From the IMG/VR virus record IMGVR_UViG_3300040960_001631, positions 1 to 64,000 of that record: DNA of 64,000 nt; one strand, written 5' to 3'. The stretch's first letter is position 1, and every line of letters begins with the position of its first letter. The translations under genes and the position numbers were made by a program. This DNA is from a virus. The notes beneath the pieces are model-generated. The model ran no database searches. It was not told where the DNA came from and saw only the letters and a program-made list of their open reading frames with translations. Below are positions 1 through 64,000 of the stretch, piece by piece.

Positions 1-1452
1 TAGTTTTTCACCCTCGTCAAAGTTGCTCTCTAATGCAATGCCAACAACTGAACCTCCATTAATTGCTGTACTTGCACAACCATTGTCGTCAACATATACA
101 GCATCGCCTTTTGCAACTGGTCCAATTACTCTTACAGGCAATCGTCCTTTTAGACCAATGTATTGTCCTTCTGCATCACTATTCATCATTACAGCAGGAT
201 CTGTTGATACAACACCAATTGCTATACACCCTCTATTTGCAGCTTCAACTTCATGATCATCGTGTTTGCATACACAAACAACTGTGCCAGGAACAAGTTC
301 TTCGCTTGTGCTATATTTTTCTGCTAAGTCTGCATATCTTGCTTGTGTAGCAGTACCTTGGAACAATGTTGCACTTAGGTTACCTGTAGCATCTCTTACT
401 GCAACAGTATTATTTGATGTTGCAACTGAAGCAGTTCTATAATTTCCCGAACCATCATTAAGTGTTGCAGCTTTAGATGCTATGCCTACAAAGTTAGTAG
501 CATAAACATCATTCCATACAAGTGATGCACTACCTAAATCAAATGTATTGTTTGTTGCAGGATTAAATCCTGCACTTGTAAATGTAGCTACATGTGTTTC
601 TTGTCCAGTGCCATTTGTTGCTTTAAATTTTATTTTACTGTTTAATCCAGTAATGTTAGAAATAACACCTTCTGTGCCGTTTTCAACTTTAATTCTTAAA
701 TCCTGGCTATCACCAATTTGTACACCTGCATCTGGGAATGTTACAACTGTATTAAAATTTGGATTTGTTGTTCTAACAAACTGATCTGCAGAAAATCCTT
801 CTAGTTTATCTGAGTTAGATGCAGTGCCTTGGAACCTGTGTGCATCTGATGTTACACCTGAGGACGAATTGATAAGTGTTATACCTTTAGTAATTACATT
901 AAATGCATCAAGATTTTTAAGGGCTGTTTCACTTGCTGCTAATGTAAACGTACTACTACTAATAATCATTACAACGTTATCATTAATTGTACCAGTAATT
1001 ATACTTCTTGTTGCGCCACCGTCATCAAGTACTTCTCTACTTTGCATTTGGGTTACGCCTTCGCCTGCATTCTGTGGGCCAATTAATATAAATGCTGTTC
1101 CATTATAAACATACAATTGATCATTGGCATTATCCCACCAAAAATCACCTTCAGCAAGTCCTGCAGGTTCGTCTGCACCTATTTCAGCACCACCAGTAGT
1201 TCTCCACTGTGTACCATCATAAAATTTAAGTTTACTGTTGCCACTATCAAACCAAACTTGTCCGCTAATTGGTCTTGCTGGTTGATTTGCTCCACTAAAA
1301 TTTTCTAGCAAAAACAGGAAGTTTTCATTCTGGATTTCTCCATAACCTGCATAGTTTTTACCTATAAACTTAAGATCAGTAGTTTGATCTACTGTTCCGT
1401 CCTCTACTGTAGTAAGTAGTGTATTATTGTATCTATCAATTTGATATGCCAT
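1..1452 (-). CDS. Tail fibre/collar-type structural protein, paralogue 1 (3' end outside window)
   Basis: The frame is open from an ATG at 1452 to the window edge (484 codons, C-terminus missing). The first ~130 residues follow the same plan as the next two genes: an N-terminus starting MAYQI, a motif like NENFLFLLENF, then SGQVWFD, KFYDGTQW, and a second 'GDFWWDNANDQLYVYNG' copy. This is probably the virion-attachment module. The last visible ~80 residues contain motifs such as GLKGRLPVRVIG and KGDAVYVDD, typical of the C-terminal part of large phage fibre proteins. A late promoter box lies about 30 bp upstream, with an AGGGG ribosome site between. The exact virion position is inferred only from the company of baseplate genes. 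Confidence 0.75.
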   Translation of the reverse strand, partial: MAYQIDRYNNTLLTTVEDGTVDQTTDLKFIGKNYAGYGEIQNENFLFLLENFSGANQPARPISGQVWFDSGNSKLKFYDGTQWRTTGGAEIGADEPAGLAEGDFWWDNANDQLYVYNGTAFILIGPQNAGEGVTQMQSREVLDDGGATRSIITGTINDNVVMIISSSTFTLAASETALKNLDAFNVITKGITLINSSSGVTSDAHRFQGTASNSDKLEGFSADQFVRTTNPNFNTVVTFPDAGVQIGDSQDLRIKVENGTEGVISNITGLNSKIKFKATNGTGQETHVATFTSAGFNPATNNTFDLGSASLVWNDVYATNFVGIASKAATLNDGSGNYRTASVATSNNTVAVRDATGNLSATLFQGTATQARYADLAEKYSTSEELVPGTVVCVCKHDDHEVEAANRGCIAIGVVSTDPAVMMNSDAEGQYIGLKGRLPVRVIGPVAKGDAVYVDDNGCASTAINGGSVVGIALESNFDEGEKL

Positions 1453-1478
1453 TGTGTCAAGCCCCTAAGTATTATACT

Positions 1479-1486
1479 TATTTATT
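1479..1486 (-). promoter_or_regulatory. Late promoter box (AATAAATA)
   Basis: The minus strand reads AATAAATA, one base from the T4 late consensus TATAAATA. It lies about 27 bp upstream of the ATG at 1452. It would be read by gp55-carrying RNA polymerase. It sits at the very end of the intergenic space next to the stop of the preceding gene. Confidence 0.5.
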
Positions 1487-1489
1487 CAA

Positions 1490-3391
1490 TTATGGATATG
1501 CAGTGTCACTTACAAAATTCCATGCTGATCCGTCCGATTGGAAGGTTAAAAGTTGTCTAGTTGGTGTTAGTACAGCACTACCAGATGCTGTTGTATTAGC
1601 AACAATGTCTTGTATAACTGCGCCGGTTCCGCCGCCAGCTAAGTCGACATCTATATACGATTTTTGTAGAACCCCTGTATTATTGTCTGCAACAGATACA
1701 TTAATACCACTAACTGTGGCGCCTGCATAAGACGTTGCGTGTATTCTTGCCGGTTTGCCTGCATTTTCTGGTGCAGCAGGATACAAATCATCTAAATAGT
1801 CTGATAAACTTGTATATAAAGTAGCACCAGATCCTAGTCCAGTAATATCCATAGAAAACACAATAGGTTCTGTAGCAACTACATTGTCAACATAATACTT
1901 TGTAGCAGCATCTTGATTTTCTGTAGGATCTGCTATCCCTGTAATTTTTTGACTATCGGTTACATGTATGTCTCCAAAACCTGTAATCGATATGCCTCTG
2001 CCATCGCCGTCTACTGCATTTGATGCAATATTTAAAGTAGTAGCACTTTGAATAGTATTACCATCTATTCCTATACTATCTACATTTAGATATTCTAGGG
2101 TTCCTACTCTTACTAAACCAGTAGCATAAATTATACTCGAACCTAATCTATCATTTAATACTTTATCTACTCCAGCAATTTTATAAGTTGAAGTTGTTGT
2201 AGTTAAATCTATATTAGAACCTGAAGTCCATGCATTAGCAGTATTTTTCCAAACAAAAGTTTTATTTCCAGAACTAGATAATAGTGTTAGGCCGCCGCCG
2301 TCTACAACAGTATTATCACCATAACTACCACCATTAACATGTGCTAGCTCTATATTTTTGTCTTCAACTAACAATGTAGCAGTTTCAACTGTTGTAGTAT
2401 CGCCTTCAACAACAAGATCTCCAGTTACTCGTAAATCTCCGTTTATATCAAACGTATATTCAGGCGTATTAGTAAAAATACCAATTTTTTCTTCAGATGC
2501 ATCAATGTATAATGCATCGATAATCACCGCTCCAGACGGTGTAGTTCTAACTCTTAAACTAATATCATTATCTAGAAGTTGATTTTCAAAGTAAAAACGT
2601 GGGCCTACAACTTTTTGAACATGGTTTTGCGACAGACCAATTGTTATACCACCTGAATTTTGTACTGTTAATGTACCTACTGTAACACCGTTAGCATCAG
2701 AAGGTAAAAATTGGTCAGCTGTTCTAGTTATTCCTGAGCCTGTTATAAGAGCATTTGCTCCGCTTGCTGTTCCGTAAAACTTAAAGTTTGTTGTATCTAT
2801 GACATTTATGCCTTCGTATATGATGCCATTAGGATTATCATCTGTTACTAAACCTAAAATTCTTTGGCTATACACTGGTGTAAATGTAAGTCCACTCATT
2901 ACTGCTACTAGTTCGCCACCAATATATAAATTAGCAAGAGTTCTTGATCTAGATTGAGTATCAAGTATGCTTTCTATTTGAAATCCACTTAATCCTTGTG
3001 AGTCTGCATACTGAGGTCCTACTAATAGAAGATCATTTCCGTCAAAAGCATAAAGTTGATTTTTTAAGTTATCAATCCATAAATCGCCTGCAACCATTTG
3101 CGGACGAGTATCTTGTACATAAGGTCCACCACTAGCTTTCCATGTTGTTCCGTCATAGATTTTTAATCTTTGATCTGCTGTGTCATACCATAATTGACCA
3201 ACTAATGGATTACTAGGGGCAGCAGTATTTGAAAAATTCTCTAAAAGTTTAATAAAATTTTCGTTAAAGTATTCGCCGTAACCTGTATAATTTCGTCCTA
3301 CTAACACAAGGTTAGTAGATGAGTTATCTATTTGACCATCTATTAATTCTGTTAGTAATGTTCCATCTGTTTTGTTTAATTGATAACTCAT
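1490..3391 (-). CDS. Tail fibre-type structural protein, paralogue 2 (633 aa)
   Basis: The N-terminal ~130 residues repeat the module of both flanking genes (NENFIKLLENF, VGQLWYDTADQ, KIYDGTTWKASGG, AGDLWIDN, LLLVGPQ). The middle, around residues 320-400, has the motif GDTTTVETATLLVEDKNIEL, which recurs in modified form in the plus-strand fibre gene at 59903. Near residue 500 a 'DAATKYYVDNVV' motif, common in trimeric phage fibre proteins, precedes the C-terminal domain. No collar domain is visible. The start ATG at 3391 is 3 bp from the stop of the gene upstream, so the two are co-translated from one late transcript. Function as a distal tail or baseplate fibre is inferred. Confidence 0.75.
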   Translation of the reverse strand: MSYQLNKTDGTLLTELIDGQIDNSSTNLVLVGRNYTGYGEYFNENFIKLLENFSNTAAPSNPLVGQLWYDTADQRLKIYDGTTWKASGGPYVQDTRPQMVAGDLWIDNLKNQLYAFDGNDLLLVGPQYADSQGLSGFQIESILDTQSRSRTLANLYIGGELVAVMSGLTFTPVYSQRILGLVTDDNPNGIIYEGINVIDTTNFKFYGTASGANALITGSGITRTADQFLPSDANGVTVGTLTVQNSGGITIGLSQNHVQKVVGPRFYFENQLLDNDISLRVRTTPSGAVIIDALYIDASEEKIGIFTNTPEYTFDINGDLRVTGDLVVEGDTTTVETATLLVEDKNIELAHVNGGSYGDNTVVDGGGLTLLSSSGNKTFVWKNTANAWTSGSNIDLTTTTSTYKIAGVDKVLNDRLGSSIIYATGLVRVGTLEYLNVDSIGIDGNTIQSATTLNIASNAVDGDGRGISITGFGDIHVTDSQKITGIADPTENQDAATKYYVDNVVATEPIVFSMDITGLGSGATLYTSLSDYLDDLYPAAPENAGKPARIHATSYAGATVSGINVSVADNNTGVLQKSYIDVDLAGGGTGAVIQDIVANTTASGSAVLTPTRQLLTFQSDGSAWNFVSDTAYP

Positions 3392-3394
3392 TTA

Positions 3395-5446
3395 TTATTG
3401 CCCCGTATAAATTATGTAGTTAACAGCTAGATATGGGTTCATTGTATCTAGAGGTTGTGCAAGATCGCCAGTAGTTTTAACTCCTCCGCTTGCTGGATAC
3501 GCTTGAGTACCGCCTGTGCCAGGATCAATTGTAAATGGTATTGCTTCTTCGTCAGTTGGTTCACCAGATCCAACCCTTAGACCGTAGTATTGAGCTCCTG
3601 TCGGTGCTTCCATATCGTGTTCGTGTTCAGGAAGGTTTTCTACATTAATATTTTTAGTTTCACTACCTGCGTTACCGCCTATTGCATCCGCTGCAATATT
3701 AGTAACACGATTTGCACTCGGTCCTCCCATATTATCGAGACCTAATGCAAATCTACCTCTAAGATCAGGTAGTGCAAAAGTATTTACACCAGCGTCTGAT
3801 AACAAAGAAGCATCCTTAAAATTAAATCCTATTGCATTATACAATTCTGTATAGTCTGATTTTTGAACTTCGCTGCCATCACAAAATAACCACCCCTGTG
3901 GCGCTTCTTCTCCGCCAAACGGCATAATTGCGCCTGCTGGTACTAACGGAATCGTTTTGAGGAAATTTCTTTTTGATATCCTATAAACTCCCGTTTCGCC
4001 TGTTTTAACATTTAATAATAATTCGTCTGCGTTACCTGCATCAAAGGTAACATCTTTATTAGCAATAAAACTATTTGCAATTTGTACATTGAAACTTTTG
4101 GTTGTGCCGCCTGTTTGACCGTCAAACTCAAAACTATTGTTTTCAACATCGCCTGTCACAGTAAAAGTCGTAGCACTTGCTAATCTGTCTGCAGAACCTG
4201 CTCTACCTGTAACCGTACCACTAACATTACCTTGAACATTACCTATAAAACTATTTGCAAATACTTGATTATATTTGTTATTAGTAGTACCTATGTTTCT
4301 TACACCTGATTCATCAGGTGTAACATTACCGCTTACTAAGATACCTCCAATATCGACATTTCCACCAACATTTAGATCTAGTGCAATGCCTGCGCCACCA
4401 GATGTAATTATAGCGCCACTATTAATACTTGTGCTATTTGTTGTGTTTGCAACATTTAAAACACCTGTATCTGGGCTACCTTCTCTTGGCGAAATTTTTA
4501 AATTTCCTTTTACATCTAATTCTACTTCTGGTGCAGTTGTATTAACTCCTACAAATCCTTCAGAATCTAATCTCATTACAGTTGGCAGTGCAGATGATGT
4601 TTTTAACCTAAAATCTATGCTAGAACCTACAATGTTTTGTTGCATCACTACAGCTTCATTTTCTACCCCTAATTTAAACTGGTTACCTGTTCCAACTGTA
4701 AGTCCTTCGTTGTTTTTAATTAAAATAGGAAAATTAGTTTGACTGTTAGCATTTGCTCTTAAAAAGTTTATAGCAGGTACTACTTCGTCTCCAATTACTA
4801 AGGCTTCGGCTTTTTCAGACACTCCATAATATTTTAAGGTATCTGCTACCAGTGGTATACTAGTAATATTCATACCTGCTTTGATACCTTGTCTAAAACC
4901 AGGGATAACAGTTTTAGGAGTAAAAGCAGTGTCTGCTATAATTATAGCAGGATTATTTTTTATTTTAATTGTTAATACTGTGTAAACAGAATCATTCGAT
5001 CCAGTGATATTTTCAGATACAGCTCCAGTTAATAAACCGTCACTAAATTCAGGTCCAACTAACACCCATCCTGTTCCAGTAAAAAGATATAATTGCTGAC
5101 TATCTGTGTTTACCCATAAATCGCCAGCAGTGCTATTGCTAACTTCGGGTTGCGAAGAAGATTTTTTTAATCCACCGCTAGCAGTCCATGTAGTTCCATC
5201 ATAAACCTTTAATTGATTTACTCCGTCACTTGTATCGTACCATAATTGTCCTTCTACAGGTCTTTCTGGCGCATCACTATTTGCAAAATTTTCTAATAAG
5301 TGTAAAAAGTTTTCTGCTACTGCTTGGCCATAGGATGTTACACCACGTCCTGCAAAAGTTAAACTGGTCTCAGTATTGAGCGTAGCGTCTTCAACTATTA
5401 TTGTTCCTTTGTTTACACTGTCTGTATAACTAATTTGATATGCCAT
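3395..5446 (-). CDS. Tail collar/fibre protein, paralogue 3 with tail-collar domain (683 aa)
   Basis: This third copy of the shared N-terminal module has AENFLHLLENF, EGQLWYDTSDG, KVYDGTTWTASGG and AGDLWVNTDSQQLYLF. The C-terminal ~180 residues hold a phage tail collar domain: GAIMPFGGEEAPQGWLFCDG, then FALPDLRGRFALG, and a His-containing 'NLPEHEHDM' loop. These are the hallmarks of the T4 gp12/short-fibre collar family that ends receptor-binding tail fibres. The likely role is a baseplate-attached short fibre or adhesin contacting the cell surface. It is the first of the three tandem paralogues to be transcribed. Confidence 0.8.
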   Translation of the reverse strand: MAYQISYTDSVNKGTIIVEDATLNTETSLTFAGRGVTSYGQAVAENFLHLLENFANSDAPERPVEGQLWYDTSDGVNQLKVYDGTTWTASGGLKKSSSQPEVSNSTAGDLWVNTDSQQLYLFTGTGWVLVGPEFSDGLLTGAVSENITGSNDSVYTVLTIKIKNNPAIIIADTAFTPKTVIPGFRQGIKAGMNITSIPLVADTLKYYGVSEKAEALVIGDEVVPAINFLRANANSQTNFPILIKNNEGLTVGTGNQFKLGVENEAVVMQQNIVGSSIDFRLKTSSALPTVMRLDSEGFVGVNTTAPEVELDVKGNLKISPREGSPDTGVLNVANTTNSTSINSGAIITSGGAGIALDLNVGGNVDIGGILVSGNVTPDESGVRNIGTTNNKYNQVFANSFIGNVQGNVSGTVTGRAGSADRLASATTFTVTGDVENNSFEFDGQTGGTTKSFNVQIANSFIANKDVTFDAGNADELLLNVKTGETGVYRISKRNFLKTIPLVPAGAIMPFGGEEAPQGWLFCDGSEVQKSDYTELYNAIGFNFKDASLLSDAGVNTFALPDLRGRFALGLDNMGGPSANRVTNIAADAIGGNAGSETKNINVENLPEHEHDMEAPTGAQYYGLRVGSGEPTDEEAIPFTIDPGTGGTQAYPASGGVKTTGDLAQPLDTMNPYLAVNYIIYTGQ

Positions 5447-5452
5447 TTTTTA

Positions 5453-6043
5453 TTATCCTGTCAAACTTTGTACTCGTACTGTATAATCTATTTGTATTAA
5501 ACGGTTGAGTGATTTTTGAACAGGATGGAAAATAACATGTGTTAATAATCTACCAGTTCCTGTTGGACTATAACTCCTTAACCCTAATTCATCAAAAACA
5601 TAAACATCATTTGTATTAGAAGCAGTGTCAAATGCTTGTTGTCCTTCTGGCTCTCCATAATCAAGTAAACAACTTACTAATATATCTGTGTAATTAGTAC
5701 CACTTAGGTGTCTTGTTTCAATTTTATTACGTGTAGGATCAGTGTTGTTTACACTACTGTCATCTACAATTTTTGTATATGTTTGATTATAAAGACTTGC
5801 ATTTGTACCTGTAGAATTTGGAGTAAGATATGTGATAATACCTGTTGGATCAATGTTTGTTCCGCCATTGCCAAAACTCATTTCATACACAAATCCTTCT
5901 CCTGCATTTGCAAGACTTTCGGCAAGTGCAATGCTCATATTTTCGTAATGGATTGCATTTCTTTTGTTTATAAAAACTTCTTGTGAAGTAGGGTCAAATA
6001 TTTTTATATGACCTTGTACTAATATTCCATGATTATCTTGCAT
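5453..6043 (-). CDS. Conserved-looking virion protein of unknown function (196 aa)
   Basis: No catalytic motif was recognised. The sequence starts MQDNHGILVQGHIKIFDP and has beta-rich composition, consistent with a small virion or baseplate accessory protein. The frame extends to a TTG at 6055, but the ATG at 6043 is preferred: a GGA element sits 7 bp upstream and a late promoter box lies at 6069-6077. It lies between the giant baseplate gene and the three fibre paralogues and ends 7 bp before the start of the collar gene. A structural role is inferred from position only. Confidence 0.65.
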   Translation of the reverse strand: MQDNHGILVQGHIKIFDPTSQEVFINKRNAIHYENMSIALAESLANAGEGFVYEMSFGNGGTNIDPTGIITYLTPNSTGTNASLYNQTYTKIVDDSSVNNTDPTRNKIETRHLSGTNYTDILVSCLLDYGEPEGQQAFDTASNTNDVYVFDELGLRSYSPTGTGRLLTHVIFHPVQKSLNRLIQIDYTVRVQSLTG

Positions 6044-6068
6044 TATACTATCCAAATTATCCTATACT

Positions 6069-6077
6069 GTATTTATT
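6069..6077 (-). promoter_or_regulatory. Late promoter box (AATAAATAC)
   Basis: The minus strand reads AATAAATAC, overlapping the last codons and stop of the 5511-aa gene and 26 bp upstream of the ATG at 6043. It could give the fibre genes an extra late transcript independent of the long baseplate message. Confidence 0.5.
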
Positions 6078-9000
6078 CAGGATGCTCATATGTTCCGGCA
6101 CGTAAGAATCTTGCAATGGAATTTTGAGCATCACCTAATGTTTCTTCTTCTTTAGTCCAAGATTGACCTTGTTTTTTGATTATAGTTATACGAGAATTTT
6201 CAGTAGGTATGTTTAATAATGTGATACTATTATTATCTACATCTACACTAAACTCGGCTTCAATAGTTATATCTCCATTTGGACTATCAATATCAATTGT
6301 TGGGTCAAAAACAGATATACTGTTTTTTCTTAGACGCTTGCCTTCTGCAAATACTTCAATTTCATTAATACTTTCGATATTATAACCAATATTAAATGTA
6401 TTAACAATGCCATCTGCTGTAATGTTTGCAACAAGGTTTTGATCTTTATATGGTACAGTTTTTTCTATGTTTTGATTATATACTTTTGTTCCTAAATTAT
6501 GAACAGTTGGAACTCCTGTACCTAATGTTCCTCTTCTAATTTGACGTAAAGTATTATCTTCTTTAACAAAGTATTCTATACGTTCTCCGTTAATAAAGAT
6601 AATTCCTGGCATGTTTTTACCTTTGTCTGGTACTGGTAGATCTATCCCATTATCAACTTCTATTCTTAGATCATAATAGTTTAATGGCTGAGCTAGTTTT
6701 GCAGTACTTGCATCTAAACGCTTAAAGTGCGTTCTATTTAGTATGTCTTTAAATTGTCTATAGCTAAATCCATCTTGTGATATTTCAGCAGCAAAATGTA
6801 TAACTTCTATTACATCGTTTGCAGCAGGTACTTCAACTAGTTGAATTTTTGTTCTATTATCTGTTACATAATAGTCTACACTAGGAATTAAAAGCTCGCT
6901 ATTCTTTGTAATCCAAACATACTGTGCATCTAACGCAGGTTTTCTTAGTAAGATTTCTCCAGCAGTAAGTCTATTATAAGTGTTTGTTTCTTCGTCATTG
7001 ATTAAAGTTTCTCTTTTAACAACATCGTATTGTATTTTTTCAATATCTTTTAGGTTATGATTACTAAATTGGTAAACATAAACTTTTGAATTGACGCCTG
7101 GTAAATCTTTTAATATTACTTCATTGCCACTTATAGAATATTCACTTTCAGAAATATTATATATTTCTATATTATCGCCTGGTAGGCCATATTCATCACC
7201 TAATATTACAGAACTATTTGCAATATCTAAACGCCACTGTTCAGGAGTAAATATTTCTTCTCCATTTAAAAATACCTTCAATCCTTCTGCAGATAACGAT
7301 CCTGCAGGCTGTTGGAATAGTTCAAGTTGATATTCTCTTTGATTAGATTCTGGTATAGTAAAGTTACGACTGTATCCACTATTTAGAATATTTTGATCAA
7401 CTCTAACAATTATGTTGTGTTCTGTTGGTAACGAGTAAAATGGAGCACTACTTAATGCATAAGTTTGTGTAATTCCGTTTGCTGTAAATTCATCTGTTAA
7501 AACTTGGCTAAAATCAACAGTTTCGTTATTAGAGAATATAGTATAATTTATAATCTGTCCTTGTGTAGCAGCGTTTTCTAATCTAAATGCAGTTCTATTA
7601 TCACCTGCAACTTCTGTGGAATAGTCAAATACTGTTATATTTTGTAATTCTCCGTTTACAGTAACGCTTAATGATAATGAATCATCCCAAGTATAGTCGA
7701 TAACAAAATCATATTGTTCTGTTTCTTCAACTGTAATTTCATCACTATACATTACTGATGTACTTGTACTTTGTTCTTGCAATATTATTGATAATTGCTT
7801 ATTTGATTCTACTTCTAAAGATAGTTGTTTATTAGGCCAATCAATAGTATATTGATCTTTGCTTAAAACATTTCCGTCATATTTTACTAAAATGCTATCT
7901 TTAGAGCCGGGTAGTAAACCAAAATTGTAAGTAAATGTTCCAGTGATATCTGTTTCAATATTATTACAAATTATTAACCCTTGATTTCCAGATTCTTTTG
8001 TATACACTTTAATGTCTAATGTATCAAACATTGATCCAGGAACTAACTCTTCAGTTTTTGCACGAGATGTTGATACAAACAAATCACCGTCTGTAATAAT
8101 TTCTTCAGCGTTTATTCCTGCTGCTGTAGTATATGCTAAATCTCCACCTTCAAGTGCTGTGTCGTAACTTGCAAGATCTGGTGTTATGCTACCGTCACTT
8201 GTAATTTTTCTTACAATAAAGATGTCGCCGTCATTTAGGTTAATTCCTAAATTGCTTGTTTCAATAATAGTAGTTGTACCATCACCTGTAATGCTATTTG
8301 TAATAGCATTTACGTTTGTAGCGGATGATCCCGGAACTGCCGGAATAGCTGCAACTGCATCAGTTCCGCCTACTAATTCATCAACAACATATCCTGATAC
8401 TCCTGCTAGTGCTGGATTGTCTTGTGCTGGTGTGTTTCCATCTTGGAATATGCTTCTAATGGTAGCAAGTGATGGTTTACTAATTACTGGTGCAATGTAT
8501 GTGTTGTGGAACGCATAACCTAATGGGTTATTTGCTAGAATGCCTGCTTGGGTACGCATATCGTCTGACCACTCTGGAGCAAGACTTCCACCGTCCCATA
8601 ATTCTGTGTATTCAAACATAGCAAAGTTTAGTAGATACAAGTATTCTTTTGCGGCTACTTCAAACGCATCTGCGATTGTTTTCCAATCATCTGGATTTGC
8701 TTGGTAACCTGATGGATCCCACTTGCCAGCATCGTATGCTTCTTCCATTGCCGCATACAAATCACCTGACTGCCAATCAGCGGCTAAGAACTGATATAGT
8801 TTTATATCGTCTGCAGGTAACCCGTGCATGTGTAGTGTGTGGAATACGTGTTCAATTACTTCCTGTGCATCTGTATCGCCATCGCCATATCCATCACCTG
8901 TTGAGTTTAGGTACCACACCATGTCATTTTGTACATGAGTGTCAAACAGGTTAGTTAGGTTCCAATCAATAACGCCTTGGTCAGTTAGGAAGTTTGGAGA

Positions 9001-12000
9001 GTAATCTGCTCCTGCACCTCTTGCTACTCTTTGTAGTGTTGGTAAGCCTGCGTGATAAGTTCCTGCATCACCACTAAGTGTTTTAATTAACGCTCTTTGA
9101 TATGATTCATTAATGCCTGCGCCATTTGGATCTAAGAACAGTTCAAACATACGTGCTACTTTTTCTAACCACGCATCTGGAACTGCTGTTTGTCCACCTA
9201 CTGTGCCAGCACCCATAATTCGTACACCATTAACTGTAAGTTCACGTTTGAAGAAATCACTACCATTGCCAGTAACATTACTGATTGCACCGTTGTTGTA
9301 TTCTGCATCTGCTGGATTGCCAGGAATTTCGTCTGTGCCAGGAATTTCGGGTGTTCCTGCTACAAAATCAGTTGCATCAATTCTTACACCATTCTTATAA
9401 AGATTGTAGACTATACCTTCTTCTAACGGTGCTCTAAGTTCTACAGCAATAGTAGATCCGTCAGATACAAAAACTTCATCTTCAAAAGTGTTTTCATAAA
9501 CGTCCCATGCATCAGTAAACCATGGCTGACTATCCCATCCGCTTGAACCTCCAAAATCAAAACTCTTTACTTCTACTCCGCCATAGTCAATACCCGTCAT
9601 TAACTGATTAAGCTCTTTGCCAAACATGTTATCAGTCGGATTGTATGCAAATTTAATTCTGTCAGCTGCTTCTAAAAATTCTAAAGGCTTGTAGTATTCA
9701 ATTCTAATAACACTATTACCTGTAGGAGCATTATTAAATGTTAATCTTCCTTTATTTTTTGTATATTGATCAATTATTTCTCTGTTAGAAACTTGATAAG
9801 TGCTTTTTAACATTTCTTGGTCGTCTACAAAAACTTTAACCTTATTCTTACGAACATCAATAGGCCATTTTAAATCAAAAATTGTATCAACACCAGATGC
9901 AGTAAATGTTTCTGATACTGCTAAATCTTCAATAAAATATTCTCCAGAAACTCTATCAAATTTTACTTTAATACTAGGAGTTCTTACAAGACTTTTTCCT
10001 AATATAGCAAATGCTGTTGCTGGTGTACCGTCTTCAGTTTGTGCACCTTCAAGTGTAATTTTAGGAGGATTAATAAATCTTCCGCCAGGATTACGAACTT
10101 TAATAGCAGTAACTTTTCCGTATCCAATAAAGGCTTCAGCAGTTGCACCTGAATTACTAGAATCTTCTATTATAACTTTGGGCGGGAATATATAACCTGA
10201 ACCTGGATTTTTTATTTTGATTTCTGAAAGTTCTGCTCCAAGATTGTCAGCAAAATATTTTCTAGGATATTCTTGTAAAATATTATCAACTTGTAGCAAT
10301 GCGCCATCAAAAACGGTTGTTTTGATTGTTTCAATTTGTTGTGTAGTAGTATTATAAAACGGCGCTGCATCAAAATCTGTTACAACAGAATTTGTTGGAT
10401 CAGTTTTATCATAGGATGCAACAAATTCTCTTATATTTGTCTTATAAGGCTTTACTTCTTTAACATAATTTTCAAAGTACTCTAAGTTGTCTTTCTTAAA
10501 TGTTGCAGGTTGATCTAACTCACCTAATTTATGATTAATTTTTATAAAACTAGTTTTAAATGCCCAATCAAGTAGTGGTTGTTCTGCTACAACGTATCTT
10601 AAACTACTTAAAAATAATTGGTTGTATTCAACTGCTAGTTCATTTATAAAAATATCATCTCTTAGTGCTTCAAAAATAATTCTTAATTCTTTTGCCGGAT
10701 TTGTGTCGTAAAGAGTGCTATCAAAACTTCTATTATCATATCCTACTGTTGACTGTTGTATATTATAAAGATTAGAAGTGAATTGAATAGTACCGTTTTC
10801 ACGACCAATAGTTTCATAATCTACAGTATAATCTTCATTATCAGTAGTGCCTATTCTCTTAAGTAATAACCAGCCTGAACTTCCAATTGATTTAATTTTT
10901 ATTATAGAATTAAATTCTGGTTCTAATTCTTGTAATTCATAACTTTCATCAATTTCATAATTTATTTTTGTAAACTGATTATATCCTGGTGCATACCAAT
11001 CTATATAATTCCAATATTTTGGAACATCATAACCTTGGGTAGATGTTCTAAACCATGTTTTGTCAATTTCATTATATCCGTAAATGCTCCAAAGATTCTT
11101 TGCAGTAGAATCTGCATTTACTAACACACCGAATCTTCTTACACTTATTGTTGTTTGATTTGTATAATTTTTTCCTGTGTTAGTAACTTCTGCAGATATT
11201 ACACTTCCTAAGTTATTAATTTGTAATTTTATTTCTGCATCAACGCCAGATCCATTTATATTAATAGTTGGAACTGTTTTATAGCCTCTGCCTGGAGATT
11301 CTATTTCAACTCTAACAAGCTCACCATTAGATATAATAGGTATTAATTTAGCAGGGCTTAAATTGTTTGTGCTTACATATTGCAATTCTTCTACAGTGTC
11401 TACAGAAAGATCATACTTAGAAGATATTAATGTAGGAGCAAGATCGGTTTCAAACAATCGAGCTGTGTTATAATCATCTACTATTAATAAATCTTTAAAT
11501 ATTATATTAATTCGTTCTATTGTTTGTTTTAGAGCTTCTATTCTATTAACAAACATAGACTGTCTAGGCATATTTAAAATGCCATACTTCTGAGTTTCTG
11601 GTAATTTAATATCGGGTACAGGTCTATTATTAGTATCAAATCCTATTAAACTGTCAAACCACTTTCTTTCAATGTCTACATCTAATTTAGAATTTGCATC
11701 GCCGTCGGCGATTAATTTGAATTCTTTATGAAGATTAGAATCCTTTGTAGCTTGCGATTTATATTTAATATTCAATACTAAATCGTCACCACTTAAAATA
11801 TTTTCAAAATTATTTAGAACTATTCTGTCTGCACCTAAAAACGAAATATACCTATAACCATTTTCTCTTGGTCTTTCAATTAAATTTACTATTTCAAAAA
11901 TACTTAAATTTCTATTTTCTATATCAGGAACTGTTCTTTTAGATTCTACCCAATAGTAATATTTTGTTGAAAAGATTTGAGACACTTCATCATAAATTAA

Positions 12001-15000
12001 TTTTGTACTGTATTTTGTATCTCCGTATAAAGACTGTCCGCTAATTCCTAGTTTAATGCCTTCTTCTGTGTCAGCAAGATTACTCCATTGGCTTGGAAGA
12101 TAATCGCTTTCTATCCACTCGTATACATTAATACTAGCACCTTCCGTTAATACTGACCAATTATTTTTTTGTTCAAAAATATTACCTTGATAAGGATACT
12201 TAAATCTAGCAGTGCTAATATTCCACCAAACTTGTCCTACATGTTCGTCAAACCATGTTTGATTTGGATCATATTCTCTATCTGATGCTGTGCCAACATT
12301 ATAAAATGCTGGATCGGTTTGAGTTTTAAACGTTATTTCTTGTTCTGCCGGACCTGCAATTTTACCTTGTATTGGATCAATATAATCAATATAACTTATT
12401 ATCCTATTAGTAGTTTTGTTATAAACAAATGCTCCTTCAATTAAATCTAAATTTACAGGGTTGACAATTTCTTTATATAGATTCCATGCTAATTTTGTTT
12501 TTGGTTTTCTATAATCTACAAACATGCCTTTAGAGTCGTTACTGTTATAGAACGGCATACCGACATATACGTGATTGTCTTTTGCAAGTAATCGTTTGCC
12601 AAATTCTATTGTTGCATTATCAAATCTAAATTTTTCACTGTAGGTATAAGAATTATTTAAATTTTCGTATACGTATATTACACCAGAGTCAATTTTAATA
12701 TTTCTAAATGCAGTAAACTCTAGATCAAAAGTTGTAGATTGGTTATCAAATGTAGTAGGTATAGTTTGATCACCATTTAAACTTGTTACTGCTAAGTTTT
12801 CATTAGTAAATGCAATTTGATAACCAAAATTTTCTGCTACTTCGTCTGCAGGACTATAAATTGTTTGACTTAATTCAAATTCTCCGTTTACTTGTGTATA
12901 AATTAAAACTGCACCTTGACCATATTTTCGAGAATCATCTGAAGGGACACTAACGGCAATTTGTCTACCGTCTGGTTTAATTACTACACTTTGCGCCCAG
13001 TTTGTTCTATCAATATACAAATCAGGTGTTGCATCTAAATTTTGTGTTCTAGAACCAGTTTCTGAAGTTACTATATTTCCTTCGCTATCTGTGTATATCC
13101 ATCCGTCTCCATCTTTTAAAAATTTATCTAAGTCATGATCTTTTAAATCATAGCCACTTATTGGAGCAGATATTGTTTGGTATAATTTATATTTGTTGTT
13201 TTCTTTTCTATAAATTGCTAATCGTTTGTTACTTGTACTATCAGTCGATTCTAGTTTTACAGTAACAACTAAAACTTCTCCGTTTTTACTTACATCAAAA
13301 TTTTCACTAAATTCAATAATGTTTGTAGCAGGATCAAACACATCTTCGTTAAAGAATGCATTGTTAGTAAGATTTGGCAAATAACCTAAATAATCAAAAT
13401 TATTATCAGTTACTTCCCAATAAGTATCACTAAATTCTGTTCCTGTTGCGATATTTGTTTTTGCAACATAAAAACTATTATCTTTAAGAACTATTGAATT
13501 TATTTCATAAGGGAAAGAATTGTCCCACTCCCCTCTATAATTGTCATCAACACCGTATCTCCAACTAATATTTGTCCAAACTATAGGATCAAGAATATTC
13601 AATTGCGAACTATCGTCGGTGTCTTTATTTGCTCTATAATATTTGTCTTTGTAAATTACTACATCACCTTCATTATAAGATGTAGCTTGATAATCCTTTT
13701 TAAATACATCTGTAGTTTCTGGACCAGTTACAAAAATTTCAATACTGCCAGGATCTGAACGTGTAGTAGGATCTAAGTCGCCTTTACTACCGACAAGTAG
13801 TACATAGGTATTTCCTTGTTTTCTAATTTTAACTTCGTCACCAAATTGTCTATTTGCAAACTTATATTGACTTGTGAGCATATAATCAAACTCATAAACA
13901 GCATTAGGTTGTCTCCTATAAATTACAACTGCGCCTTCATTGTCTAATCCACTCGATGTTCCTCTTTGATCAGCAGGTATGTTATAAACTTGAGTCCAAT
14001 TTTTATTTAAATTATAAGGTGGACTTGCTGGAATTGAAATGCCGCCTTCGATTGTTTCATCATAGAAGTAATATTCTCCATCAAATATTTCAGGAGTAGA
14101 TACTACATCAAATGGCGTATCTTTTTGGAAAACTAATAAATCTCCTACGAGATTAGTACCTAAAGCAATATCGTTACTTGGATCATCGATTGTACCCATT
14201 ACACGATCAACATCACCAGGTCCTCGAGCATCTTCATTCGCCTTTCTGCGAACCTGGAACCTACCAATATTATTCAGCTGATTCCAACTTCCGCTTAAAA
14301 CTTTTAAATAAACTCTTACAGAATTAAATTGCTTTTTATAAAAAACAACTTCTGCTGTACTTGTACTAGTGCTAGTAAGGGCTAAACCTCCTGAACCGTC
14401 TCTAGGAATTTGTACATCTTCAATAATATCTCCTACAACTGGCTCATATGGATTTCCTAAAAAGTCAAATTCTGTAAATTCAAAGTCAATATATCCGTCC
14501 CAGATATCATAAATTTGCTGAGACCCATTCATTTGATCAAGGTCAAAACCAGTAGATTCTAAATTTATTCCAGTATTTTCTGAGTCAAAAAATGTAAATT
14601 GTAGAGTTTTATTATCAGCACTACCTTGAGAATCAAATGCACTTATACTGGTTAAATAATCTTGGAAAGATTTACCAACTCTAACAACCCATAAGTTACT
14701 TAATTCTGGGCCGCTGTCACCATCATAACTTAAATTAGAAATATAACTTACACGATTTTTTTCTAATACAAATTCACCTATATTACCAACTGTATCCTGA
14801 ATGTTATAATACACAAATGGCCTGTCTGCATCGTCATTTTCTGCAGGACGTACATCTGCATAAACTAAACCTCGGCCTATATCTAAATACCTGCCATTAT
14901 TAGCATACTCGAATCCAGTTTCTATATACCAAAAACCGCCAATATCTGGTGATGTTGAATATGTTGATTCTTGTGTATAAAATCCTATAAAGTTTCCAGT

Positions 15001-18000
15001 ACTTTGTACAAAAATTTCATCAGTAACATTAAAAATACCGTTGATATTTTTTAGATACAGTACTGCAGAATCTCTATAACTAGCAACATAAAATACTTCA
15101 CCTGAGCCAGTATCACTTTCGATTGTATCGCCTACCTCAGGCAAACTTACAAAAGTATCAATATAAACAATTGCATCAATTTTTTCAACAATTTCGTGTT
15201 CTTGTGTAATAAATTCTTTTGTAATTTCTGGTATTTGATCGTCAAATGGCAAATAGTTATCTAGTGTTGGATATGCATAACTACGCTGGTTCCAAGATAA
15301 ATTAACTTTATCTCCAGAAGCACCGTCTATTCTACCTTTAGTTGCAAGATACATATCTAATGGAGCTCTTACTAGTATATGATCAATACCATTTGTAGGT
15401 AACCCAAATTTACCTGCAACTAACAATTGCAAACTTGTACTATCAGATGTATCAGAAGAAACAAGATTAATATAACTATCAAACGTACTAAATGTTTGTG
15501 TACCTACTTCAGGATTAACTGTAGTATTAGCTTTCCAAAAACTTTCTCTAAACTTAACAATATCATGTTTACTATACTCTACAGTAGGATCAAAATTTCC
15601 TAAAAATTTTGTTTTTATTCCTGACATGTTTGGTATGCCAATAGCAAGATATTCACCGTCTTCACTTACATCTATGCTTGATCCAAAGTTTTCAAAAGAG
15701 TCTTGGTAACTATTTTTTGTTTCTGTAAAATCAATTACCTGTTGTAAAATTAAATTAGCATTTTCTTTTGATCTTCTATATACATAAATTTTACCTGTTT
15801 CATCGCCAGAAGCAGAAACAAACAAATTATTATTATCATCAGTTACAGTCATTACGCCTGTAAAATTTTGAATAGTACTATCCCAATCAGAAGGATTATT
15901 ATATGTTTCTAAATATGAATAAACACTGTTGTTTTTTAAAACTGCCCAATTATTAGTGTTGTCATAATTGTCTATCCAGACTTTTTGCTCATTGTATAAT
16001 TTTTCATTAACAATATCATTTAAATTAGTAGTATCATCAAGACGCACTTCTCTGAGTTTAGAAACTGCAAATGATTGTTCTAAGAAACCTAAAATATCAT
16101 TTTCTATCGGAACTTTTATTTTTGCAATATTTAAATTAATATCTACAATTTTATAAAACCCATTAAGTTCGAATTCTTGTGCTCCGCGAACTGCAATTAA
16201 ATCGCCAATAGACAGCGTATTATCTAGCCATTTGTCCATAGACAACTCATAAATTAATTCGCCGGCATCATTTAAAGTATTTGCTTCTGTAAGTTCTGTT
16301 GCGTTTAAATTTGTGTCAATATGCTGATAAACAGTCCAGTTTTCATTTTCTTGATTTGTGAGATGTAAATAGCCGCCTAGTCTAAATACATTAACATTAC
16401 CTAAAGCTAAATCATCTATAGTGTAAGATTCAAAATCTATATCGTCTTCGCTAACATATCCAGAAGATTTTATGTATTCTTTACTTTGAGACAATACTGG
16501 AAAAACTGAACTAGTATATTCCTGTGGACGATCTAACAAATCTGAAGGTAACACTCTAAAGATATTATCAAATTGCTCTGCAGGAAGATTATCTACAAAT
16601 TCTACAGGCTGCGGACTAGATATCATTTTCTTTTCTTCGAGGTTTAACTCAATTTGTTGAATACTTTCTGAAGAACCGTATATACCTGATCGTACAGCCC
16701 ATTCTTCAAAATATTCTAAACTTTCCTCGCCAGACGCAGTTAAAGGAGCAAACAATTTTGAAAGACTGTTTTTTGTACCTTTTTCTTGGATATAGCCTTT
16801 ATAGAACTTTAGTTGACTTACATCGTCGACTATTAAATTACTTAGGTAATCTCTTTTTTGGAAGCCAATTAATCTAGATGCTAAATTGTGCAGAGATTGA
16901 TCAAAACTAGAAGTATTTGTATCGTAAAAATCGTTAAATTGATTTATTCTATAATCAAAATTTGTTAATAAATCCGGTACTGGTTTTTCATTTAGTTTGT
17001 ACCATTGATTATAATCTACACTTGTTGATCCCTGTATATTTTCTTTAGCAACATAATAATATTCTTTAAATTTTATAAGATCACCAATTTTGTAATCTTT
17101 ATAATTTTCAAAATCTTTAACTATAGCATTATCATACAAAAATCCTGGGATATTTAAGCCGCCATTCCAGTCTTCTGATCTATAACCATTAACTTTAATT
17201 CTTTGTTGTCTATAACCAGAAGCTGGGTGATAAATTACATCATTAAATATTGTTGTGTTAGATAGAACAACAACATGTTCTTTTTGTACAATAGGTAAAG
17301 ATGCTCCATATAATCCAAAGTCTGTATCTTTTATTTCTAATCCAAAACTATTATCTTCTCTTACTACACTGTTAAAGTTTCTATCAAGTGTTTGACCATT
17401 ACTTGAAACAATACTAGTATTATAAAAAGAATCAAATACATCATCTACAACTGAATAATTTGATTTAAAGAATAGTTTATTTGCAGCAGGACTTAAACTA
17501 ATAATTGTTCCATTAGCCCATCCTTGTGTAGTCCAGAACATAAATTCTTTTGTTACAGATACCCAATCATTTACTGTTTCGTCAGTTACGTCATCAAAAA
17601 CAAATCCTTGAGTAGTTAAATAGTTTCCGTAACCAGTAAGAAAATCTACTACTTCTTGAATACTTGTAAGTATAGATCCGTATGGTAATTTTTCTACTTT
17701 ATTGTTGTTAAAGTTTTTGTAAAACTCAGCTGTTCTACCTCCAATTGAAGGTAATGCAGGTAATTTAGCTAGGAAATCTGTTTCAAATATTCCTCCGCTT
17801 GTAAAATCTTGTGTTGCTCTATAATAAGTGTTTAGATGAAAAACTACCTGTCCCTTTTTGTATGGAGTTTGTTCGCTCCATTCTGAAAATTGTTCACTTA
17901 TTCCGCCAACCGATAAAATATAACTTGTTGATCCTACTAATGGTTTATAGTATTGGAAAAATGGTATTTTTGGATTATAACCCGTTACCTTAAATCCTGC

Positions 18001-21000
18001 AGGTGTTTTTTCAATAACTACACCACTATATACAAAGTTGTCTATAGGAGAACTTACATTATAAACTAAATTATAATTTTCTTGTGGTACAAAAATGCCC
18101 GTGGATCCTTTGTCCTGATTAGGAGACTTGCTTTCAAGAATAAGATTTAATTTTTGTTTATCACTAAATCCTCCTAATCTAAATGATAAATTTGTTTCTA
18201 ATGCAGTAACTTCATTTTGATAATCGCTATATACTGTTAATATATCACTTGCTAAAAGATTGTAAATGTAATTTACAAGTCCACAAGTTGTATTTCTAAT
18301 ATTATCTGCATATGTATTTGGAAATACAATGTCTTTATTTCTAAAGAATGTGCCTGAATCTTTATATATGTTTTGCCCTGCAAGGTTCTTTGTAAATCTT
18401 GATAAATCAAATCCTTTTGCTATTGTCTCTGCTGGATTAATTAGTAGCATAGACTTTAATAATGCAAAAGGATAATCGGAACTTTTCCTCCAAGCAGTTT
18501 CTATTGGAGAATAATCGCCAAATGCATAAGATTTAGAAGCATATCTTTGAACAAATCCTTTAACATAATTTATGTTTACTGGCGGTAATAGTTTACCTGT
18601 TTGATCTACTGGTATAAAAGATCTTAGATTTAGACGTTTGAATCTTTCGTCAATTCTACTATTATTAGGATCTGCTATTCTGCCATTTTCTAAATCTTCC
18701 CATAGTACTAGGTTGTTACTTGTATATGGTGCAGGACCGTAAACATCGTTCCACCATGTAGGTTTATTTCTAAATCCTAACATTTCCCACGGATTTGTGT
18801 GAGGACGATCTGTATCAAATGCTTGATTATAAATCCCTCTCCAGAAACCTGGCAAAACTTTGCCATCTGGATTATTAGATTCACTATAATTAAATGTAAA
18901 CCCATTATTTCTATCATAAAATGAGTTTGAAGAATAATCTGCTGCAATGTTGGCTTGCCATCTAGTAAAATCTGTCAACAATAAGTTATTTTGTTTTTCT
19001 AAAGTATTTTGATATCCTCTAAAATCGCCACCTGTAAAATTAAAAATATCAAACTCATTGTCGTCATATGAAATTTTAATATTACTAAAAATTCTTTTCT
19101 CAAATTCAATAATTAAACTGTCTCTAAAATCTTTGTAACATGCAATTTGACTTCCGTCATGTCCTCTAATAAATGCAAAACCGATTGGGTATTCATCATA
19201 ATCTTCTGGATTAGAATCTTTAGAGTAGTTAGCATTAGTTTCAGGCAAATAAAATTTTGTATTTAATCCCTTAAACCACACTGCCTGAGAAGCACCATTT
19301 CCTCCATTGTTACTGTCTGCTGTTTCAGCAGCATTTTTTGATGTATATACTGGATAGGTCCATCCGAACGAATTTTTTAATTGACCTACTTCTACTTCTC
19401 CGTATATTTTAAAAGGACCTGAAATTGTTAAAGATGTTTCATCTATACCGGTGTCATCTATAAAGACTTCCGGATACCAAGATGGATACAATCCTAATTT
19501 ACTAGGTGTAGGAGCAATAAAACTTCCATCTGTATTATTGTATTCGTATATTTCAATTGTGTCGCCATTTTCTTTTGCTGCAATGATCTCTATAAAGCCA
19601 TCTTCATTAAAATTATAGTCTCTACCATGTACAAGTATTTTGTTATTAAGATAAACAGTGATTGCTTTTTCTGACAATGTTGACATTGAAAATGCAGTTG
19701 TTAAAGGAAATAAATTTATTTCTTTATCAATCACATTATATTCTATTCTATTTGCATCGCCATAAGCAAGCATATCGCTAAAATAAAACGGTTGAGAATC
19801 TGCTTTGTCTTTGTTTATTTCTTTTAATATTTTATCTACGTGAGCTTTGGGAGTACCGTCAAATCCTAATGAACTTGCAGTATCTACAAATATTTTTTTT
19901 GTTTTGTTGTATTCTAATGCTGAATATTCAACAGCTTTTATCAAATTGTATTTTTTATTTGTTAAATGGTAAATTGCATTAGCTAAACCTGCTTCGTGTT
20001 TAACAAATCTTTTGCCAAACTGACTTATATTACCTAAATCTCTAAGATTGCTTGTACCAGGGTATGTGCCTGTAAATGATTGAAGATCTTCAATCATGCT
20101 ATCTACATGATCATAAACTTCGCCTAATGTAAATTGATTGATATCTTCATTAAGTGGATTTCTTTCTAAAGAAATAGGTAATTCATAATATCCGTTTTGA
20201 TTTTTATCAGCCGAGCTATGTAATTTTAATTTTAAATAATCTCCTACTGTTAAGTCGTTTACAAATGATACTAAAACCTTATTTTCTGTTTTAACAATAT
20301 TATAATCTGTATTTTTTAATTGTAGTTTATTATTAACATATACTTTGATTTTTAAATCTTCTAATAAATGAGGTTTATTGTAAACATCAACAGCAAAATT
20401 ATTTGTTAAGTTATCAGTAACTTCAATATCTCTAATAACATATTGTGTAAATCTACTTGGAGTAGAATTCCAACCATTTACATATTTAAAAGTTGTTCTA
20501 TCAGAATATTTTCTTAAATTTGATGTAGACGTAGGAACTTCAATTAAATCTTCATCGTTTTGATAAGAAAATACATCTGTAAGCAAATTAAATTCAAAAA
20601 GAATATCGCCTGTATTTTCTATATTTCTATATTGTAACGCAAATCCTAATTCGTTATCTACTGTTCCTGTGCCTTCTTTGTAACTAAAAATTTTAGTGCC
20701 ACTAAATGTGGAACTTTCAAAAATAGTTGTATTACTATATTCATTTCCTTGTGGACAACATAAATCAAATAAAGGTGGTTGATTGACTGCTAATTTTTCT
20801 TGTGCAGCAATCCACATATTTTCATGATAATGAAAAGTTTTTCCTGAATATACTTCACCTAGTTTTACAAATACGTTTTCTAAATCTAACGGAGTAGAAT
20901 CCGCAGTTTCTACAAGATTGATAATTCTTTCAGTACCAATAGTTATAAATTTAACTTCATAAATTTTACCGCTAACTAATTGATCGGTATCAGCTCTGAA

Positions 21001-22608
21001 TAGAACTCTCATACCTTGTGCTAGTTCTACTCCATCAATAATATATCCTTGCGATCCTTGTATAGTACTAAACACATCAGTTGTAAAATTATCTAATAAG
21101 TCTACATCTTGTTTAGCAAATGTTCCGTAATTAAAAAGTTTCAATCCTGCATTAAATTCAATGATAGGACGTTTTGCTCTAAAATTATCATCTAAATTTT
21201 CTGCAATGTTATTATATTCGAAACTTTTTAAAACAACATCTTTATGGAACCATCTGTTATTTCTAGTCCAAGGGTTTTTATCTTGTGATGCTCTGTTTAT
21301 TATTAAATAATCTTTTTCTAAAGGATAGTTATTTGCTGTAGCAAACGGCGATACATCAAATTCTTCTGAATCAAACGGGACTCGAATATTATCTGTATAC
21401 GCAGACGGAATAACTAATTCTCTTTGTGAAATTAATTTAATATTTTCGCCAACGCCTTCTACATACCAATTTCCTTCGTTATATTTTTCAGGAACAACTG
21501 TACCTTGAAATCTAACAAGTAATCCGTTTGTAAAGTCTACACCGTTTGAACTTTGATAATATTTTTTTCCTAGTATATCTGTGTCAATATTTAAAAAGGT
21601 GTTTTCTTCAACGTCAAAGACTCGTATTTGGCCACTTGTGTTTACGTCATTTTGGCTAATATAAAATAGTCTATCAGGTGCATTAGCAGGTATTGTAAAT
21701 TCAATTGTTCCTTTTTCTACATAAACAACTGCAACTTCGTCGCCATCTTCATTAAATTTAGTAATACCATCATTGTATAATGTTGACACATTTTCATCTG
21801 CTTCAAATGTTACACTTCCGGCATCAGGCGTAATAATAAAATCACCAATGTCATATTCGTTGCCATACAAGTCGGCACCGTACAATCCATCTGATCTAAT
21901 TCCTTCTCTGCCTGCAACTAATAGAGCCAATCCTGGTATAAAAGTTCTACTTATAGAAAATGCTAAAGGGTGTCCTGGAGTATCAATTTCAAATCTATAT
22001 GTTTGACCTCTATAAAGTTTTAATTTTGGATTTCTAGTAAACCCATCATTAAATACATATGCAACATTATCGCCCTGGTCTTCTAAAGTAACTGTGTATG
22101 TACTTGTAATATCTCTCGATTGTCCCCTTACAGGAACACTCATAGGACCATTTGGCAGCCAATAGTAGTCTCTAAAATTTGTAAACGTATCCCAATTGAT
22201 ATGCGGAGTCCAACTATAAGTATCTACTGTATTAAGAGAATTATGATTATTTGTATCTGCACCAAAATATCTTAAAATGTTTATGTAGTCTTTGTAATCT
22301 TTTAAAAAATCTACATTTTCTAAATTATCACGTATAACTACTGATGGCTCTAGTTGATAGTTTTCTCTATCATTACTAATTTCTGGTATATAACTATCTG
22401 TAGACTTATAAGAACTAGTATACTTTCTACCTACATAGCCGTCTACTTTTTCGGCAGCGCCGTCTGATATTAACTGATCTAAAGTACCTTGTAGAAACTT
22501 TCTGTTAGCTTCTGTTCTAAAGAACTTAGGTAAAAAATCTATTGACTTTTTCTTTTTACTATTAGGCGTTGGTAAAGCACTTTCGTTTTGATTGTTATTA
22601 TAAGCCAT
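6073..22608 (-). CDS. Giant baseplate/tail structural protein (5511 aa)
   Basis: One uninterrupted frame of 16.5 kb starts in a TAATG overlap with the gp6 stop. The N-terminus has motifs SIDFLPKFFRTEANRKFLQG and WDTFTNFRDYYWLPNGP, which I associate with very large structural proteins of T4-like marine phages. The place after gp6 is that of T4 gp7, a baseplate wedge protein, but homology is not shown. Visible modules are: about five chitin-binding-like 'Y..GDVV.Y.G.YY.A' units near residues 1575, 1830, 2340, 2975 and 3040; FG-GAP/propeller-like repeats near 2270 and 3100-3350; 'NPGSGY..PP' units near 3770 and 4140; and a His-rich insert at about 4430-4740. It probably forms wedges or long appendages that touch the host envelope. 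Confidence 0.8.
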   Translation of the reverse strand: MAYNNNQNESALPTPNSKKKKSIDFLPKFFRTEANRKFLQGTLDQLISDGAAEKVDGYVGRKYTSSYKSTDSYIPEISNDRENYQLEPSVVIRDNLENVDFLKDYKDYINILRYFGADTNNHNSLNTVDTYSWTPHINWDTFTNFRDYYWLPNGPMSVPVRGQSRDITSTYTVTLEDQGDNVAYVFNDGFTRNPKLKLYRGQTYRFEIDTPGHPLAFSISRTFIPGLALLVAGREGIRSDGLYGADLYGNEYDIGDFIITPDAGSVTFEADENVSTLYNDGITKFNEDGDEVAVVYVEKGTIEFTIPANAPDRLFYISQNDVNTSGQIRVFDVEENTFLNIDTDILGKKYYQSSNGVDFTNGLLVRFQGTVVPEKYNEGNWYVEGVGENIKLISQRELVIPSAYTDNIRVPFDSEEFDVSPFATANNYPLEKDYLIINRASQDKNPWTRNNRWFHKDVVLKSFEYNNIAENLDDNFRAKRPIIEFNAGLKLFNYGTFAKQDVDLLDNFTTDVFSTIQGSQGYIIDGVELAQGMRVLFRADTDQLVSGKIYEVKFITIGTERIINLVETADSTPLDLENVFVKLGEVYSGKTFHYHENMWIAAQEKLAVNQPPLFDLCCPQGNEYSNTTIFESSTFSGTKIFSYKEGTGTVDNELGFALQYRNIENTGDILFEFNLLTDVFSYQNDEDLIEVPTSTSNLRKYSDRTTFKYVNGWNSTPSRFTQYVIRDIEVTDNLTNNFAVDVYNKPHLLEDLKIKVYVNNKLQLKNTDYNIVKTENKVLVSFVNDLTVGDYLKLKLHSSADKNQNGYYELPISLERNPLNEDINQFTLGEVYDHVDSMIEDLQSFTGTYPGTSNLRDLGNISQFGKRFVKHEAGLANAIYHLTNKKYNLIKAVEYSALEYNKTKKIFVDTASSLGFDGTPKAHVDKILKEINKDKADSQPFYFSDMLAYGDANRIEYNVIDKEINLFPLTTAFSMSTLSEKAITVYLNNKILVHGRDYNFNEDGFIEIIAAKENGDTIEIYEYNNTDGSFIAPTPSKLGLYPSWYPEVFIDDTGIDETSLTISGPFKIYGEVEVGQLKNSFGWTYPVYTSKNAAETADSNNGGNGASQAVWFKGLNTKFYLPETNANYSKDSNPEDYDEYPIGFAFIRGHDGSQIACYKDFRDSLIIEFEKRIFSNIKISYDDNEFDIFNFTGGDFRGYQNTLEKQNNLLLTDFTRWQANIAADYSSNSFYDRNNGFTFNYSESNNPDGKVLPGFWRGIYNQAFDTDRPHTNPWEMLGFRNKPTWWNDVYGPAPYTSNNLVLWEDLENGRIADPNNSRIDERFKRLNLRSFIPVDQTGKLLPPVNINYVKGFVQRYASKSYAFGDYSPIETAWRKSSDYPFALLKSMLLINPAETIAKGFDLSRFTKNLAGQNIYKDSGTFFRNKDIVFPNTYADNIRNTTCGLVNYIYNLLASDILTVYSDYQNEVTALETNLSFRLGGFSDKQKLNLILESKSPNQDKGSTGIFVPQENYNLVYNVSSPIDNFVYSGVVIEKTPAGFKVTGYNPKIPFFQYYKPLVGSTSYILSVGGISEQFSEWSEQTPYKKGQVVFHLNTYYRATQDFTSGGIFETDFLAKLPALPSIGGRTAEFYKNFNNNKVEKLPYGSILTSIQEVVDFLTGYGNYLTTQGFVFDDVTDETVNDWVSVTKEFMFWTTQGWANGTIISLSPAANKLFFKSNYSVVDDVFDSFYNTSIVSSNGQTLDRNFNSVVREDNSFGLEIKDTDFGLYGASLPIVQKEHVVVLSNTTIFNDVIYHPASGYRQQRIKVNGYRSEDWNGGLNIPGFLYDNAIVKDFENYKDYKIGDLIKFKEYYYVAKENIQGSTSVDYNQWYKLNEKPVPDLLTNFDYRINQFNDFYDTNTSSFDQSLHNLASRLIGFQKRDYLSNLIVDDVSQLKFYKGYIQEKGTKNSLSKLFAPLTASGEESLEYFEEWAVRSGIYGSSESIQQIELNLEEKKMISSPQPVEFVDNLPAEQFDNIFRVLPSDLLDRPQEYTSSVFPVLSQSKEYIKSSGYVSEDDIDFESYTIDDLALGNVNVFRLGGYLHLTNQENENWTVYQHIDTNLNATELTEANTLNDAGELIYELSMDKWLDNTLSIGDLIAVRGAQEFELNGFYKIVDINLNIAKIKVPIENDILGFLEQSFAVSKLREVRLDDTTNLNDIVNEKLYNEQKVWIDNYDNTNNWAVLKNNSVYSYLETYNNPSDWDSTIQNFTGVMTVTDDNNNLFVSASGDETGKIYVYRRSKENANLILQQVIDFTETKNSYQDSFENFGSSIDVSEDGEYLAIGIPNMSGIKTKFLGNFDPTVEYSKHDIVKFRESFWKANTTVNPEVGTQTFSTFDSYINLVSSDTSDSTSLQLLVAGKFGLPTNGIDHILVRAPLDMYLATKGRIDGASGDKVNLSWNQRSYAYPTLDNYLPFDDQIPEITKEFITQEHEIVEKIDAIVYIDTFVSLPEVGDTIESDTGSGEVFYVASYRDSAVLYLKNINGIFNVTDEIFVQSTGNFIGFYTQESTYSTSPDIGGFWYIETGFEYANNGRYLDIGRGLVYADVRPAENDDADRPFVYYNIQDTVGNIGEFVLEKNRVSYISNLSYDGDSGPELSNLWVVRVGKSFQDYLTSISAFDSQGSADNKTLQFTFFDSENTGINLESTGFDLDQMNGSQQIYDIWDGYIDFEFTEFDFLGNPYEPVVGDIIEDVQIPRDGSGGLALTSTSTSTAEVVFYKKQFNSVRVYLKVLSGSWNQLNNIGRFQVRRKANEDARGPGDVDRVMGTIDDPSNDIALGTNLVGDLLVFQKDTPFDVVSTPEIFDGEYYFYDETIEGGISIPASPPYNLNKNWTQVYNIPADQRGTSSGLDNEGAVVIYRRQPNAVYEFDYMLTSQYKFANRQFGDEVKIRKQGNTYVLLVGSKGDLDPTTRSDPGSIEIFVTGPETTDVFKKDYQATSYNEGDVVIYKDKYYRANKDTDDSSQLNILDPIVWTNISWRYGVDDNYRGEWDNSFPYEINSIVLKDNSFYVAKTNIATGTEFSDTYWEVTDNNFDYLGYLPNLTNNAFFNEDVFDPATNIIEFSENFDVSKNGEVLVVTVKLESTDSTSNKRLAIYRKENNKYKLYQTISAPISGYDLKDHDLDKFLKDGDGWIYTDSEGNIVTSETGSRTQNLDATPDLYIDRTNWAQSVVIKPDGRQIAVSVPSDDSRKYGQGAVLIYTQVNGEFELSQTIYSPADEVAENFGYQIAFTNENLAVTSLNGDQTIPTTFDNQSTTFDLEFTAFRNIKIDSGVIYVYENLNNSYTYSEKFRFDNATIEFGKRLLAKDNHVYVGMPFYNSNDSKGMFVDYRKPKTKLAWNLYKEIVNPVNLDLIEGAFVYNKTTNRIISYIDYIDPIQGKIAGPAEQEITFKTQTDPAFYNVGTASDREYDPNQTWFDEHVGQVWWNISTARFKYPYQGNIFEQKNNWSVLTEGASINVYEWIESDYLPSQWSNLADTEEGIKLGISGQSLYGDTKYSTKLIYDEVSQIFSTKYYYWVESKRTVPDIENRNLSIFEIVNLIERPRENGYRYISFLGADRIVLNNFENILSGDDLVLNIKYKSQATKDSNLHKEFKLIADGDANSKLDVDIERKWFDSLIGFDTNNRPVPDIKLPETQKYGILNMPRQSMFVNRIEALKQTIERINIIFKDLLIVDDYNTARLFETDLAPTLISSKYDLSVDTVEELQYVSTNNLSPAKLIPIISNGELVRVEIESPGRGYKTVPTININGSGVDAEIKLQINNLGSVISAEVTNTGKNYTNQTTISVRRFGVLVNADSTAKNLWSIYGYNEIDKTWFRTSTQGYDVPKYWNYIDWYAPGYNQFTKINYEIDESYELQELEPEFNSIIKIKSIGSSGWLLLKRIGTTDNEDYTVDYETIGRENGTIQFTSNLYNIQQSTVGYDNRSFDSTLYDTNPAKELRIIFEALRDDIFINELAVEYNQLFLSSLRYVVAEQPLLDWAFKTSFIKINHKLGELDQPATFKKDNLEYFENYVKEVKPYKTNIREFVASYDKTDPTNSVVTDFDAAPFYNTTTQQIETIKTTVFDGALLQVDNILQEYPRKYFADNLGAELSEIKIKNPGSGYIFPPKVIIEDSSNSGATAEAFIGYGKVTAIKVRNPGGRFINPPKITLEGAQTEDGTPATAFAILGKSLVRTPSIKVKFDRVSGEYFIEDLAVSETFTASGVDTIFDLKWPIDVRKNKVKVFVDDQEMLKSTYQVSNREIIDQYTKNKGRLTFNNAPTGNSVIRIEYYKPLEFLEAADRIKFAYNPTDNMFGKELNQLMTGIDYGGVEVKSFDFGGSSGWDSQPWFTDAWDVYENTFEDEVFVSDGSTIAVELRAPLEEGIVYNLYKNGVRIDATDFVAGTPEIPGTDEIPGNPADAEYNNGAISNVTGNGSDFFKRELTVNGVRIMGAGTVGGQTAVPDAWLEKVARMFELFLDPNGAGINESYQRALIKTLSGDAGTYHAGLPTLQRVARGAGADYSPNFLTDQGVIDWNLTNLFDTHVQNDMVWYLNSTGDGYGDGDTDAQEVIEHVFHTLHMHGLPADDIKLYQFLAADWQSGDLYAAMEEAYDAGKWDPSGYQANPDDWKTIADAFEVAAKEYLYLLNFAMFEYTELWDGGSLAPEWSDDMRTQAGILANNPLGYAFHNTYIAPVISKPSLATIRSIFQDGNTPAQDNPALAGVSGYVVDELVGGTDAVAAIPAVPGSSATNVNAITNSITGDGTTTIIETSNLGINLNDGDIFIVRKITSDGSITPDLASYDTALEGGDLAYTTAAGINAEEIITDGDLFVSTSRAKTEELVPGSMFDTLDIKVYTKESGNQGLIICNNIETDITGTFTYNFGLLPGSKDSILVKYDGNVLSKDQYTIDWPNKQLSLEVESNKQLSIILQEQSTSTSVMYSDEITVEETEQYDFVIDYTWDDSLSLSVTVNGELQNITVFDYSTEVAGDNRTAFRLENAATQGQIINYTIFSNNETVDFSQVLTDEFTANGITQTYALSSAPFYSLPTEHNIIVRVDQNILNSGYSRNFTIPESNQREYQLELFQQPAGSLSAEGLKVFLNGEEIFTPEQWRLDIANSSVILGDEYGLPGDNIEIYNISESEYSISGNEVILKDLPGVNSKVYVYQFSNHNLKDIEKIQYDVVKRETLINDEETNTYNRLTAGEILLRKPALDAQYVWITKNSELLIPSVDYYVTDNRTKIQLVEVPAANDVIEVIHFAAEISQDGFSYRQFKDILNRTHFKRLDASTAKLAQPLNYYDLRIEVDNGIDLPVPDKGKNMPGIIFINGERIEYFVKEDNTLRQIRRGTLGTGVPTVHNLGTKVYNQNIEKTVPYKDQNLVANITADGIVNTFNIGYNIESINEIEVFAEGKRLRKNSISVFDPTIDIDSPNGDITIEAEFSVDVDNNSITLLNIPTENSRITIIKKQGQSWTKEEETLGDAQNSIARFLRAGTYEHPE
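8390..9300 (-). other. Inserted His-rich domain inside the giant protein
   Basis: This stretch encodes residues ~4430-4740 of the 5511-aa protein. It is visibly richer in G+C than the flanking AT-rich repeats and is alpha-helical in composition, while the rest is beta-type. It contains a histidine cluster (EHVFHTLHMHG) near residue 4590, then many Trp/Tyr/Asp residues, and no beta-repeat motifs. Pro/Gly-rich linkers (EIPGTDEIPG before, AIPAVPG after) flank it, as expected for a domain dropped into a surface loop. From memory it resembles a domain of unknown function in large exported proteins of marine bacteria. That resemblance is weak and unchecked. Metal binding is only a guess from the histidines. 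Confidence 0.55.
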
Positions 22609-25600
22609 TAGTAACTGTTGCCTCCGCTAGAATTTGTATCTCGACTTTGTACTCCGTAATTAGATTCTGAAGCACTTGTGATAGTATTGCCCGATGCTTG
22701 AAGTTGTGTTGCAGTAAGTTCTTCTATGATTTCAACATCAAAAACGTTTGCTCCGCTTATAAAAATTTCATCAGGTTCGGATCTTATTTCAAACAAACTA
22801 CCAAAACTTTGACTTCCTTGTCTTGGTACAATGACAATACTTACTAATTTAGGTGTTAATTGGTTCATAATATATGCTGCTAATTCTTGAAAATAAAATG
22901 TTTCACCAAAGTCCCAATTTTCAATTGCAAAAAATCTATCTATTGCACTTATAACATCTGCTTTTAATTCATTATCATTAACAACTACATCTTTATTTCT
23001 TACAATTTTAAATATTACTTGTAAATCTTCTTTTGCTTTTTCACCAAAAAGAACTTTATACTTCACAGGATGATAAATTACTTCATCACTAATGGATTTA
23101 ATTTTTGCAATTTCAGAACCAAAGTTTCTATATAATTCATCATTGCTTTGAGGTAATGGCAATTTACTAATTGTTCCGTTTAGATATTTTCTAATATTAG
23201 TATCGTAAGTTTTTGTCAACAAATAGGTATCAATTATATTGCTAACAGCAGGGTCAATTCTGTAATTGCTATCAGCAACATGAGTATATTCAAAACGTAG
23301 ATTATCTCTGCCAATATATGCTTTATAAGTATCTATAATAGTAAGATTATTTAATGCAGCATTTAATTGTTTAAAAACTTTTTCCTCATACAAGTAGAAA
23401 ATTTGATTTTCGTTTTCGTATTGACTATAAGCGCCAATTGCTGCTTCATTAGTTTTGATTAAAATAGTATTATTAGCATTATCAAAATATCTATATTCTT
23501 CTACACCATCTGCTGTTGTATACTTTCTTAAAAATATTAATTTTGTTTGTTCGTCCGTAGTAGGTTCTACTATTTCATTAAATAAGTCAGGATTATCAAT
23601 TACATTATCGTCGTCAAGATCGTGAAATTCTACTTGAATTTTTCTTGTATCAACATAGCCTTCTTTATCTCTATAAGCATCACTTATATTCCAATCAAAG
23701 TTCTTAGTGAAAGGAATATTAGTTCCAGGCTTAGAATTAATATTTAGAATTTTAACTAAATCTCTAACAATTTTTCCTGTTTTAGGATCATATATTTTAT
23801 CTGCACTGTCAAAAAAGAATCTAACTTCGTCTGCACTTTCAAAAACATATCGTAAATTTCTAGTTGTGAGTGTGTATTTTTCTCCGTTAGTTTTAAAATA
23901 CATAAGCCAACTTGAATCTAAATTTTGTGCTGTTATATCTCCTGCTTTACCTAAAGAAAAGTCATTTATTGTATTAATGTTTTCAGCAAGTACTAATTTC
24001 CATTCAGAATTATTTCTGTCATATCTCAACGCAAAGTCTTTGTATGCAAACGCTTGGTCAATGATTTGAATTTTAAGATCATTAGAAAAAAATGTGCTCA
24101 GTAATGGAACAATTTGTGATAGCAAACTTCCGGTAGGAATAGCATCACTAAGTGTAATTCCGCCTGTATTATTTTCAGAATCTATTGTTGTTCCGTCATC
24201 TACAACATTAGTCACTTTTGTCCATCTATATGTTGAACTCCCTGGATGATCTGCTGCGCCTGCCATTAATGTACCATCTTCCATAAAATGATAGCCTTCT
24301 GGTGCAGTAAATTTTAAAAGCGAACCTATTTTTATTGTTTTTAAATTATTTGCTGTAAATGTGCCAACTGGAAATTTATTTCCATCAATATCTTCTAATG
24401 TTCCGATATTTCTATTAGTACTCTGACTAAAACTATTCCAGTAAGAATTTAGATCTGATACTAATAAATTAGAAAATTCACTTGTATAAAAGTTTTTTAA
24501 ATTACTAGATCTTACTATACCTTGTAAAGTATTAACAATAACTCCTTCTATGTCACTTTGAGTAGTAAAAGTAAAGTCTTGTTTTGTTAAAAAAATGTCT
24601 TTATATAATACTCCATCATCGGCATACAATTTTGTTGTACTATATTTTCCGCTTGGATCTTTGATATCTAAGTATCTACTAATACCACTAGAAATTCTAT
24701 TAACACTTTTTGTTTTGATTATCTCTTGGCTTATTGCTAGCGGACCTACATTATAATCCTCGCCAGTTATAAGTCTATTCTGAGTATAATAAGTAGTTGG
24801 AGCATTTAATTTTATATCTGCGTTAGTTTCTGCACCAGTACCATTTGTAATAGTATATTGTAACCTTAAACCTAAAGTAAGTGTTTCCTGTGAACCAGAA
24901 CGGCTTTGATAAGGAATACTAATATTCACATTACCTATAGATCCTGGTGCTATGGCTAGTGATTTATTAATACTAGTACGATAATAAACTTTAAAGTTAC
25001 CGCTTGGTAAATTGCCAAATACGCCGTCACTAAAAACTAAGTTTATTCTATCTCCAATTCTACTTTCTACTGAAAATATATTTCTTACTTGATTAAACAA
25101 ACTATTATAGATAATATTATTACCTTCTGTTGAACTTAGTTTAGTCCACGCATTTGTTTCAAACCCATTTGAATCAATATTATAGAGCCAAACGTCAGTC
25201 TCATTTATATTAGATGCATCAATAGCAACTACTTGGTTAGGAACAGGATTTTTTACATTAAATGTTCCAGTTTGTAGTGCACCTTGTCTAATGTGCATAA
25301 AGAAACCTGTGTTCGAACTGCCTGGCCCTTGTCCGTCATCTCTAAACAAAAATGCAGGACTTGTTCCTGGAAGTGGTGTTTCTTCTTTTATTGTTGTATT
25401 TTCTATATCAGTGCTTACTATTTCAAATCTTACACTATCGCCTTCAATTGTTTTTGTAAATGGAAAAATTGGTGTGTCGGTATTAATAGCATTAAATCTA
25501 TATTTTTGGGTTTGTATGCCTTCAATGTTAGCACTTTTTAAAGGATTGCCAATAGAATTATTTACAGGCAATGCTGCATTTAAAATCTTTGTAAATTGTT

Positions 25601-26060
25601 CAAAGTAATTATTATTTGACGTATCGTTCCACTTTACAACATTATTTGATAAATTTATACCAGAGCTGTCAAACAATGCTTCTGTAGTTTTTACAGAGGT
25701 AACCTTTAACAAACCATTAGCTGCTTGATTCCTACGAGGATTGTAAGAAAGCATTTTTGCAAGTCTTAGTATACTTTCTCTGCGTTCTGCTGTTTCAAGA
25801 AAATTTTCTCTAGCGTTTAAATCGATACGGAATGATAAGTTTTGCCCAAGGAAAGCAATCATGTCAATAAGTGCAAGGTATTCTGAAGATTCAATGTAAT
25901 CGTTAAAATCTTCTGGATAATTTTGACGCAAGTAGTTAATCATCGCACGGCGAAGATTATCAAAATCATAACTTTGGAAATCTGCATTCCTAAAGCTTTG
26001 GTAAATTCTTTTCCAATCCTCAGCTACAAGTAGCCTAGACTGCCTATCACTTGAAGACAT
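22608..26060 (-). CDS. gp6: Baseplate wedge protein gp6
   Basis: The N-terminal ~110 residues carry the gp6 signature: IYQSFRNADFQSYDFDNLRR, YPEDFNDYIESSEYLALIDM, and NARENFLETAERRESILRLA. The 1150-aa length is well above the 660 aa of T4 gp6 but normal for marine T4-like phages. The C-terminal part (near ELAAYIMNQLTPKLVSIVIV) keeps the baseplate-J-type fold region that joins wedges around the hub. The start ATG at 26060 has an AGGA ribosome site and a late promoter 21 bp away. It lies between gp25 and the giant protein, matching the T4 25-6-7 order. Confidence 0.9.
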   Translation of the reverse strand: MSSSDRQSRLLVAEDWKRIYQSFRNADFQSYDFDNLRRAMINYLRQNYPEDFNDYIESSEYLALIDMIAFLGQNLSFRIDLNARENFLETAERRESILRLAKMLSYNPRRNQAANGLLKVTSVKTTEALFDSSGINLSNNVVKWNDTSNNNYFEQFTKILNAALPVNNSIGNPLKSANIEGIQTQKYRFNAINTDTPIFPFTKTIEGDSVRFEIVSTDIENTTIKEETPLPGTSPAFLFRDDGQGPGSSNTGFFMHIRQGALQTGTFNVKNPVPNQVVAIDASNINETDVWLYNIDSNGFETNAWTKLSSTEGNNIIYNSLFNQVRNIFSVESRIGDRINLVFSDGVFGNLPSGNFKVYYRTSINKSLAIAPGSIGNVNISIPYQSRSGSQETLTLGLRLQYTITNGTGAETNADIKLNAPTTYYTQNRLITGEDYNVGPLAISQEIIKTKSVNRISSGISRYLDIKDPSGKYSTTKLYADDGVLYKDIFLTKQDFTFTTQSDIEGVIVNTLQGIVRSSNLKNFYTSEFSNLLVSDLNSYWNSFSQSTNRNIGTLEDIDGNKFPVGTFTANNLKTIKIGSLLKFTAPEGYHFMEDGTLMAGAADHPGSSTYRWTKVTNVVDDGTTIDSENNTGGITLSDAIPTGSLLSQIVPLLSTFFSNDLKIQIIDQAFAYKDFALRYDRNNSEWKLVLAENINTINDFSLGKAGDITAQNLDSSWLMYFKTNGEKYTLTTRNLRYVFESADEVRFFFDSADKIYDPKTGKIVRDLVKILNINSKPGTNIPFTKNFDWNISDAYRDKEGYVDTRKIQVEFHDLDDDNVIDNPDLFNEIVEPTTDEQTKLIFLRKYTTADGVEEYRYFDNANNTILIKTNEAAIGAYSQYENENQIFYLYEEKVFKQLNAALNNLTIIDTYKAYIGRDNLRFEYTHVADSNYRIDPAVSNIIDTYLLTKTYDTNIRKYLNGTISKLPLPQSNDELYRNFGSEIAKIKSISDEVIYHPVKYKVLFGEKAKEDLQVIFKIVRNKDVVVNDNELKADVISAIDRFFAIENWDFGETFYFQELAAYIMNQLTPKLVSIVIVPRQGSQSFGSLFEIRSEPDEIFISGANVFDVEIIEELTATQLQASGNTITSASESNYGVQSRDTNSSGGNSY

Positions 26061-26080
26061 ATCTTAATTCCTTATTATAG

Positions 26081-26090
26081 AGTATTTATA
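26081..26090 (-). promoter_or_regulatory. Late promoter (TATAAATACT)
   Basis: An exact TATAAATA followed by CT lies on the minus strand in the 50-bp gap between gp25 and gp6. It should drive gp6 and the giant gene separately from the upstream hub genes. Confidence 0.65.
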
Positions 26091-26110
26091 TGAATTAATA
26101 ATGTGCGTGT

Positions 26111-26554
26111 TTAATTTCTTAAACTTAGCCCAACTGTCTGGTCGAATGTAAAACGCATTTCTTCACTGATAGCATAGTCAAGAAATGTAACTGTTGCTGT
26201 AATTTGAATGCCATTATCGTAAGTATCTACGATAACATTTTCTGCTTGTACACGAGGATCATAATTTATGATAAAAGTTACATTTTCAATAATAGCTTTT
26301 TGCAAAGCAGGAGTAAACGGTTCAAACAATATATCCCATATAATACAACCAAAAGAAGGATCACCTAGTTTTTCACCTTGTCTAATATGAAAATGATTTA
26401 CAATATCTTGTTTAATTAATTCATGATCGTAAAGATTAAAACCTTTATTAGAATCGCCAGAATAAAACCCTCTGTAGGATTTTGAAGGTTTAGGTTGTAT
26501 ATTAGTACTTGGAACTTGTACTCTTTTATATAGATTTTGTTCTAATTCACTCAT
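26111..26554 (-). CDS. gp25: Baseplate wedge subunit gp25 (lysozyme-like fold)
   Basis: The 147-aa protein has the gp25 family pattern: a Tyr/Arg-rich N-terminus that anchors to the sheath, then LIKQDIVNHFHIRQGEKLGD, FGCIIWDILFEPFTP, and a C-terminal beta segment ending in TVGLSLRN. T4 gp25 sits at the wedge core, where it starts sheath assembly. Despite the family name it is not a working lysozyme. It is followed directly by gp6 and preceded by the hub gene, the usual order. A TAAATAC string lies only 7 bp upstream of the ATG and is too close to be a safe promoter call. Confidence 0.9.
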   Translation of the reverse strand: MSELEQNLYKRVQVPSTNIQPKPSKSYRGFYSGDSNKGFNLYDHELIKQDIVNHFHIRQGEKLGDPSFGCIIWDILFEPFTPALQKAIIENVTFIINYDPRVQAENVIVDTYDNGIQITATVTFLDYAISEEMRFTFDQTVGLSLRN

Positions 26555-26565
26555 ATTGTATTTAC

Positions 26566-29298
26566 CTACTGTACATTAGACGTTCCGTCACTATTTTGAG
26601 GACCTGGATTATTAGTATTTTCTGGTGTTGTAGGTGATTCTTGTTCCTCCTCTTCAGACAATTCTTTAGAAGGAGCAATATAGTAGTCTCTGCCCCTTGG
26701 GTCACCTTCTGTATGCACTTGTGCATCTGTACTAGGACCTTGCGGAATAATACCTGCTGGGAATCTATAATTGCCGCCTTCATTAGCTGCTGTACTAAAG
26801 TGCATTGCATCGTCTATTCTTGTCCATGCGCCGCCCCATCCTAAACCAAACTGTTTAGCTAATTCGCCTACTCCTGCAGGCATATCGGTTTTTGGAGCAT
26901 CAGGTGGACGTGGACTGAATAGTCCATTTGGAGATGTATTTCTTACTGGATTTGGCGGGTTGATATCAATTGCTGCGCCGCTAGCGTGTGTACTATATCT
27001 GCTAGAATTACCAATTTTGCGCTTACAATAACCTAATAATGTTTTAATTTCATAACCACTATCTTCTAGTGCATCAATAAAGCCTTGGAAGTTAGGAACC
27101 CAAATTTCTGCAACTTGTGCAGTAAGTCCGCGTTTCTTACTTGTAATAGTTCCAAGAGGACCGTCACCTTTAAAGAATCTATTACAGTAACTACCGTCAC
27201 CTCTAGTAGTATCAATCTCAAAATTTTCTATATATCTAAGTTCGTTTGACCCAGGAACATTTTCAGGCGGAACTACTTCACCATTTATAATTGCTCCGTC
27301 ACCTGTAGTTCCATAATCATTAGTTCCTGATGACCCTAAAACTTGCGAACTTTGTTGTATATTAGATTTTGATTTTGTAAATGTATCAGGTGTAAGTATT
27401 CTATCTGAAGGAGTTAATTGTCCTGGAGATTCTCTATCTGTCTGTTCTGGTTTAAGACCTACCGGATCCATGTTTTCATGCATTGGCCATGGTTCGTGTT
27501 GTGGAGCTCGTGTAAGTATACTTTCGTAAGGAACAGTATCTTGTGACCCAGGAAAAGTATAAGGTAATACAATTTGTGTTAAAGGAGTAACATAATCCGC
27601 AGGTTTGGCTTCTGTTGCTGCGGTTGCACTTAATGCTGTAGTTGCTGCTTCGCCTGTAACTGCTTTTCCTGTATTCCAAGATATTTTTGTCGCATCACCT
27701 GCAATAGCTGTTCCGCCTAACATATTAATTCCACTAGCTGCTTCAAAATGTTGTGAATCTGATTGTATGTCAAATGCACCCGAAACAGTGGTATGTTGAG
27801 CACCTTGAGTTATTGTGTCAAAATTTGCTGCACTTAGTATTTTTGTGTCTGCAAGTGATGTTAAATTTATACCTTCTGCTTTATTAAAATAGCTGCCAGT
27901 AGCAAGATCGTTTATATTACTAGCACTTTCTCTATAAAATGTATGTGCAGATTTTTGATGGAAACCACCTTTAGAAGTATCAAATATATTCCCTGATGTT
28001 TTATGGTAATTTCCTTTTATAGAAACATATTCATCTTCTTCAACTTTGATATTACTAGTACCTAACACATTTCTTCTATATGTTTCGCCTACTAATATAT
28101 TTGTATCATATTTACTTTCTATTTGTATTCTTCCGCACTCCAATCCATCCATTGTTTTTTGGCCGTCACTAAATCGTGCTTGTGCTCGCATATTGATATT
28201 ACGTCCTGCATCAATATTAAAATCTCTTTCAGCAGTAAAATTAATATCTTGGTTACTCATAACACTTATACTATCATCTGCATGTATATCAATTTTTCCG
28301 TCTGATGTTAATTCAATCCAAGCTGTTCCGCGACTGTTTGATATGTAGATTAGATCTTCTGAATTATGTAAAAGTATTTGATGCCCGGTTCTAGTACGTA
28401 TTCTAAATAATTCGTTTTGAGGAATAGTTTCATCGCCGCCCGGATAGTTTGCACCTTTGTTTACATATCTTGGAGGACCGTCTTCTGCATGTGTTTCTCT
28501 TACAAATCTTTCATCGCCATCGTCCATAACTATAGACGAGCCGCCAAGTCTGTTGTATGGTAATTCTACTTTTTTACCATCTGGACCTATTTCAAATTTT
28601 GGAGATTTTTTGCGTTTATCTCTAGGACCAGGAGTACTCCATCCAAACACCATACTTGGAAAATCTCGTCTAGCACTAGAAGTTGTTGTTCCTCTTGCTT
28701 CGTCTAGTAATAATCCTTGTACTTCTAACACCTGTGTAAAATCTTTATTGTACGGTTTATTAAAAAGTGTAGGATCTACTTTTTCACCAGTTTCAACTAG
28801 CTTATTGTATTCACCTACAGGTAATTTTGCTCCTTTTAAGTGCTCTGGAGTATTTTCTGTTGTTAACGATGTTGCAGCACGACCATCAGGAATCATAAAA
28901 TTCATATAATCGTCTTGTATGCAACCTATCCAATATCCAAAGTTTTTATTGCCTTCTGCAAATATTACTAAACATTTTGTACCTACATCTGGGGGTACTG
29001 CCCAAAACCCATAACTTTTTTGTGTATATTCATACCCGTCATTTTCAGTTAAACCTGCGCTGGGTGTTGCTCCATAAAATGGACTAAGGTATCTTACAGT
29101 TTCTAATTGCCCGCTTCTTTCTGGTAGATTTCCTGCAGAAGTATAATTTAATAATTCAACTTCGAGTGTACCCATAGTGTTTACATCTAGATTATTAACT
29201 ACTACAGCTTCATAAGGAACTCCTGCCTTTATTGGAGGCAATTCTCTAGTACTTCTAGTGTATGTTGTACCTTTTCTTGGTGGTTCGTTTCTAGCCAT
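26566..29298 (-). CDS. gp5: gp5-like baseplate hub/needle protein with C-terminal M15 peptidase domain (910 aa)
   Basis: Residues ~30-135 resemble the OB-fold of gp5/VgrG (VVNNLDVNTMGTLEVELLNY, FWAVPPDVGTKCLVIF). A run near 330-400 has gp5-type beta-helix repeats (GKIDIHADDSISVMS, NINMRAQA). Residues ~715-850 form an M15 D,D-/L,D-peptidase-like domain with zinc-ligand motifs STHASGAAIDI and DDAMHFS. It would form the spike under the tail tube and cleave peptidoglycan crosslinks during entry. T4 gp5 carries a lysozyme domain instead. The ATG at 29298 in a TAATG overlap is chosen over a TTG 15 bp upstream. The C-terminal tail is acidic and Pro/Asn-rich. Confidence 0.8.
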   Translation of the reverse strand: MARNEPPRKGTTYTRSTRELPPIKAGVPYEAVVVNNLDVNTMGTLEVELLNYTSAGNLPERSGQLETVRYLSPFYGATPSAGLTENDGYEYTQKSYGFWAVPPDVGTKCLVIFAEGNKNFGYWIGCIQDDYMNFMIPDGRAATSLTTENTPEHLKGAKLPVGEYNKLVETGEKVDPTLFNKPYNKDFTQVLEVQGLLLDEARGTTTSSARRDFPSMVFGWSTPGPRDKRKKSPKFEIGPDGKKVELPYNRLGGSSIVMDDGDERFVRETHAEDGPPRYVNKGANYPGGDETIPQNELFRIRTRTGHQILLHNSEDLIYISNSRGTAWIELTSDGKIDIHADDSISVMSNQDINFTAERDFNIDAGRNINMRAQARFSDGQKTMDGLECGRIQIESKYDTNILVGETYRRNVLGTSNIKVEEDEYVSIKGNYHKTSGNIFDTSKGGFHQKSAHTFYRESASNINDLATGSYFNKAEGINLTSLADTKILSAANFDTITQGAQHTTVSGAFDIQSDSQHFEAASGINMLGGTAIAGDATKISWNTGKAVTGEAATTALSATAATEAKPADYVTPLTQIVLPYTFPGSQDTVPYESILTRAPQHEPWPMHENMDPVGLKPEQTDRESPGQLTPSDRILTPDTFTKSKSNIQQSSQVLGSSGTNDYGTTGDGAIINGEVVPPENVPGSNELRYIENFEIDTTRGDGSYCNRFFKGDGPLGTITSKKRGLTAQVAEIWVPNFQGFIDALEDSGYEIKTLLGYCKRKIGNSSRYSTHASGAAIDINPPNPVRNTSPNGLFSPRPPDAPKTDMPAGVGELAKQFGLGWGGAWTRIDDAMHFSTAANEGGNYRFPAGIIPQGPSTDAQVHTEGDPRGRDYYIAPSKELSEEEEQESPTTPENTNNPGPQNSDGTSNVQ

Positions 29299-30581
29299 TA
29301 TGTATTGATCCAATTCTTAGCAGTATTTTTAACTTCATTTGCAACTTTGTTTACCTCATTTTCTGCTAATTTGATAGCATTATTGGCGTCAGTAACTAAC
29401 CCATTTGAAACTTTATCTAAAGCTCCTTTAAGATTTCCTGTAACTGCTTCGTTAACGCAATCACCTATATCATCTGGAAAAATATCTGCCACACTACCAA
29501 GTGCATCCTTAATAATATCATCAGGATACGGAAGTTCAGGTGCACCAGAATCAGCATTACCTGTTTCTCCTGTAGGCAAAGGATCTGGCTCATCTGGTTT
29601 AGGAACCAGATCAGGTAATTGTTCTTGACCTCTAGGGTCTGATGCGTCTGGATCTTGTTCTGGAGGTTTAGGAGCAATAACACCTGCATCTGTTGTTGTA
29701 TTAGATTCTCCTACAGTTGTGATAGTTGTAGGAGTTGCTGCTGCGGCACTTAATCCATGAATAAGAACATCTTTGACTTTTTCTCCAGATCTAAAATCAT
29801 AACGATCATCTAAAGGGTCTATAACATAATATGTATAAGGATTATCATAATTTGGAAGTTCGGTACTAGGCAAAGGTGCTGCTCCTGCTCTTGTGCCTCT
29901 ATATGCGCCTACACCTGAACCTGCTGCTGCACGTTCAACTTGCGTTCTTTCGCTTACTCCGCTTGCAGGTAAACCCCTGTTGGCGCCTGAAGTAGAAACA
30001 TCAATTTCAGTAACTTCACCTCGTCCGCCACTTTTAATATCTTCAAGTTGCTGATATACTGTATCAGGATCGTGATTAGCTTTGTTTAACCCGTCATTAG
30101 CATAAAAACTTTGTCCTTTTTTAAGATTTCGTTTTGGCTGATTTTTATAAACACTTCCTGCAGGTATATCATAAGGTACAGGCATACTTGCAAATTCTGC
30201 TGCTAAAAATACCATAAATTGTCCAGTATTAATACTGCCTGTTTTCCATTGTTCGTACTTACGAAATTTTACTAGACGTTGAATGATCATAGCATCTTGG
30301 ACATCTGGCGAATAAACTGTTCGTAAGGGATCACATCCTAAGTATCCAGCACATTCACCTAATACATCTTTAAGCATTTGATATTTGCCTACAGCACTTG
30401 AGCGTCTGCCTGCATCTAAACGTTGTTGCTGATATGCTTGAACTTGAGATATCGTCATTGATGTAAGAGAGGGTTCTACATGACCTGGCCACACGCTACA
30501 GTACGGATTACTCCTAACTGCTTCTCCGTCTGCAATCATTCTTAATAAATGTCTGTCTTGGTCACTTACTGTTACTGCCAT
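29298..30581 (-). CDS. Tail-associated lysozyme/transglycosylase-like protein (427 aa)
   Basis: The first ~150 residues look like a phage muramidase or lytic transglycosylase fold. There is an acidic residue after an N-terminal helix (LLRMIADGEA), then SSAVGKYQMLKDVLGE, which resembles the 'GRYQ' motif of lambda-endolysin-type enzymes, and a helical tail. The rest is low-complexity Pro/Asp/Gly-rich sequence ending in an amphipathic helix. Between the gp5-like hub and other baseplate genes it is more likely a virion-borne cell-wall enzyme than the lysis endolysin. It may supply the glycan-cutting activity the adjacent hub lacks. The catalytic Glu is inferred from family resemblance. Confidence 0.6.
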   Translation of the reverse strand: MAVTVSDQDRHLLRMIADGEAVRSNPYCSVWPGHVEPSLTSMTISQVQAYQQQRLDAGRRSSAVGKYQMLKDVLGECAGYLGCDPLRTVYSPDVQDAMIIQRLVKFRKYEQWKTGSINTGQFMVFLAAEFASMPVPYDIPAGSVYKNQPKRNLKKGQSFYANDGLNKANHDPDTVYQQLEDIKSGGRGEVTEIDVSTSGANRGLPASGVSERTQVERAAAGSGVGAYRGTRAGAAPLPSTELPNYDNPYTYYVIDPLDDRYDFRSGEKVKDVLIHGLSAAAATPTTITTVGESNTTTDAGVIAPKPPEQDPDASDPRGQEQLPDLVPKPDEPDPLPTGETGNADSGAPELPYPDDIIKDALGSVADIFPDDIGDCVNEAVTGNLKGALDKVSNGLVTDANNAIKLAENEVNKVANEVKNTAKNWINT

Positions 30582-30591
30582 TTATTATCCT

Positions 30592-33500
30592 CTACACTGT
30601 AAATTTAACGCCCGTAATATTGTTTAGAGCATTTTTAGCATCAGCTGAAACTTTACCTAACGCATTATTTACATCAGCTTCTATTGCAGCAATATCTTTT
30701 CTTAAACCAGGAAATGACTGGAATGCATTTTGAGGTGGTTGCCAAGATACTCCTGCTATATTAATTGTTGGTACATTATTAAGGACACTATTAACTTCTG
30801 GAAATAAATTGTTTGCAACATTATCTATTTCATCTCCAACTTCTGTTAATACTCGTTTGATTGGAGATTCGCATGGATCGTCAGATACTGCTCCTTGTCC
30901 ATTGCCGCCAACTTGGCCCGTAGGCGGAGTAGTTCCTACACCGTTGTTAACAGAAACATCGTCAGCTACACCTACAAATCCTTGCGATGTTCCTGATTCG
31001 TTTTCTTGTCCTCTTGATCTTACAAGATCTATGGTTTGAGTAAATTTTCCTCCGTTAAAACTGCTTTCAACAGTTAACACTTGGTATATTCCACTAAATT
31101 CAGGAACAAGTTTTGAATATGCTACATTGCTTCCTGTAAGAGAATAATCTACAGGAGTTCTAAAATTAACAATTACATACACTTGATTTTCAAGATATGT
31201 CATATATCCGTCTTGTGTTATTGACGGTCCTTCACCTCTGTCTCCTATATAATTTCCTGTTTGGGTAGGAATAAAATAAGGATCTCCCATAATCTCTAAA
31301 GAAGCAGTAAGCATATCAACATTATTGTTTAAAAATCTGTGATGGAATGTTTCTGCAAGACGCTTACGAATATCTGTTGTTCTACTGTCTCCTGTAATAG
31401 GAAAACTTCTAGCTTCACTTACTGAACCGCCACCAACACCGTTTGAGTCTGCATTGCCGTCTACTTCTCCTGTAGTTGCGCCTTTTTGATCGCCTGTATT
31501 TTGCAAAGTTTTTCTGTCTGACCCATTACTTGCAAGGCCACCCGAGTTCATACCGAAATTAGCATAAGCTTCTTGTAAAAATGTATTATTAAATTGAATG
31601 TCAAAGTTTAATACACTATCATTTTTTCCGGTGTATATGTAATTGTATTCTTTTTTTGCTGCTGCTCTTATACCGCCTCTATTAGGAGCTACACCTGAAG
31701 GACTTTGGAAAGAAGCATCATCAGCAAAAAATGGCACAACACTATAAACATAAATTCGAGGCATCCTACCGAATCTTCTTTCTGCTTCAGGATCATTGTC
31801 TAAAAACACATGAGTGTTAATTCTATATAATTTTCTTATTCCGTTATCAGCATTGTCTACAGCATTTTCGGCAGCATATTCACTGTCTACTAAAACTTTT
31901 TCAATTATTTCATCTATGCGCATTCCTGCTGTAAAAGATTTTTCTCTTGCTTTTTCAGCAACCGACAATTCAGTTGTTGTAGTATCAGCAACACCTTCGT
32001 CATTGTAACATGCACTAGGATCTGCTGCCGCAGCAGTACCACCTTGATTATCATCAGTAACAAGCAAACTTATTCCAATTTCATTCATAAACGAAATGTC
32101 TCTTGAATAATTTTCTAAATTATTAGCAATTGTATTTTTAGCAGGTACTGCAACATTGTCAATTGATTCTTGCTTGCGTGGATCATTTTCTGGTAGCTCA
32201 GAAAGACCTTTTTCTATTTGAAGTTGTTCTGCGGCTGTTTTTGTAATTTGATCAGGAACTGTCATTTGTCCTGCTACAATTTTCATTATAGCAGAAGGAT
32301 CTCTAGGAAACGCAATTACAACTCTATCTCCATTTGGCTGTGCTCCAGATTCTTCTAAAGCAGCTCTTCTTTGATTCATTGTTGCAGTAACAGACCTATC
32401 AACACCTGATAGTACATCAGACACAGTTGTTCCTACAGTATTGATATCCGATTTTACTTCAGCTGCTTCGTCGCTAAGAGCAATTTCACTATAAGGAACT
32501 GCTTGCACTTCGTAAGTAGAGCCCGATCCTGTAACAGAAAAGTTAACATTTATAATCTGTATAGGAATATATGCTGGGGCTTGTACTGGTGTAATACTTT
32601 GTGTACCGTTTTCACTCCACCCTACAAATTCTATTTTTATGCAAAACGGAGCACTGTTATAATTACTGTAACCTAGGTCTCCTGCGGCTGTTACTAACGA
32701 TTGTATAAAATTACCCATACTATAAGGTTCACTTACTTCAAAGCGCAAATCAGTACCTATTGTTGTTCCAGTTTTTTGGTTAGGTTGTATTACACCTTTT
32801 GTAGTTAAGTTATCTATAAAATATTCAGCATCGCCGCCGATTTCGTTTTCTATAGGAATTCGGTGCCTTTTATTATAGTGGCCGCCTCCTGTCCTAGCAA
32901 TTATTTTTTGGAAATCTCCATTTTCTTTCAATATTAAAGGATTATTGAGTTCAGTTGTAGAAAGTATACCTAAAGTAATAACATAGTTCCAAGAATTGAA
33001 TTCGTTTAATGGATTACTTATAAAGTTTGGTTTTCCGGATGTGCCTGTAACATTACCGCCTGATGCTAATGCATTAGAAAATATTCCTATACCACTTCTG
33101 TCTTCTATTTCATCTGCTAGTTCTCTTAGAACATCAAATGTACCTCCTACGGCACCTAAAATAGTTTCAAATTCCTTAGGAATTACATTTATAATTTGGT
33201 TTGTAAAATTAGATAAATCACTAAATCCACCTACGATATTGTTAAGTGTATCAAAACTAAATCCTTTAACAAAATCTCCTGGAGAATTAAAGTTACCAAT
33301 TTTGCTACTTATAGCATTACCAATTTTATCTAGTTCTTGAGAACCAATTCCGTCAAAAATACTTAAATCTAAATTTGTATTAATTGCTTGTTTAAGATCT
33401 GCTCCCGGGTTAGCAGCTACAGTACTCAAAATATTATCTAATTTTAGTGCGCCCGACTCTTGTAAAAAATTAAAGCCGCCTGCTTGGACTTTTGCTAAAA

Positions 33501-33744
33501 CATTATTAGCAGCACCTGTTGTTGCAGCAGTAATAGCATTACTGTTTTTAAACATTGTTGAAACTTCTTGAGCAGTTCTGTTTATTATTTCATTTGTATT
33601 TTCAAATCCAACAGCATTTACACCTGTAACAGAAACATTTGAACTAGTATTTTTTGTTGCCGTAGTAATAGCCTTTGCAACATCGTCTGCATCGTTTATA
33701 GCACCAAGAAGTGCACCACCTGTGTTTGCAAAAATAGATGCCAT
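30592..33744 (-). CDS. Large baseplate/virion structural protein, family not identified (1050 aa)
   Basis: The N-terminal ~240 residues are Ala/Asn-rich and helical, like a tail-tube or hub interaction region. Around residue 250 the motif NEFNSWNYVITLGIL begins a beta-rich core that runs to ~850 (VNFRTPVDYSLTGSNVAYSK). The C-terminal ~200 residues return to helical, Asn-rich sequence. I associate this pattern with virion proteins of T4-like marine phages located between gp53 and the hub genes, possibly a hub component. No enzyme motif was seen. A GGAG ribosome site precedes the ATG, and its start abuts the gp53 stop. Confidence 0.65.
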   Translation of the reverse strand: MASIFANTGGALLGAINDADDVAKAITTATKNTSSNVSVTGVNAVGFENTNEIINRTAQEVSTMFKNSNAITAATTGAANNVLAKVQAGGFNFLQESGALKLDNILSTVAANPGADLKQAINTNLDLSIFDGIGSQELDKIGNAISSKIGNFNSPGDFVKGFSFDTLNNIVGGFSDLSNFTNQIINVIPKEFETILGAVGGTFDVLRELADEIEDRSGIGIFSNALASGGNVTGTSGKPNFISNPLNEFNSWNYVITLGILSTTELNNPLILKENGDFQKIIARTGGGHYNKRHRIPIENEIGGDAEYFIDNLTTKGVIQPNQKTGTTIGTDLRFEVSEPYSMGNFIQSLVTAAGDLGYSNYNSAPFCIKIEFVGWSENGTQSITPVQAPAYIPIQIINVNFSVTGSGSTYEVQAVPYSEIALSDEAAEVKSDINTVGTTVSDVLSGVDRSVTATMNQRRAALEESGAQPNGDRVVIAFPRDPSAIMKIVAGQMTVPDQITKTAAEQLQIEKGLSELPENDPRKQESIDNVAVPAKNTIANNLENYSRDISFMNEIGISLLVTDDNQGGTAAAADPSACYNDEGVADTTTTELSVAEKAREKSFTAGMRIDEIIEKVLVDSEYAAENAVDNADNGIRKLYRINTHVFLDNDPEAERRFGRMPRIYVYSVVPFFADDASFQSPSGVAPNRGGIRAAAKKEYNYIYTGKNDSVLNFDIQFNNTFLQEAYANFGMNSGGLASNGSDRKTLQNTGDQKGATTGEVDGNADSNGVGGGSVSEARSFPITGDSRTTDIRKRLAETFHHRFLNNNVDMLTASLEIMGDPYFIPTQTGNYIGDRGEGPSITQDGYMTYLENQVYVIVNFRTPVDYSLTGSNVAYSKLVPEFSGIYQVLTVESSFNGGKFTQTIDLVRSRGQENESGTSQGFVGVADDVSVNNGVGTTPPTGQVGGNGQGAVSDDPCESPIKRVLTEVGDEIDNVANNLFPEVNSVLNNVPTINIAGVSWQPPQNAFQSFPGLRKDIAAIEADVNNALGKVSADAKNALNNITGVKFTV

Positions 33745-34071
33745 TTATGCTCCTAAAATACTTTTTAAATGTTTTCTTTGAGGCAGATAGATTTTTGTGC
33801 CTGCAACAAAGTCAAAAACTGGATCTTTTAATATATCAGGATTTCTTTGTGTAAAAATCCACCATAGTTCTCTACTAGAATATAAATCAAAAGCTAATAA
33901 ATCTGGACGGTATGTATAAGCAGGCGTTATCTCATATAAAATGTCATCGCCTGCTACAGGAACAGGTCTAGCTCTCATTATATCTAAATATCCTGCACTA
34001 GTAATAGGTGTTTTTCCGTAGGGACCTTTATTTTTTATTTTATCAATGTTTGCGTCAGTTAATCCAGCCAT
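33745..34071 (-). CDS. gp53: Baseplate wedge protein gp53
   Basis: A short protein (108 aa, against about 196 in T4) with the gp53/LysM-like core: TYRPDLLAFDLYSSRELWWI, TQRNPD, DPVFDF and GTKIYLPQ. gp53 is the last wedge protein to join and clips adjacent wedges to the central hub. The start overlaps the stop of the upstream gene by one base (TAATG). The gene ends exactly where the 1050-aa gene begins, so the three are tightly coupled. Confidence 0.8.
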   Translation of the reverse strand: MAGLTDANIDKIKNKGPYGKTPITSAGYLDIMRARPVPVAGDDILYEITPAYTYRPDLLAFDLYSSRELWWIFTQRNPDILKDPVFDFVAGTKIYLPQRKHLKSILGA

Positions 34072-35000
34072 TAGATAAATCCTTCATCTGAGTTTATAAA
34101 GTCTCCTCTAGCAAATGCTTCTAAGCTAAATCTGCTATGAGCTGTTCTTGCATAATTTGGTATTACTGTAACAGTAAAAATACTTTGTGTAGGCACATAT
34201 GTTACTTCACCATTTATATCACACTCAATATAATCTACATCTGCTGGCATATCAGTAGTAAAATTAGATATTAGTACAGGAACATTATTGAAAACATGTT
34301 TACCGTAACCGTTTAGTCTACAAACAGGTGGAGGATTTCCTAAGTCGTTACTCTGACCATAATACATCTTTGTCATTGTTCTTAAGAAATGCAAACATGC
34401 TACCCAATATCTTGCATCGTCATCATTTTCGCTAAAAAACTCTCCTGTAATAGTAATATTATCTACTTGACTGTTTTCATAAGCATAAAAAGGGTGGTTA
34501 GTGTGTGTAGGATGCACTGATGTATAGTTTGCACTTGAACCTAAAATAATTGTAGGAGTGAAAGGAAACAGCATACTATTTCCTGTGCTTGCTATCGGAC
34601 GTAATATATCACCTTGTATTAAATTTTCAGGTGCTGTAATCTTTACACGCCAATCTAATGCATCAACAGTTGTGTAATCATCTCTAATAATTGCCCTTGT
34701 AAATGTTTTTCCCTGAGGTGATGCTCCGTAACCTACATTTTGTAAGGCGTTCGATGCCATTCGTATCGCGGATCCAACTTGTCCCAAAGAACCATTGCCG
34801 CCATTGATTAAAGTATCAACTGCTCCTAGTGCATTCGCAACATTGTCAAGTGTACTGCCCCGCCCTGAAGAAATATTTCTAAATGAGGTTACTGCTGTGT
34901 TGAGACTAGAGGTTACTCTGCTTACACTTTGGGCAGTTTGTACAATATTACTTCCTATAATATTGCTTGCTAAGTTATTGAATGAACTAAAAATTGACAT
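34071..35000 (-). CDS. Baseplate tail-tube cap/initiator-like protein (gp48/gp54-like, 309 aa)
   Basis: The N-terminal ~90 residues are a helical Ser/Asn/Ala-rich region. Residues ~100-300 are a beta-barrel-like domain with motifs LDWRVKITAPENL, FPFTPTIILGSSANY, PFYAYENSQVDNITITGEFF and FTVTVIPNYARTAHSRFSLE. Proteins of this type in marine T4-like phages occupy the slot of T4 gp48 or gp54, which cap the hub and start tail-tube growth. I cannot decide between the two. It is the first gene of the minus-strand tail operon, with a late box 18 bp upstream and a GGAGA ribosome site. Confidence 0.65.
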   Translation of the reverse strand: MSIFSSFNNLASNIIGSNIVQTAQSVSRVTSSLNTAVTSFRNISSGRGSTLDNVANALGAVDTLINGGNGSLGQVGSAIRMASNALQNVGYGASPQGKTFTRAIIRDDYTTVDALDWRVKITAPENLIQGDILRPIASTGNSMLFPFTPTIILGSSANYTSVHPTHTNHPFYAYENSQVDNITITGEFFSENDDDARYWVACLHFLRTMTKMYYGQSNDLGNPPPVCRLNGYGKHVFNNVPVLISNFTTDMPADVDYIECDINGEVTYVPTQSIFTVTVIPNYARTAHSRFSLEAFARGDFINSDEGFI

Positions 35001-35017
35001 AATGGCGTATCTCCATA

Positions 35018-35027
35018 AGTATTTAGT
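35018..35027 (-). promoter_or_regulatory. Late promoter for the tail/baseplate operon (ACTAAATACT)
   Basis: The minus-strand CTAAATACT box lies 18 bp upstream of the ATG at 35000. It is back-to-back with the sigma-70 promoter of gp55, and its upstream edge touches that promoter's -35 element. It is probably the main late promoter of the 35-kb minus-strand operon. Confidence 0.5.
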
Positions 35028-35055
35028 TGACTTTTTTAACTACGTATATTATAAT
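35027..35055 (+). promoter_or_regulatory. Host sigma-70-type promoter of gp55
   Basis: TTGACT at 35027-35032, a 17-bp spacer, and a perfect TATAAT at 35050-35055. Transcription would start about 15-20 bp before the gp55 ATG. A late-like AATAAATACT overlaps the -10 (35053-35062), so gp55 might also maintain its own expression late. Confidence 0.8.
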
Positions 35056-35081
35056 AAATACTGTTAGCCAATGGAGAAGGT

Positions 35082-35930
35082 ATGAAAAAGAAAAATTATC
35101 TTAACAATAAAGACATTTTAAAAGAAATACATAGATCAAAAAATACATTTAATAGTTTTGTAGAAAAAGATTATGCTAATTATGATATAATCTTAGATAG
35201 CGTAGACAAAATTAACATCAGAACTATTGCAGAAGCTAAAAGAAACAAGGCAAAACGGTTAGGTTCTGAAGATTACGAAAGACGTAAGCTAGCAGGTGAA
35301 AAAGTAAAACAAGCGGAATGCGAAGTAGACTATAGATCTATTACTAAAGAAGAATTAATCTTTCGTATAAACACATTTGATCATATTCCAGAAGAGCCAG
35401 GACGTAAAAAGAATCCTAAAACTATAGCAGATACAAAAGTAAAATTAAATTTTCCACCTTTTCAACACTATAAGTTTAACGAAGACGGTGAACTAATCTG
35501 TGTTGGCAAAAGTCATTGGCAAGGTGGTATGGAAAATGGACATTTTAGTCATAAACACGGAAAAGCTACAGATAATTTAGCGTTAATGTGGATGAAACTA
35601 GTTGATCGTTATGCAACAAGAGGAAATGTTCGCGGATATACTTACAATGACGAAATGAAGGGGCAGGCAATCCTGCAACTTTCGCAGATTGGCTTACAGT
35701 TTGACGAATCAAAATCTAACAATCCTTTTGCTTATTACACTGCTGCTGTTACTAACTCTTTTGTCCGTGTTATTAACATTGAAAAACGGAATCAAAATAT
35801 ACGTGACGATATATTAGAACAAAATGGATTAAATCCATCTTATACAAGACAGCACGAAGGCGAATGGGAAGCAAGTATTAAAAGAAATGAAGAAGCTAGC
35901 ATGTCAGCTTTTCCAACAAAAAAAGGTTGA
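35082..35930 (+). CDS. gp55: Late-transcription sigma factor gp55
   Basis: The C-terminal half carries the gp55 signature: NLALMWMKLVDRYATRGNVR, YTYNDEMKGQAILQLSQIGL, ESKSNNPFAYYTAAVTNSF, and VRVINIEKRNQNIRDDILE, ending near PSYTRQ. gp55 replaces host sigma-70 on core RNA polymerase and recognises ATAAATA late promoters. At 282 aa it is about 100 residues longer than T4 gp55. The extra N-terminal part is charged, with a conserved-looking FPPFQHYKFNEDGEL segment. A strong GGAGAAGG ribosome site and a near-perfect host promoter precede it, so it is expected to be made before the late genes it controls. Confidence 0.92.
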   Translation: MKKKNYLNNKDILKEIHRSKNTFNSFVEKDYANYDIILDSVDKINIRTIAEAKRNKAKRLGSEDYERRKLAGEKVKQAECEVDYRSITKEELIFRINTFDHIPEEPGRKKNPKTIADTKVKLNFPPFQHYKFNEDGELICVGKSHWQGGMENGHFSHKHGKATDNLALMWMKLVDRYATRGNVRGYTYNDEMKGQAILQLSQIGLQFDESKSNNPFAYYTAAVTNSFVRVINIEKRNQNIRDDILEQNGLNPSYTRQHEGEWEASIKRNEEASMSAFPTKKG

Positions 35931-35955
35931 CAAGTGTTTAAAATCCACGTATACT
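35927..35955 (+). promoter_or_regulatory. Consensus host sigma-70 promoter for gp47-gp46
   Basis: Perfect TTGACA at 35927-35932, a 17-bp spacer, then TATACT at 35950-35955. The -35 overlaps the gp55 stop codon. A TATAAATG string at 35965-35972 lies next to the GGAGA ribosome site and is probably not a late promoter. Confidence 0.8.
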
Positions 35956-35983
35956 TAAACACAGTATAAATGGAGATATTACC

Positions 35984-37000
35984 TTGTTTAAAAAAGCTGC
36001 TGTTTTTACAGACATTCACTTTGGTTTAAAAGGCAATAGTCGTATTCATAACGACGACTGTGAAAATTTTGTAGATTGGTTTATCGAAACTGCACATGAA
36101 AACGGTTGTGAGACTGCTATTTTCTGCGGAGATTGGCATCACAATCGTAATTCATTAAATCTTACTACAATGGACGCAACAATTCGTAGTTTAGAAAAAC
36201 TAGGGTCAGCGTTTGACAAATTTTACATGTTTGTAGGCAATCATGATTTGTATTACAAAGACAAACGTGAAGTAAGTTCTACAATATTTGGTAAACACAT
36301 TCCAGGCGTTACATTTGTAGACGAAATGCTTGTAGAAGATGATGTAGCACTTGTTCCGTGGCTTGTTGGAGACGAATGGAAAAAGATAAACAAGGTAAAA
36401 TCTAAGTACATGTTCGGACACTTTGAACTGCCTAGCTTTTATATGAACGCTATGGTACAAATGCCTGATCACGGTGAACTAAAGAGTGAACATTTTGAAA
36501 ATCAAGAGTATGTGTTCTCAGGACACTTTCACAAACGGCAGAAACAGGGTAAGATCCACTACATTGGCAATGCTTTCCCACACAACTATGCAGATGCTTG
36601 GGATGATGACCGTGGTATGATGATACTGGACAGAGAAAACGATGCTGAACCAGAGTATATCAACTGGCCACAGTGTCCAAAGTATCGTACAGTTAAGCTA
36701 TCACAGCTGATTGATGAGAAAGATACACTAATCAAGCCAAACATGTACCTTCGTGTAACATTAGACCTGCCTATTTCGTATGAAGAAGCAAGTTTTATCA
36801 AAGAAACATTTATTTCTGAATACAACTGTAGAGAAATTACACTTATTCCCCAAAAACAAATTGAAGAAATATCAACAGATTTGGATATTGCACAATTTGA
36901 AAGTGTAGATCAAATTGTAGCAAACGAAATTTCAGAATTAGATACAGAAAACTACAATAAAAAAATGTTATTAGACATTTATAATGGATTAGAGCAATAA
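35984..37000 (+). CDS. gp47: Recombination endonuclease subunit gp47 (Mre11/SbcD-like)
   Basis: A metallophosphoesterase with all expected motifs: DIHFG (D10, H12), GDWHHN (D50), GNHD (N86-D88) and GHFHKR near residue 178. With gp46 it forms the Mre11-Rad50-type nuclease that resects DNA ends for recombination-dependent replication and host DNA breakdown. The start is TTG: no ATG fits, and GGAGA sits at the right spacing. Its stop is followed directly by the gp46 ATG. Length (338 aa) matches T4 gp47. Confidence 0.92.
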   Translation: MFKKAAVFTDIHFGLKGNSRIHNDDCENFVDWFIETAHENGCETAIFCGDWHHNRNSLNLTTMDATIRSLEKLGSAFDKFYMFVGNHDLYYKDKREVSSTIFGKHIPGVTFVDEMLVEDDVALVPWLVGDEWKKINKVKSKYMFGHFELPSFYMNAMVQMPDHGELKSEHFENQEYVFSGHFHKRQKQGKIHYIGNAFPHNYADAWDDDRGMMILDRENDAEPEYINWPQCPKYRTVKLSQLIDEKDTLIKPNMYLRVTLDLPISYEEASFIKETFISEYNCREITLIPQKQIEEISTDLDIAQFESVDQIVANEISELDTENYNKKMLLDIYNGLEQ

Positions 37001-38773
37001 ATGATTAAAATTAAAGATTTAACTGTAAAAAACTTCATGAGTGTAGGTAATCAAACTCAAGCAGTTGATTTTAACCATGAGCAATTAACCCTTGTGCTTG
37101 GAGAAAACTTAGATCAAGGCGGTGACGATGCAGGATCACGTAATGGAACAGGTAAAACAACAATAATTAATGCATTATCCTATGCATTATACGGTCAAGC
37201 ACTTACAAATATCAAAAGAAACAATTTAATTAACAAAACTAACTCAAAAGGTATGTTAGTTACACTTCATTTTGAAAAAGGTGGTCAAGATTACAGAATT
37301 GAACGAGGTAGATCTCCTAATATACTTAAATTCTTTGTAAATGATCACGAACAAGAGCTCACAGACGAATCACAAGGTGATAGTCGTAAAACACAAGAAA
37401 CAATTAATGACTTGCTTGGCATGAGTCACGACATGTTTAAACATGTTGTTGCTCTTAATACATATTCAGAACCATTTTTATCAATGAGAGCAAACGATCA
37501 ACGTGCTATTATTGAGCAATTACTTGGTATTACTATACTAACTGAAAAAGCAGACGCACTTAAAGACAAAATTAAATTTACAAAAGACTCTATCACAGAA
37601 GAAACGCTAAAAATTGATGCAATAAAATCTGCAAATGAAAAAATTGAAGCTAGCATAGATGGGTTGTTTAGTAGACAACGTGCATGGACTGCAAAAAAAG
37701 AACAAGACATTTCAAAATTACAAAAAGGTATCGATGAATTAGAAAAAGTTGATATTGATCAAGAATTAGATGCACATGAAAAACTAGCAAATTGGACAGA
37801 AATGAACAATGCTATTTTGGCTCTTAATAAAGAAAAAGGCACACTAGAGAGTGCATTACTACGTGCCACTAAATCTGTTGAAAAGGCAGAAAAAGACATC
37901 GCAAATCTTGACGATGCTACTTGTTATACGTGCGGACAAGCACTACACGAAGATAAAAAAGCAGAAATTGAGTCAAGAAAAACAAAAGAACTAAACGATG
38001 CAATAGCATATCAAACAGAAGTTGCTGATAAACTAGAAGATGTGTTAAAAGGGTTAGCAGATATTGGAGATATCAACGGCAAACCTAATACATTTTACGA
38101 AACTGCTAAAGAAGCTTACGATCACAGAAGCAATGTTGACAACTTAAAGCAAGCACTTGACAATAAAGAACAAGAAGACGATCCTTATCAAGCACAAATT
38201 GATGATCTAAAAGAAACAGCACTTCAAGAAATTAATTGGGAACCAGTAAACGAACTAACTTCGTACAAGGAACACCAAGAATTTTTGTTAAAACTACTTA
38301 CAAACAAAGATTCGTTTATTCGTAAGAAGATTATTGATCAGAATCTTGCATATTTAAACAACAGGCTCACATATTATCTTGATAAACTAGGCTTACCACA
38401 CCAAGTAGTGTTCCAGAATGATCTAAATGTAGAAATTACCCAACTAGGACAAGACTTAGACTTTGATAATTTGTCAAGAGGTGAACGTAACCGCTTGATA
38501 CTTGGACTAAGTTTTGCATTCCGTGATGTTTGGGAGTCGTTATATCAAAATATTAATCTATTGTTTATTGACGAGTTGATTGATAGTGGTATGGATACTG
38601 CTGGTGTTGAGAATTCTCTAGGCATCCTTAAGAAAATGACTAGAGAACGAAACAAAAATATATTTTTAATTAGTCACAAAGACGAATTAGTAGGTCGTGT
38701 CAATCACGTACTAAAAGTTATAAAGGAAAATGGCTTTACATCATATGCAAACGATGTAGATATTGTAGAATAA
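37001..38773 (+). CDS. gp46: Recombination endonuclease subunit gp46 (Rad50/SbcC-like)
   Basis: A Walker A motif GSRNGTGKTT lies at residues 45-54. Two coiled-coil stretches flank a zinc-hook CYTC near residues 308-311. An ABC signature LSRGERNRL lies near 490, and a Walker B motif LLFIDELID near 522. This is the ATPase partner of gp47, holding and remodelling DNA ends. Length (590 aa) is close to T4 gp46 (560). It follows gp47 without a gap, so one message makes both subunits. Confidence 0.93.
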   Translation: MIKIKDLTVKNFMSVGNQTQAVDFNHEQLTLVLGENLDQGGDDAGSRNGTGKTTIINALSYALYGQALTNIKRNNLINKTNSKGMLVTLHFEKGGQDYRIERGRSPNILKFFVNDHEQELTDESQGDSRKTQETINDLLGMSHDMFKHVVALNTYSEPFLSMRANDQRAIIEQLLGITILTEKADALKDKIKFTKDSITEETLKIDAIKSANEKIEASIDGLFSRQRAWTAKKEQDISKLQKGIDELEKVDIDQELDAHEKLANWTEMNNAILALNKEKGTLESALLRATKSVEKAEKDIANLDDATCYTCGQALHEDKKAEIESRKTKELNDAIAYQTEVADKLEDVLKGLADIGDINGKPNTFYETAKEAYDHRSNVDNLKQALDNKEQEDDPYQAQIDDLKETALQEINWEPVNELTSYKEHQEFLLKLLTNKDSFIRKKIIDQNLAYLNNRLTYYLDKLGLPHQVVFQNDLNVEITQLGQDLDFDNLSRGERNRLILGLSFAFRDVWESLYQNINLLFIDELIDSGMDTAGVENSLGILKKMTRERNKNIFLISHKDELVGRVNHVLKVIKENGFTSYANDVDIVE

Positions 38774-38976
38774 TGGAAGACACTCAAGACAAACTAGTAA
38801 AGGCTTATTTAGAATACTTTAAGGCAAATGAAGTTTTTGAACAACGCAATTCTGTGCGAACTCATAGATATGTAAGAAAATGCTTACGTGATATTAGGGA
38901 TTTAGCAAAAAAACGCATGGAAGAGATACACGAAAAACACAACACTACAAGAAAAACCAAAAAAATAGAAAATTAA
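38773..38976 (+). CDS. Small basic protein downstream of gp46 (67 aa)
   Basis: It starts in a TAATG overlap with the gp46 stop. It is helical and strongly Lys/Arg-rich, with a possible coiled coil (VFEQRNSVRTHRYVRKCLRD) and no known domain. Coupling to gp46 suggests a small accessory factor of the recombination operon, perhaps nucleic-acid binding. That is inference from charge and position. Confidence 0.7.
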   Translation: MEDTQDKLVKAYLEYFKANEVFEQRNSVRTHRYVRKCLRDIRDLAKKRMEEIHEKHNTTRKTKKIEN

Positions 38977-38999
38977 AATAGGCATCGGTAAGTAAGTTC

Positions 39000-39449
39000 A
39001 TGCAGTGGACTTATGAAGGAAAACAAATTGATATAATACCTGACGAGTATGAAGGATTTGTTTATCTCATAACCAATCTTACCACTGGGCAAAAGTATGT
39101 AGGCAAAAAACTAGCAAAGTTTAAAACAACTAAGCCACCTCTCAAAGGCAAAAAAAACAAACGCAGAGGCTATAAAGAATCAGACTGGCGTGACTATTGG
39201 GGTTCATCTGATAGACTACAAGCTGATGTTGAAGCACTAGGCCCAGAAAACTTCACTAGAGAAATATTATACCTATGTAAAGGCAGAGGTGAGATGTCTT
39301 ACCTTGAGGCAAGAGAGCAGTTTGAGCGCCGTGTATTAGAAACAGATGAGTATTATAACGGAATTATTAACGTAAGAGTTGGCGGCTCAGACAAACTAAA
39401 GCAAGCTCTATTAGAACACACCATACAGGCAAAACAATCCAACACATAA
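39000..39449 (+). CDS. GIY-YIG-type endonuclease-like protein (149 aa)
   Basis: Residues 19-37 (GFVYLITNLTTGQKYVGKK) match the start of a GIY-YIG nuclease core. A 'YW.S..RL..D' segment and a C-terminal Glu-bearing helix (EAREQFERRVLE) follow as expected. T4-like phages carry related free-standing nucleases (Seg family). There is no obvious DNA-binding extension, so it may be a DNA-processing enzyme rather than a homing nuclease. The ribosome site is weak (TAAG). It ends immediately before a 524-bp non-coding stretch. Confidence 0.7.
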   Translation: MQWTYEGKQIDIIPDEYEGFVYLITNLTTGQKYVGKKLAKFKTTKPPLKGKKNKRRGYKESDWRDYWGSSDRLQADVEALGPENFTREILYLCKGRGEMSYLEAREQFERRVLETDEYYNGIINVRVGGSDKLKQALLEHTIQAKQSNT

Positions 39450-39830
39450 GGTTGGCGGGCCAGTTTAGAAATACCGCTGTGGAAAAAGCATCCGTATAGG
39501 AGCACACGTAACACGTTGAGCGGCGTTCGGTAGTAGAGCGTTTGATTGACGTAGACTGATTGTTGGCTGTCGAAAAACTGCACATTACACATAAAAACCG
39601 TATGCACTAGGAACGAAGCAACGGGTAGAAGTATAGTGTATTAGCTATAATTTAGAATTATTGCTTGTAAGCTATATTTTGATGTCGACGTAGGTTGGGA
39701 AAGGTCAGAGCCCATTGTGTAGCAGATAAACACCTACTTCCAAGTCTCGGCTGGAGCGGACTCACATGAAGCATTTTCTTGAGTTTGATGGAACCGTAAC
39801 AGGTTCCGTCTGACTGAAACAATCTACATG
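39450..39830 (+). ncRNA. Candidate structured RNA region (no gene of its own)
   Basis: No convincing coding frame exists here. Base composition is more balanced than in the genes. Several helices can be drawn: ATAATT/AATTAT at 39647-39661, with outer TAGCT (39642-39646) pairing AGCTA (39670-39674); GTAGG (39690-39694) with CCTAC (39733-39737), enclosing TGGG (39696-39699) with CCCA (39711-39714); and a perfect GGAACC/GGTTCC hairpin at 39790-39807. No sigma-70 promoter or poly-U terminator was found, so it may be part of the GIY-YIG message or a longer transcript. tRNA, tmRNA and group I intron cores were looked for and not recognised. Confidence 0.4.
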
Positions 39831-39912
39831 AAACTTAAACATTATTACTTCGTAATAATGTGTTTTCTTCATAATAACTTATATCAACAAACGAAGTGTA
39901 ATAGTTTGAGCG

Positions 39913-39942
39913 ATAGCGAAAACTTAATTCGCATAGCGAATT
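39913..39942 (+). repeat. Repeated ATAGCGAA element with hairpin before the 158-aa gene
   Basis: ATAGCGAA occurs at 39913-39920 and again at 39933-39940, 20 bp apart. The second copy forms a perfect hairpin AATTCGC-ATA-GCGAATT at 39926-39942, immediately upstream of a late promoter box. It has no T-run, so it is unlikely to be an intrinsic terminator. It could be an operator or an RNA-processing site. Confidence 0.4.
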
Positions 39943-39943
39943 A

Positions 39944-39952
39944 CATAAATAT
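39944..39952 (+). promoter_or_regulatory. Late promoter box (CATAAATAT)
   Basis: CATAAATAT lies about 22 bp upstream of the ATG at 39974, with a TAGGAGA ribosome site between. It would place the 158-aa gene in the late class, unlike the gp47/46 genes upstream. Confidence 0.5.
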
Positions 39953-39973
39953 GTTATAGGAGATATTAACACT

Positions 39974-40450
39974 ATGAAAATTAATGAAATGTCTAATTTA
40001 GAACTTGATGAATTTATCCCTTTAACTAAAAGGAGTAGGGCATTACGCAAAGCAGAGAAAAAAGGTGCTGCTGATATGCAAGCCAGTGTTGATAATCTTA
40101 AAAATGAACTAGGATCATATCTTGGCGCTCAAGGAAAGCGTGTAAAAACAGCAACAACTGATGATGTTATTGCATTTCTTAAAACAAAAAATGTAGACAC
40201 TAGTGATATTGGTACTAGTGATCCAATGACTCCAAAACGCATTGATAATATTTTTAAAGTAAAGGTGCAAAGAAAAATGTCGGGGCAACAAGTTACCCCT
40301 AAGCAAGATACTGCAACAAGTAGCAACGACGAAGAAAATCCAAAAATTAGCAATTACGCACAAGCAAGGAAACTTGCTGCTGGATTAAATGCTAAAGAAA
40401 AGCGTAGGCTTGCTGATCAACTTTTAAAAAGTATAAAAACAAAAAATTAA
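39974..40450 (+). CDS. Unknown protein (158 aa)
   Basis: No family recognised. The protein is basic and helical. It begins MKINEMSNLELDEFIPLTKR, has a Thr/Ser/Asn-rich linker around residues 105-125, and ends with a Lys-rich helix (LAAGLNAKEKRRLADQLLKS). The shape, two small helical domains joined by a linker, would suit a DNA- or head-associated protein, but this is a guess. A good ribosome site (TAGGAGA) and late box precede it. The stop overlaps by 4 bp the stop of the frameshift-extension frame on the opposite strand. Confidence 0.65.
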   Translation: MKINEMSNLELDEFIPLTKRSRALRKAEKKGAADMQASVDNLKNELGSYLGAQGKRVKTATTDDVIAFLKTKNVDTSDIGTSDPMTPKRIDNIFKVKVQRKMSGQQVTPKQDTATSSNDEENPKISNYAQARKLAAGLNAKEKRRLADQLLKSIKTKN

Positions 40451-40677
40451 AAGAAGGGCAAACCGCTTTTCTTAGTAGTTTCTAAATTATCTTTAATTAT
40501 ATCACCAATAAGTTGTTTGTCTTCGTGTGAAAGCATATATGCTTCATCAATAGTAACACCACCTCGCATATACCAACAAATCTTTAATAGTTCTGATTTA
40601 ATTTCTTTTTGGTGACTCTCAATCTTTTTGGATTCTTCTAGGATCTCACCCAGACTAAGGGGTAAGATCCTTATGCG
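40447..40677 (-). CDS. -1 frame extension of the gp26-like protein (gp51-like, 76 codons)
   Basis: This open frame has no start codon at its head. It is entered exactly by a -1 slip at the TTTTTTC heptamer at the end of the gp26-like gene. It encodes 76 residues: RIRILPLSLGEILEE, then a charged helix, then CWYMRGGVTIDEAYMLS and ending KKSGLPFF. The slipped product would be about 363 aa, against 289 for the normal product. By analogy with lambda G/GT and other tail-assembly chaperones, the extension should bind the tape measure. An internal ATG (at WYM) could also yield a short product, but it lacks a good ribosome site. Confidence 0.75.
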   Translation of the reverse strand, partial: RIRILPLSLGEILEESKKIESHQKEIKSELLKICWYMRGGVTIDEAYMLSHEDKQLIGDIIKDNLETTKKSGLPFF

Positions 40678-40686
40678 AAAAAATTT
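40641..40686 (-). promoter_or_regulatory. Programmed -1 ribosomal frameshift signal
   Basis: On the minus strand: slippery heptamer T_TTT_TTC at 40683-40677 (in-frame codons AAT TTT TTC), overlapping a second candidate A_AAT_TTT at 40686-40680. A 6-nt spacer GCATAA follows, which includes the normal stop codon. Then comes a hairpin of 11 pairs, GGATCTTACCC (40670-40660) with GGGTGAGATCC (40651-40641), one pair a G-U, and an 8-nt loop. Slippery site, spacer length and stem strength all match known -1 signals, and the frame reached is the open one. Confidence 0.8.
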
Positions 40687-41540
40687 GATTGGTCAAACAC
40701 TATTGGTACTGACCATTTAGCAGGAGCACCTTCTGCTATTTCTTCGTCAGTGCTGTGAATTTCTAATGGTTTAATAGAAAATTTATCTTTTTGTGCATTC
40801 AAATGCTCTGTAAGTTCTGTATAAAAACTTTTGTCTACATTTTCAATAAATTCTTGAATATGCGCAGGATTTGTTACAGAATCATCTCCTACGTCTATTC
40901 TTGATATACTTTTTGATATTGTAAACACAGTAAGTTCGGTAAGTTTCATAAAACTTTGATTAAACTTTTTAATTTTTTCTGAATCAGGAATACCATCGTC
41001 ATTAACAAGTGCAAAAATACGTTGTTCTTCAAAAGTTTTCATGCTAGCTTCTGTAAACTCTTCGTATGTTAGAGGTCTTAGATGTACTTTCATGTCGTTG
41101 ATTTCAAAAATATCTTCAAAGGTATTTGTTACAAGAGAATTTAATACTTGTCTTAGATCTAATGTATAGCTTTTTTCAACATTAATATTAGGAACAGTAG
41201 TATTAATATCCATCTTGTCGCCATACGTAGCTAATCTAATTGCAATTAGTACAGCGTCTAGATCAACACTTGGTAGTTTCCATGCATTTTTTATATTAGG
41301 AACACAACTTTGAATAACACTTACAGTTGCTTCGCCATTAAGAAGTGCATCAGGAGTTTTCATAGTAAGCTCGTCTTTTGCTGTCATAGCATATACTGGT
41401 AATTCACCGTTGTCTGGCATATCTAGTGTACCTGCAGGCCAGTATTTGCCTTGACTAGGTAATGTAATGTATACTTTAGCTTGTCTAAAGTATTTCTTTA
41501 GAGGATTGTCCTCATATTGTGTAGGGTTAAATTCTACCAT
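40671..41540 (-). CDS. gp26-like tail-assembly-chaperone candidate (289 aa, normal frame)
   Basis: Motifs YITLPSQGKYWPAGTLDM, AMTAKDELTMKTPDALLNGE, IQSCVPNIKNAWKLPSVDLD, VHLRPLTYEEFTEASMKTFE and a C-terminal FDQSNFFA are those I know from proteins annotated as gp26 (baseplate hub) in marine T4-like phages. The frameshift signal at its 3' end and the tape-measure gene directly divergent from its start suggest the classical tail-assembly chaperone role: keeping the tape measure soluble until tail tube forms around it. The ATG at 41540 has GGAGAT 4 bp upstream and a late box at 41585-41592. The hub assignment in T4 is old knowledge. The chaperone role is inference. Confidence 0.8.
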   Translation of the reverse strand: MVEFNPTQYEDNPLKKYFRQAKVYITLPSQGKYWPAGTLDMPDNGELPVYAMTAKDELTMKTPDALLNGEATVSVIQSCVPNIKNAWKLPSVDLDAVLIAIRLATYGDKMDINTTVPNINVEKSYTLDLRQVLNSLVTNTFEDIFEINDMKVHLRPLTYEEFTEASMKTFEEQRIFALVNDDGIPDSEKIKKFNQSFMKLTELTVFTISKSISRIDVGDDSVTNPAHIQEFIENVDKSFYTELTEHLNAQKDKFSIKPLEIHSTDEEIAEGAPAKWSVPIVFDQSNFFA

Positions 41541-41551
41541 GATTATCTCCG

Positions 41552-41560
41552 TATAAATAC
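41552..41560 (+). promoter_or_regulatory. Late promoter of the tape-measure/head operon (TATAAATAC)
   Basis: An exact TATAAATAC reads rightward toward the tape-measure start at 41619, leaving a ~50-nt leader. It lies inside the leader of the divergent gp26-like transcript. Confidence 0.65.
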
Positions 41561-41584
41561 AATTATAAAAATATGTATCTATTT

Positions 41585-41592
41585 TATTTATA
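41585..41592 (-). promoter_or_regulatory. Late promoter of the gp26-like gene (TATAAATA)
   Basis: An exact TATAAATA on the minus strand reads leftward to the ATG at 41540. It and the plus-strand box at 41552 point toward each other across about 30 bp, so the two leader RNAs overlap and are complementary. Confidence 0.6.
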
Positions 41593-41618
41593 TACGTAGT
41601 TAACTAGGAATTAATGTT

Positions 41619-44534
41619 TTGGCTGAACAAGTAGAAATTACTAATGTAGGCGGTGAAGGCCTTGCTAGCGAAGCAACTCTTCAAAATCTGCTGGCTGCAA
41701 TGAGAGATCTAGGCGGCGAGAAAGGAAAATCGGCTGCTGCTAAAGCTCAAAAACTTTATACCCAGGCACAAAAAGACGGTATAAAAATTATAGATACTGA
41801 AGCAGACTCTAGAGAAAAAAATACAGAAAATCTAAAAGACAACACATCTAAACTACAAAAATTTGGACAAGCATTATCAGATGCTGCTGTTTCAGGTTTA
41901 TTTGCAGTAGGTGCTTCTTTAAAAAATCTAACTACTGAACTAATGTTTGGCGGAGACGAGCTGTCTGACTTTGCCAAACACATTCCTATTGTAGGAGGAC
42001 ATTTAAGCCTATTAACCGGAATGATAGATTCAAATATGTCTGCATTTAGAGAATTAAGTGCAGTAGGTGCACGTTTTGGCGACGGATTAAATGATATTAG
42101 AGCAGCATCGGCTGCTGCTGCAATGCCATTAGATGAATTTGTTAATCTAGTTTCTGAAAATTCGATGGTAATGAAAATGTTTGGTTCAGATGTAGCTTCA
42201 GGTGCAAAGTCATTTGCAGCAATGAGTAAAGAACTACGTGACGGTCCAGGTCGAGCATTAATGGGCCTTGGTTTTACATCAACTGAATTAAACGAATTAT
42301 TAGTAGACTATGCAGACATTCAAGCAGGCGCATTTACACGAGATAGAATACAGGGTAGAATAACAGCTAAAAATGCAGCTGAATTTGGTGAACAACTTAA
42401 TGCATTATCTGCTGCAACAGGTAAACGCCGCGATCAGATAATGGAAGAAATAAAAGCACAACAGGCTGACATAAGAATTAGAGCAGCAATGAGCAGATAC
42501 ACCGGTGAAGAAGGCGAACGTTTCCGTGCAAACATAGGTACAGTAAGCGGTATTTCAAAAGGTCTTGCAGATGCACTAGTTGACTTTGATGATGGTATTC
42601 CGACTAATGAGTCTACTAGAAGACTAATGCAGTTTAGTGATACATTTGCACAATTAGGTGACGATGTTGAAAATATGAATCCGCGAGAACTTAATAATTT
42701 TGTTGTTGGAGTTCGTCAAGATCTAGAAGAATATGCTAGAGTAAATAACACAACTGTAGAAGAACTATCTAAATCTATACCGGGTTTAGAATCTGTATTT
42801 GGAATAGTAGGCGAAACTGCACATATGGCAGAGATGTCTCTAGAACAGTTTGCAGAAATGCAACGCAAAGCTGCAGAAGAAGCAAATAGGAATGAAGGTT
42901 TAAAACAACTTGGAGAAACTGTAAGACAGTTTAGGGGTGCATTACTAGATGCATTTATCGAAGGTGGTGTATTAAAAACTATTACAACAGAATTTGATAA
43001 ACTTGCAACTACTCTAAGTGATTTTGTTAAATCGCCTGCATTCAAAGAAGGTCTTGAAAATATAACAGAAACAATACAAACATTTATTTCTAATTTCCAA
43101 AATTTTGATTTAAAAACTGCACTCTTTGGAGGAAAAAAAGGAGACAAACTGTCTGATGGTACTGTTCTTGAAAACGATGTTGCAGGATTATTTGGTGGCG
43201 ACGGCGGGGGATTTAGCGGAATGTTTGGAGATTTTGTAAGCAATGCATTTAAATCCTTATTACCAAGTTTAGATACTGCGTTAATTGGAATAGCAGCGGG
43301 TATTGCTGCACTTGTGTTTGCACCTGTAGCAGCACCTTTCCTTGCTATAGGCGCAGCACTAACAGCGATGTTTGGTTGGGAAACTATTAAAGGTTGGGTA
43401 AGTGACGGCTGGGACGCTATAACAGGAGTGTTTACAAGTATTGGAGAATGGTTTAGTGCAAGTAAAATTAAAGAAAAACTAGTAGAAGCTTGGGATAGTG
43501 TAACCGGAGTGTTTACTAGTATTAAAGATTGGTGGCTTAATACAAGTATTGGAGAAATGCTCAGTAATGCATGGAACAGCGTAACTGGAGTGTTTACTAG
43601 CTTAGGTGATTGGTGGGCTAATTTTAGTTTTGGTGAATTTATTGACAACACGTTAGTTAAGATATGGGATAATGCTGGCGCGGCATTTAGTAGTATAAGT
43701 GAATGGTTCTCTAATTTTTCAATTACTGAGACATTAACTAATATGTGGAATACTGTAAAAGGTTTCTTTAGCTTTGGTGATGGAACTAGTTTTAGTATTA
43801 GTCAACTAGCAACCGATGCATGGGAAACTGTAAAAGGTTTCTTTAGCTTTGGAGGTGGCGAAGAAGGAACATCCTTTAGTATAACTAGTTTGTTATCAGA
43901 TGCTTGGGCAACTATTACAGGATTCTTTAGTTTAGAAAATTTTGAACTTCCTAGTATTAGTAGCATGTTCCAAGGAATAATAGATGCTGTAAAAGGATTC
44001 TTTACATTTGATTTTGAAATGCCAAACTTTAAAGCATACCTTCCTAAATGGTTAGGCGGCGAAGGCAAATCTTTATTTGGCGGCAGCGATGATGTTGCAA
44101 GTGCAACTCCTCCAGAACCACCAGATGTTACACCTGCTGCAGAAGGCGGAGCAGCACTCGCTGATGCACAATCCGCAATAGCTACATTTGCAAATTTAGA
44201 TGGATTACAAAATAATTTAGATATTTTAAAAACAGGACTTGACGTAAACAGTGTTTTAAGTTATACTAATGCTATGAAACAATTGGTTGAAGTTCTTGGT
44301 GAATTAAACGAAGAACTTGCTAAAGATAATAAATTTGGTCCTGGTACAGGCGAAAATGCAGGAAGTGTATTAGCTAAAATGGATTCAGTTGGCGGTGGCG
44401 GAGCCGGTGGAGAAGAAGTAAATAGTAGTTTACAAGAAATCTTAGCAGTGCTACGTGCTCAAAACACTAAAACAAATCAAATCGAAGTAAACACCCGAGC
44501 AAGAGGCCTTGACATATCTAGGACAGTGAGTTAA
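41619..44534 (+). CDS. Tail tape-measure protein (971 aa)
   Basis: The protein is long and mostly helical. A hydrophobic segment lies at about residues 553-583 (IGIAAGIAALVFAPVAAPFL). From ~585 to 795 come repeated units of roughly 30 residues centred on WD.[IV]TGVFTS[IL]..WW or TVKGFFSFG. Regularly spaced aromatics of this kind mark phage tape-measure proteins, which fix tail length and later pass into the host membrane. The start is TTG with AGGA upstream. An ATG 5 bp earlier is out of frame and hits a stop after six codons. It is divergent from the chaperone candidate and leads the portal-capsid operon. T4 gp29 would be the functional equivalent. Confidence 0.85.
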   Translation: MAEQVEITNVGGEGLASEATLQNLLAAMRDLGGEKGKSAAAKAQKLYTQAQKDGIKIIDTEADSREKNTENLKDNTSKLQKFGQALSDAAVSGLFAVGASLKNLTTELMFGGDELSDFAKHIPIVGGHLSLLTGMIDSNMSAFRELSAVGARFGDGLNDIRAASAAAAMPLDEFVNLVSENSMVMKMFGSDVASGAKSFAAMSKELRDGPGRALMGLGFTSTELNELLVDYADIQAGAFTRDRIQGRITAKNAAEFGEQLNALSAATGKRRDQIMEEIKAQQADIRIRAAMSRYTGEEGERFRANIGTVSGISKGLADALVDFDDGIPTNESTRRLMQFSDTFAQLGDDVENMNPRELNNFVVGVRQDLEEYARVNNTTVEELSKSIPGLESVFGIVGETAHMAEMSLEQFAEMQRKAAEEANRNEGLKQLGETVRQFRGALLDAFIEGGVLKTITTEFDKLATTLSDFVKSPAFKEGLENITETIQTFISNFQNFDLKTALFGGKKGDKLSDGTVLENDVAGLFGGDGGGFSGMFGDFVSNAFKSLLPSLDTALIGIAAGIAALVFAPVAAPFLAIGAALTAMFGWETIKGWVSDGWDAITGVFTSIGEWFSASKIKEKLVEAWDSVTGVFTSIKDWWLNTSIGEMLSNAWNSVTGVFTSLGDWWANFSFGEFIDNTLVKIWDNAGAAFSSISEWFSNFSITETLTNMWNTVKGFFSFGDGTSFSISQLATDAWETVKGFFSFGGGEEGTSFSITSLLSDAWATITGFFSLENFELPSISSMFQGIIDAVKGFFTFDFEMPNFKAYLPKWLGGEGKSLFGGSDDVASATPPEPPDVTPAAEGGAALADAQSAIATFANLDGLQNNLDILKTGLDVNSVLSYTNAMKQLVEVLGELNEELAKDNKFGPGTGENAGSVLAKMDSVGGGGAGGEEVNSSLQEILAVLRAQNTKTNQIEVNTRARGLDISRTVS

Positions 44535-44546
44535 TTGGAGAACTAA

Positions 44547-46298
44547 ATGAGTTGGAAAAAATATTTTACACCAGTGCCTACAGGAAATAATCCCGGCGGA
44601 TCCTATTCTCCATTTACAAATACAAGGGGCGGAGGATCGATGGCAGGTCCTGCACGTTCTAACTACTCATCATATCTTCCAGATGTGTATGTAGGTTCGC
44701 CTAATCGTGTCGAACGTTACGGACAGTACAACACAATGGATTTAGATTCTGAAGTTAATGCAGCACTAGATATCCTTGCAGAATTTTGTACACAAGAAAA
44801 CAAAAGAAATCAAACACCATTTATAATTGATTTTAAATCTGAAGCAACAAATTCAGAAACAACTATTATTCAAAAGTATCTACAACAATGGTGTAAGCTA
44901 CAAAATTTTGAAACACGCATGTTTCGTATATTAAGAAATGTGTTCAAATATGGAGATCAATTCTTTTTACGTGATCCAGAAACTAAAAAATTATTTCATG
45001 TTGATCCTGCAAACGTAACTCGTATTATTGTTAACGAAAGTGAAGGAAAACTACCAGAACAGTATGTAATTAAAAATATTAATTTTAATTTTAAAGAAAT
45101 GGTAGCTACAACTCCTTACCAAACAAATGGCAACATCACAGGTGGTGGTGGTTCACAATATGAACCAACTGGTGGTGCCCGTGGAATGGTAGGAAAACCG
45201 CAACAAAGTATGAGCGGTAGTAGATTTACTACAGACGACGGCGAAGTTACTGTTGATGCTACACATATGGTACACCTTTCACTATCAGAAGGTTTAGACA
45301 ATAACTTTCCTTTTGGCAATAGTTTGTTAGAAACTATTTTTAAAGTTTACAAGCAAAAGGAATTGCTTGAGGATGCGATTATTATCTATCGTGTCCAACG
45401 TGCGCCGGAGCGCAGAGTATTCTACGTTGATGTGGGTAACATGCCATCGCACTTAGCGATGCAATTTGTAGAACGTGTTAAGACGGAAATCCATCAAAGA
45501 AGGATCCCATCGTCAACAGGGGGCGGTCAGAATGTCATAGACTCATCATACAATCCTCTATCAATCAACGAAGACTACTTCTTCCCGCAGACCGCAGAAG
45601 GTAGAGGCTCTAAAGTTGAAACGCTTCCAGGTGGCACTAACTTAGGAGAAATTGATGACCTTAGATACTTTACTAATAAGTTGGTACGCGGATTACGTAT
45701 CCCATCTTCGTACCTACCTACTGGAGCAGATGATTCAGCAGCACAATATAATGATGGACGTGTGGGAACAGCATATATCCAGGAGTTACGCTTTAATACC
45801 TATTGTGAACGTTTGCAGGGCTTAGTTGCAGAAGAGTTTAATCAAGAATTTAAACGTTATATGCTAGAAAAAGGAATTAATGTTGATGTTGCAATGTTTG
45901 ACATTAAATTTCAACCACCGCAAAACTTTGCAGCATATCGTCAAAGTGAAATTGACAATGCACGTATTCCAACATTTACACAAATGAGTGCAATACCATA
46001 TGTTTCAAATCGTTTTGCAATGAAACGTTTCTTAGGTATGACAGATGAAGAGATTGCAGAAAACGAACGTCTATGGCGAGAAGAGAATGACGAAGATCTA
46101 ACTGCAATGCCAGGTACTTCTGATGCAGAATTAAGAGATGCAGGTATAAGTTCAGCAGGAATTGGCTCAGATTTGGATAATATAGAAGATGAGAGTGCTA
46201 CAGAAACACCGTCAGAAGATGGCGGAACTGACGGCGGCCCAGAAAGTGCTACAGATACACAAATAGGTTCTACAGCAAATACCGAACAAACTTTATAA
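44547..46298 (+). CDS. gp20: Portal vertex protein gp20
   Basis: The 583-aa protein has gp20 motifs: YGQYNTMDLDSEVNAALDIL, QWCKLQNFETRMFRILRNVF, KYGDQFFLRDPETKKLFHVD, and a conserved core around RVQRAPERRVFYVDVGNMP and LPTGADDSAAQYNDGRVGTA. It forms the dodecameric DNA channel at the head vertex, nucleates prohead assembly and docks terminase and tail. The C-terminal ~80 residues are acidic and Ser/Thr-rich. A GGAG ribosome site sits 7 bp from the ATG. It follows the tape measure by 12 bp. Confidence 0.95.
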   Translation: MSWKKYFTPVPTGNNPGGSYSPFTNTRGGGSMAGPARSNYSSYLPDVYVGSPNRVERYGQYNTMDLDSEVNAALDILAEFCTQENKRNQTPFIIDFKSEATNSETTIIQKYLQQWCKLQNFETRMFRILRNVFKYGDQFFLRDPETKKLFHVDPANVTRIIVNESEGKLPEQYVIKNINFNFKEMVATTPYQTNGNITGGGGSQYEPTGGARGMVGKPQQSMSGSRFTTDDGEVTVDATHMVHLSLSEGLDNNFPFGNSLLETIFKVYKQKELLEDAIIIYRVQRAPERRVFYVDVGNMPSHLAMQFVERVKTEIHQRRIPSSTGGGQNVIDSSYNPLSINEDYFFPQTAEGRGSKVETLPGGTNLGEIDDLRYFTNKLVRGLRIPSSYLPTGADDSAAQYNDGRVGTAYIQELRFNTYCERLQGLVAEEFNQEFKRYMLEKGINVDVAMFDIKFQPPQNFAAYRQSEIDNARIPTFTQMSAIPYVSNRFAMKRFLGMTDEEIAENERLWREENDEDLTAMPGTSDAELRDAGISSAGIGSDLDNIEDESATETPSEDGGTDGGPESATDTQIGSTANTEQTL

Positions 46299-46301
46299 AT
46301 A
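46294..46301 (+). promoter_or_regulatory. Possible late promoter over the gp20 stop (TATAAATA)
   Basis: Exact TATAAATA overlaps the gp20 stop codon. The next ATG is only 6 bp downstream, so a transcript from it would be nearly leaderless for that gene. It may still serve the prohead genes further on. A chance occurrence is possible in AT-rich DNA. Confidence 0.35.
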
Positions 46302-46306
46302 ATACT

Positions 46307-46564
46307 ATGATACTACGTGAACTTTTTTACTTTGATAATTTAACTGTTGATCCTGTAGACGACAAACGCTACGAGGAAGACTCTGATGACTCAATTATTA
46401 GTAAAAAAGATACTCGTAAAACAAGATTAAAGTTATATCAAATTAATAGAATTCGCAAAGCATCCGAACTACATACAGAAAAGAAGCAAGAAGACTTGCA
46501 CTTTATTAGACAAATGTATGGAATTGCTGCTCAAACAGCAGCAGGGGAAGCTGGCGGATTATAA
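46307..46564 (+). CDS. Small protein between portal and prohead core (85 aa)
   Basis: A charged helical protein. An acidic first half (DPVDDKRYEEDSDDS) is followed by a basic half (KDTRKTRLKLYQINRIRKAS). In T4 this slot, after gp20, holds the small prohead core protein gp67. Position and charge make a prohead-core role plausible, but no gp67 signature is clear. The coding frame overlaps nothing if the next gene starts at its TTG. Confidence 0.65.
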   Translation: MILRELFYFDNLTVDPVDDKRYEEDSDDSIISKKDTRKTRLKLYQINRIRKASELHTEKKQEDLHFIRQMYGIAAQTAAGEAGGL

Positions 46565-46565
46565 T

Positions 46566-47153
46566 TTGAAAGACACAGCCTTTGTAATAGGCAATGGTAC
46601 TAGTAGAAGTACTATTCCTCTAATAGATTTAATTGATAAAGGAACTACTTACGGGTGCAACGCACTTTACAGAGAGTTTTCTCCTGACTATCTTATTGCA
46701 GTTGATGTAAAAATGATAGTAGAAATAAACAAATCTAAATATCAAAATAATAACAGTGTTTGGACAAATCCAAACAAAGCATATTCTAAGTTTACTGGAT
46801 TCAATTTTTTTAATCCTTCAAAAGGATGGTCAAGTGGTCCTACTGCATTATTTTTAGCAAGTGAGCATTCTTATAAAAACATATACATCCTTGGATTTGA
46901 TTTTGTAGGAATTAATAATTTAGTTAACAATATGTATGCTGATACACCTAACTATAAAAAAAGTTCGGATAAAGCAACTTATTATAATAATTGGTTAAAG
47001 CAAACATACGCAGTTATTTCAAAAAATCCTAATACTAAATACTTCCGAGTAGTAGATGAAGAAATTCCTTTTACTCCTAAAGAATTACAAAAATTAGGAA
47101 ATTTATCTCACATAACAGTAGAAAAATTTAAAGAAATATACAATATTGAGTAA
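46566..47153 (+). CDS. Rossmann-like protein, possibly DUF115/glycosyltransferase-related (195 aa)
   Basis: It begins KDTAFVIGNGTSRSTIPLID, a glycine-containing nucleotide-binding-like loop. YGCNALYREFSPDYLIAVDV, GWSSGPTALFLASEHSYKN and IYILGFDF follow. This pattern recalls DUF115-type and related sugar-transfer folds. The substrate is unknown. The frame runs back to an ATG at 46518 inside the preceding gene, but a TTG at 46566, one base after that gene's stop and preceded by GGCGGA, gives a non-overlapping protein starting at the conserved motif and is preferred. As cargo within the head operon it may modify surface glycans or virion proteins. Confidence 0.65.
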   Translation: MKDTAFVIGNGTSRSTIPLIDLIDKGTTYGCNALYREFSPDYLIAVDVKMIVEINKSKYQNNNSVWTNPNKAYSKFTGFNFFNPSKGWSSGPTALFLASEHSYKNIYILGFDFVGINNLVNNMYADTPNYKKSSDKATYYNNWLKQTYAVISKNPNTKYFRVVDEEIPFTPKELQKLGNLSHITVEKFKEIYNIE

Positions 47154-47177
47154 ATTTAATTTTTTTGCTTCGTTTTG

Positions 47178-47200
47178 AGCCTATTTTCGTAGGTTTTTTT
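47178..47200 (+). terminator. Weak intrinsic terminator
   Basis: A stem AGCCTA/TAGGTT (one G-T pair) with loop TTTTCG is followed by a run of seven T. The stem is short, so partial termination is likely. It lies between the 195-aa gene and the prohead core gene. Confidence 0.45.
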
Positions 47201-47230
47201 ACATCTCGGTTAAATATTATATGACAGCCC

Positions 47231-47245
47231 CACACCTTAGGTGTG
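47231..47245 (+). promoter_or_regulatory. Leader hairpin before the prohead core gene
   Basis: A perfect CACACC-TTA-GGTGTG hairpin ends about 12 bp before the ribosome site (TAGGAG) of the gene at 47269. There is no T-run. It may stabilise or mark the 5' end of the prohead/capsid message. A TAAATATTA string at 47210-47218 could be the promoter. Confidence 0.4.
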
Positions 47246-47268
47246 ATTACAATTTATAGGAGTAGATC

Positions 47269-48207
47269 ATGTCAGATACAACAAAATTTGAGCAAATGCT
47301 CGAGCTTCTTGTAAATGAAGACAAGGAAGCAGCACAAGAATTATTTCACGAAATCGTAGTTGAAAAATCACGCGATATCTATGAATCACTACTAGAAGAC
47401 GAAGCAGAAGTTGATGAGTCAGATGACGAAGAAACAACTGAAGCAGCAGACGAAGAAGTAGATGAGTCAGACGAAGACCTAGACGAAGCAACTGATGAAG
47501 AAGTTGACGAGTCAGACGAAGAAGTAGACGAAAACTTTAATCTAGACGAGTTTGAAGTAGAAGCAGACGACGACATGGGCGGCGATCCAGCAGATGATAT
47601 GATGGCTGACCTAGGTATGGACGACGAAGAAGGCGACGAAGACGAAGGTGAAGAAGGCGATATGGAAGATCGTGTTGAAGACCTAGAAGATGCGCTAGAA
47701 GACCTAAAAGCAGAATTTGAAAAAATGATGGCCGGTGACGACGACATGGGCGACATGGACGACGAAGAAGAGCCAGAAGAAGAATCATTTGCATTCGAAT
47801 CAGACGACGAAGAAGTTGAAGAAGCAGCAGACGAAGAAGTTGAAGAAGCTTCAGATGAAGAAGTTGAAGAATCAAAAGCACCACAAACAGCAGGCGAGCA
47901 AATGCGCGAGTATGTTGAAAAAGTAAGTGCTACAATGGGTGACAATGGTGCAAACACTAAGTCAGCAGTAGCAAGCAAAAACGACATGGGCGGCACAGCT
48001 TCAAACCTTGTACAAGGCGAAACAGCTGACGAAAGCGGCACATCAGGCGGATTAGCTAATCCATCTGAAAAAGAAGATTCAGCAGGTAACGTAAATGTTC
48101 CTGGTGGAAAGGCTTCAAAATCAATGAAGTCACAACCTGGCCACGGCGCTGAGAAAAAGGGCAAGCCAGAGACAGCTGACAATAAAAAACCAACTATTGG
48201 CGGCTAA
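47269..48207 (+). CDS. gp68: Prohead core (internal scaffold) protein, gp68-like (312 aa)
   Basis: The N-terminus KFEQMLELLVNEDKEAAQEL and IVVEKSRDIYESLL resembles the gp68 core protein of T4-like phages. The middle (residues ~45-205) is an extreme acidic tract of Glu/Asp repeats such as EADEEVDESDE and EVEEAADEEVEEASDEE. The C-terminal third is Gly/Lys/Ser-rich. Highly acidic core proteins fill the prohead and are cut to peptides by gp21 before DNA packaging. Place and composition agree. The near-repetitive GAAGAAG codons may be a slippage or recombination hotspot. Confidence 0.75.
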   Translation: MSDTTKFEQMLELLVNEDKEAAQELFHEIVVEKSRDIYESLLEDEAEVDESDDEETTEAADEEVDESDEDLDEATDEEVDESDEEVDENFNLDEFEVEADDDMGGDPADDMMADLGMDDEEGDEDEGEEGDMEDRVEDLEDALEDLKAEFEKMMAGDDDMGDMDDEEEPEEESFAFESDDEEVEEAADEEVEEASDEEVEESKAPQTAGEQMREYVEKVSATMGDNGANTKSAVASKNDMGGTASNLVQGETADESGTSGGLANPSEKEDSAGNVNVPGGKASKSMKSQPGHGAEKKGKPETADNKKPTIGG

Positions 48208-48225
48208 TAAAGTAAGGAAAACTGA

Positions 48226-48849
48226 ATGAGAAACTTACGAGAGCATTTGACATTCGACCAAGCACGTATAGTGGTCGAAAACACAAACGATGGCAAAGAC
48301 CTTTACATGAAAGGTATTTGCATTCAGGGAGGTGTTCGCAACGCTAACCAGCGAGTGTATCCTGTAAATGAAATAGGCAGGGCTGTCAAAACTCTCAATG
48401 ATCAGATTAGCGGAGGTTACAGTGTTCTCGGCGAAGTAGATCATCCAGAAGGACTTAATATAAACCTAGATCGTGTATCACACATGATACAAGAAATGTG
48501 GATGGACGATAATAATGGTTACGGAAAGCTTAAAATACTACCTACACCAATGGGTAATTTAGTAAAAACTATGTTAGAAAGCGGTGTAAAACTTGGTGTT
48601 TCATCAAGAGGTAGCGGAAATGTTTCAGAAGACGGTAGCAATACCGTTTCTGATTTTGAAATAATCACCGTGGACGTTGTGGCTCAGCCCAGCGCCCCTG
48701 GTGCATATCCTACACCAATCTATGAGCACCTTATGAACGCTCGTGGCGGATATCAGGCATACGAACTTGCACAGGCAACAAAACACGACAACAAGGCACA
48801 AAAGTATCTTAAGGAATCGTTGATTAACATAATCAACAAACTCCAGTGA
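48226..48849 (+). CDS. gp21: Prohead core protease gp21
   Basis: The serine protease fold of the prohead protease family is visible: EVDHPEG with catalytic His73, LGVSSRGSG with the nucleophilic Ser at 126/127, and FEIITVDVVAQPSAPGA holding the Asp near 150. It cleaves scaffold, core proteins and the capsid N-terminus during maturation. Length (207 aa) matches T4 gp21 (212). It sits 18 bp after the core protein and just before the scaffold, as in T4. Confidence 0.95.
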   Translation: MRNLREHLTFDQARIVVENTNDGKDLYMKGICIQGGVRNANQRVYPVNEIGRAVKTLNDQISGGYSVLGEVDHPEGLNINLDRVSHMIQEMWMDDNNGYGKLKILPTPMGNLVKTMLESGVKLGVSSRGSGNVSEDGSNTVSDFEIITVDVVAQPSAPGAYPTPIYEHLMNARGGYQAYELAQATKHDNKAQKYLKESLINIINKLQ

Positions 48850-48863
48850 ACAAGGAGAACATA

Positions 48864-49964
48864 ATGATAGATGCACTGAAAACACTTTTCGAAAACGATG
48901 TTGTTTCAGAAGAGATCAGAGCACAAATTGAAGAAGCTTGGGAAAGCAAAGTTGCTGAAAACCGCCGCGCTGCGACTGCTGAACTTCGCGAAGAATTCGC
49001 ACAGAAGTATGAGCATGACAAGCAAACAATGGTTGAAGCAATTGATAGTATGCTTACTGAGCGTCTTGCAGAAGAAATTGCAGAGTTTGCAGATGATCGC
49101 AAACAGCTAGCAGAAGCAAAAGCAAAATATGCTGTTGCTATGCGTGAAAATGCAAATCTACTCAAAGGTTTTGTAGTAGAAACTCTTCAACAAGAAATCA
49201 AAGAACTACATGCAGATAAGCAAGCAATGGCAGAAAATTATGCTAAACTTGAAGAATTTGTTGTAGAAGCTCTATCTAGTGAAATTGCAGAATTTTATGA
49301 AGATAAAAAAGACTTAGCTGAAACAAAAGTACGTTTAGTACGTGAAGCTAAAGAACATTTCGCAAAAGTCAAAAAAGACTTTATTGAAAGAAGTGCTACA
49401 GCAGTATCAGAAATGGTTGCAAAAGGTCTCAAATCAGAGATTACTGCACTTAAAGAAGATATTGAAGTAGCTCGTAGAAACGACTTTGGTCGTAAGATCT
49501 TCGAAGCATTTGCAGCAGAATATGGTACTTCTTACTTAAATGAGAAATCAGAAACTGCTAAACTTCTAAAAGTACTTGACACAAAAGACAAGCAACTTGC
49601 AGAAGCTAAAGCATTTGCAGCGAAAGCAAAAACTCTTACAGAATCAGTTAACGCAGAAAAACATCGTTTAATTGAATCTGCAAGAAGAGAAAAAATTATG
49701 AACGAACTGATTGCGCCACTAAGCAAAGATCAGCGCGAGATTATGACAGACTTACTGGAATCAGTACAAACTGATCGTTTACAAAAACAGTTTGATAAGT
49801 ACTTACCATCAGTAATTGATGGAAATACTCCAGCAAAGCGTAAGGCAGTAATTACAGAAGGCACAGAGGTTACAGGCAACCGAACAGAAACAATGACACA
49901 AAATAAAGCAGACGAAACAGATAACAATGTTGTTGATATTAAACGTCTTGCTGGATTAAACTAA
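48864..49964 (+). CDS. gp22: Prohead scaffold protein gp22
   Basis: An almost entirely alpha-helical, highly charged coiled-coil protein (366 aa). Characteristic end motifs are MIDALKTLFEND at the N-terminus and LIAPLSKDQREIMTDLLESV near 280-300. It builds the internal core around which gp23 assembles and is then degraded by gp21. The frame extends to a GTG at 48846, but the ATG at 48864 with AAGGAG 7 bp upstream is the real start. The C-terminus ends DIKRLAGLN, typical of the capsid-binding end of gp22. Confidence 0.9.
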   Translation: MIDALKTLFENDVVSEEIRAQIEEAWESKVAENRRAATAELREEFAQKYEHDKQTMVEAIDSMLTERLAEEIAEFADDRKQLAEAKAKYAVAMRENANLLKGFVVETLQQEIKELHADKQAMAENYAKLEEFVVEALSSEIAEFYEDKKDLAETKVRLVREAKEHFAKVKKDFIERSATAVSEMVAKGLKSEITALKEDIEVARRNDFGRKIFEAFAAEYGTSYLNEKSETAKLLKVLDTKDKQLAEAKAFAAKAKTLTESVNAEKHRLIESARREKIMNELIAPLSKDQREIMTDLLESVQTDRLQKQFDKYLPSVIDGNTPAKRKAVITEGTEVTGNRTETMTQNKADETDNNVVDIKRLAGLN

Positions 49965-49974
49965 GGAGATTATG

Positions 49975-51147
49975 ATGTCAGAACTATTAGAAAGCCGCTG
50001 GCAGGATACCAAAAACGCTCTTCTTGAAGGCTTGCAAGGCAACAAGAAGTCTGTTATGGCTGCTACGCTAGAAAACACTCGCAAGTACTTGTCAGAAAGT
50101 GCTACAGCGGGCGCAACGTCAGCGGGTAACGTTGCAACACTAAACCGTGTGATCCTACCAGTGATCAGACGTGTTATGCCAACAGTTATTGCTAATGAAC
50201 TAGTTGGTGTACAACCAATGACTGGACCAGTTGGTCAAATCCATACTTTACGTGTTCGTTACACTGACACATATGGTACAGGTGCATCAGGTGCAACAGC
50301 AGGCGAAGAAGCTCTAAGCCCATTCAAAATTGCTGAAGCATATTCAGGTTCTACAGCAGGTGTAGCTAATGCTACTGCGGCTGCTGAAGGTACTGCTGGT
50401 AACCAACTAAGCATCCAGATCCTCAAGCAAACAGTTGAAGCTAAGACACGTAAGTTGTCAGCTCGCTGGACATTTGAGGCAGCTCAGGACGCTCAGTCAC
50501 AGCATGGTATTGATGTTGAAGCAGAAATTATGGCTGCTCTAGCACAAGAAATTACCGCTGAAATTGACCAAGAAGTTCTTGCTTCACTAGGTACACTAGC
50601 AGGTGGTACAGTTGAAAACTACGACCAAGCTGCTGTTTCAGGTACTGCTACATTCGTTGGTGACGAGCATGCTGCACTAGCAGTTCAAATCAACAGAGCA
50701 TCAAACTTGATTGCACAGCGTACACGTCGTGGTGCTGGTAACTGGGCAGTTGTTAGCCCATTCGCGCTAACAATTCTACAGTCAGCAACTACTTCAGCGT
50801 TTGCTCGTACAACTGAAGGTGCTTTTGAGGCTCCAACTAACACTAAGATGGTTGGTACACTAAACAACGCAATGAAAGTATATGTGAACACATATGCAGG
50901 CGACGATGCTAACGTTCTTGTTGGTTATAAGGGTACTTCAGAGTCAGACGCAGCAGCGTTCTACTGCCCATATATCCCACTAATGAGCTCAGGCGTTGTA
51001 CTAGATCCAAGCACATTTGAGCCAACAGTATCATTCATGACACGTTATGGATATGTTGAGCTATCAAATACTGCTTCGTCTCTAGGTAACGCAGCAGACT
51101 ACTTAGCAGCAGTTGGAATTACCGACGGTAATGTAAGCTTCAGCTAA
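49975..51147 (+). CDS. gp23: Major capsid protein gp23
   Basis: Strong gp23 signature: NRVILPVIRRVMPTVIANEL, VGVQPMTGPVGQIHTLRVRY, and a C-terminal VSFMTRYGYVELSN. Two adjacent ATGs exist. The second (49975) has the better spacing from AGGAG (6 bp) and is used here. A likely gp21 cleavage site of the LxE type is LSE-SATAG, about residue 41, which would remove the N-terminal delta piece. Codon use is less AT-biased than in neighbouring genes, as expected for the most highly expressed protein. A strong terminator follows. Confidence 0.97.
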   Translation: MSELLESRWQDTKNALLEGLQGNKKSVMAATLENTRKYLSESATAGATSAGNVATLNRVILPVIRRVMPTVIANELVGVQPMTGPVGQIHTLRVRYTDTYGTGASGATAGEEALSPFKIAEAYSGSTAGVANATAAAEGTAGNQLSIQILKQTVEAKTRKLSARWTFEAAQDAQSQHGIDVEAEIMAALAQEITAEIDQEVLASLGTLAGGTVENYDQAAVSGTATFVGDEHAALAVQINRASNLIAQRTRRGAGNWAVVSPFALTILQSATTSAFARTTEGAFEAPTNTKMVGTLNNAMKVYVNTYAGDDANVLVGYKGTSESDAAAFYCPYIPLMSSGVVLDPSTFEPTVSFMTRYGYVELSNTASSLGNAADYLAAVGITDGNVSFS

Positions 51148-51169
51148 GTTTAGCTTTATAGTAAAACAA

Positions 51170-51194
51170 AATAGGGCCTACGGGCCCTATTTTT
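51170..51194 (+). terminator. Strong intrinsic terminator after gp23
   Basis: A perfect 9-bp stem AATAGGGCC/GGCCCTATT with a TACG loop is followed by a T-run. It closes the head operon. The best terminator in the window together with that at 59383-59408. Confidence 0.9.
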
Positions 51195-51207
51195 ATGACT
51201 AAATTAC

Positions 51208-51216
51208 ATAAATACC
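51208..51216 (+). promoter_or_regulatory. Late promoter box (CATAAATAC)
   Basis: Directly downstream of the gp23 terminator, about 50 bp before the TTG start at 51267. It re-initiates late transcription for the small exported/membrane gene block. Confidence 0.6.
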
Positions 51217-51266
51217 ATATACATTGAGGGCTTGATGTATTAATAGTACCCACGAGGGCGCAGGTA

Positions 51267-51494
51267 TTGATACACGTATTCTTGTTAACTGTTTTAGTTA
51301 ACGGAGACATAGTATCGAATGATATGTATTTCACAGATATCAATAGATGTAGATTCTTTGCTGACAGCGTTGTGTCTAGCAAACGAAGAAACTCTGGATA
51401 TCAACCTCCCACGATTAAACTTGAAGCATATTGTGTACCCAAGCTCATTGACCCCAACGATACAACTATAAAGTTGTACAAGGAGAGACAATGA
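51267..51494 (+). CDS. Small protein A (75 aa), hydrophobic N-terminus, paralogue of 52711 gene
   Basis: It starts with TTG (MIHVFLLTVLV), preceded by AGG. The start is confirmed by alignment with the ATG-started paralogue at 52711 (MIHAFILMVLI). Shared features are DMYF/PMYF with a Cys three to five residues on, an A..VV segment, AYC.P, and a C-terminal VDPN-type motif. The short hydrophobic N-terminus suggests membrane insertion or export, and two conserved cysteines could pair in the periplasm. The function is unknown. Its stop overlaps the next start as ATGA. Confidence 0.65.
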   Translation: MIHVFLLTVLVNGDIVSNDMYFTDINRCRFFADSVVSSKRRNSGYQPPTIKLEAYCVPKLIDPNDTTIKLYKERQ

Positions 51495-51967
51495 TAGAAA
51501 TTGCAGCCGCAGTAAGTATGGCAACATCTGCTTACAATGGCATTAAACGTGCAATAGAAATGGGGCGTGAAGCCCAAGACGTTGCCCAAGCATTTGGTAA
51601 ATTCTTTGATGCAAAAGAAAGTATTGCAGAAGCAAGTGTCAAACATAGAGAAGGGTCCAAAGTTAAAAAACTTTTCAGCGGTACAAGTGTAGAAGCACAA
51701 GCACTTGAAATAACAGCAGCAAAACACAAAACTATGCAGTTAGAAAAAGAACTACGGGAGTTCTTATTGTATTCTGGACAAGTCCAATTCTACGAAGATA
51801 TGATGTTAGAACGTAGACGCATTCGCGAAGCAAGAATAGCAGAAGCACGTCGACAAGCAGCTAAACAAGCGTTGATTATAGACGGAACTATCATAGGTGT
51901 TTCCTGCATAGGTTGTTTTATGTTTCTAATGTGGGCAGTAAATTTAATTGTTAGTAACGCAGCATAA
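51491..51967 (+). CDS. Membrane coiled-coil protein B (158 aa), paralogue of 52032 gene
   Basis: The N-terminal motif VSMATSAYNGIKRAIEMGRE recurs in the next gene. A long charged coiled coil (Glu/Arg-rich, residues ~60-125) follows, then one C-terminal transmembrane segment (GVSCIGCFMFLMWAVNLIV). The topology would be a cytoplasmic coiled coil anchored at the inner membrane by its tail. It is translationally coupled to protein A. A role in lysis timing or membrane remodelling is conceivable, but nothing in the sequence shows it. Confidence 0.7.
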   Translation: MIEIAAAVSMATSAYNGIKRAIEMGREAQDVAQAFGKFFDAKESIAEASVKHREGSKVKKLFSGTSVEAQALEITAAKHKTMQLEKELREFLLYSGQVQFYEDMMLERRRIREARIAEARRQAAKQALIIDGTIIGVSCIGCFMFLMWAVNLIVSNAA

Positions 51968-51978
51968 TTAGAATTTTG

Positions 51979-51988
51979 CATAAATACT
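51979..51988 (+). promoter_or_regulatory. Late promoter box (CATAAATACT)
   Basis: It lies 11 bp after the stop of protein B and about 44 bp before the TTG start at 52032. The same CATAAATAC core precedes protein A, so the promoter appears to have been duplicated with the genes. Confidence 0.6.
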
Positions 51989-52031
51989 GTTGTAGAGCGT
52001 GAGGGCTCTTCTATCAAAGAAAGGGCATTAT

Positions 52032-52514
52032 TTGATAGATCCAGTCAGCGCCATTGGAATGGCAACCGCAGCGTACAATGGCATCAAACAAGCAATCTCT
52101 GTAGGCAGAGAAATACAAGACATGGGAACACAACTTGGACAATGGTCCAAGGCCATTTCTGATTTAGACTTTGCACACAAACAAGCAGAAAATCCTCCGA
52201 TATTTAAGAAGCTATTTGGCTCGAGCCAAATACAACAAAATGCATTAGAAATCTGGGGACATAAACAAAAAGCCAAAGAAATGCGTGAAGAACTACGCAG
52301 TTACATTTCATTATACTACGGTCCAAGTGCTTGGGATGAAATAATTCGTATTGAAGCACAAATGCGTAAACAACAGAAAGAAGCAGTTTACGCAGCAGAA
52401 GAACGTAAGCAGAAAATACTAGAATGGACTGTAGGCTTAATTGCAGCAGTGATTGGAGCAGGAATTTTGACAGTGGTGTTTTATTATATTGGAGTAGGAC
52501 AAGGTAAATGGTAA
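52032..52514 (+). CDS. Membrane coiled-coil protein B' (160 aa), duplicate of protein B
   Basis: It begins with TTG (MIDPVSAIGMATAAYNGIKQ). An upstream GTG at 51999 is in frame, but homology with protein B and the AGGG ribosome site support 52032. The plan matches B: a conserved N-terminal helix, KKLF..S motif, coiled coil, and a C-terminal membrane segment (WTVGLIAAVIGAGILTVVFY) ending GVGQGKW. The two copies have diverged widely, so the duplication is old. Its last codons overlap the start of the next small gene (ATGGTAA). Confidence 0.7.
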   Translation: MIDPVSAIGMATAAYNGIKQAISVGREIQDMGTQLGQWSKAISDLDFAHKQAENPPIFKKLFGSSQIQQNALEIWGHKQKAKEMREELRSYISLYYGPSAWDEIIRIEAQMRKQQKEAVYAAEERKQKILEWTVGLIAAVIGAGILTVVFYYIGVGQGKW

Positions 52515-52687
52515 AATTTAAAAAAGATCTACACGTTGCAGAGATACTACCTGAAGATACAGTTATGGTTGGCGAAGCAATGCCACTTACAACTAATGCA
52601 TTTGAAACAAACAACAAGATAACAGAGTTTCTTAAAGGTAGAGAATATCTTAAAAAAATGTTAGTTGAAAAAATATGTGGATCTTAG
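52508..52687 (+). CDS. Small unknown protein (59 aa)
   Basis: ATG inside the AAGGTAAATGG at the end of B', in another frame. The product is MVKFKKDLHVAEILPEDTVM followed by a short helical tail ending MLVEKICGS. It is soluble and without a membrane segment. Tight overlap on both sides and absence of in-frame stops across 60 codons in AT-rich DNA support it being real. No function recognised. Confidence 0.55.
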   Translation: MVKFKKDLHVAEILPEDTVMVGEAMPLTTNAFETNNKITEFLKGREYLKKMLVEKICGS

Positions 52688-52710
52688 GTGTAAGTCAAGG
52701 TAAATGGTAA
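52675..52710 (+). pseudogene. 11-codon mini-frame, likely remnant of a B-type C-terminus
   Basis: The frame ATG...TAA reads MWILGVSQGKW, and its last seven residues mirror the GVGQGKW tail of protein B'. The DNA repeat AAGGTAAATGGTAA occurs at both places (52501 and 52697). The stop touches the ATG of protein A' (TAAATG). It may be a relic of a lost B copy, or a leader peptide that couples translation to A'. Confidence 0.4.
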
Positions 52711-52932
52711 ATGATTCACGCATTTATTTTGATGGTATTGATAGCTGATAAACAAGAACCTAATCCTATGTATTTTAGAAGTATAGATGTTTGTCAGTAT
52801 TATGCTCAACGGGTAGTAAGACAATATGGAAACTATGGAAGCAAATGGGAAGTTCCTACAGAACATAGAATAACAGCGTATTGTAAACCTGTAAAAGTTG
52901 ATCCAAACAGAACCGTAGTTTACGATCATTAA
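52711..52932 (+). CDS. Small protein A' (73 aa), duplicate of protein A
   Basis: ATG start, MIHAFILMVLIADKQEPNPM. It shares with protein A the hydrophobic start, the MYF..I..C pattern, the VV segment, AYCKP and VDPN. Likely membrane-inserted or exported, with two conserved cysteines. It closes the A-B-B'-A' group. Its stop overlaps by 4 bp the stop of the convergent Fis-like gene. Confidence 0.65.
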   Translation: MIHAFILMVLIADKQEPNPMYFRSIDVCQYYAQRVVRQYGNYGSKWEVPTEHRITAYCKPVKVDPNRTVVYDH

Positions 52933-53165
52933 AATATTTTAAGACGCTTACACATAGCAATTAGTGTAGTACGTTTGATACCTAAGCAATCGCTTGCCTT
53001 AGTTTGATTCCAATTTTCTTGTATAAGAGCATCTTTTACTTTATTAATGATAAAATCGTCAATTTCGTCAGGCAATGATTTAACTGCATTTGCGCTATGA
53101 TTGTAATTTAACTCGTCAAATATTTCAAATAGTGCGTCTTGTTCTTCTTGAGGTGTGTGCTTCAT
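52929..53165 (-). CDS. Fis-family DNA-binding protein (78 aa)
   Basis: The C-terminal ~35 residues (ALIQENWNQTKASDCLGIKR then TTLIAMCKRLKIF) form a Fis/NtrC-type helix-turn-helix. The N-terminal half is an acidic helical dimerisation-type region. Fis-like proteins bend DNA and act as local regulators. It is the only minus-strand gene in this 23-kb stretch. It diverges from the Asn/Thr-repeat secreted gene across a 94-bp gap that holds a palindrome, so it probably regulates that gene and itself. A late-like AATAAATA lies only 5 bp upstream of the ATG and is probably not its promoter. Confidence 0.8.
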   Translation of the reverse strand: MKHTPQEEQDALFEIFDELNYNHSANAVKSLPDEIDDFIINKVKDALIQENWNQTKASDCLGIKRTTLIAMCKRLKIF

Positions 53166-53184
53166 ATACTATTTATTAAGTAGG

Positions 53185-53200
53185 TGTTAAATTATTAACA
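53185..53200 (+). promoter_or_regulatory. Perfect palindrome, candidate operator
   Basis: TGTTAA-ATTA-TTAACA is a perfect inverted repeat with a 4-bp centre, located between the divergent Fis-like gene and the secreted Asn/Thr-repeat gene and just upstream of a late box. A binding site for the Fis-like protein or a host repressor is inferred from the symmetry and position. Confidence 0.45.
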
Positions 53201-53207
53201 GTTTGAC

Positions 53208-53217
53208 CGATAAATAT
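53208..53217 (+). promoter_or_regulatory. Late promoter box (CGATAAATAT)
   Basis: A GATAAATAT core lies about 44 bp upstream of the ATG at 53260. A second weaker box, CTAAATAG, lies close to the ATG. It is expected to drive the secreted-protein genes. Confidence 0.5.
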
Positions 53218-53259
53218 TAGTGGGCAAGTATTCAACCTAAATAGTTGAGGGCAAAATAA

Positions 53260-54501
53260 ATGAATAAAATAATAAAATATGGTCTAATAGGTGCTCTATT
53301 GGTAGCACTAAATGGACAAACAAGCGCACAAACTGTAATAGACGGAACCAGTTACGATTCGACTAGTTATGTCACTACGAACAATGACTCAACAACTACA
53401 ACAAATAGTAACGTAACAACAGATAACACCAACACTAATACTAGTACAATTGACAGTACCTCTACTAGTACCAATACAAATACTAATACTAACAATACAA
53501 CAATTGATAGTACAAACACCAACACGAATTTGAATACTAATAATACAACTATTACTAGTACCAATACAAATAACAATGTGCTAAGTGGCGGAACAACCAA
53601 CACAAATACCAATTTGAACACCAACGATACTACTATTAACAGTACAACTACCTCTACAAATACTAATACTAATTTGAATACAAATAACACCACAGTTAAC
53701 AGTACATCAAATAATACTAATACTAACACAAACGTTAATACTAACGACACTACTATTAATAGTACAACTACCAACACAAATAATAATATATTGAGTGGTG
53801 GCACAAACAATACAAACACAAATACAAATACAAACACCAACAATACAACTATTAATCAAACTAGTGATTCAACAATTAACCAAAATGTAAATCAAACTAC
53901 TGATTCAAACATCAATCAAACAGTTAATAGCACAAGTAATGTTACTAGTAATAATACTAATACTAATACCAACAATAATACAAACACAAACACTAGTACA
54001 AGTACAAATACAAACAATAATACAAATAATAATACAAATAATAATAACAATAACAATACAAGTGATATAAGACAAGAAATCATATCACCTCCACCAAGTG
54101 CTATTGCACCTACTGTGATGTTAGGCGGCAATGATACTTGTACTGTGACATATTCTGCGGCTGTACAGACACAAATACTTGGTGCGTCAGGCGGCGGACA
54201 CGTTCGTGATTTAAATTGTGAGAGACTTAAAAATTCTAAAACACTCTACAATATGGGTATGAAGGTAGCAGCAGTTGCGCTAATGTGTCAAGATGCAAGT
54301 GTATATCGTGCTATGGAAATGGCAGGTACGCCTTGCCCGTTTGATGGTTCTATTGGTGCAGAGGCAAAAGAAAAGTGGGAACTAAATCCTGAACTACAAC
54401 CAACAAACATAGAACAGGAGACAAGACGTAATGACAAAGCGGAAGGTGCTGTTAAAGGCATCCTTGGCGCTGGGCTTATGGTCCTGCTTTTGGGCCTCTA
54501 A
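53260..54501 (+). CDS. Secreted Asn/Thr-repeat protein, amyloid/curlin-like in composition (413 aa)
   Basis: A signal peptide is visible (NKIIKYGLIGALLVALNGQT, cut after SAQ). Residues ~30-265 are almost only Asn, Thr, Ser and Ile/Val in imperfect ~25-35-residue repeats (NLNTNNTTI, INSTTTSTNTN, two 'LSGGT' breaks). The C-terminal ~140 residues are a distinct domain with four or more Cys and a final hydrophobic stretch (GILGAGLMVLLLGL). Asn/Thr ladders of this kind form stacked beta structures. Curli-like genes have been reported in Pelagibacter myophages, but the classical curlin Q-G-N spacing is not met here. It may coat the host surface, form a fibre, or assist release. Confidence 0.7.
   Translation: MNKIIKYGLIGALLVALNGQTSAQTVIDGTSYDSTSYVTTNNDSTTTTNSNVTTDNTNTNTSTIDSTSTSTNTNTNTNNTTIDSTNTNTNLNTNNTTITSTNTNNNVLSGGTTNTNTNLNTNDTTINSTTTSTNTNTNLNTNNTTVNSTSNNTNTNTNVNTNDTTINSTTTNTNNNILSGGTNNTNTNTNTNTNNTTINQTSDSTINQNVNQTTDSNINQTVNSTSNVTSNNTNTNTNNNTNTNTSTSTNTNNNTNNNTNNNNNNNTSDIRQEIISPPPSAIAPTVMLGGNDTCTVTYSAAVQTQILGASGGGHVRDLNCERLKNSKTLYNMGMKVAAVALMCQDASVYRAMEMAGTPCPFDGSIGAEAKEKWELNPELQPTNIEQETRRNDKAEGAVKGILGAGLMVLLLGL
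53380..54065 (+). repeat. Degenerate AAYACNAAY-type coding repeat tract
   Basis: About 690 bp of imperfect short tandem repeats built from AAT/AAC and ACA/ACT/ACC codons, with a longer period visible through recurring 'ACTATTAACAGTAC' and two LSGGT-coding units about 200 bp apart. It is a likely site of length variation by recombination or slippage. Confidence 0.7.
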
Positions 54502-56596
54502 TAGTTTAGCACAGGAAACTACGTTTAGTGATGGTACTACTGGTACAGTAGATACTTCCTATATCTATGTCTTGCCTGGCGATCCTACTTATCTTGAAGA
54601 AGACAGAACCTACTTTGATCCACTGTTAAACAATAGTGCAAGCAGTTGGAGTGCAACCTCAGGATGCTTAATACAAAGTACAGATAACAATGGCGACGGC
54701 TCGTGGAGCGGAACCAGCGGCGGGCAATGTGCTAACATTGGTACCAACGGCGACGGTGCTATACGTTTTGGTTATACAGCAGCAACCATTAGCCAAACAC
54801 AAGATGTAATTGCTGATGCACTACGCAGTGTAGGGATTGATGTTGTTGGATACTTGTACCAATGGAAAGTTAAAAACTACAACGCAAACGATACAAGTAC
54901 AAATCAAACTGCTTCTCAAGATCCATTAACTGTTACAATAACATTCAAAGACACAGCAGGCAATGAACTATATTCAAGAGAATATGATTACTCGTATAAA
55001 ATAGCAAGCTGGCAACAAAAGAACGGACGGCAGCTATTCCCACAAGCATTTGGTACAGACGAAACAGGTGTTGATACAGTAACAATTGAAGTATACGGAC
55101 AAGATGCAGGTTACTGGGCAGGTTACTGGGGACCAGAATTTAGAGAAGGACAGGTATACGGATTGTATGTTTATCGTCCGCCAGAAGAAGATAATAGTTG
55201 TGACTTAGATCCATTAAGTGATCCTACGTGTCCTGGCTACGCAGATGCACTAGCAGCAGAACAAGATGCACTACTAGAAATGATTGCAAGTTCTAGTACA
55301 GCAGATCCTGCAGGAACAACAGACGATCAAGCGTTCTTACAGTCAGTGCAAGAAACATCAACAGCATCATTAGATGATGGATCAGGAGCATTAGAAGAGG
55401 CATTAGGTGAAACAGTTACAGAAACTCAAACGCAAACTATTGAAGATGTGGGCACTGGGCAAACACAAGAAAGCACACAAGTCGCCGCAGCAAGTGATCC
55501 TACAACATCTGAAGCAGTTGCAGAAGAAGCAGCAATAGAAGAAGCTGTTGAGGAAGTTGCTGCGGTAGAAGAAGTTGCTGCGGTAGAAGAAACAGCGGTA
55601 GAAGAAGCTACAGAAGAAGTGGCACAAGAAGAATCATCAGCGTCTAATGCACCTAGTGCTAATCCTTTGAGTGTAGCAGCAGCCGCAGTTGCAGCAGCAG
55701 ACAACGTAGCAGGCGCAGCAAGTTCAGGAGCAGTTGCAAACTCACAAGCAAGTGTGACAGCCGCAGAACAAACAAGCGCAGATATACAATCTGACATAGC
55801 AGCAGCAGATGCAGTTAACGCAGAACAAACTGCAACAGCAACAGCAGTTGTTGCAGGTTCAACTACAGATATAAACCTTTCTTCAGCTACTACATCAAAC
55901 GTAGTAGGATCAAGTTCAGATACAACTACAAACACTGGCAGCAGCACAACAGGCAGTTCAGACACTAGTGTTGCAAGTACAGGTTCTACAGGATCGCAAG
56001 ATTTTGGATCGCAATCTATGAGCGGAAGCGATGATGGTAGTGGTTCATTAGAAAGTCAAGCAGTTGCAATGGGTACAACAACAGACACAACAACAGACAC
56101 AACAGGTTTACCTAGCAGTTTTGGAGAATCAGGTGCAATGAATGTTGTTATATCGTCTACACCAGGACAATCAAATGATCCAGGAGACACAGGTGGTTTG
56201 ACAATTGAGCTTGTTGTTAATTCTAACTTTGATATTGCAGCCGTAGATAGTGCAATTAACCTTGCTCTTGCTAGAGTACAAGATTTAGAGTCAAGTATTG
56301 TAGAAAACGCAATAGAAGAAAGCACAGAGTCTTTTGAAGATCAAAATGCAAAAGAAGATGCACTAGTTGCAGAAGCACTAGCAGGCACAGACAACGAAGA
56401 TGCTAATGCAGCACTGATGGGTTACAATCCAAACTTTAGAGCATATCAATCAGACGGATTAGCAGACGGAGCATTTTATGCACCTAAAGACATATATGCA
56501 GGGCAACAGAATTATGACAATCCAAATTCTAGATTGTTTAATGGCGCAAGTGATGCATTACATGAGCAAATGGTAAGACAGCAGTATGAAAAATAA
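54431..56596 (+). CDS. Large secreted protein with Ala/Glu-rich middle (721 aa)
   Basis: A signal peptide MTKRKVLLKASLALGLWSCF is followed by a cut near SLAQE. Residues ~30-260 form a beta-rich domain with many Trp/Tyr (YLYQWKVKNYN, DAGYWAGYWGPEFREGQVYG) and a Cys-bearing CDLDPLSDPTCPGYADAL. Residues ~300-560 are low-complexity Ala/Glu/Thr/Ser. The C-terminal ~50 residues (MGYNPNFRAYQSDGLADGAF) look like a conserved end domain. Its first 71 bp overlap the previous gene in another frame, so the whole signal peptide is encoded inside the upstream gene's C-terminus. Both are secreted and probably act together. No enzyme motif seen. Confidence 0.7.
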   Translation: MTKRKVLLKASLALGLWSCFWASNSLAQETTFSDGTTGTVDTSYIYVLPGDPTYLEEDRTYFDPLLNNSASSWSATSGCLIQSTDNNGDGSWSGTSGGQCANIGTNGDGAIRFGYTAATISQTQDVIADALRSVGIDVVGYLYQWKVKNYNANDTSTNQTASQDPLTVTITFKDTAGNELYSREYDYSYKIASWQQKNGRQLFPQAFGTDETGVDTVTIEVYGQDAGYWAGYWGPEFREGQVYGLYVYRPPEEDNSCDLDPLSDPTCPGYADALAAEQDALLEMIASSSTADPAGTTDDQAFLQSVQETSTASLDDGSGALEEALGETVTETQTQTIEDVGTGQTQESTQVAAASDPTTSEAVAEEAAIEEAVEEVAAVEEVAAVEETAVEEATEEVAQEESSASNAPSANPLSVAAAAVAAADNVAGAASSGAVANSQASVTAAEQTSADIQSDIAAADAVNAEQTATATAVVAGSTTDINLSSATTSNVVGSSSDTTTNTGSSTTGSSDTSVASTGSTGSQDFGSQSMSGSDDGSGSLESQAVAMGTTTDTTTDTTGLPSSFGESGAMNVVISSTPGQSNDPGDTGGLTIELVVNSNFDIAAVDSAINLALARVQDLESSIVENAIEESTESFEDQNAKEDALVAEALAGTDNEDANAALMGYNPNFRAYQSDGLADGAFYAPKDIYAGQQNYDNPNSRLFNGASDALHEQMVRQQYEK

Positions 56597-56607
56597 AGGA
56601 GAGGGCA

Positions 56608-57171
56608 ATGGCTGACAAAGATTTAGGCGAAAGCCTAGAAAATATGGAAGAGGGCATAGAAAATCTAAAGAACAAAGAGTTCCGTGTCCTAGGTATTAAA
56701 GTAACATTTATGACCGCAACAGCAGCACTAAGTTTAGTAGGTGCTGTAATAGGTTCACTATACGGTGGCTTCTTGATGTATCAAAAGATAGAAGAAGCAA
56801 TTGCATTTGTTGACCAACAGCAAGAGTACCAAGAGCTAATGGCAGGTTATGATGATAGAATGACTATTATTGAAACTAAACTTGAAGAAGCAGTAGGTTA
56901 CACAAACGAAATTAAAAACGACCTAAAAGGTGATATACGCAGAATAGAAGGTGTAGTTGACACAGTTGAACGTACATCAAAAGAAACTACTAGAGATGTG
57001 CAAACTGACATTAGAGCATTTAGAACAGAAATGAAAACTCTAGATAGAGAACTACGTGAAGATTTAAAAGTACAAGACAAAGATGTTCGTGACAGAATGG
57101 ATCAAGTTGAGGCTGACTTAATTGAAAAGCTACAGGAGGCACTTGACAACCCATTAAACGATATGAAGTAA
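56608..57171 (+). CDS. Membrane-anchored coiled-coil protein (187 aa)
   Basis: A charged N-terminus precedes one membrane segment at about residues 34-58 (MTATAALSLVGAVIGSLYGG). A ~110-residue coiled coil rich in Asp/Glu/Arg/Lys follows. The layout resembles phage holin-associated or spanin-like membrane proteins and also protein B reversed, with the anchor first and the coil second. It starts 11 bp after the large secreted gene with a GGAGAGG ribosome site. A role in lysis or in anchoring the secreted proteins is only inferred. Confidence 0.7.
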   Translation: MADKDLGESLENMEEGIENLKNKEFRVLGIKVTFMTATAALSLVGAVIGSLYGGFLMYQKIEEAIAFVDQQQEYQELMAGYDDRMTIIETKLEEAVGYTNEIKNDLKGDIRRIEGVVDTVERTSKETTRDVQTDIRAFRTEMKTLDRELREDLKVQDKDVRDRMDQVEADLIEKLQEALDNPLNDMK

Positions 57172-57269
57172 TGTGGAGTCATAGAGACACAACAGCAATG
57201 CACTACATATGGCTATTTGTCATATTGCTTGCAATTCTAGGCAGCACTGTGGTTGTATTTTTAGGTTAA
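57171..57269 (+). CDS. 32-residue transmembrane peptide
   Basis: ATG in a TAATG overlap with the coiled-coil gene. The product is MWSHRDTTAMHYIWLFVILL plus a hydrophobic tail ending VVVFLG. About 20 residues span the membrane. Small membrane peptides next to a cell-wall hydrolase are candidates for holins or antiholins. The frame is short, so the call relies on the tight overlap and clear hydrophobic profile. Confidence 0.55.
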   Translation: MWSHRDTTAMHYIWLFVILLAILGSTVVVFLG

Positions 57270-57295
57270 ATATCCAAAGACAAGAAAGGGCTTTA

Positions 57296-57838
57296 ATGTC
57301 AAAACTATTAGCATTTTTATGTGCAAGCGTTATCCTATCCGCATGTGGAGCAAAAATAAACGATTCTAAACCTTTACTAACAGCAGCAGAAAAAATAGGA
57401 CTAGAAGAACATAGAGACAGGGCAGAACTACGTGAGTACACAGGCGTAGATCCTGTGCGTACAGAATGGTGTGCAGCGTTTGCTAATGCAGTTCTTAACG
57501 AAAGCGGAATACCAGGAAGCGAAAGCGTAAGTGATGTACCTCTAATGGCACGTTCGTTTCTAACTTGGGGCAATAAAATTAGCAAAGAAGAAATACGTGC
57601 AGGAGATCTTGTTGTATTCCCAAGAGGCAATGCAGGATGGCAAGGACACGTTGGATTTTATATTAGAACAATAGATCGTAACGGTGTTTTATATTATGCT
57701 ATACTTGGCGGCAATCAATCTAACAAAGTTTCAATTGAGCTATATCGTGCTAGTCGTGCGCTAGGCATAAGAAGATCTGAACAACAAATTAGTATGCCTA
57801 CTGAGCTAGATGATTTAACAGTTGACAAAGTACAATAA
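57296..57838 (+). CDS. Lipoprotein cell-wall peptidase/amidase, CHAP/NlpC-P60-like (180 aa)
   Basis: A lipoprotein signal peptide with lipobox LSAC puts the acylated Cys at 17. The mature domain has the Cys/His hydrolase motifs TEWCAAF (Cys59) and GWQGHVGFY (His118), with LMARSFLTWG and GGNQSNKVSIELYRASRALG as in the TIGR02594/CHAP-like family. It should cleave peptidoglycan peptides from an outer-membrane-attached position. The frame continues 29 codons upstream to 57209, but the ATG at 57296 begins the signal peptide and has AAGAAAGG upstream. It is the best lysis-enzyme candidate in the window, though host-wall remodelling is also possible. Confidence 0.8.
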   Translation: MSKLLAFLCASVILSACGAKINDSKPLLTAAEKIGLEEHRDRAELREYTGVDPVRTEWCAAFANAVLNESGIPGSESVSDVPLMARSFLTWGNKISKEEIRAGDLVVFPRGNAGWQGHVGFYIRTIDRNGVLYYAILGGNQSNKVSIELYRASRALGIRRSEQQISMPTELDDLTVDKVQ

Positions 57839-57849
57839 TCGTGTATAAT
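57822..57849 (+). promoter_or_regulatory. Consensus host sigma-70 promoter for the peroxiredoxin gene
   Basis: TTGACA at 57822-57827, a 16-bp spacer and TATAAT at 57844-57849. The -35 lies inside the end of the lipoprotein gene. A late-like AATAAATA (57847-57854) overlaps the -10, as at gp55, so the gene may be switched from early to late control. Confidence 0.8.
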
Positions 57850-57907
57850 AAATAGTATGGGCAATTTGCCTATATTTCTAATCTGCAGACAGACACAGGA
57901 GAATTGT

Positions 57908-58441
57908 ATGATTGAAGGATTTAAGTTACCACAGGTAACATTTAAAACACGGGTGCGTGATGAAAGTATTGGCGGCAATAACCCTTATCGTTGGGAAGAT
58001 AAAACTACAGACGATTACTTTAAAGGTAAGCGTGTAGTACTATTTTCGCTCCCTGGAGCATTCACGCCAACTTGTTCTACTTACCAGCTTCCAGGCTTTG
58101 AAGAAAACTACGATAATATTCGTAACCGAGACATCGATGAAATTTATTGTATGAGTGTTAACGATGCATTTGTTATGAATGCTTGGGCAAAGTCACAAGA
58201 CATACAAAATGTAAAAGTTATTCCAGATGGCTCAGGCAACTTTACTCGCTTTATGGGTATGTTGATTGGAAAGAACCATTTAGGCTTTGGTAACCGTTCT
58301 TGGCGTTATATGGCAATCATTAACGATGGTGTTGTTGAAAAGTGGTGGCAAGAACCTGGCATTAACAACGATGGCACCGATGATGATCCATATGTAGAAT
58401 CAACACCAGAAAATTGCATAAAATATCTTGAAAATAGATAA
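57908..58441 (+). CDS. Peroxiredoxin (Prx5/AhpE-like thiol peroxidase, 177 aa)
   Basis: A thioredoxin-fold peroxidase with the motif FSLPGAFTPTCS. The peroxidatic Cys is residue 56, preceded by the usual Pro and Thr. EEIYCMSVND-like and MLIGKNHLGFGNRSWRYMAI segments match the Prx5 type. It reduces peroxides with thiol donors and probably protects the infected cell from oxidative stress. The ATG at 57908 with AGGAGA upstream is the start. A longer frame from 57857 adds nonhomologous residues. Expressed from a host-type promoter, it is an early auxiliary metabolic gene. Confidence 0.88.
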   Translation: MIEGFKLPQVTFKTRVRDESIGGNNPYRWEDKTTDDYFKGKRVVLFSLPGAFTPTCSTYQLPGFEENYDNIRNRDIDEIYCMSVNDAFVMNAWAKSQDIQNVKVIPDGSGNFTRFMGMLIGKNHLGFGNRSWRYMAIINDGVVEKWWQEPGINNDGTDDDPYVESTPENCIKYLENR

Positions 58442-59126
58442 AGCACTTATAATTCGCAGACTCCAAGTTCCATTATCTATGGAATATGCACAAATTTGTG
58501 CAGAGTCTTGCGAAAAATATAATCTTCCGTACGAATTTATAGATGCAGTTGAGTTTTTAAACTGCAAAAAAGCATTTCAATCTGTAGGAACCTACAAAAA
58601 CGGAAATTATCATATAAGAGATGGCAACTGTTGTTGTCATGCATCACATATAAAGTGTTGGAAACGGATTATTGAATTAAACAAAGCATGTATAATTTTA
58701 GAACATGATGCAGTAGTAAAGGGTAATGTACGTAATATTGATATACCTGATATGGCTACAGTAACGTTCGGTCATAGAGTTGGTAGTATTGATGACTATA
58801 GTCCACCAGAAGAAGCATACAAATTAGTAAGAATAAAAAGATCATTAGGTGTACATGCTTGTGGCTTAACACCTATAAGTGCAAAATGGTTATGGGAACA
58901 TGCAAGAGACAACGGAGTAAAAGCAGAAGTTGATCATTTATTAATGATGAGACCTCCTACACTATTACCGTTGTATGTATGTGAACCACCTCAAGTAGTA
59001 TGTTGGGAAAGAGTTTCTACTTCTAAATTTACAAAAGATAATTACATAGATGATAGACCTAATGAAACTATAAAAGTTTTTCCAGAATCTATTACTGAAG
59101 GCTGGAAAAAAGGCAAAAAAATATAA
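58428..59126 (+). CDS. Glycosyltransferase family 25-like protein (232 aa)
   Basis: KALIIRRLQVPLSMEY at the start, CHASHIKCWKRIIELNKACI followed by ILEHDAVV (the acidic metal-binding motif position of GT25 enzymes), and a later EVDHLLMM segment fit the GT25 (LPS galactosyltransferase-type) fold. One of the usual 'EDD' acids is replaced (EHD). It may glycosylate host surface LPS or a virion protein. The start is a TTG overlapping the peroxiredoxin gene by 14 bp. No ATG exists before the conserved start, so the two are co-transcribed. Confidence 0.7.
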   Translation: MKIDKALIIRRLQVPLSMEYAQICAESCEKYNLPYEFIDAVEFLNCKKAFQSVGTYKNGNYHIRDGNCCCHASHIKCWKRIIELNKACIILEHDAVVKGNVRNIDIPDMATVTFGHRVGSIDDYSPPEEAYKLVRIKRSLGVHACGLTPISAKWLWEHARDNGVKAEVDHLLMMRPPTLLPLYVCEPPQVVCWERVSTSKFTKDNYIDDRPNETIKVFPESITEGWKKGKKI

Positions 59127-59133
59127 AAAAATG

Positions 59134-59161
59134 GTTGACTTTTATTTGTAAGATGTTATAT
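59134..59161 (+). promoter_or_regulatory. Host sigma-70-type promoter for the structured RNA
   Basis: TTGACT at 59134-59139, a 16-bp spacer and TATATT at 59156-59161. Transcription would begin near 59168, at the foot of the first hairpin of the RNA. It lies in the spacer after the glycosyltransferase stop and has no coding gene before the terminator at 59383. Confidence 0.7.
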
Positions 59162-59167
59162 TAATAA

Positions 59168-59408
59168 TATAACAAGACGTTGTTATACGGGTTGGCGCTA
59201 ATAATTTCCAATCTAGAGGAAATAGGCGCACTTGGTTAGGGGTAGTGCCCGGCATGTACTACAGAGATGTAGAGTATGCTAACTGCGATACTAAGCAGAA
59301 CCGAGGTTCTAGGCGTAACAGATGAAAGGTATCTAGACGCATAGTTGGAGGTAAACCCAAGTCCTTCACCCACCCTTAATTTAAAGCCCGCCACTGTGCG
59401 GGCTTTTT
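59168..59408 (+). ncRNA. Independent structured small RNA (~240 nt)
   Basis: No coding frame of note. Helices seen are: ATAACAA/TTGTTAT with a GACG loop (59168-59185); TTTCC/GGAAA with flanking GCGC/GCGC near 59191-59230; an 11-pair hairpin with one mismatch, GCATGTACTAC (59252-59262) with GTAGAGTATGC (59269-59279); AGAACC/GGTTCT (59297-59310) set inside a junction closed by GATAC (59287-59291) with GTATC (59329-59333) and TGC/GCA (59284-59286, 59339-59341); and the terminator stem. It has its own promoter and terminator. It matches no tRNA, tmRNA, RNase P or 6S pattern I can recall. A regulatory or protein-titrating RNA is the likely type. Confidence 0.65.
59383..59408 (+). terminator. Strong intrinsic terminator of the structured RNA
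   Basis: A 9-bp stem AAAGCCCGC/GCGGGCTTT with a six-base loop and a trailing T-run. It separates the RNA from the virion genes, which restart from a late promoter 8 bp downstream. Confidence 0.9.
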
Positions 59409-59415
59409 CTTTATT

Positions 59416-59426
59416 TGATAAATACT
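59416..59426 (+). promoter_or_regulatory. Late promoter (TGATAAATACT)
   Basis: A GATAAATAC box just after the terminator. It gives an ~75-nt leader to the ATG at 59507. The leader has two small hairpins (GCC-GCAA-GGC and GCGG/CCGC) and an AAGGAG ribosome site. Confidence 0.6.
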
Positions 59427-59506
59427 TGTGTCTAATAGTGTGCCGCAAGGCGGACTTATGCGGGAACCCACCGCGTAGACCTAGAACGTCAATTAAGGAG
59501 AAAACA

Positions 59507-59890
59507 ATGGGAAGACCAATAAACAAAAGAAAAATAGGCCTTGGCCTAGGAAAAATTGAAGTATCAACTGTAAAATTTGCAGCTGGCGGCGAAGTAACTA
59601 ATGCATGGATTGTGTCACAAAGATCATCTAATAAATTTATTGTATCAGACGGTACTAAAACAGAAACTTGTACACTAGTTAACAAGGCATCAGGTGCATT
59701 AGGTGCTAGCGAATTTAATATTAATGCTGTTTTAGACGACTCTACTGTTGTACAAGTTACCAAACTTTATAATAGAAAAATTCAATATGAAGCAGGCACA
59801 GCTGATGTAGATACTATAAAGTATAATGTTGGACCAGGCGACGAAAACGATGATTCAACAGGAACAGCAACAGTTCCAGTTCAAGACTAA
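59507..59890 (+). CDS. Small virion-type protein (127 aa)
   Basis: It begins MGRPINKRKIGLGLGKIEVS and has a Gly/Ser/Thr-rich beta-type sequence (VTNAWIVSQRSSNKFIVSDG) and an acidic tail. I associate this N-terminus with small structural proteins that precede fibre genes in T4-like marine phages. The frame is open 54 codons upstream through the terminator, but the ATG at 59507 with AAGGAG 7 bp away is the clear start. First gene of a late fibre operon. Confidence 0.7.
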   Translation: MGRPINKRKIGLGLGKIEVSTVKFAAGGEVTNAWIVSQRSSNKFIVSDGTKTETCTLVNKASGALGASEFNINAVLDDSTVVQVTKLYNRKIQYEAGTADVDTIKYNVGPGDENDDSTGTATVPVQD

Positions 59891-59902
59891 TAGGAATAGT
59901 AA

Positions 59903-60856
59903 ATGTCAAAATACGTAAAAACCAGTGGTGATTTTACGATAAAGACATCTTCTGGTGGTACCATAAAATTGGACACAGGCGGTGAAGTAGGTTTAGTTTG
60001 GGTAACCGGCGACCTACGAGTCCAAGGTACCACTACTACTGTTCAGTCAACTGATGTAACAATAACCGACAACATAATAGAATTAAATGCTGGCGAAACA
60101 TCAGGCTCTGTTACACTAGGTTCATCAGGTATAAGAATTGTTAGAGATGTAAATCCTGGCGCCGACGCTTATTGGGCTTATCACGACGATACACCTGATC
60201 CTATAAATGGAAGAGGTTTATGGAGAGCACGACACGATAGCGGCGATTTTGTAGGTATTGCAACTAATCATATTAATACTAGCGGAAGTAATTTATATCT
60301 AATTAATTCTAATAGCGGTGTTGTTACAGTTGGAACAAGTCTTAATTATGAAAATAGGGTAACTGATCCTAATCACGTACCTAATAAAAAATATGTAGAT
60401 GATTCTATTTCAACTGCATTTGCAACAGTTCTCCTACCACAAATTGGTGATGGTGTATTAACACCGTCTGGTATTGTTGTAAGAGATGAAGAAACTACAG
60501 GTGTAGATAGTCGCATCGATTTTTCAATCGATAATACTTTAGTTGCACAATTATTTTCCGATGGTTGGGAATTTACTGACATAAGGATTAGTGGTACAAC
60601 TATTGAAACTATGACTACCGATGCCGACGATTTACTTTTAAGAGCATGGGGCGACGGTTCTGTAAGAATTGAAGATACATTGTTAATTAATAAAGTACCT
60701 TCAGGTTATACTCCTAGTGTTCCAGACGATGGCGTTAAAGTATATACATCAAACGAATACACAGGCAATACAGGAATATATTTCGTAAATGAGAACGAAA
60801 CTAGAGATGAATTAGTAAGTAAAAATAGATCTTTACTTTTTAGTATGATATTTTAA
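59903..60856 (+). CDS. Fibre-type structural protein (317 aa)
   Basis: VQGTTTTVQSTDVTITDN, NIIELNAGETSGSVTLGSSG and a 'NKKYVDDSI' motif near residue 167 repeat in plan the middle and end of the minus-strand protein at 1490-3391 (GDTTTVETATLLVEDKNIEL and TKYYVDNVV). It is beta-rich with a C-terminal knob-like part (TGIYFVNENETRDELVSKNR). Probably a trimeric fibre or whisker segment. It starts 12 bp after the preceding gene. Confidence 0.7.
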   Translation: MSKYVKTSGDFTIKTSSGGTIKLDTGGEVGLVWVTGDLRVQGTTTTVQSTDVTITDNIIELNAGETSGSVTLGSSGIRIVRDVNPGADAYWAYHDDTPDPINGRGLWRARHDSGDFVGIATNHINTSGSNLYLINSNSGVVTVGTSLNYENRVTDPNHVPNKKYVDDSISTAFATVLLPQIGDGVLTPSGIVVRDEETTGVDSRIDFSIDNTLVAQLFSDGWEFTDIRISGTTIETMTTDADDLLLRAWGDGSVRIEDTLLINKVPSGYTPSVPDDGVKVYTSNEYTGNTGIYFVNENETRDELVSKNRSLLFSMIF

Positions 60857-60865
60857 GGAACAACA

Positions 60866-61231
60866 ATGGCAATAATAAATGCTCAATTAAAAACAACTCC
60901 TACAGAAATACTCGACCCAACGGGTGTAGGAGTACCTGTAGGCGCAGTTCCTACAGGTAAATCATATGCAATTACAAATATTTTAGTTTGTAATACTAAC
61001 TTAGTAGATGATGCAACATTTGATATGCATCTTATACCATCTGGCGATCCTTTAGACAACGCAGTTACAGCAGTTGTTAGAAGTTTAACACTTCCACCAG
61101 GAGAAACTTTTACATTTGATTCAGAAAGAATAATTTTAGAAGAAGGTGATAAAATTAGTTTTGTTGCAACACCAGATATTGGCAGTGGCTTAACTAATCT
61201 TGCAGCAACAGTAAGTTATTTGGAAGTATAA
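60866..61231 (+). CDS. Small structural protein (121 aa)
   Basis: An all-beta sandwich-like sequence, starting MAIINAQLKTTPTEILDP, with GKSYAITNILVCNT, LPPGETFTFDSERI and LEEGDKISFVA. The alternating strand pattern suits a small capsid-decoration or fibre-adaptor protein. No enzyme motif. AAGGAACA precedes the ATG, and the stop overlaps the next start (TAATG). Confidence 0.65.
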   Translation: MAIINAQLKTTPTEILDPTGVGVPVGAVPTGKSYAITNILVCNTNLVDDATFDMHLIPSGDPLDNAVTAVVRSLTLPPGETFTFDSERIILEEGDKISFVATPDIGSGLTNLAATVSYLEV

Positions 61232-61809
61232 TGAGATTATTAAAAGCACAGAACACAAATCTTAGAAGTATTACTGGCAAGGGCGTTAAATATGATGTTG
61301 ACGATCAAGTAATAGTTGATAGTGAACGTGCTATGATTGTTCCAAAAGGTCCTTATAACGAACAACCTGGATTTGCAGGCGATTTTACTTATCCTGCTGT
61401 TATTACCGCAGCAAATGAAGGCCAAATTAGATATAATACAACAGACAATCAATTAGAGGCATATCAAAACGGGGCTTGGCGAGAAATAAGATTCAAGGAG
61501 CCTAATCAAGATCCTGGAATAGTTTGGCAAAACTTAGGTGTTGGAGATGCAACCGAAACTGTATTCGGTGAATTAAACAGCGGAGATGCAGATTATCCAT
61601 ATCCAGAATCAGCAGAGCATATTATTGTTCTTATAGAGAACGTTATCCAAATACCTGTTACAAACTATGAAATAAAACAAACAGCACAAGTTGATCTAAC
61701 AGGTCCAAATGCTCCTTATACAGCAACTGGAACAGGTTGGTGGATTGAATTTACAAGTGCAGTTCCATTAGGCAAACCTGTAACCGTAATCCACAACTTA
61801 GACAAATAA
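61231..61809 (+). CDS. Structural protein with fibre-linker motif (192 aa)
   Basis: The centre has NEGQIRYNTTDNQLEAYQNG followed by AWREI, a version of the 'GQLWYDT...KIYDGTTW' linker found in the three minus-strand fibre paralogues. The C-terminal half (EHIIVLIENVIQIPVTNYEI, ending VTVIHNLDK) is beta-rich. Probably part of a fibre or neck complex made with its neighbours. Translationally coupled to the 121-aa protein. Confidence 0.65.
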   Translation: MRLLKAQNTNLRSITGKGVKYDVDDQVIVDSERAMIVPKGPYNEQPGFAGDFTYPAVITAANEGQIRYNTTDNQLEAYQNGAWREIRFKEPNQDPGIVWQNLGVGDATETVFGELNSGDADYPYPESAEHIIVLIENVIQIPVTNYEIKQTAQVDLTGPNAPYTATGTGWWIEFTSAVPLGKPVTVIHNLDK

Positions 61810-61818
61810 AATAAATAC
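61810..61818 (+). promoter_or_regulatory. Late promoter box (AATAAATAC)
   Basis: Directly after the stop of the 192-aa gene and 19 bp before the next ATG. It would give a very short leader that consists mainly of the hairpin at 61818-61835. Confidence 0.5.
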
Positions 61819-61835
61819 AGTATCGGGAGATACTG
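61818..61835 (+). promoter_or_regulatory. Ribosome-site hairpin
   Basis: CAGTATC pairs perfectly with GATACTG, the loop is GGGA, and the ATG follows one base after the stem. The GGGAGA ribosome site is split between loop and stem, so pairing should limit translation unless opened. Known analogues are thermosensor-like or protein-binding leader hairpins. Confidence 0.5.
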
Positions 61836-61836
61836 A

Positions 61837-64000
61837 ATGGCAGAACCACAAAATGGCAGAATTGGCGGCGGCGTATTAGCAGATAACCTGTTACGTAACG
61901 GCATTGACCTTAAATTTTATCAATCGTCAGGATTAGTTGCTGAGCCTATACCTTTATTACACTTAGATGTAAACAATAATAGAATTGGTGTAAACATAGA
62001 CGGTCCTGGTTTTGACCTAGAAACTCCTGTCGATTTAAGAAGCACAAATTTAATTGCAACAACAACAACTATAGATAATTTTGATATAGCAAACAGTAGA
62101 ATAGATTATTTTACTGGTGCTGATATATTATTATCTTCAAACTCTACAATTGAAGCAACTAGTATTGCCACAGACGACCTATTATTCGATTATAATACAA
62201 TAAGTTCAAGGACTGCTAATACAAATATTGAACTACGTCCAGACGGCATAGGCGAAATAAACATACGATCTAATTGGAATAGCACCGGTGATATACATGC
62301 AACTGGAGATATTACGTTTGGAGGAAATCTTACACTCGGTAATAACGATACTGATAATGTAACCTTTAATGCAGATTTAGATAGCAGTCTTATTCCGGAC
62401 GCTAATAATACATATAGTTTAGGCAATACAGCAAAAAGATGGTTAAATTTATATAGTAATTTATTAAATGGTCAAAGAGTAACTGTAGGAAGTTTTTCAG
62501 TTAGTGATACTAGTTTAGCAGTAAGACAGGGAAACATTTTTTATGTCAGTACATTAGGTGATGACACAAATGTAGGGGATCACCAACACGGTGCTTTTAG
62601 AACACTAAAGCATGCGTTAGATGTAGTAGATGCAAGTTCAGCAGGTCCAGTTACAATACATATTTTTCCAGGAGAGTATGAGGAAGAATTTCCGTTAACT
62701 ATTCCGCCAAACACAAGTGTTCGTGGTGAAGATATAAGAAATACTATTATCAAACCTACAGTTGCAACACAAGACAAAGATGCATTCCTTATGGAAGGCA
62801 ATACAACTATTGCTGATATTACTATAAAAGATTTTTATTACGATAGCGTAGGAGACACAGGTTACGCCTTTCGATTTACTCCAAATGGATTAGTAAATGA
62901 AAGAAGTCCATATATTAGAAATGTAACTGTTATTACACAGGGTAGTGTAACAAGTGCAAGTGACCCTAGAGGGTTTTTAGAGGGCGATGCAGGCAAAGGC
63001 GCATTAATAGACGGAAACGAATTAAACAGTTTAACTATTGAAGGTAGTATGTTGTTTCATAGTGTAACTTTTATTACTCCGGGTGTTGATTGTATTACAA
63101 TGACAAATGGTACAAGAGTTGAATGGCTTAATAGTTTTACATATTTTGCTAATAGAAGTTTATATGCTACACAAGGCGCAGACGGATTAGGCGGCAACGG
63201 AGTTCGTTACGGAGCAGAAGTGCGTTCAATTGGAAGTGCCAGTGTCTATGGTAATTACGGTGCAGTAGCAGATGGTGCTGATACATTAATGTATTTGATA
63301 GGTCATAACTTTGCATATGTAGGTACAGCAAATGATGTATCTAACGATGCAACATTGGTTATAGAAGCAAATGAAGCTGTTGAACTAAATGACGGCGCAA
63401 TACATTTTACTAGTACAAATGCAGCTGGAAAATTTAAAGTAGGAAATTCATTTTTTGCAGATTTTGAAACGGGCACTACAAGTATAGATGCTACTGGTGT
63501 AGATTTTTCAGGATTAAGTGAAATAGTTGTTAGAAATGGATTAGAAAGAACGTTTATTGATGGCACACGCATAGATACTGGAAATATTAGAATAAGTGGA
63601 AACACCATAGATACTATTGACGGACAACTTATACTAAGCCCAGTTACAGAAATTATTAATACTTCGTCTAACGACGGATTTGTAGTAAGTAATGGTAACG
63701 ATAACGAAAGAACCGATGTAGAAGGATCTATTAGATTTAATACAGATACAAATTTATTTGAAGGTTATTCAACAGGTAATTTAAGTTTTGGCGGCGTCTA
63801 TTCTGATGATAGAAATACTAGTGTAACGGCTCATAACACAAATAATAGTTTAATTTTTACAAGCGGGAGTGCAACAACTGGTGTGTTAGACAATTCAACA
63901 TTTACTCTGTTAGGATTATCAGATGGAGATGTTTTATTTGATACAAATGTAATAGAAACTACACTAAGTAATAGCGATTTAGAAATACTCCCTAATGGTA
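61837..64000 (+). CDS. Large beta-helical tail fibre/tailspike-type protein (3' end outside window)
   Basis: Open from the ATG at 61837 to the window edge (721 codons). It starts MAEPQNGRIGGGVLADNLLR. The first ~225 residues contain NIELRPDGIGEINI and GNTAKRWLNLYSN, repeat motifs of phage fibres. From ~230, FYVSTLGDDTNVGDHQHGAF, RTLKHALDVVD and HIFPGEYEEEFPLTIPPNTS mark the start of a right-handed parallel beta-helix of pectin-lyase type. After it, near residue 600, ELRPDG-like repeats return (NSDLEILPNG at the edge). A receptor-binding or polysaccharide-binding appendage is likely. Enzyme activity cannot be judged. Confidence 0.75.
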   Translation, partial: MAEPQNGRIGGGVLADNLLRNGIDLKFYQSSGLVAEPIPLLHLDVNNNRIGVNIDGPGFDLETPVDLRSTNLIATTTTIDNFDIANSRIDYFTGADILLSSNSTIEATSIATDDLLFDYNTISSRTANTNIELRPDGIGEINIRSNWNSTGDIHATGDITFGGNLTLGNNDTDNVTFNADLDSSLIPDANNTYSLGNTAKRWLNLYSNLLNGQRVTVGSFSVSDTSLAVRQGNIFYVSTLGDDTNVGDHQHGAFRTLKHALDVVDASSAGPVTIHIFPGEYEEEFPLTIPPNTSVRGEDIRNTIIKPTVATQDKDAFLMEGNTTIADITIKDFYYDSVGDTGYAFRFTPNGLVNERSPYIRNVTVITQGSVTSASDPRGFLEGDAGKGALIDGNELNSLTIEGSMLFHSVTFITPGVDCITMTNGTRVEWLNSFTYFANRSLYATQGADGLGGNGVRYGAEVRSIGSASVYGNYGAVADGADTLMYLIGHNFAYVGTANDVSNDATLVIEANEAVELNDGAIHFTSTNAAGKFKVGNSFFADFETGTTSIDATGVDFSGLSEIVVRNGLERTFIDGTRIDTGNIRISGNTIDTIDGQLILSPVTEIINTSSNDGFVVSNGNDNERTDVEGSIRFNTDTNLFEGYSTGNLSFGGVYSDDRNTSVTAHNTNNSLIFTSGSATTGVLDNSTFTLLGLSDGDVLFDTNVIETTLSNSDLEILPNG

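Follow-up and report, generated by a model that had tools for sequence, protein, structure and literature searches.

The window, i.e. the whole stretch of 64,000 nucleotides that was analysed (positions 1 to 64,000 of the IMG/VR virus record IMGVR_UViG_3300040960_001631), carries on its minus strand a gp26-like gene preceded by a Shine-Dalgarno-like motif (Table 1). The 3' end of this gene reads CAA TCA AAT TTT TTC GCA TAA and includes an in-frame T_TTT_TTC heptamer, followed by a 6-nt spacer (GCATAA) that contains the 0-frame stop codon and by a stem. Past the heptamer, the -1 frame stays open over 76 codons; its codons 1 to 36 include no start codon in the window, and the first possible start is an ATG at codon 37, devoid of any Shine-Dalgarno-like sequence upstream. 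A previous sequence-only reading of the window had described this heptamer and its stop-containing spacer (40671-40683), the stem and the 76-codon frame, all of which were recovered. It had also predicted products of 289 and about 363 residues: the size of the short form holds, but a -1 shift would yield a long form of 364 residues (288 + 76), with ...SNFF-RIR... as the junction sequence of the predicted fusion.

The features expected of a -1 programmed frameshift of the X_XXY_YYZ type, i.e. an in-frame heptamer, a nearby downstream structure and a conserved coding -1 frame, are all found at this locus. Furthermore, its sequence architecture displays the layout of G/GT pairs, namely short and long forms that share their N-terminal part and a -1 shift located near the 3' end of the gene.

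Table 1. Features of the gp26-like locus in the window and of the corresponding regions in compared loci (L numbers; positions within each locus)
Feature	Position	Strand	Basis or remark
gp26-like gene, 0-frame product of 289 aa ('G' / TAC-N short form)	40671..41540	-	PF12322, phrog_150
Shine-Dalgarno-like GGAG ahead of the gp26-like ATG	41547..41550	-	sequence ACGGAGATAATCATG
Slippery heptamer T_TTT_TTC, in frame	40677..40683	-	kept across relatives
0-frame stop TAA	40671..40673	-	read from sequence
Predicted stimulatory hairpin, 12 bp, 8-nt loop	40640..40671	-	fold z-score, arm-pair shuffles, compensatory changes
-1 frame extension, 76 codons ('T' / TAC-C domain)	40450..40677	-	conserved -1 protein, dN/dS, alignment
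Extension stop TAA	40447..40449	-	overlaps stop of convergent gene 39974-40450
Divergent 971-aa gene, candidate tape measure protein	41619..44534	+	adjoins portal gene; putative role
Heptamer-less gp26 homologues (Cygsa01, Ackermannviridae)	L058 2501-3411; L059 2483-3439; L064 2438-3366; L061 2501-3465; L065 2438-3241
Extension region in named jumbo phages	L046 3933-4055; L045 3828-4058; L048 3828-4037; L069 2367-2543; L068 2373-2531; L047		separate or truncated gene, or none

The extension and the convergent gene end in overlapping stop codons, which makes a snug gene border. This convergent gene (plus strand, 158 aa) weakly matches phrog_16152 (E 1.8e-4). Further away, a palindrome (ATTATTACTTCGTAATAAT, 39841-39859) followed by a T-rich stretch sits in the gap between a gene end at 39449 and the gene start at 39974.

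On the other side, the gp26-like gene is flanked by the divergent 971-aa gene, itself next to a portal gene (phrog_213). The 971-aa protein matched no family and its profile comparison with other tape measures gave no match; it harbours a hydrophobic stretch near residue 554 and a Trp-rich C-terminal part. Most relatives carry long divergent ORFs (~670-1140 aa) beside gp26, many of them detectably homologous. This gene is plausibly a tape measure gene, a role made likely by the hydrophobic and Trp-rich regions of its product, by a position next to gp26 that does not change and by the variable length of its counterparts. Thus, the divergent orientation that had been noticed from the letters is confirmed, but the tape-measure identity given to the neighbour finds no family or profile match. 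As the neighbour is divergent, the gp26-like gene of the window does not lie directly upstream of a tape measure gene, as G genes do. In HTVC008M and phiM7, the gene order is tail tube, gp26, gp51, then a large gene; in HTVC008M, the large gene is annotated as tape measure and one small gene separates it from gp51. The candidate tape measure gene of the window reads from a TTG; several relatives show, at the corresponding position, a Leu codon followed by Ala/Val and Glu, which suggests that the TTG start may be conserved.

The gp26 family and gp51 of T4

The 0-frame product belongs to the T4 gp26 family: it matches PF12322 (T4_baseplate) with 46.7 bits for a cut-off of 24.5 and phrog_150 with an E value of 1.6e-15, phrog_150 being matched by 30 of the 30 aligned members. 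It had been placed among T4-like marine phages; the T4-like affiliation stands, but the window lies outside the cyanophage/pelagiphage family and, among named phages, comes closest to Rak2-like and other jumbo phages (Phosso, Atu_ph07, PA5oct, 121Q). A sequence search against the PDB gave nothing meaningful, and when the window protein and a T4-type gp51 were modelled with AlphaFold2 (pLDDT 85 and 82, respectively), Foldseek found no PDB match at E <= 0.001.

T4 carries two PF12322 genes (26 and 51), whereas 19 other complete genomes, including those of cyanophages, schizo-T-evens, jumbo phages and ackermannviruses, carry one each. Profile comparison gave 98.9% between gp26 and the N-terminal part of gp51, 99.8% and 97.6% between cyanophage-type gp26 and T4 gp26 or the gp51 N-terminal part, respectively, and 98.7% between window-type and cyanophage-type gp26. 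In its C-terminal part, gp51 matches the -1 domain of the cyanophage type (96.3%), with a score of 45.9 where 60 column shuffles did not exceed 17.3; the boundary of this alignment is the slip site. Indeed, what is called 'gp51' in cyanophages lies in the -1 frame past the slip site, and phrog_634 ('baseplate hub assembly catalyst') covers both the gp51 C-terminal and the cyanophage -1 domain. As judged from these comparisons, T4 gp51 is a gp26 paralogue bearing the C-terminal domain that cyanophages would reach by frameshifting. In the tree, the gp26 and gp51 clades group together (86/65), beside the frameshifting nt-1/Aeh1/AdhaG2 (83/88), which lends moderate support to a replacement of frameshifting by duplication within Straboviridae. 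Together, tree and copy counts support the view that gp51, essential in T4 and described in a 2010 review as 'of unknown function', represents the long form of the chaperone, fixed by gene duplication.

The sequence-only reading had taken gp26 and gp51 as the chaperone pair. This link is supported by the T4 paralogy and by the position of the cyanophage 'gp51', but the extension of the window resembles gp51 in place rather than in detectable homology. It does not match phrog_634, and in hhalign the window-type extension reaches 12.6% against the cyanophage-type domain, with which its score (19.1) is barely above that of column shuffles (18.5), and 2.1% against gp51, although aligned in register. 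What it shares with the C-terminal part of gp51 is its place, its size class and a loose pattern around 'M/LS..ER'.

Some T4 genetics put gp26 in the baseplate hub (PMC3004832) and databases still call its family 'baseplate hub', so a real frameshift could yield structural hub components instead of tape-measure chaperones. This is rather unlikely: the same paper lists gp26 and gp51 as hub assembly chaperones, with gp51 absent from the final particle, the short/long design and the gene order fit a G/GT pair, and gp26-like members have weak matches to families of PmgB-like proteins and of tail assembly chaperones. The family phrog_1854 ('PmgB-like head morphogenesis') is matched by three relatives of the window protein, with a best E of 5.5e-4. 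Since PmgB of P1 has independently been proposed to be a tape measure chaperone (PMC9024508), it may be a distant member of the family.

Conservation of and selection on the slip site and the -1 frame

A scan of viral contigs retrieved 44 relatives of the gp26-like gene, 33-100% identical, including 42 with a readable 3' end. All 42 carry T_TTT_TTC at the same codons together with the -1 frame, the heptamer being retained at identities as low as 33%; the loss in close relatives that would have spoken against the frameshift is thus not seen. In most of them the extension ends in ...NLETTKKSGxPFF. With gp26 of the cyanophage P-SSM2 as query, TTTTTTC was found in 80 of the 80 contigs retrieved. 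Direct tblastn of the extension reaches only Phosso, Atu_ph07 and, weakly, Vibrio 2.275.O; the site and the -1 frame are present in the jumbo phages Phosso, Atu_ph07, PA5oct, 121Q, Vibrio 2.275.O, XaC1 and GAP32. The slip site and a -1 domain also occur in Kyanoviridae (P-SSM2, S-SM2, Syn10 and, with a TTTTTTT variant, HTVC008M), in schizo-type Straboviridae (nt-1, Aeh1), AdhaG2, Desulfovibrio phage 7757, phiM7 (TTTTTTT) and Rhizobium RHph_I34 (TTTTTTG). The compared loci are related by descent and such counts are not independent; the tree nonetheless has very deep splits.

As had been anticipated, gene calling misses the long form. The extension is annotated as a hypothetical gene in Phosso (XYS97476), 121Q (gp595), GAP32 (GAP32_242) and XaC1 (XaC1_326); gp687 of Atu_ph07 spans only ~40 aa of it and no gene is called there in PA5oct. 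The extension being annotated as a separate or truncated gene or being absent, the records of the named jumbo phages seem to need a joined CDS.

T_TTT_TTC occupies the frameshift site in 53 of 56 loci (TTTTTTT in two and TTTTTTG in one), whereas the other Phe-Phe pairs of these loci are encoded by T_TTT_TTC in 6 cases out of 262 and by T_TTT_TTT in 13. The codon before Phe-Phe takes ten forms (AAT, AGT, ACT, GAT, CAT, TCT, CGT, TAT, GGT, GCT) specifying nine amino acids (N, S, T, D, H, R, Y, G, A), but its third base is always T. As the residue varies and this base does not, selection acts on the bases and not on the residues. The extension itself is, judging from its substitutions, protein-coding and under purifying selection: dN is 0.02 for a dS of 0.35 between the window and its relative L001, other pairs give similar ratios (dN/dS ~0.06-0.19), and the other two frames of the region contain 228 and 237 stops over 31 sequences.

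The extension could alternatively be a separate small gene translated by re-initiation or from its own start, without frameshift, as in the annotations of Phosso and 121Q, where it begins at a start overlapping the gp26 stop; moreover, a few relatives carry ATGA or TAATG at the gp26 stop. This is very unlikely. The absence of an early start codon in the window is paralleled by the absence of any start position shared family-wide in the -1 frame before the Met of WYMRG at codon 37. Re-initiation would need neither the heptamer nor the T that precedes it, both of which are kept by selection. In addition, the conserved part of the extension domain opens, in the alignment, right at the slip site, and T4 gp51 has both domains fused at this very position.

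Such a mechanism may nevertheless operate in the lineages that lack the heptamer. Cygsa01 (pf16-like), Vibrio K362 and Vibrio YC have lost the heptamer and show TAATG in its position. In Kuttervirus Marshall and Taipeivirus FKP10, this position has TAATT and no ordinary start; that AUU serves as a start there is speculation. These heptamer-less lineages still keep the C-terminal domain in the -1 frame and may make it by re-initiation, as far as the sequences suggest.

A predicted stimulatory hairpin

The stem described from the letters, 11 bp with an 8-nt loop, was found as such (arms GGATCTTACCC / GGGTGAGATCC, 40641-40670, minus strand) and is extended by an additional A-U pair. It starts 5 nt from the heptamer as a 12-bp stem, or 6 nt as an 11-bp stem without this closing pair. 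RNAfold gave -23.3 kcal/mol for 97 nt (z = -3.3), none of 200 shuffles folding as well; across analyses z ranged from -3.3 to -3.9, and the arm pair of the window beat 100 of 100 shuffles.

The window and L001 have the compact stem with its 8-nt loop. In most other relatives, an arm search placed the 5' arm 2-6 nt past the heptamer and its partner ~38-51 nt further on, as in L017 (AGGCTTTTGTCTCTT / AAGAGACAAAAGCCT). In an alignment of 22 relatives, this helix is paired in 81.8% of cells and changes on both sides affect 6 of its 12 pairs, with 19 such cells compared to 5.4 in shuffles. It covaries with a score of 0.261; sliding the partner lowers this to 0.04-0.13, in a control that somewhat favours the helix since it was first spotted in these same sequences. 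The mean fold z of the jumbo-type loci is -2.75. A strong proximal stem was not found in a few relatives (L004, L014, L030, L039), and an Rfam search of the frameshift site gave chance-level matches only.

It is scarcely credible that the hairpin is a terminator or a chance structure and the heptamer a by-product of a conserved Asn-Phe-Phe: the stem does lie just past the stop codon, but it is followed by no T-run and is absent from the terminator scan list, the stems of relatives differ in sequence while keeping their pairing and a similar start distance, and the Asn is not conserved whereas its third base is.

A probable two-form tail assembly chaperone and its known counterparts

Given the conservation of the heptamer and of the -1 frame, the selection that they undergo, the stem and the gp26/gp51 paralogy, the locus most likely harbours a tail-assembly-chaperone frameshift of the G/GT type, and the gp26-like gene very probably encodes a tail assembly chaperone made in two forms. 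Most ribosomes would stop at the TAA and release the short form. A minority, paused by the hairpin 5-6 nt downstream, would slip back one base on U_UUU_UUC, both tRNA-Phe re-pairing in the -1 frame; the stop would be bypassed and the 364-aa form with its 76-residue C-terminal domain produced. By analogy with lambda gpG/gpGT, both forms would use their common part to coat the tape measure protein, and the long form its extension to recruit tail tube subunits, in a short:long ratio set by the frameshift. In T4, the equivalent pair would come from two paralogous genes, 26 (short) and 51 (long).

G/GT frameshifting is widespread in tailed phages. Lambda slips on G_GGA_AAG. The U_UUU_UUC of the window differs from the heptamer of lambda gpG/gpGT (PMC5009743), to which no sequence homology is claimed, and, unlike in lambda, the presumed tape measure gene does not directly follow the gp26-like gene. 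The TAC locus of Vandenendeviridae/Andersonviridae, which shifts to -1 at GTTTTT (PMC12846349), shares with that of the window a poly-T slip site, a family-wide conservation and a -1 ORF usually annotated as hypothetical. It belongs to another phage group, and it is for the window family that a stem with compensatory changes is documented.

T4-like phages are the closest known case. The 2022 abstract of Vladimirov and colleagues reportedly names genes 26 and 51 and describes frameshifting as kept in several T4-like groups. The identification of these chaperone genes (Vladimirov, Gautam and Davidson 2022, Virology 566:9-15) is relayed by PMC10885494, according to which some T4-like phages have one short and one fused long gene, and by PMC12846349, which mentions that TAC-N genes of T4-like phages have poly-T slip sites. 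As far as these accounts go, gp26 (TAC-N) and gp51 (TAC-NC) are, like the window proteins, short and long forms from the same gene family, made by frameshift in some groups and from two separate genes in others, including T4. With these genes published in 2022, the conclusions drawn here about T4 would be an independent confirmation. The window stands on the jumbo/uncultured side of the family, being ~30% identical to named relatives, and its T domain, with 76 aa versus ~55-65 aa, is longer and shows no detectable relationship to gp51. Possible novelties are the occurrence of the frameshift in this lineage, the stimulator structure with its compensatory changes and the lineages that may rely on re-initiation. 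The tail-chaperone frameshift would then extend to a jumbo/uncultured part of the T4 group, in which the long protein goes unannotated.

A broader reading, put forward tentatively as one of several possibilities, is that a single gene family has three routes to the chaperone pair, with differences in the T domain and stimulator of jumbo phages. Frameshifting, found in most lineages, would be the first route, probably the ancestral one; gene duplication with fusion would have been adopted by T4 and its close kin. Having lost the slip site, the pf16-like Cygsa01 and the Ackermannviridae would use an overlapping separate gene starting from TAATG, or perhaps from AUU in TAATT, a third route that would be new if the C-terminal domain is made as a separate protein. 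The jumbo lineage may have an unrelated or remodelled T domain, and its stimulator a loop of 8 to about 50 nt. Frameshift, duplication and possible re-initiation lineages provide a comparative set for asking how the short:long ratio is set.
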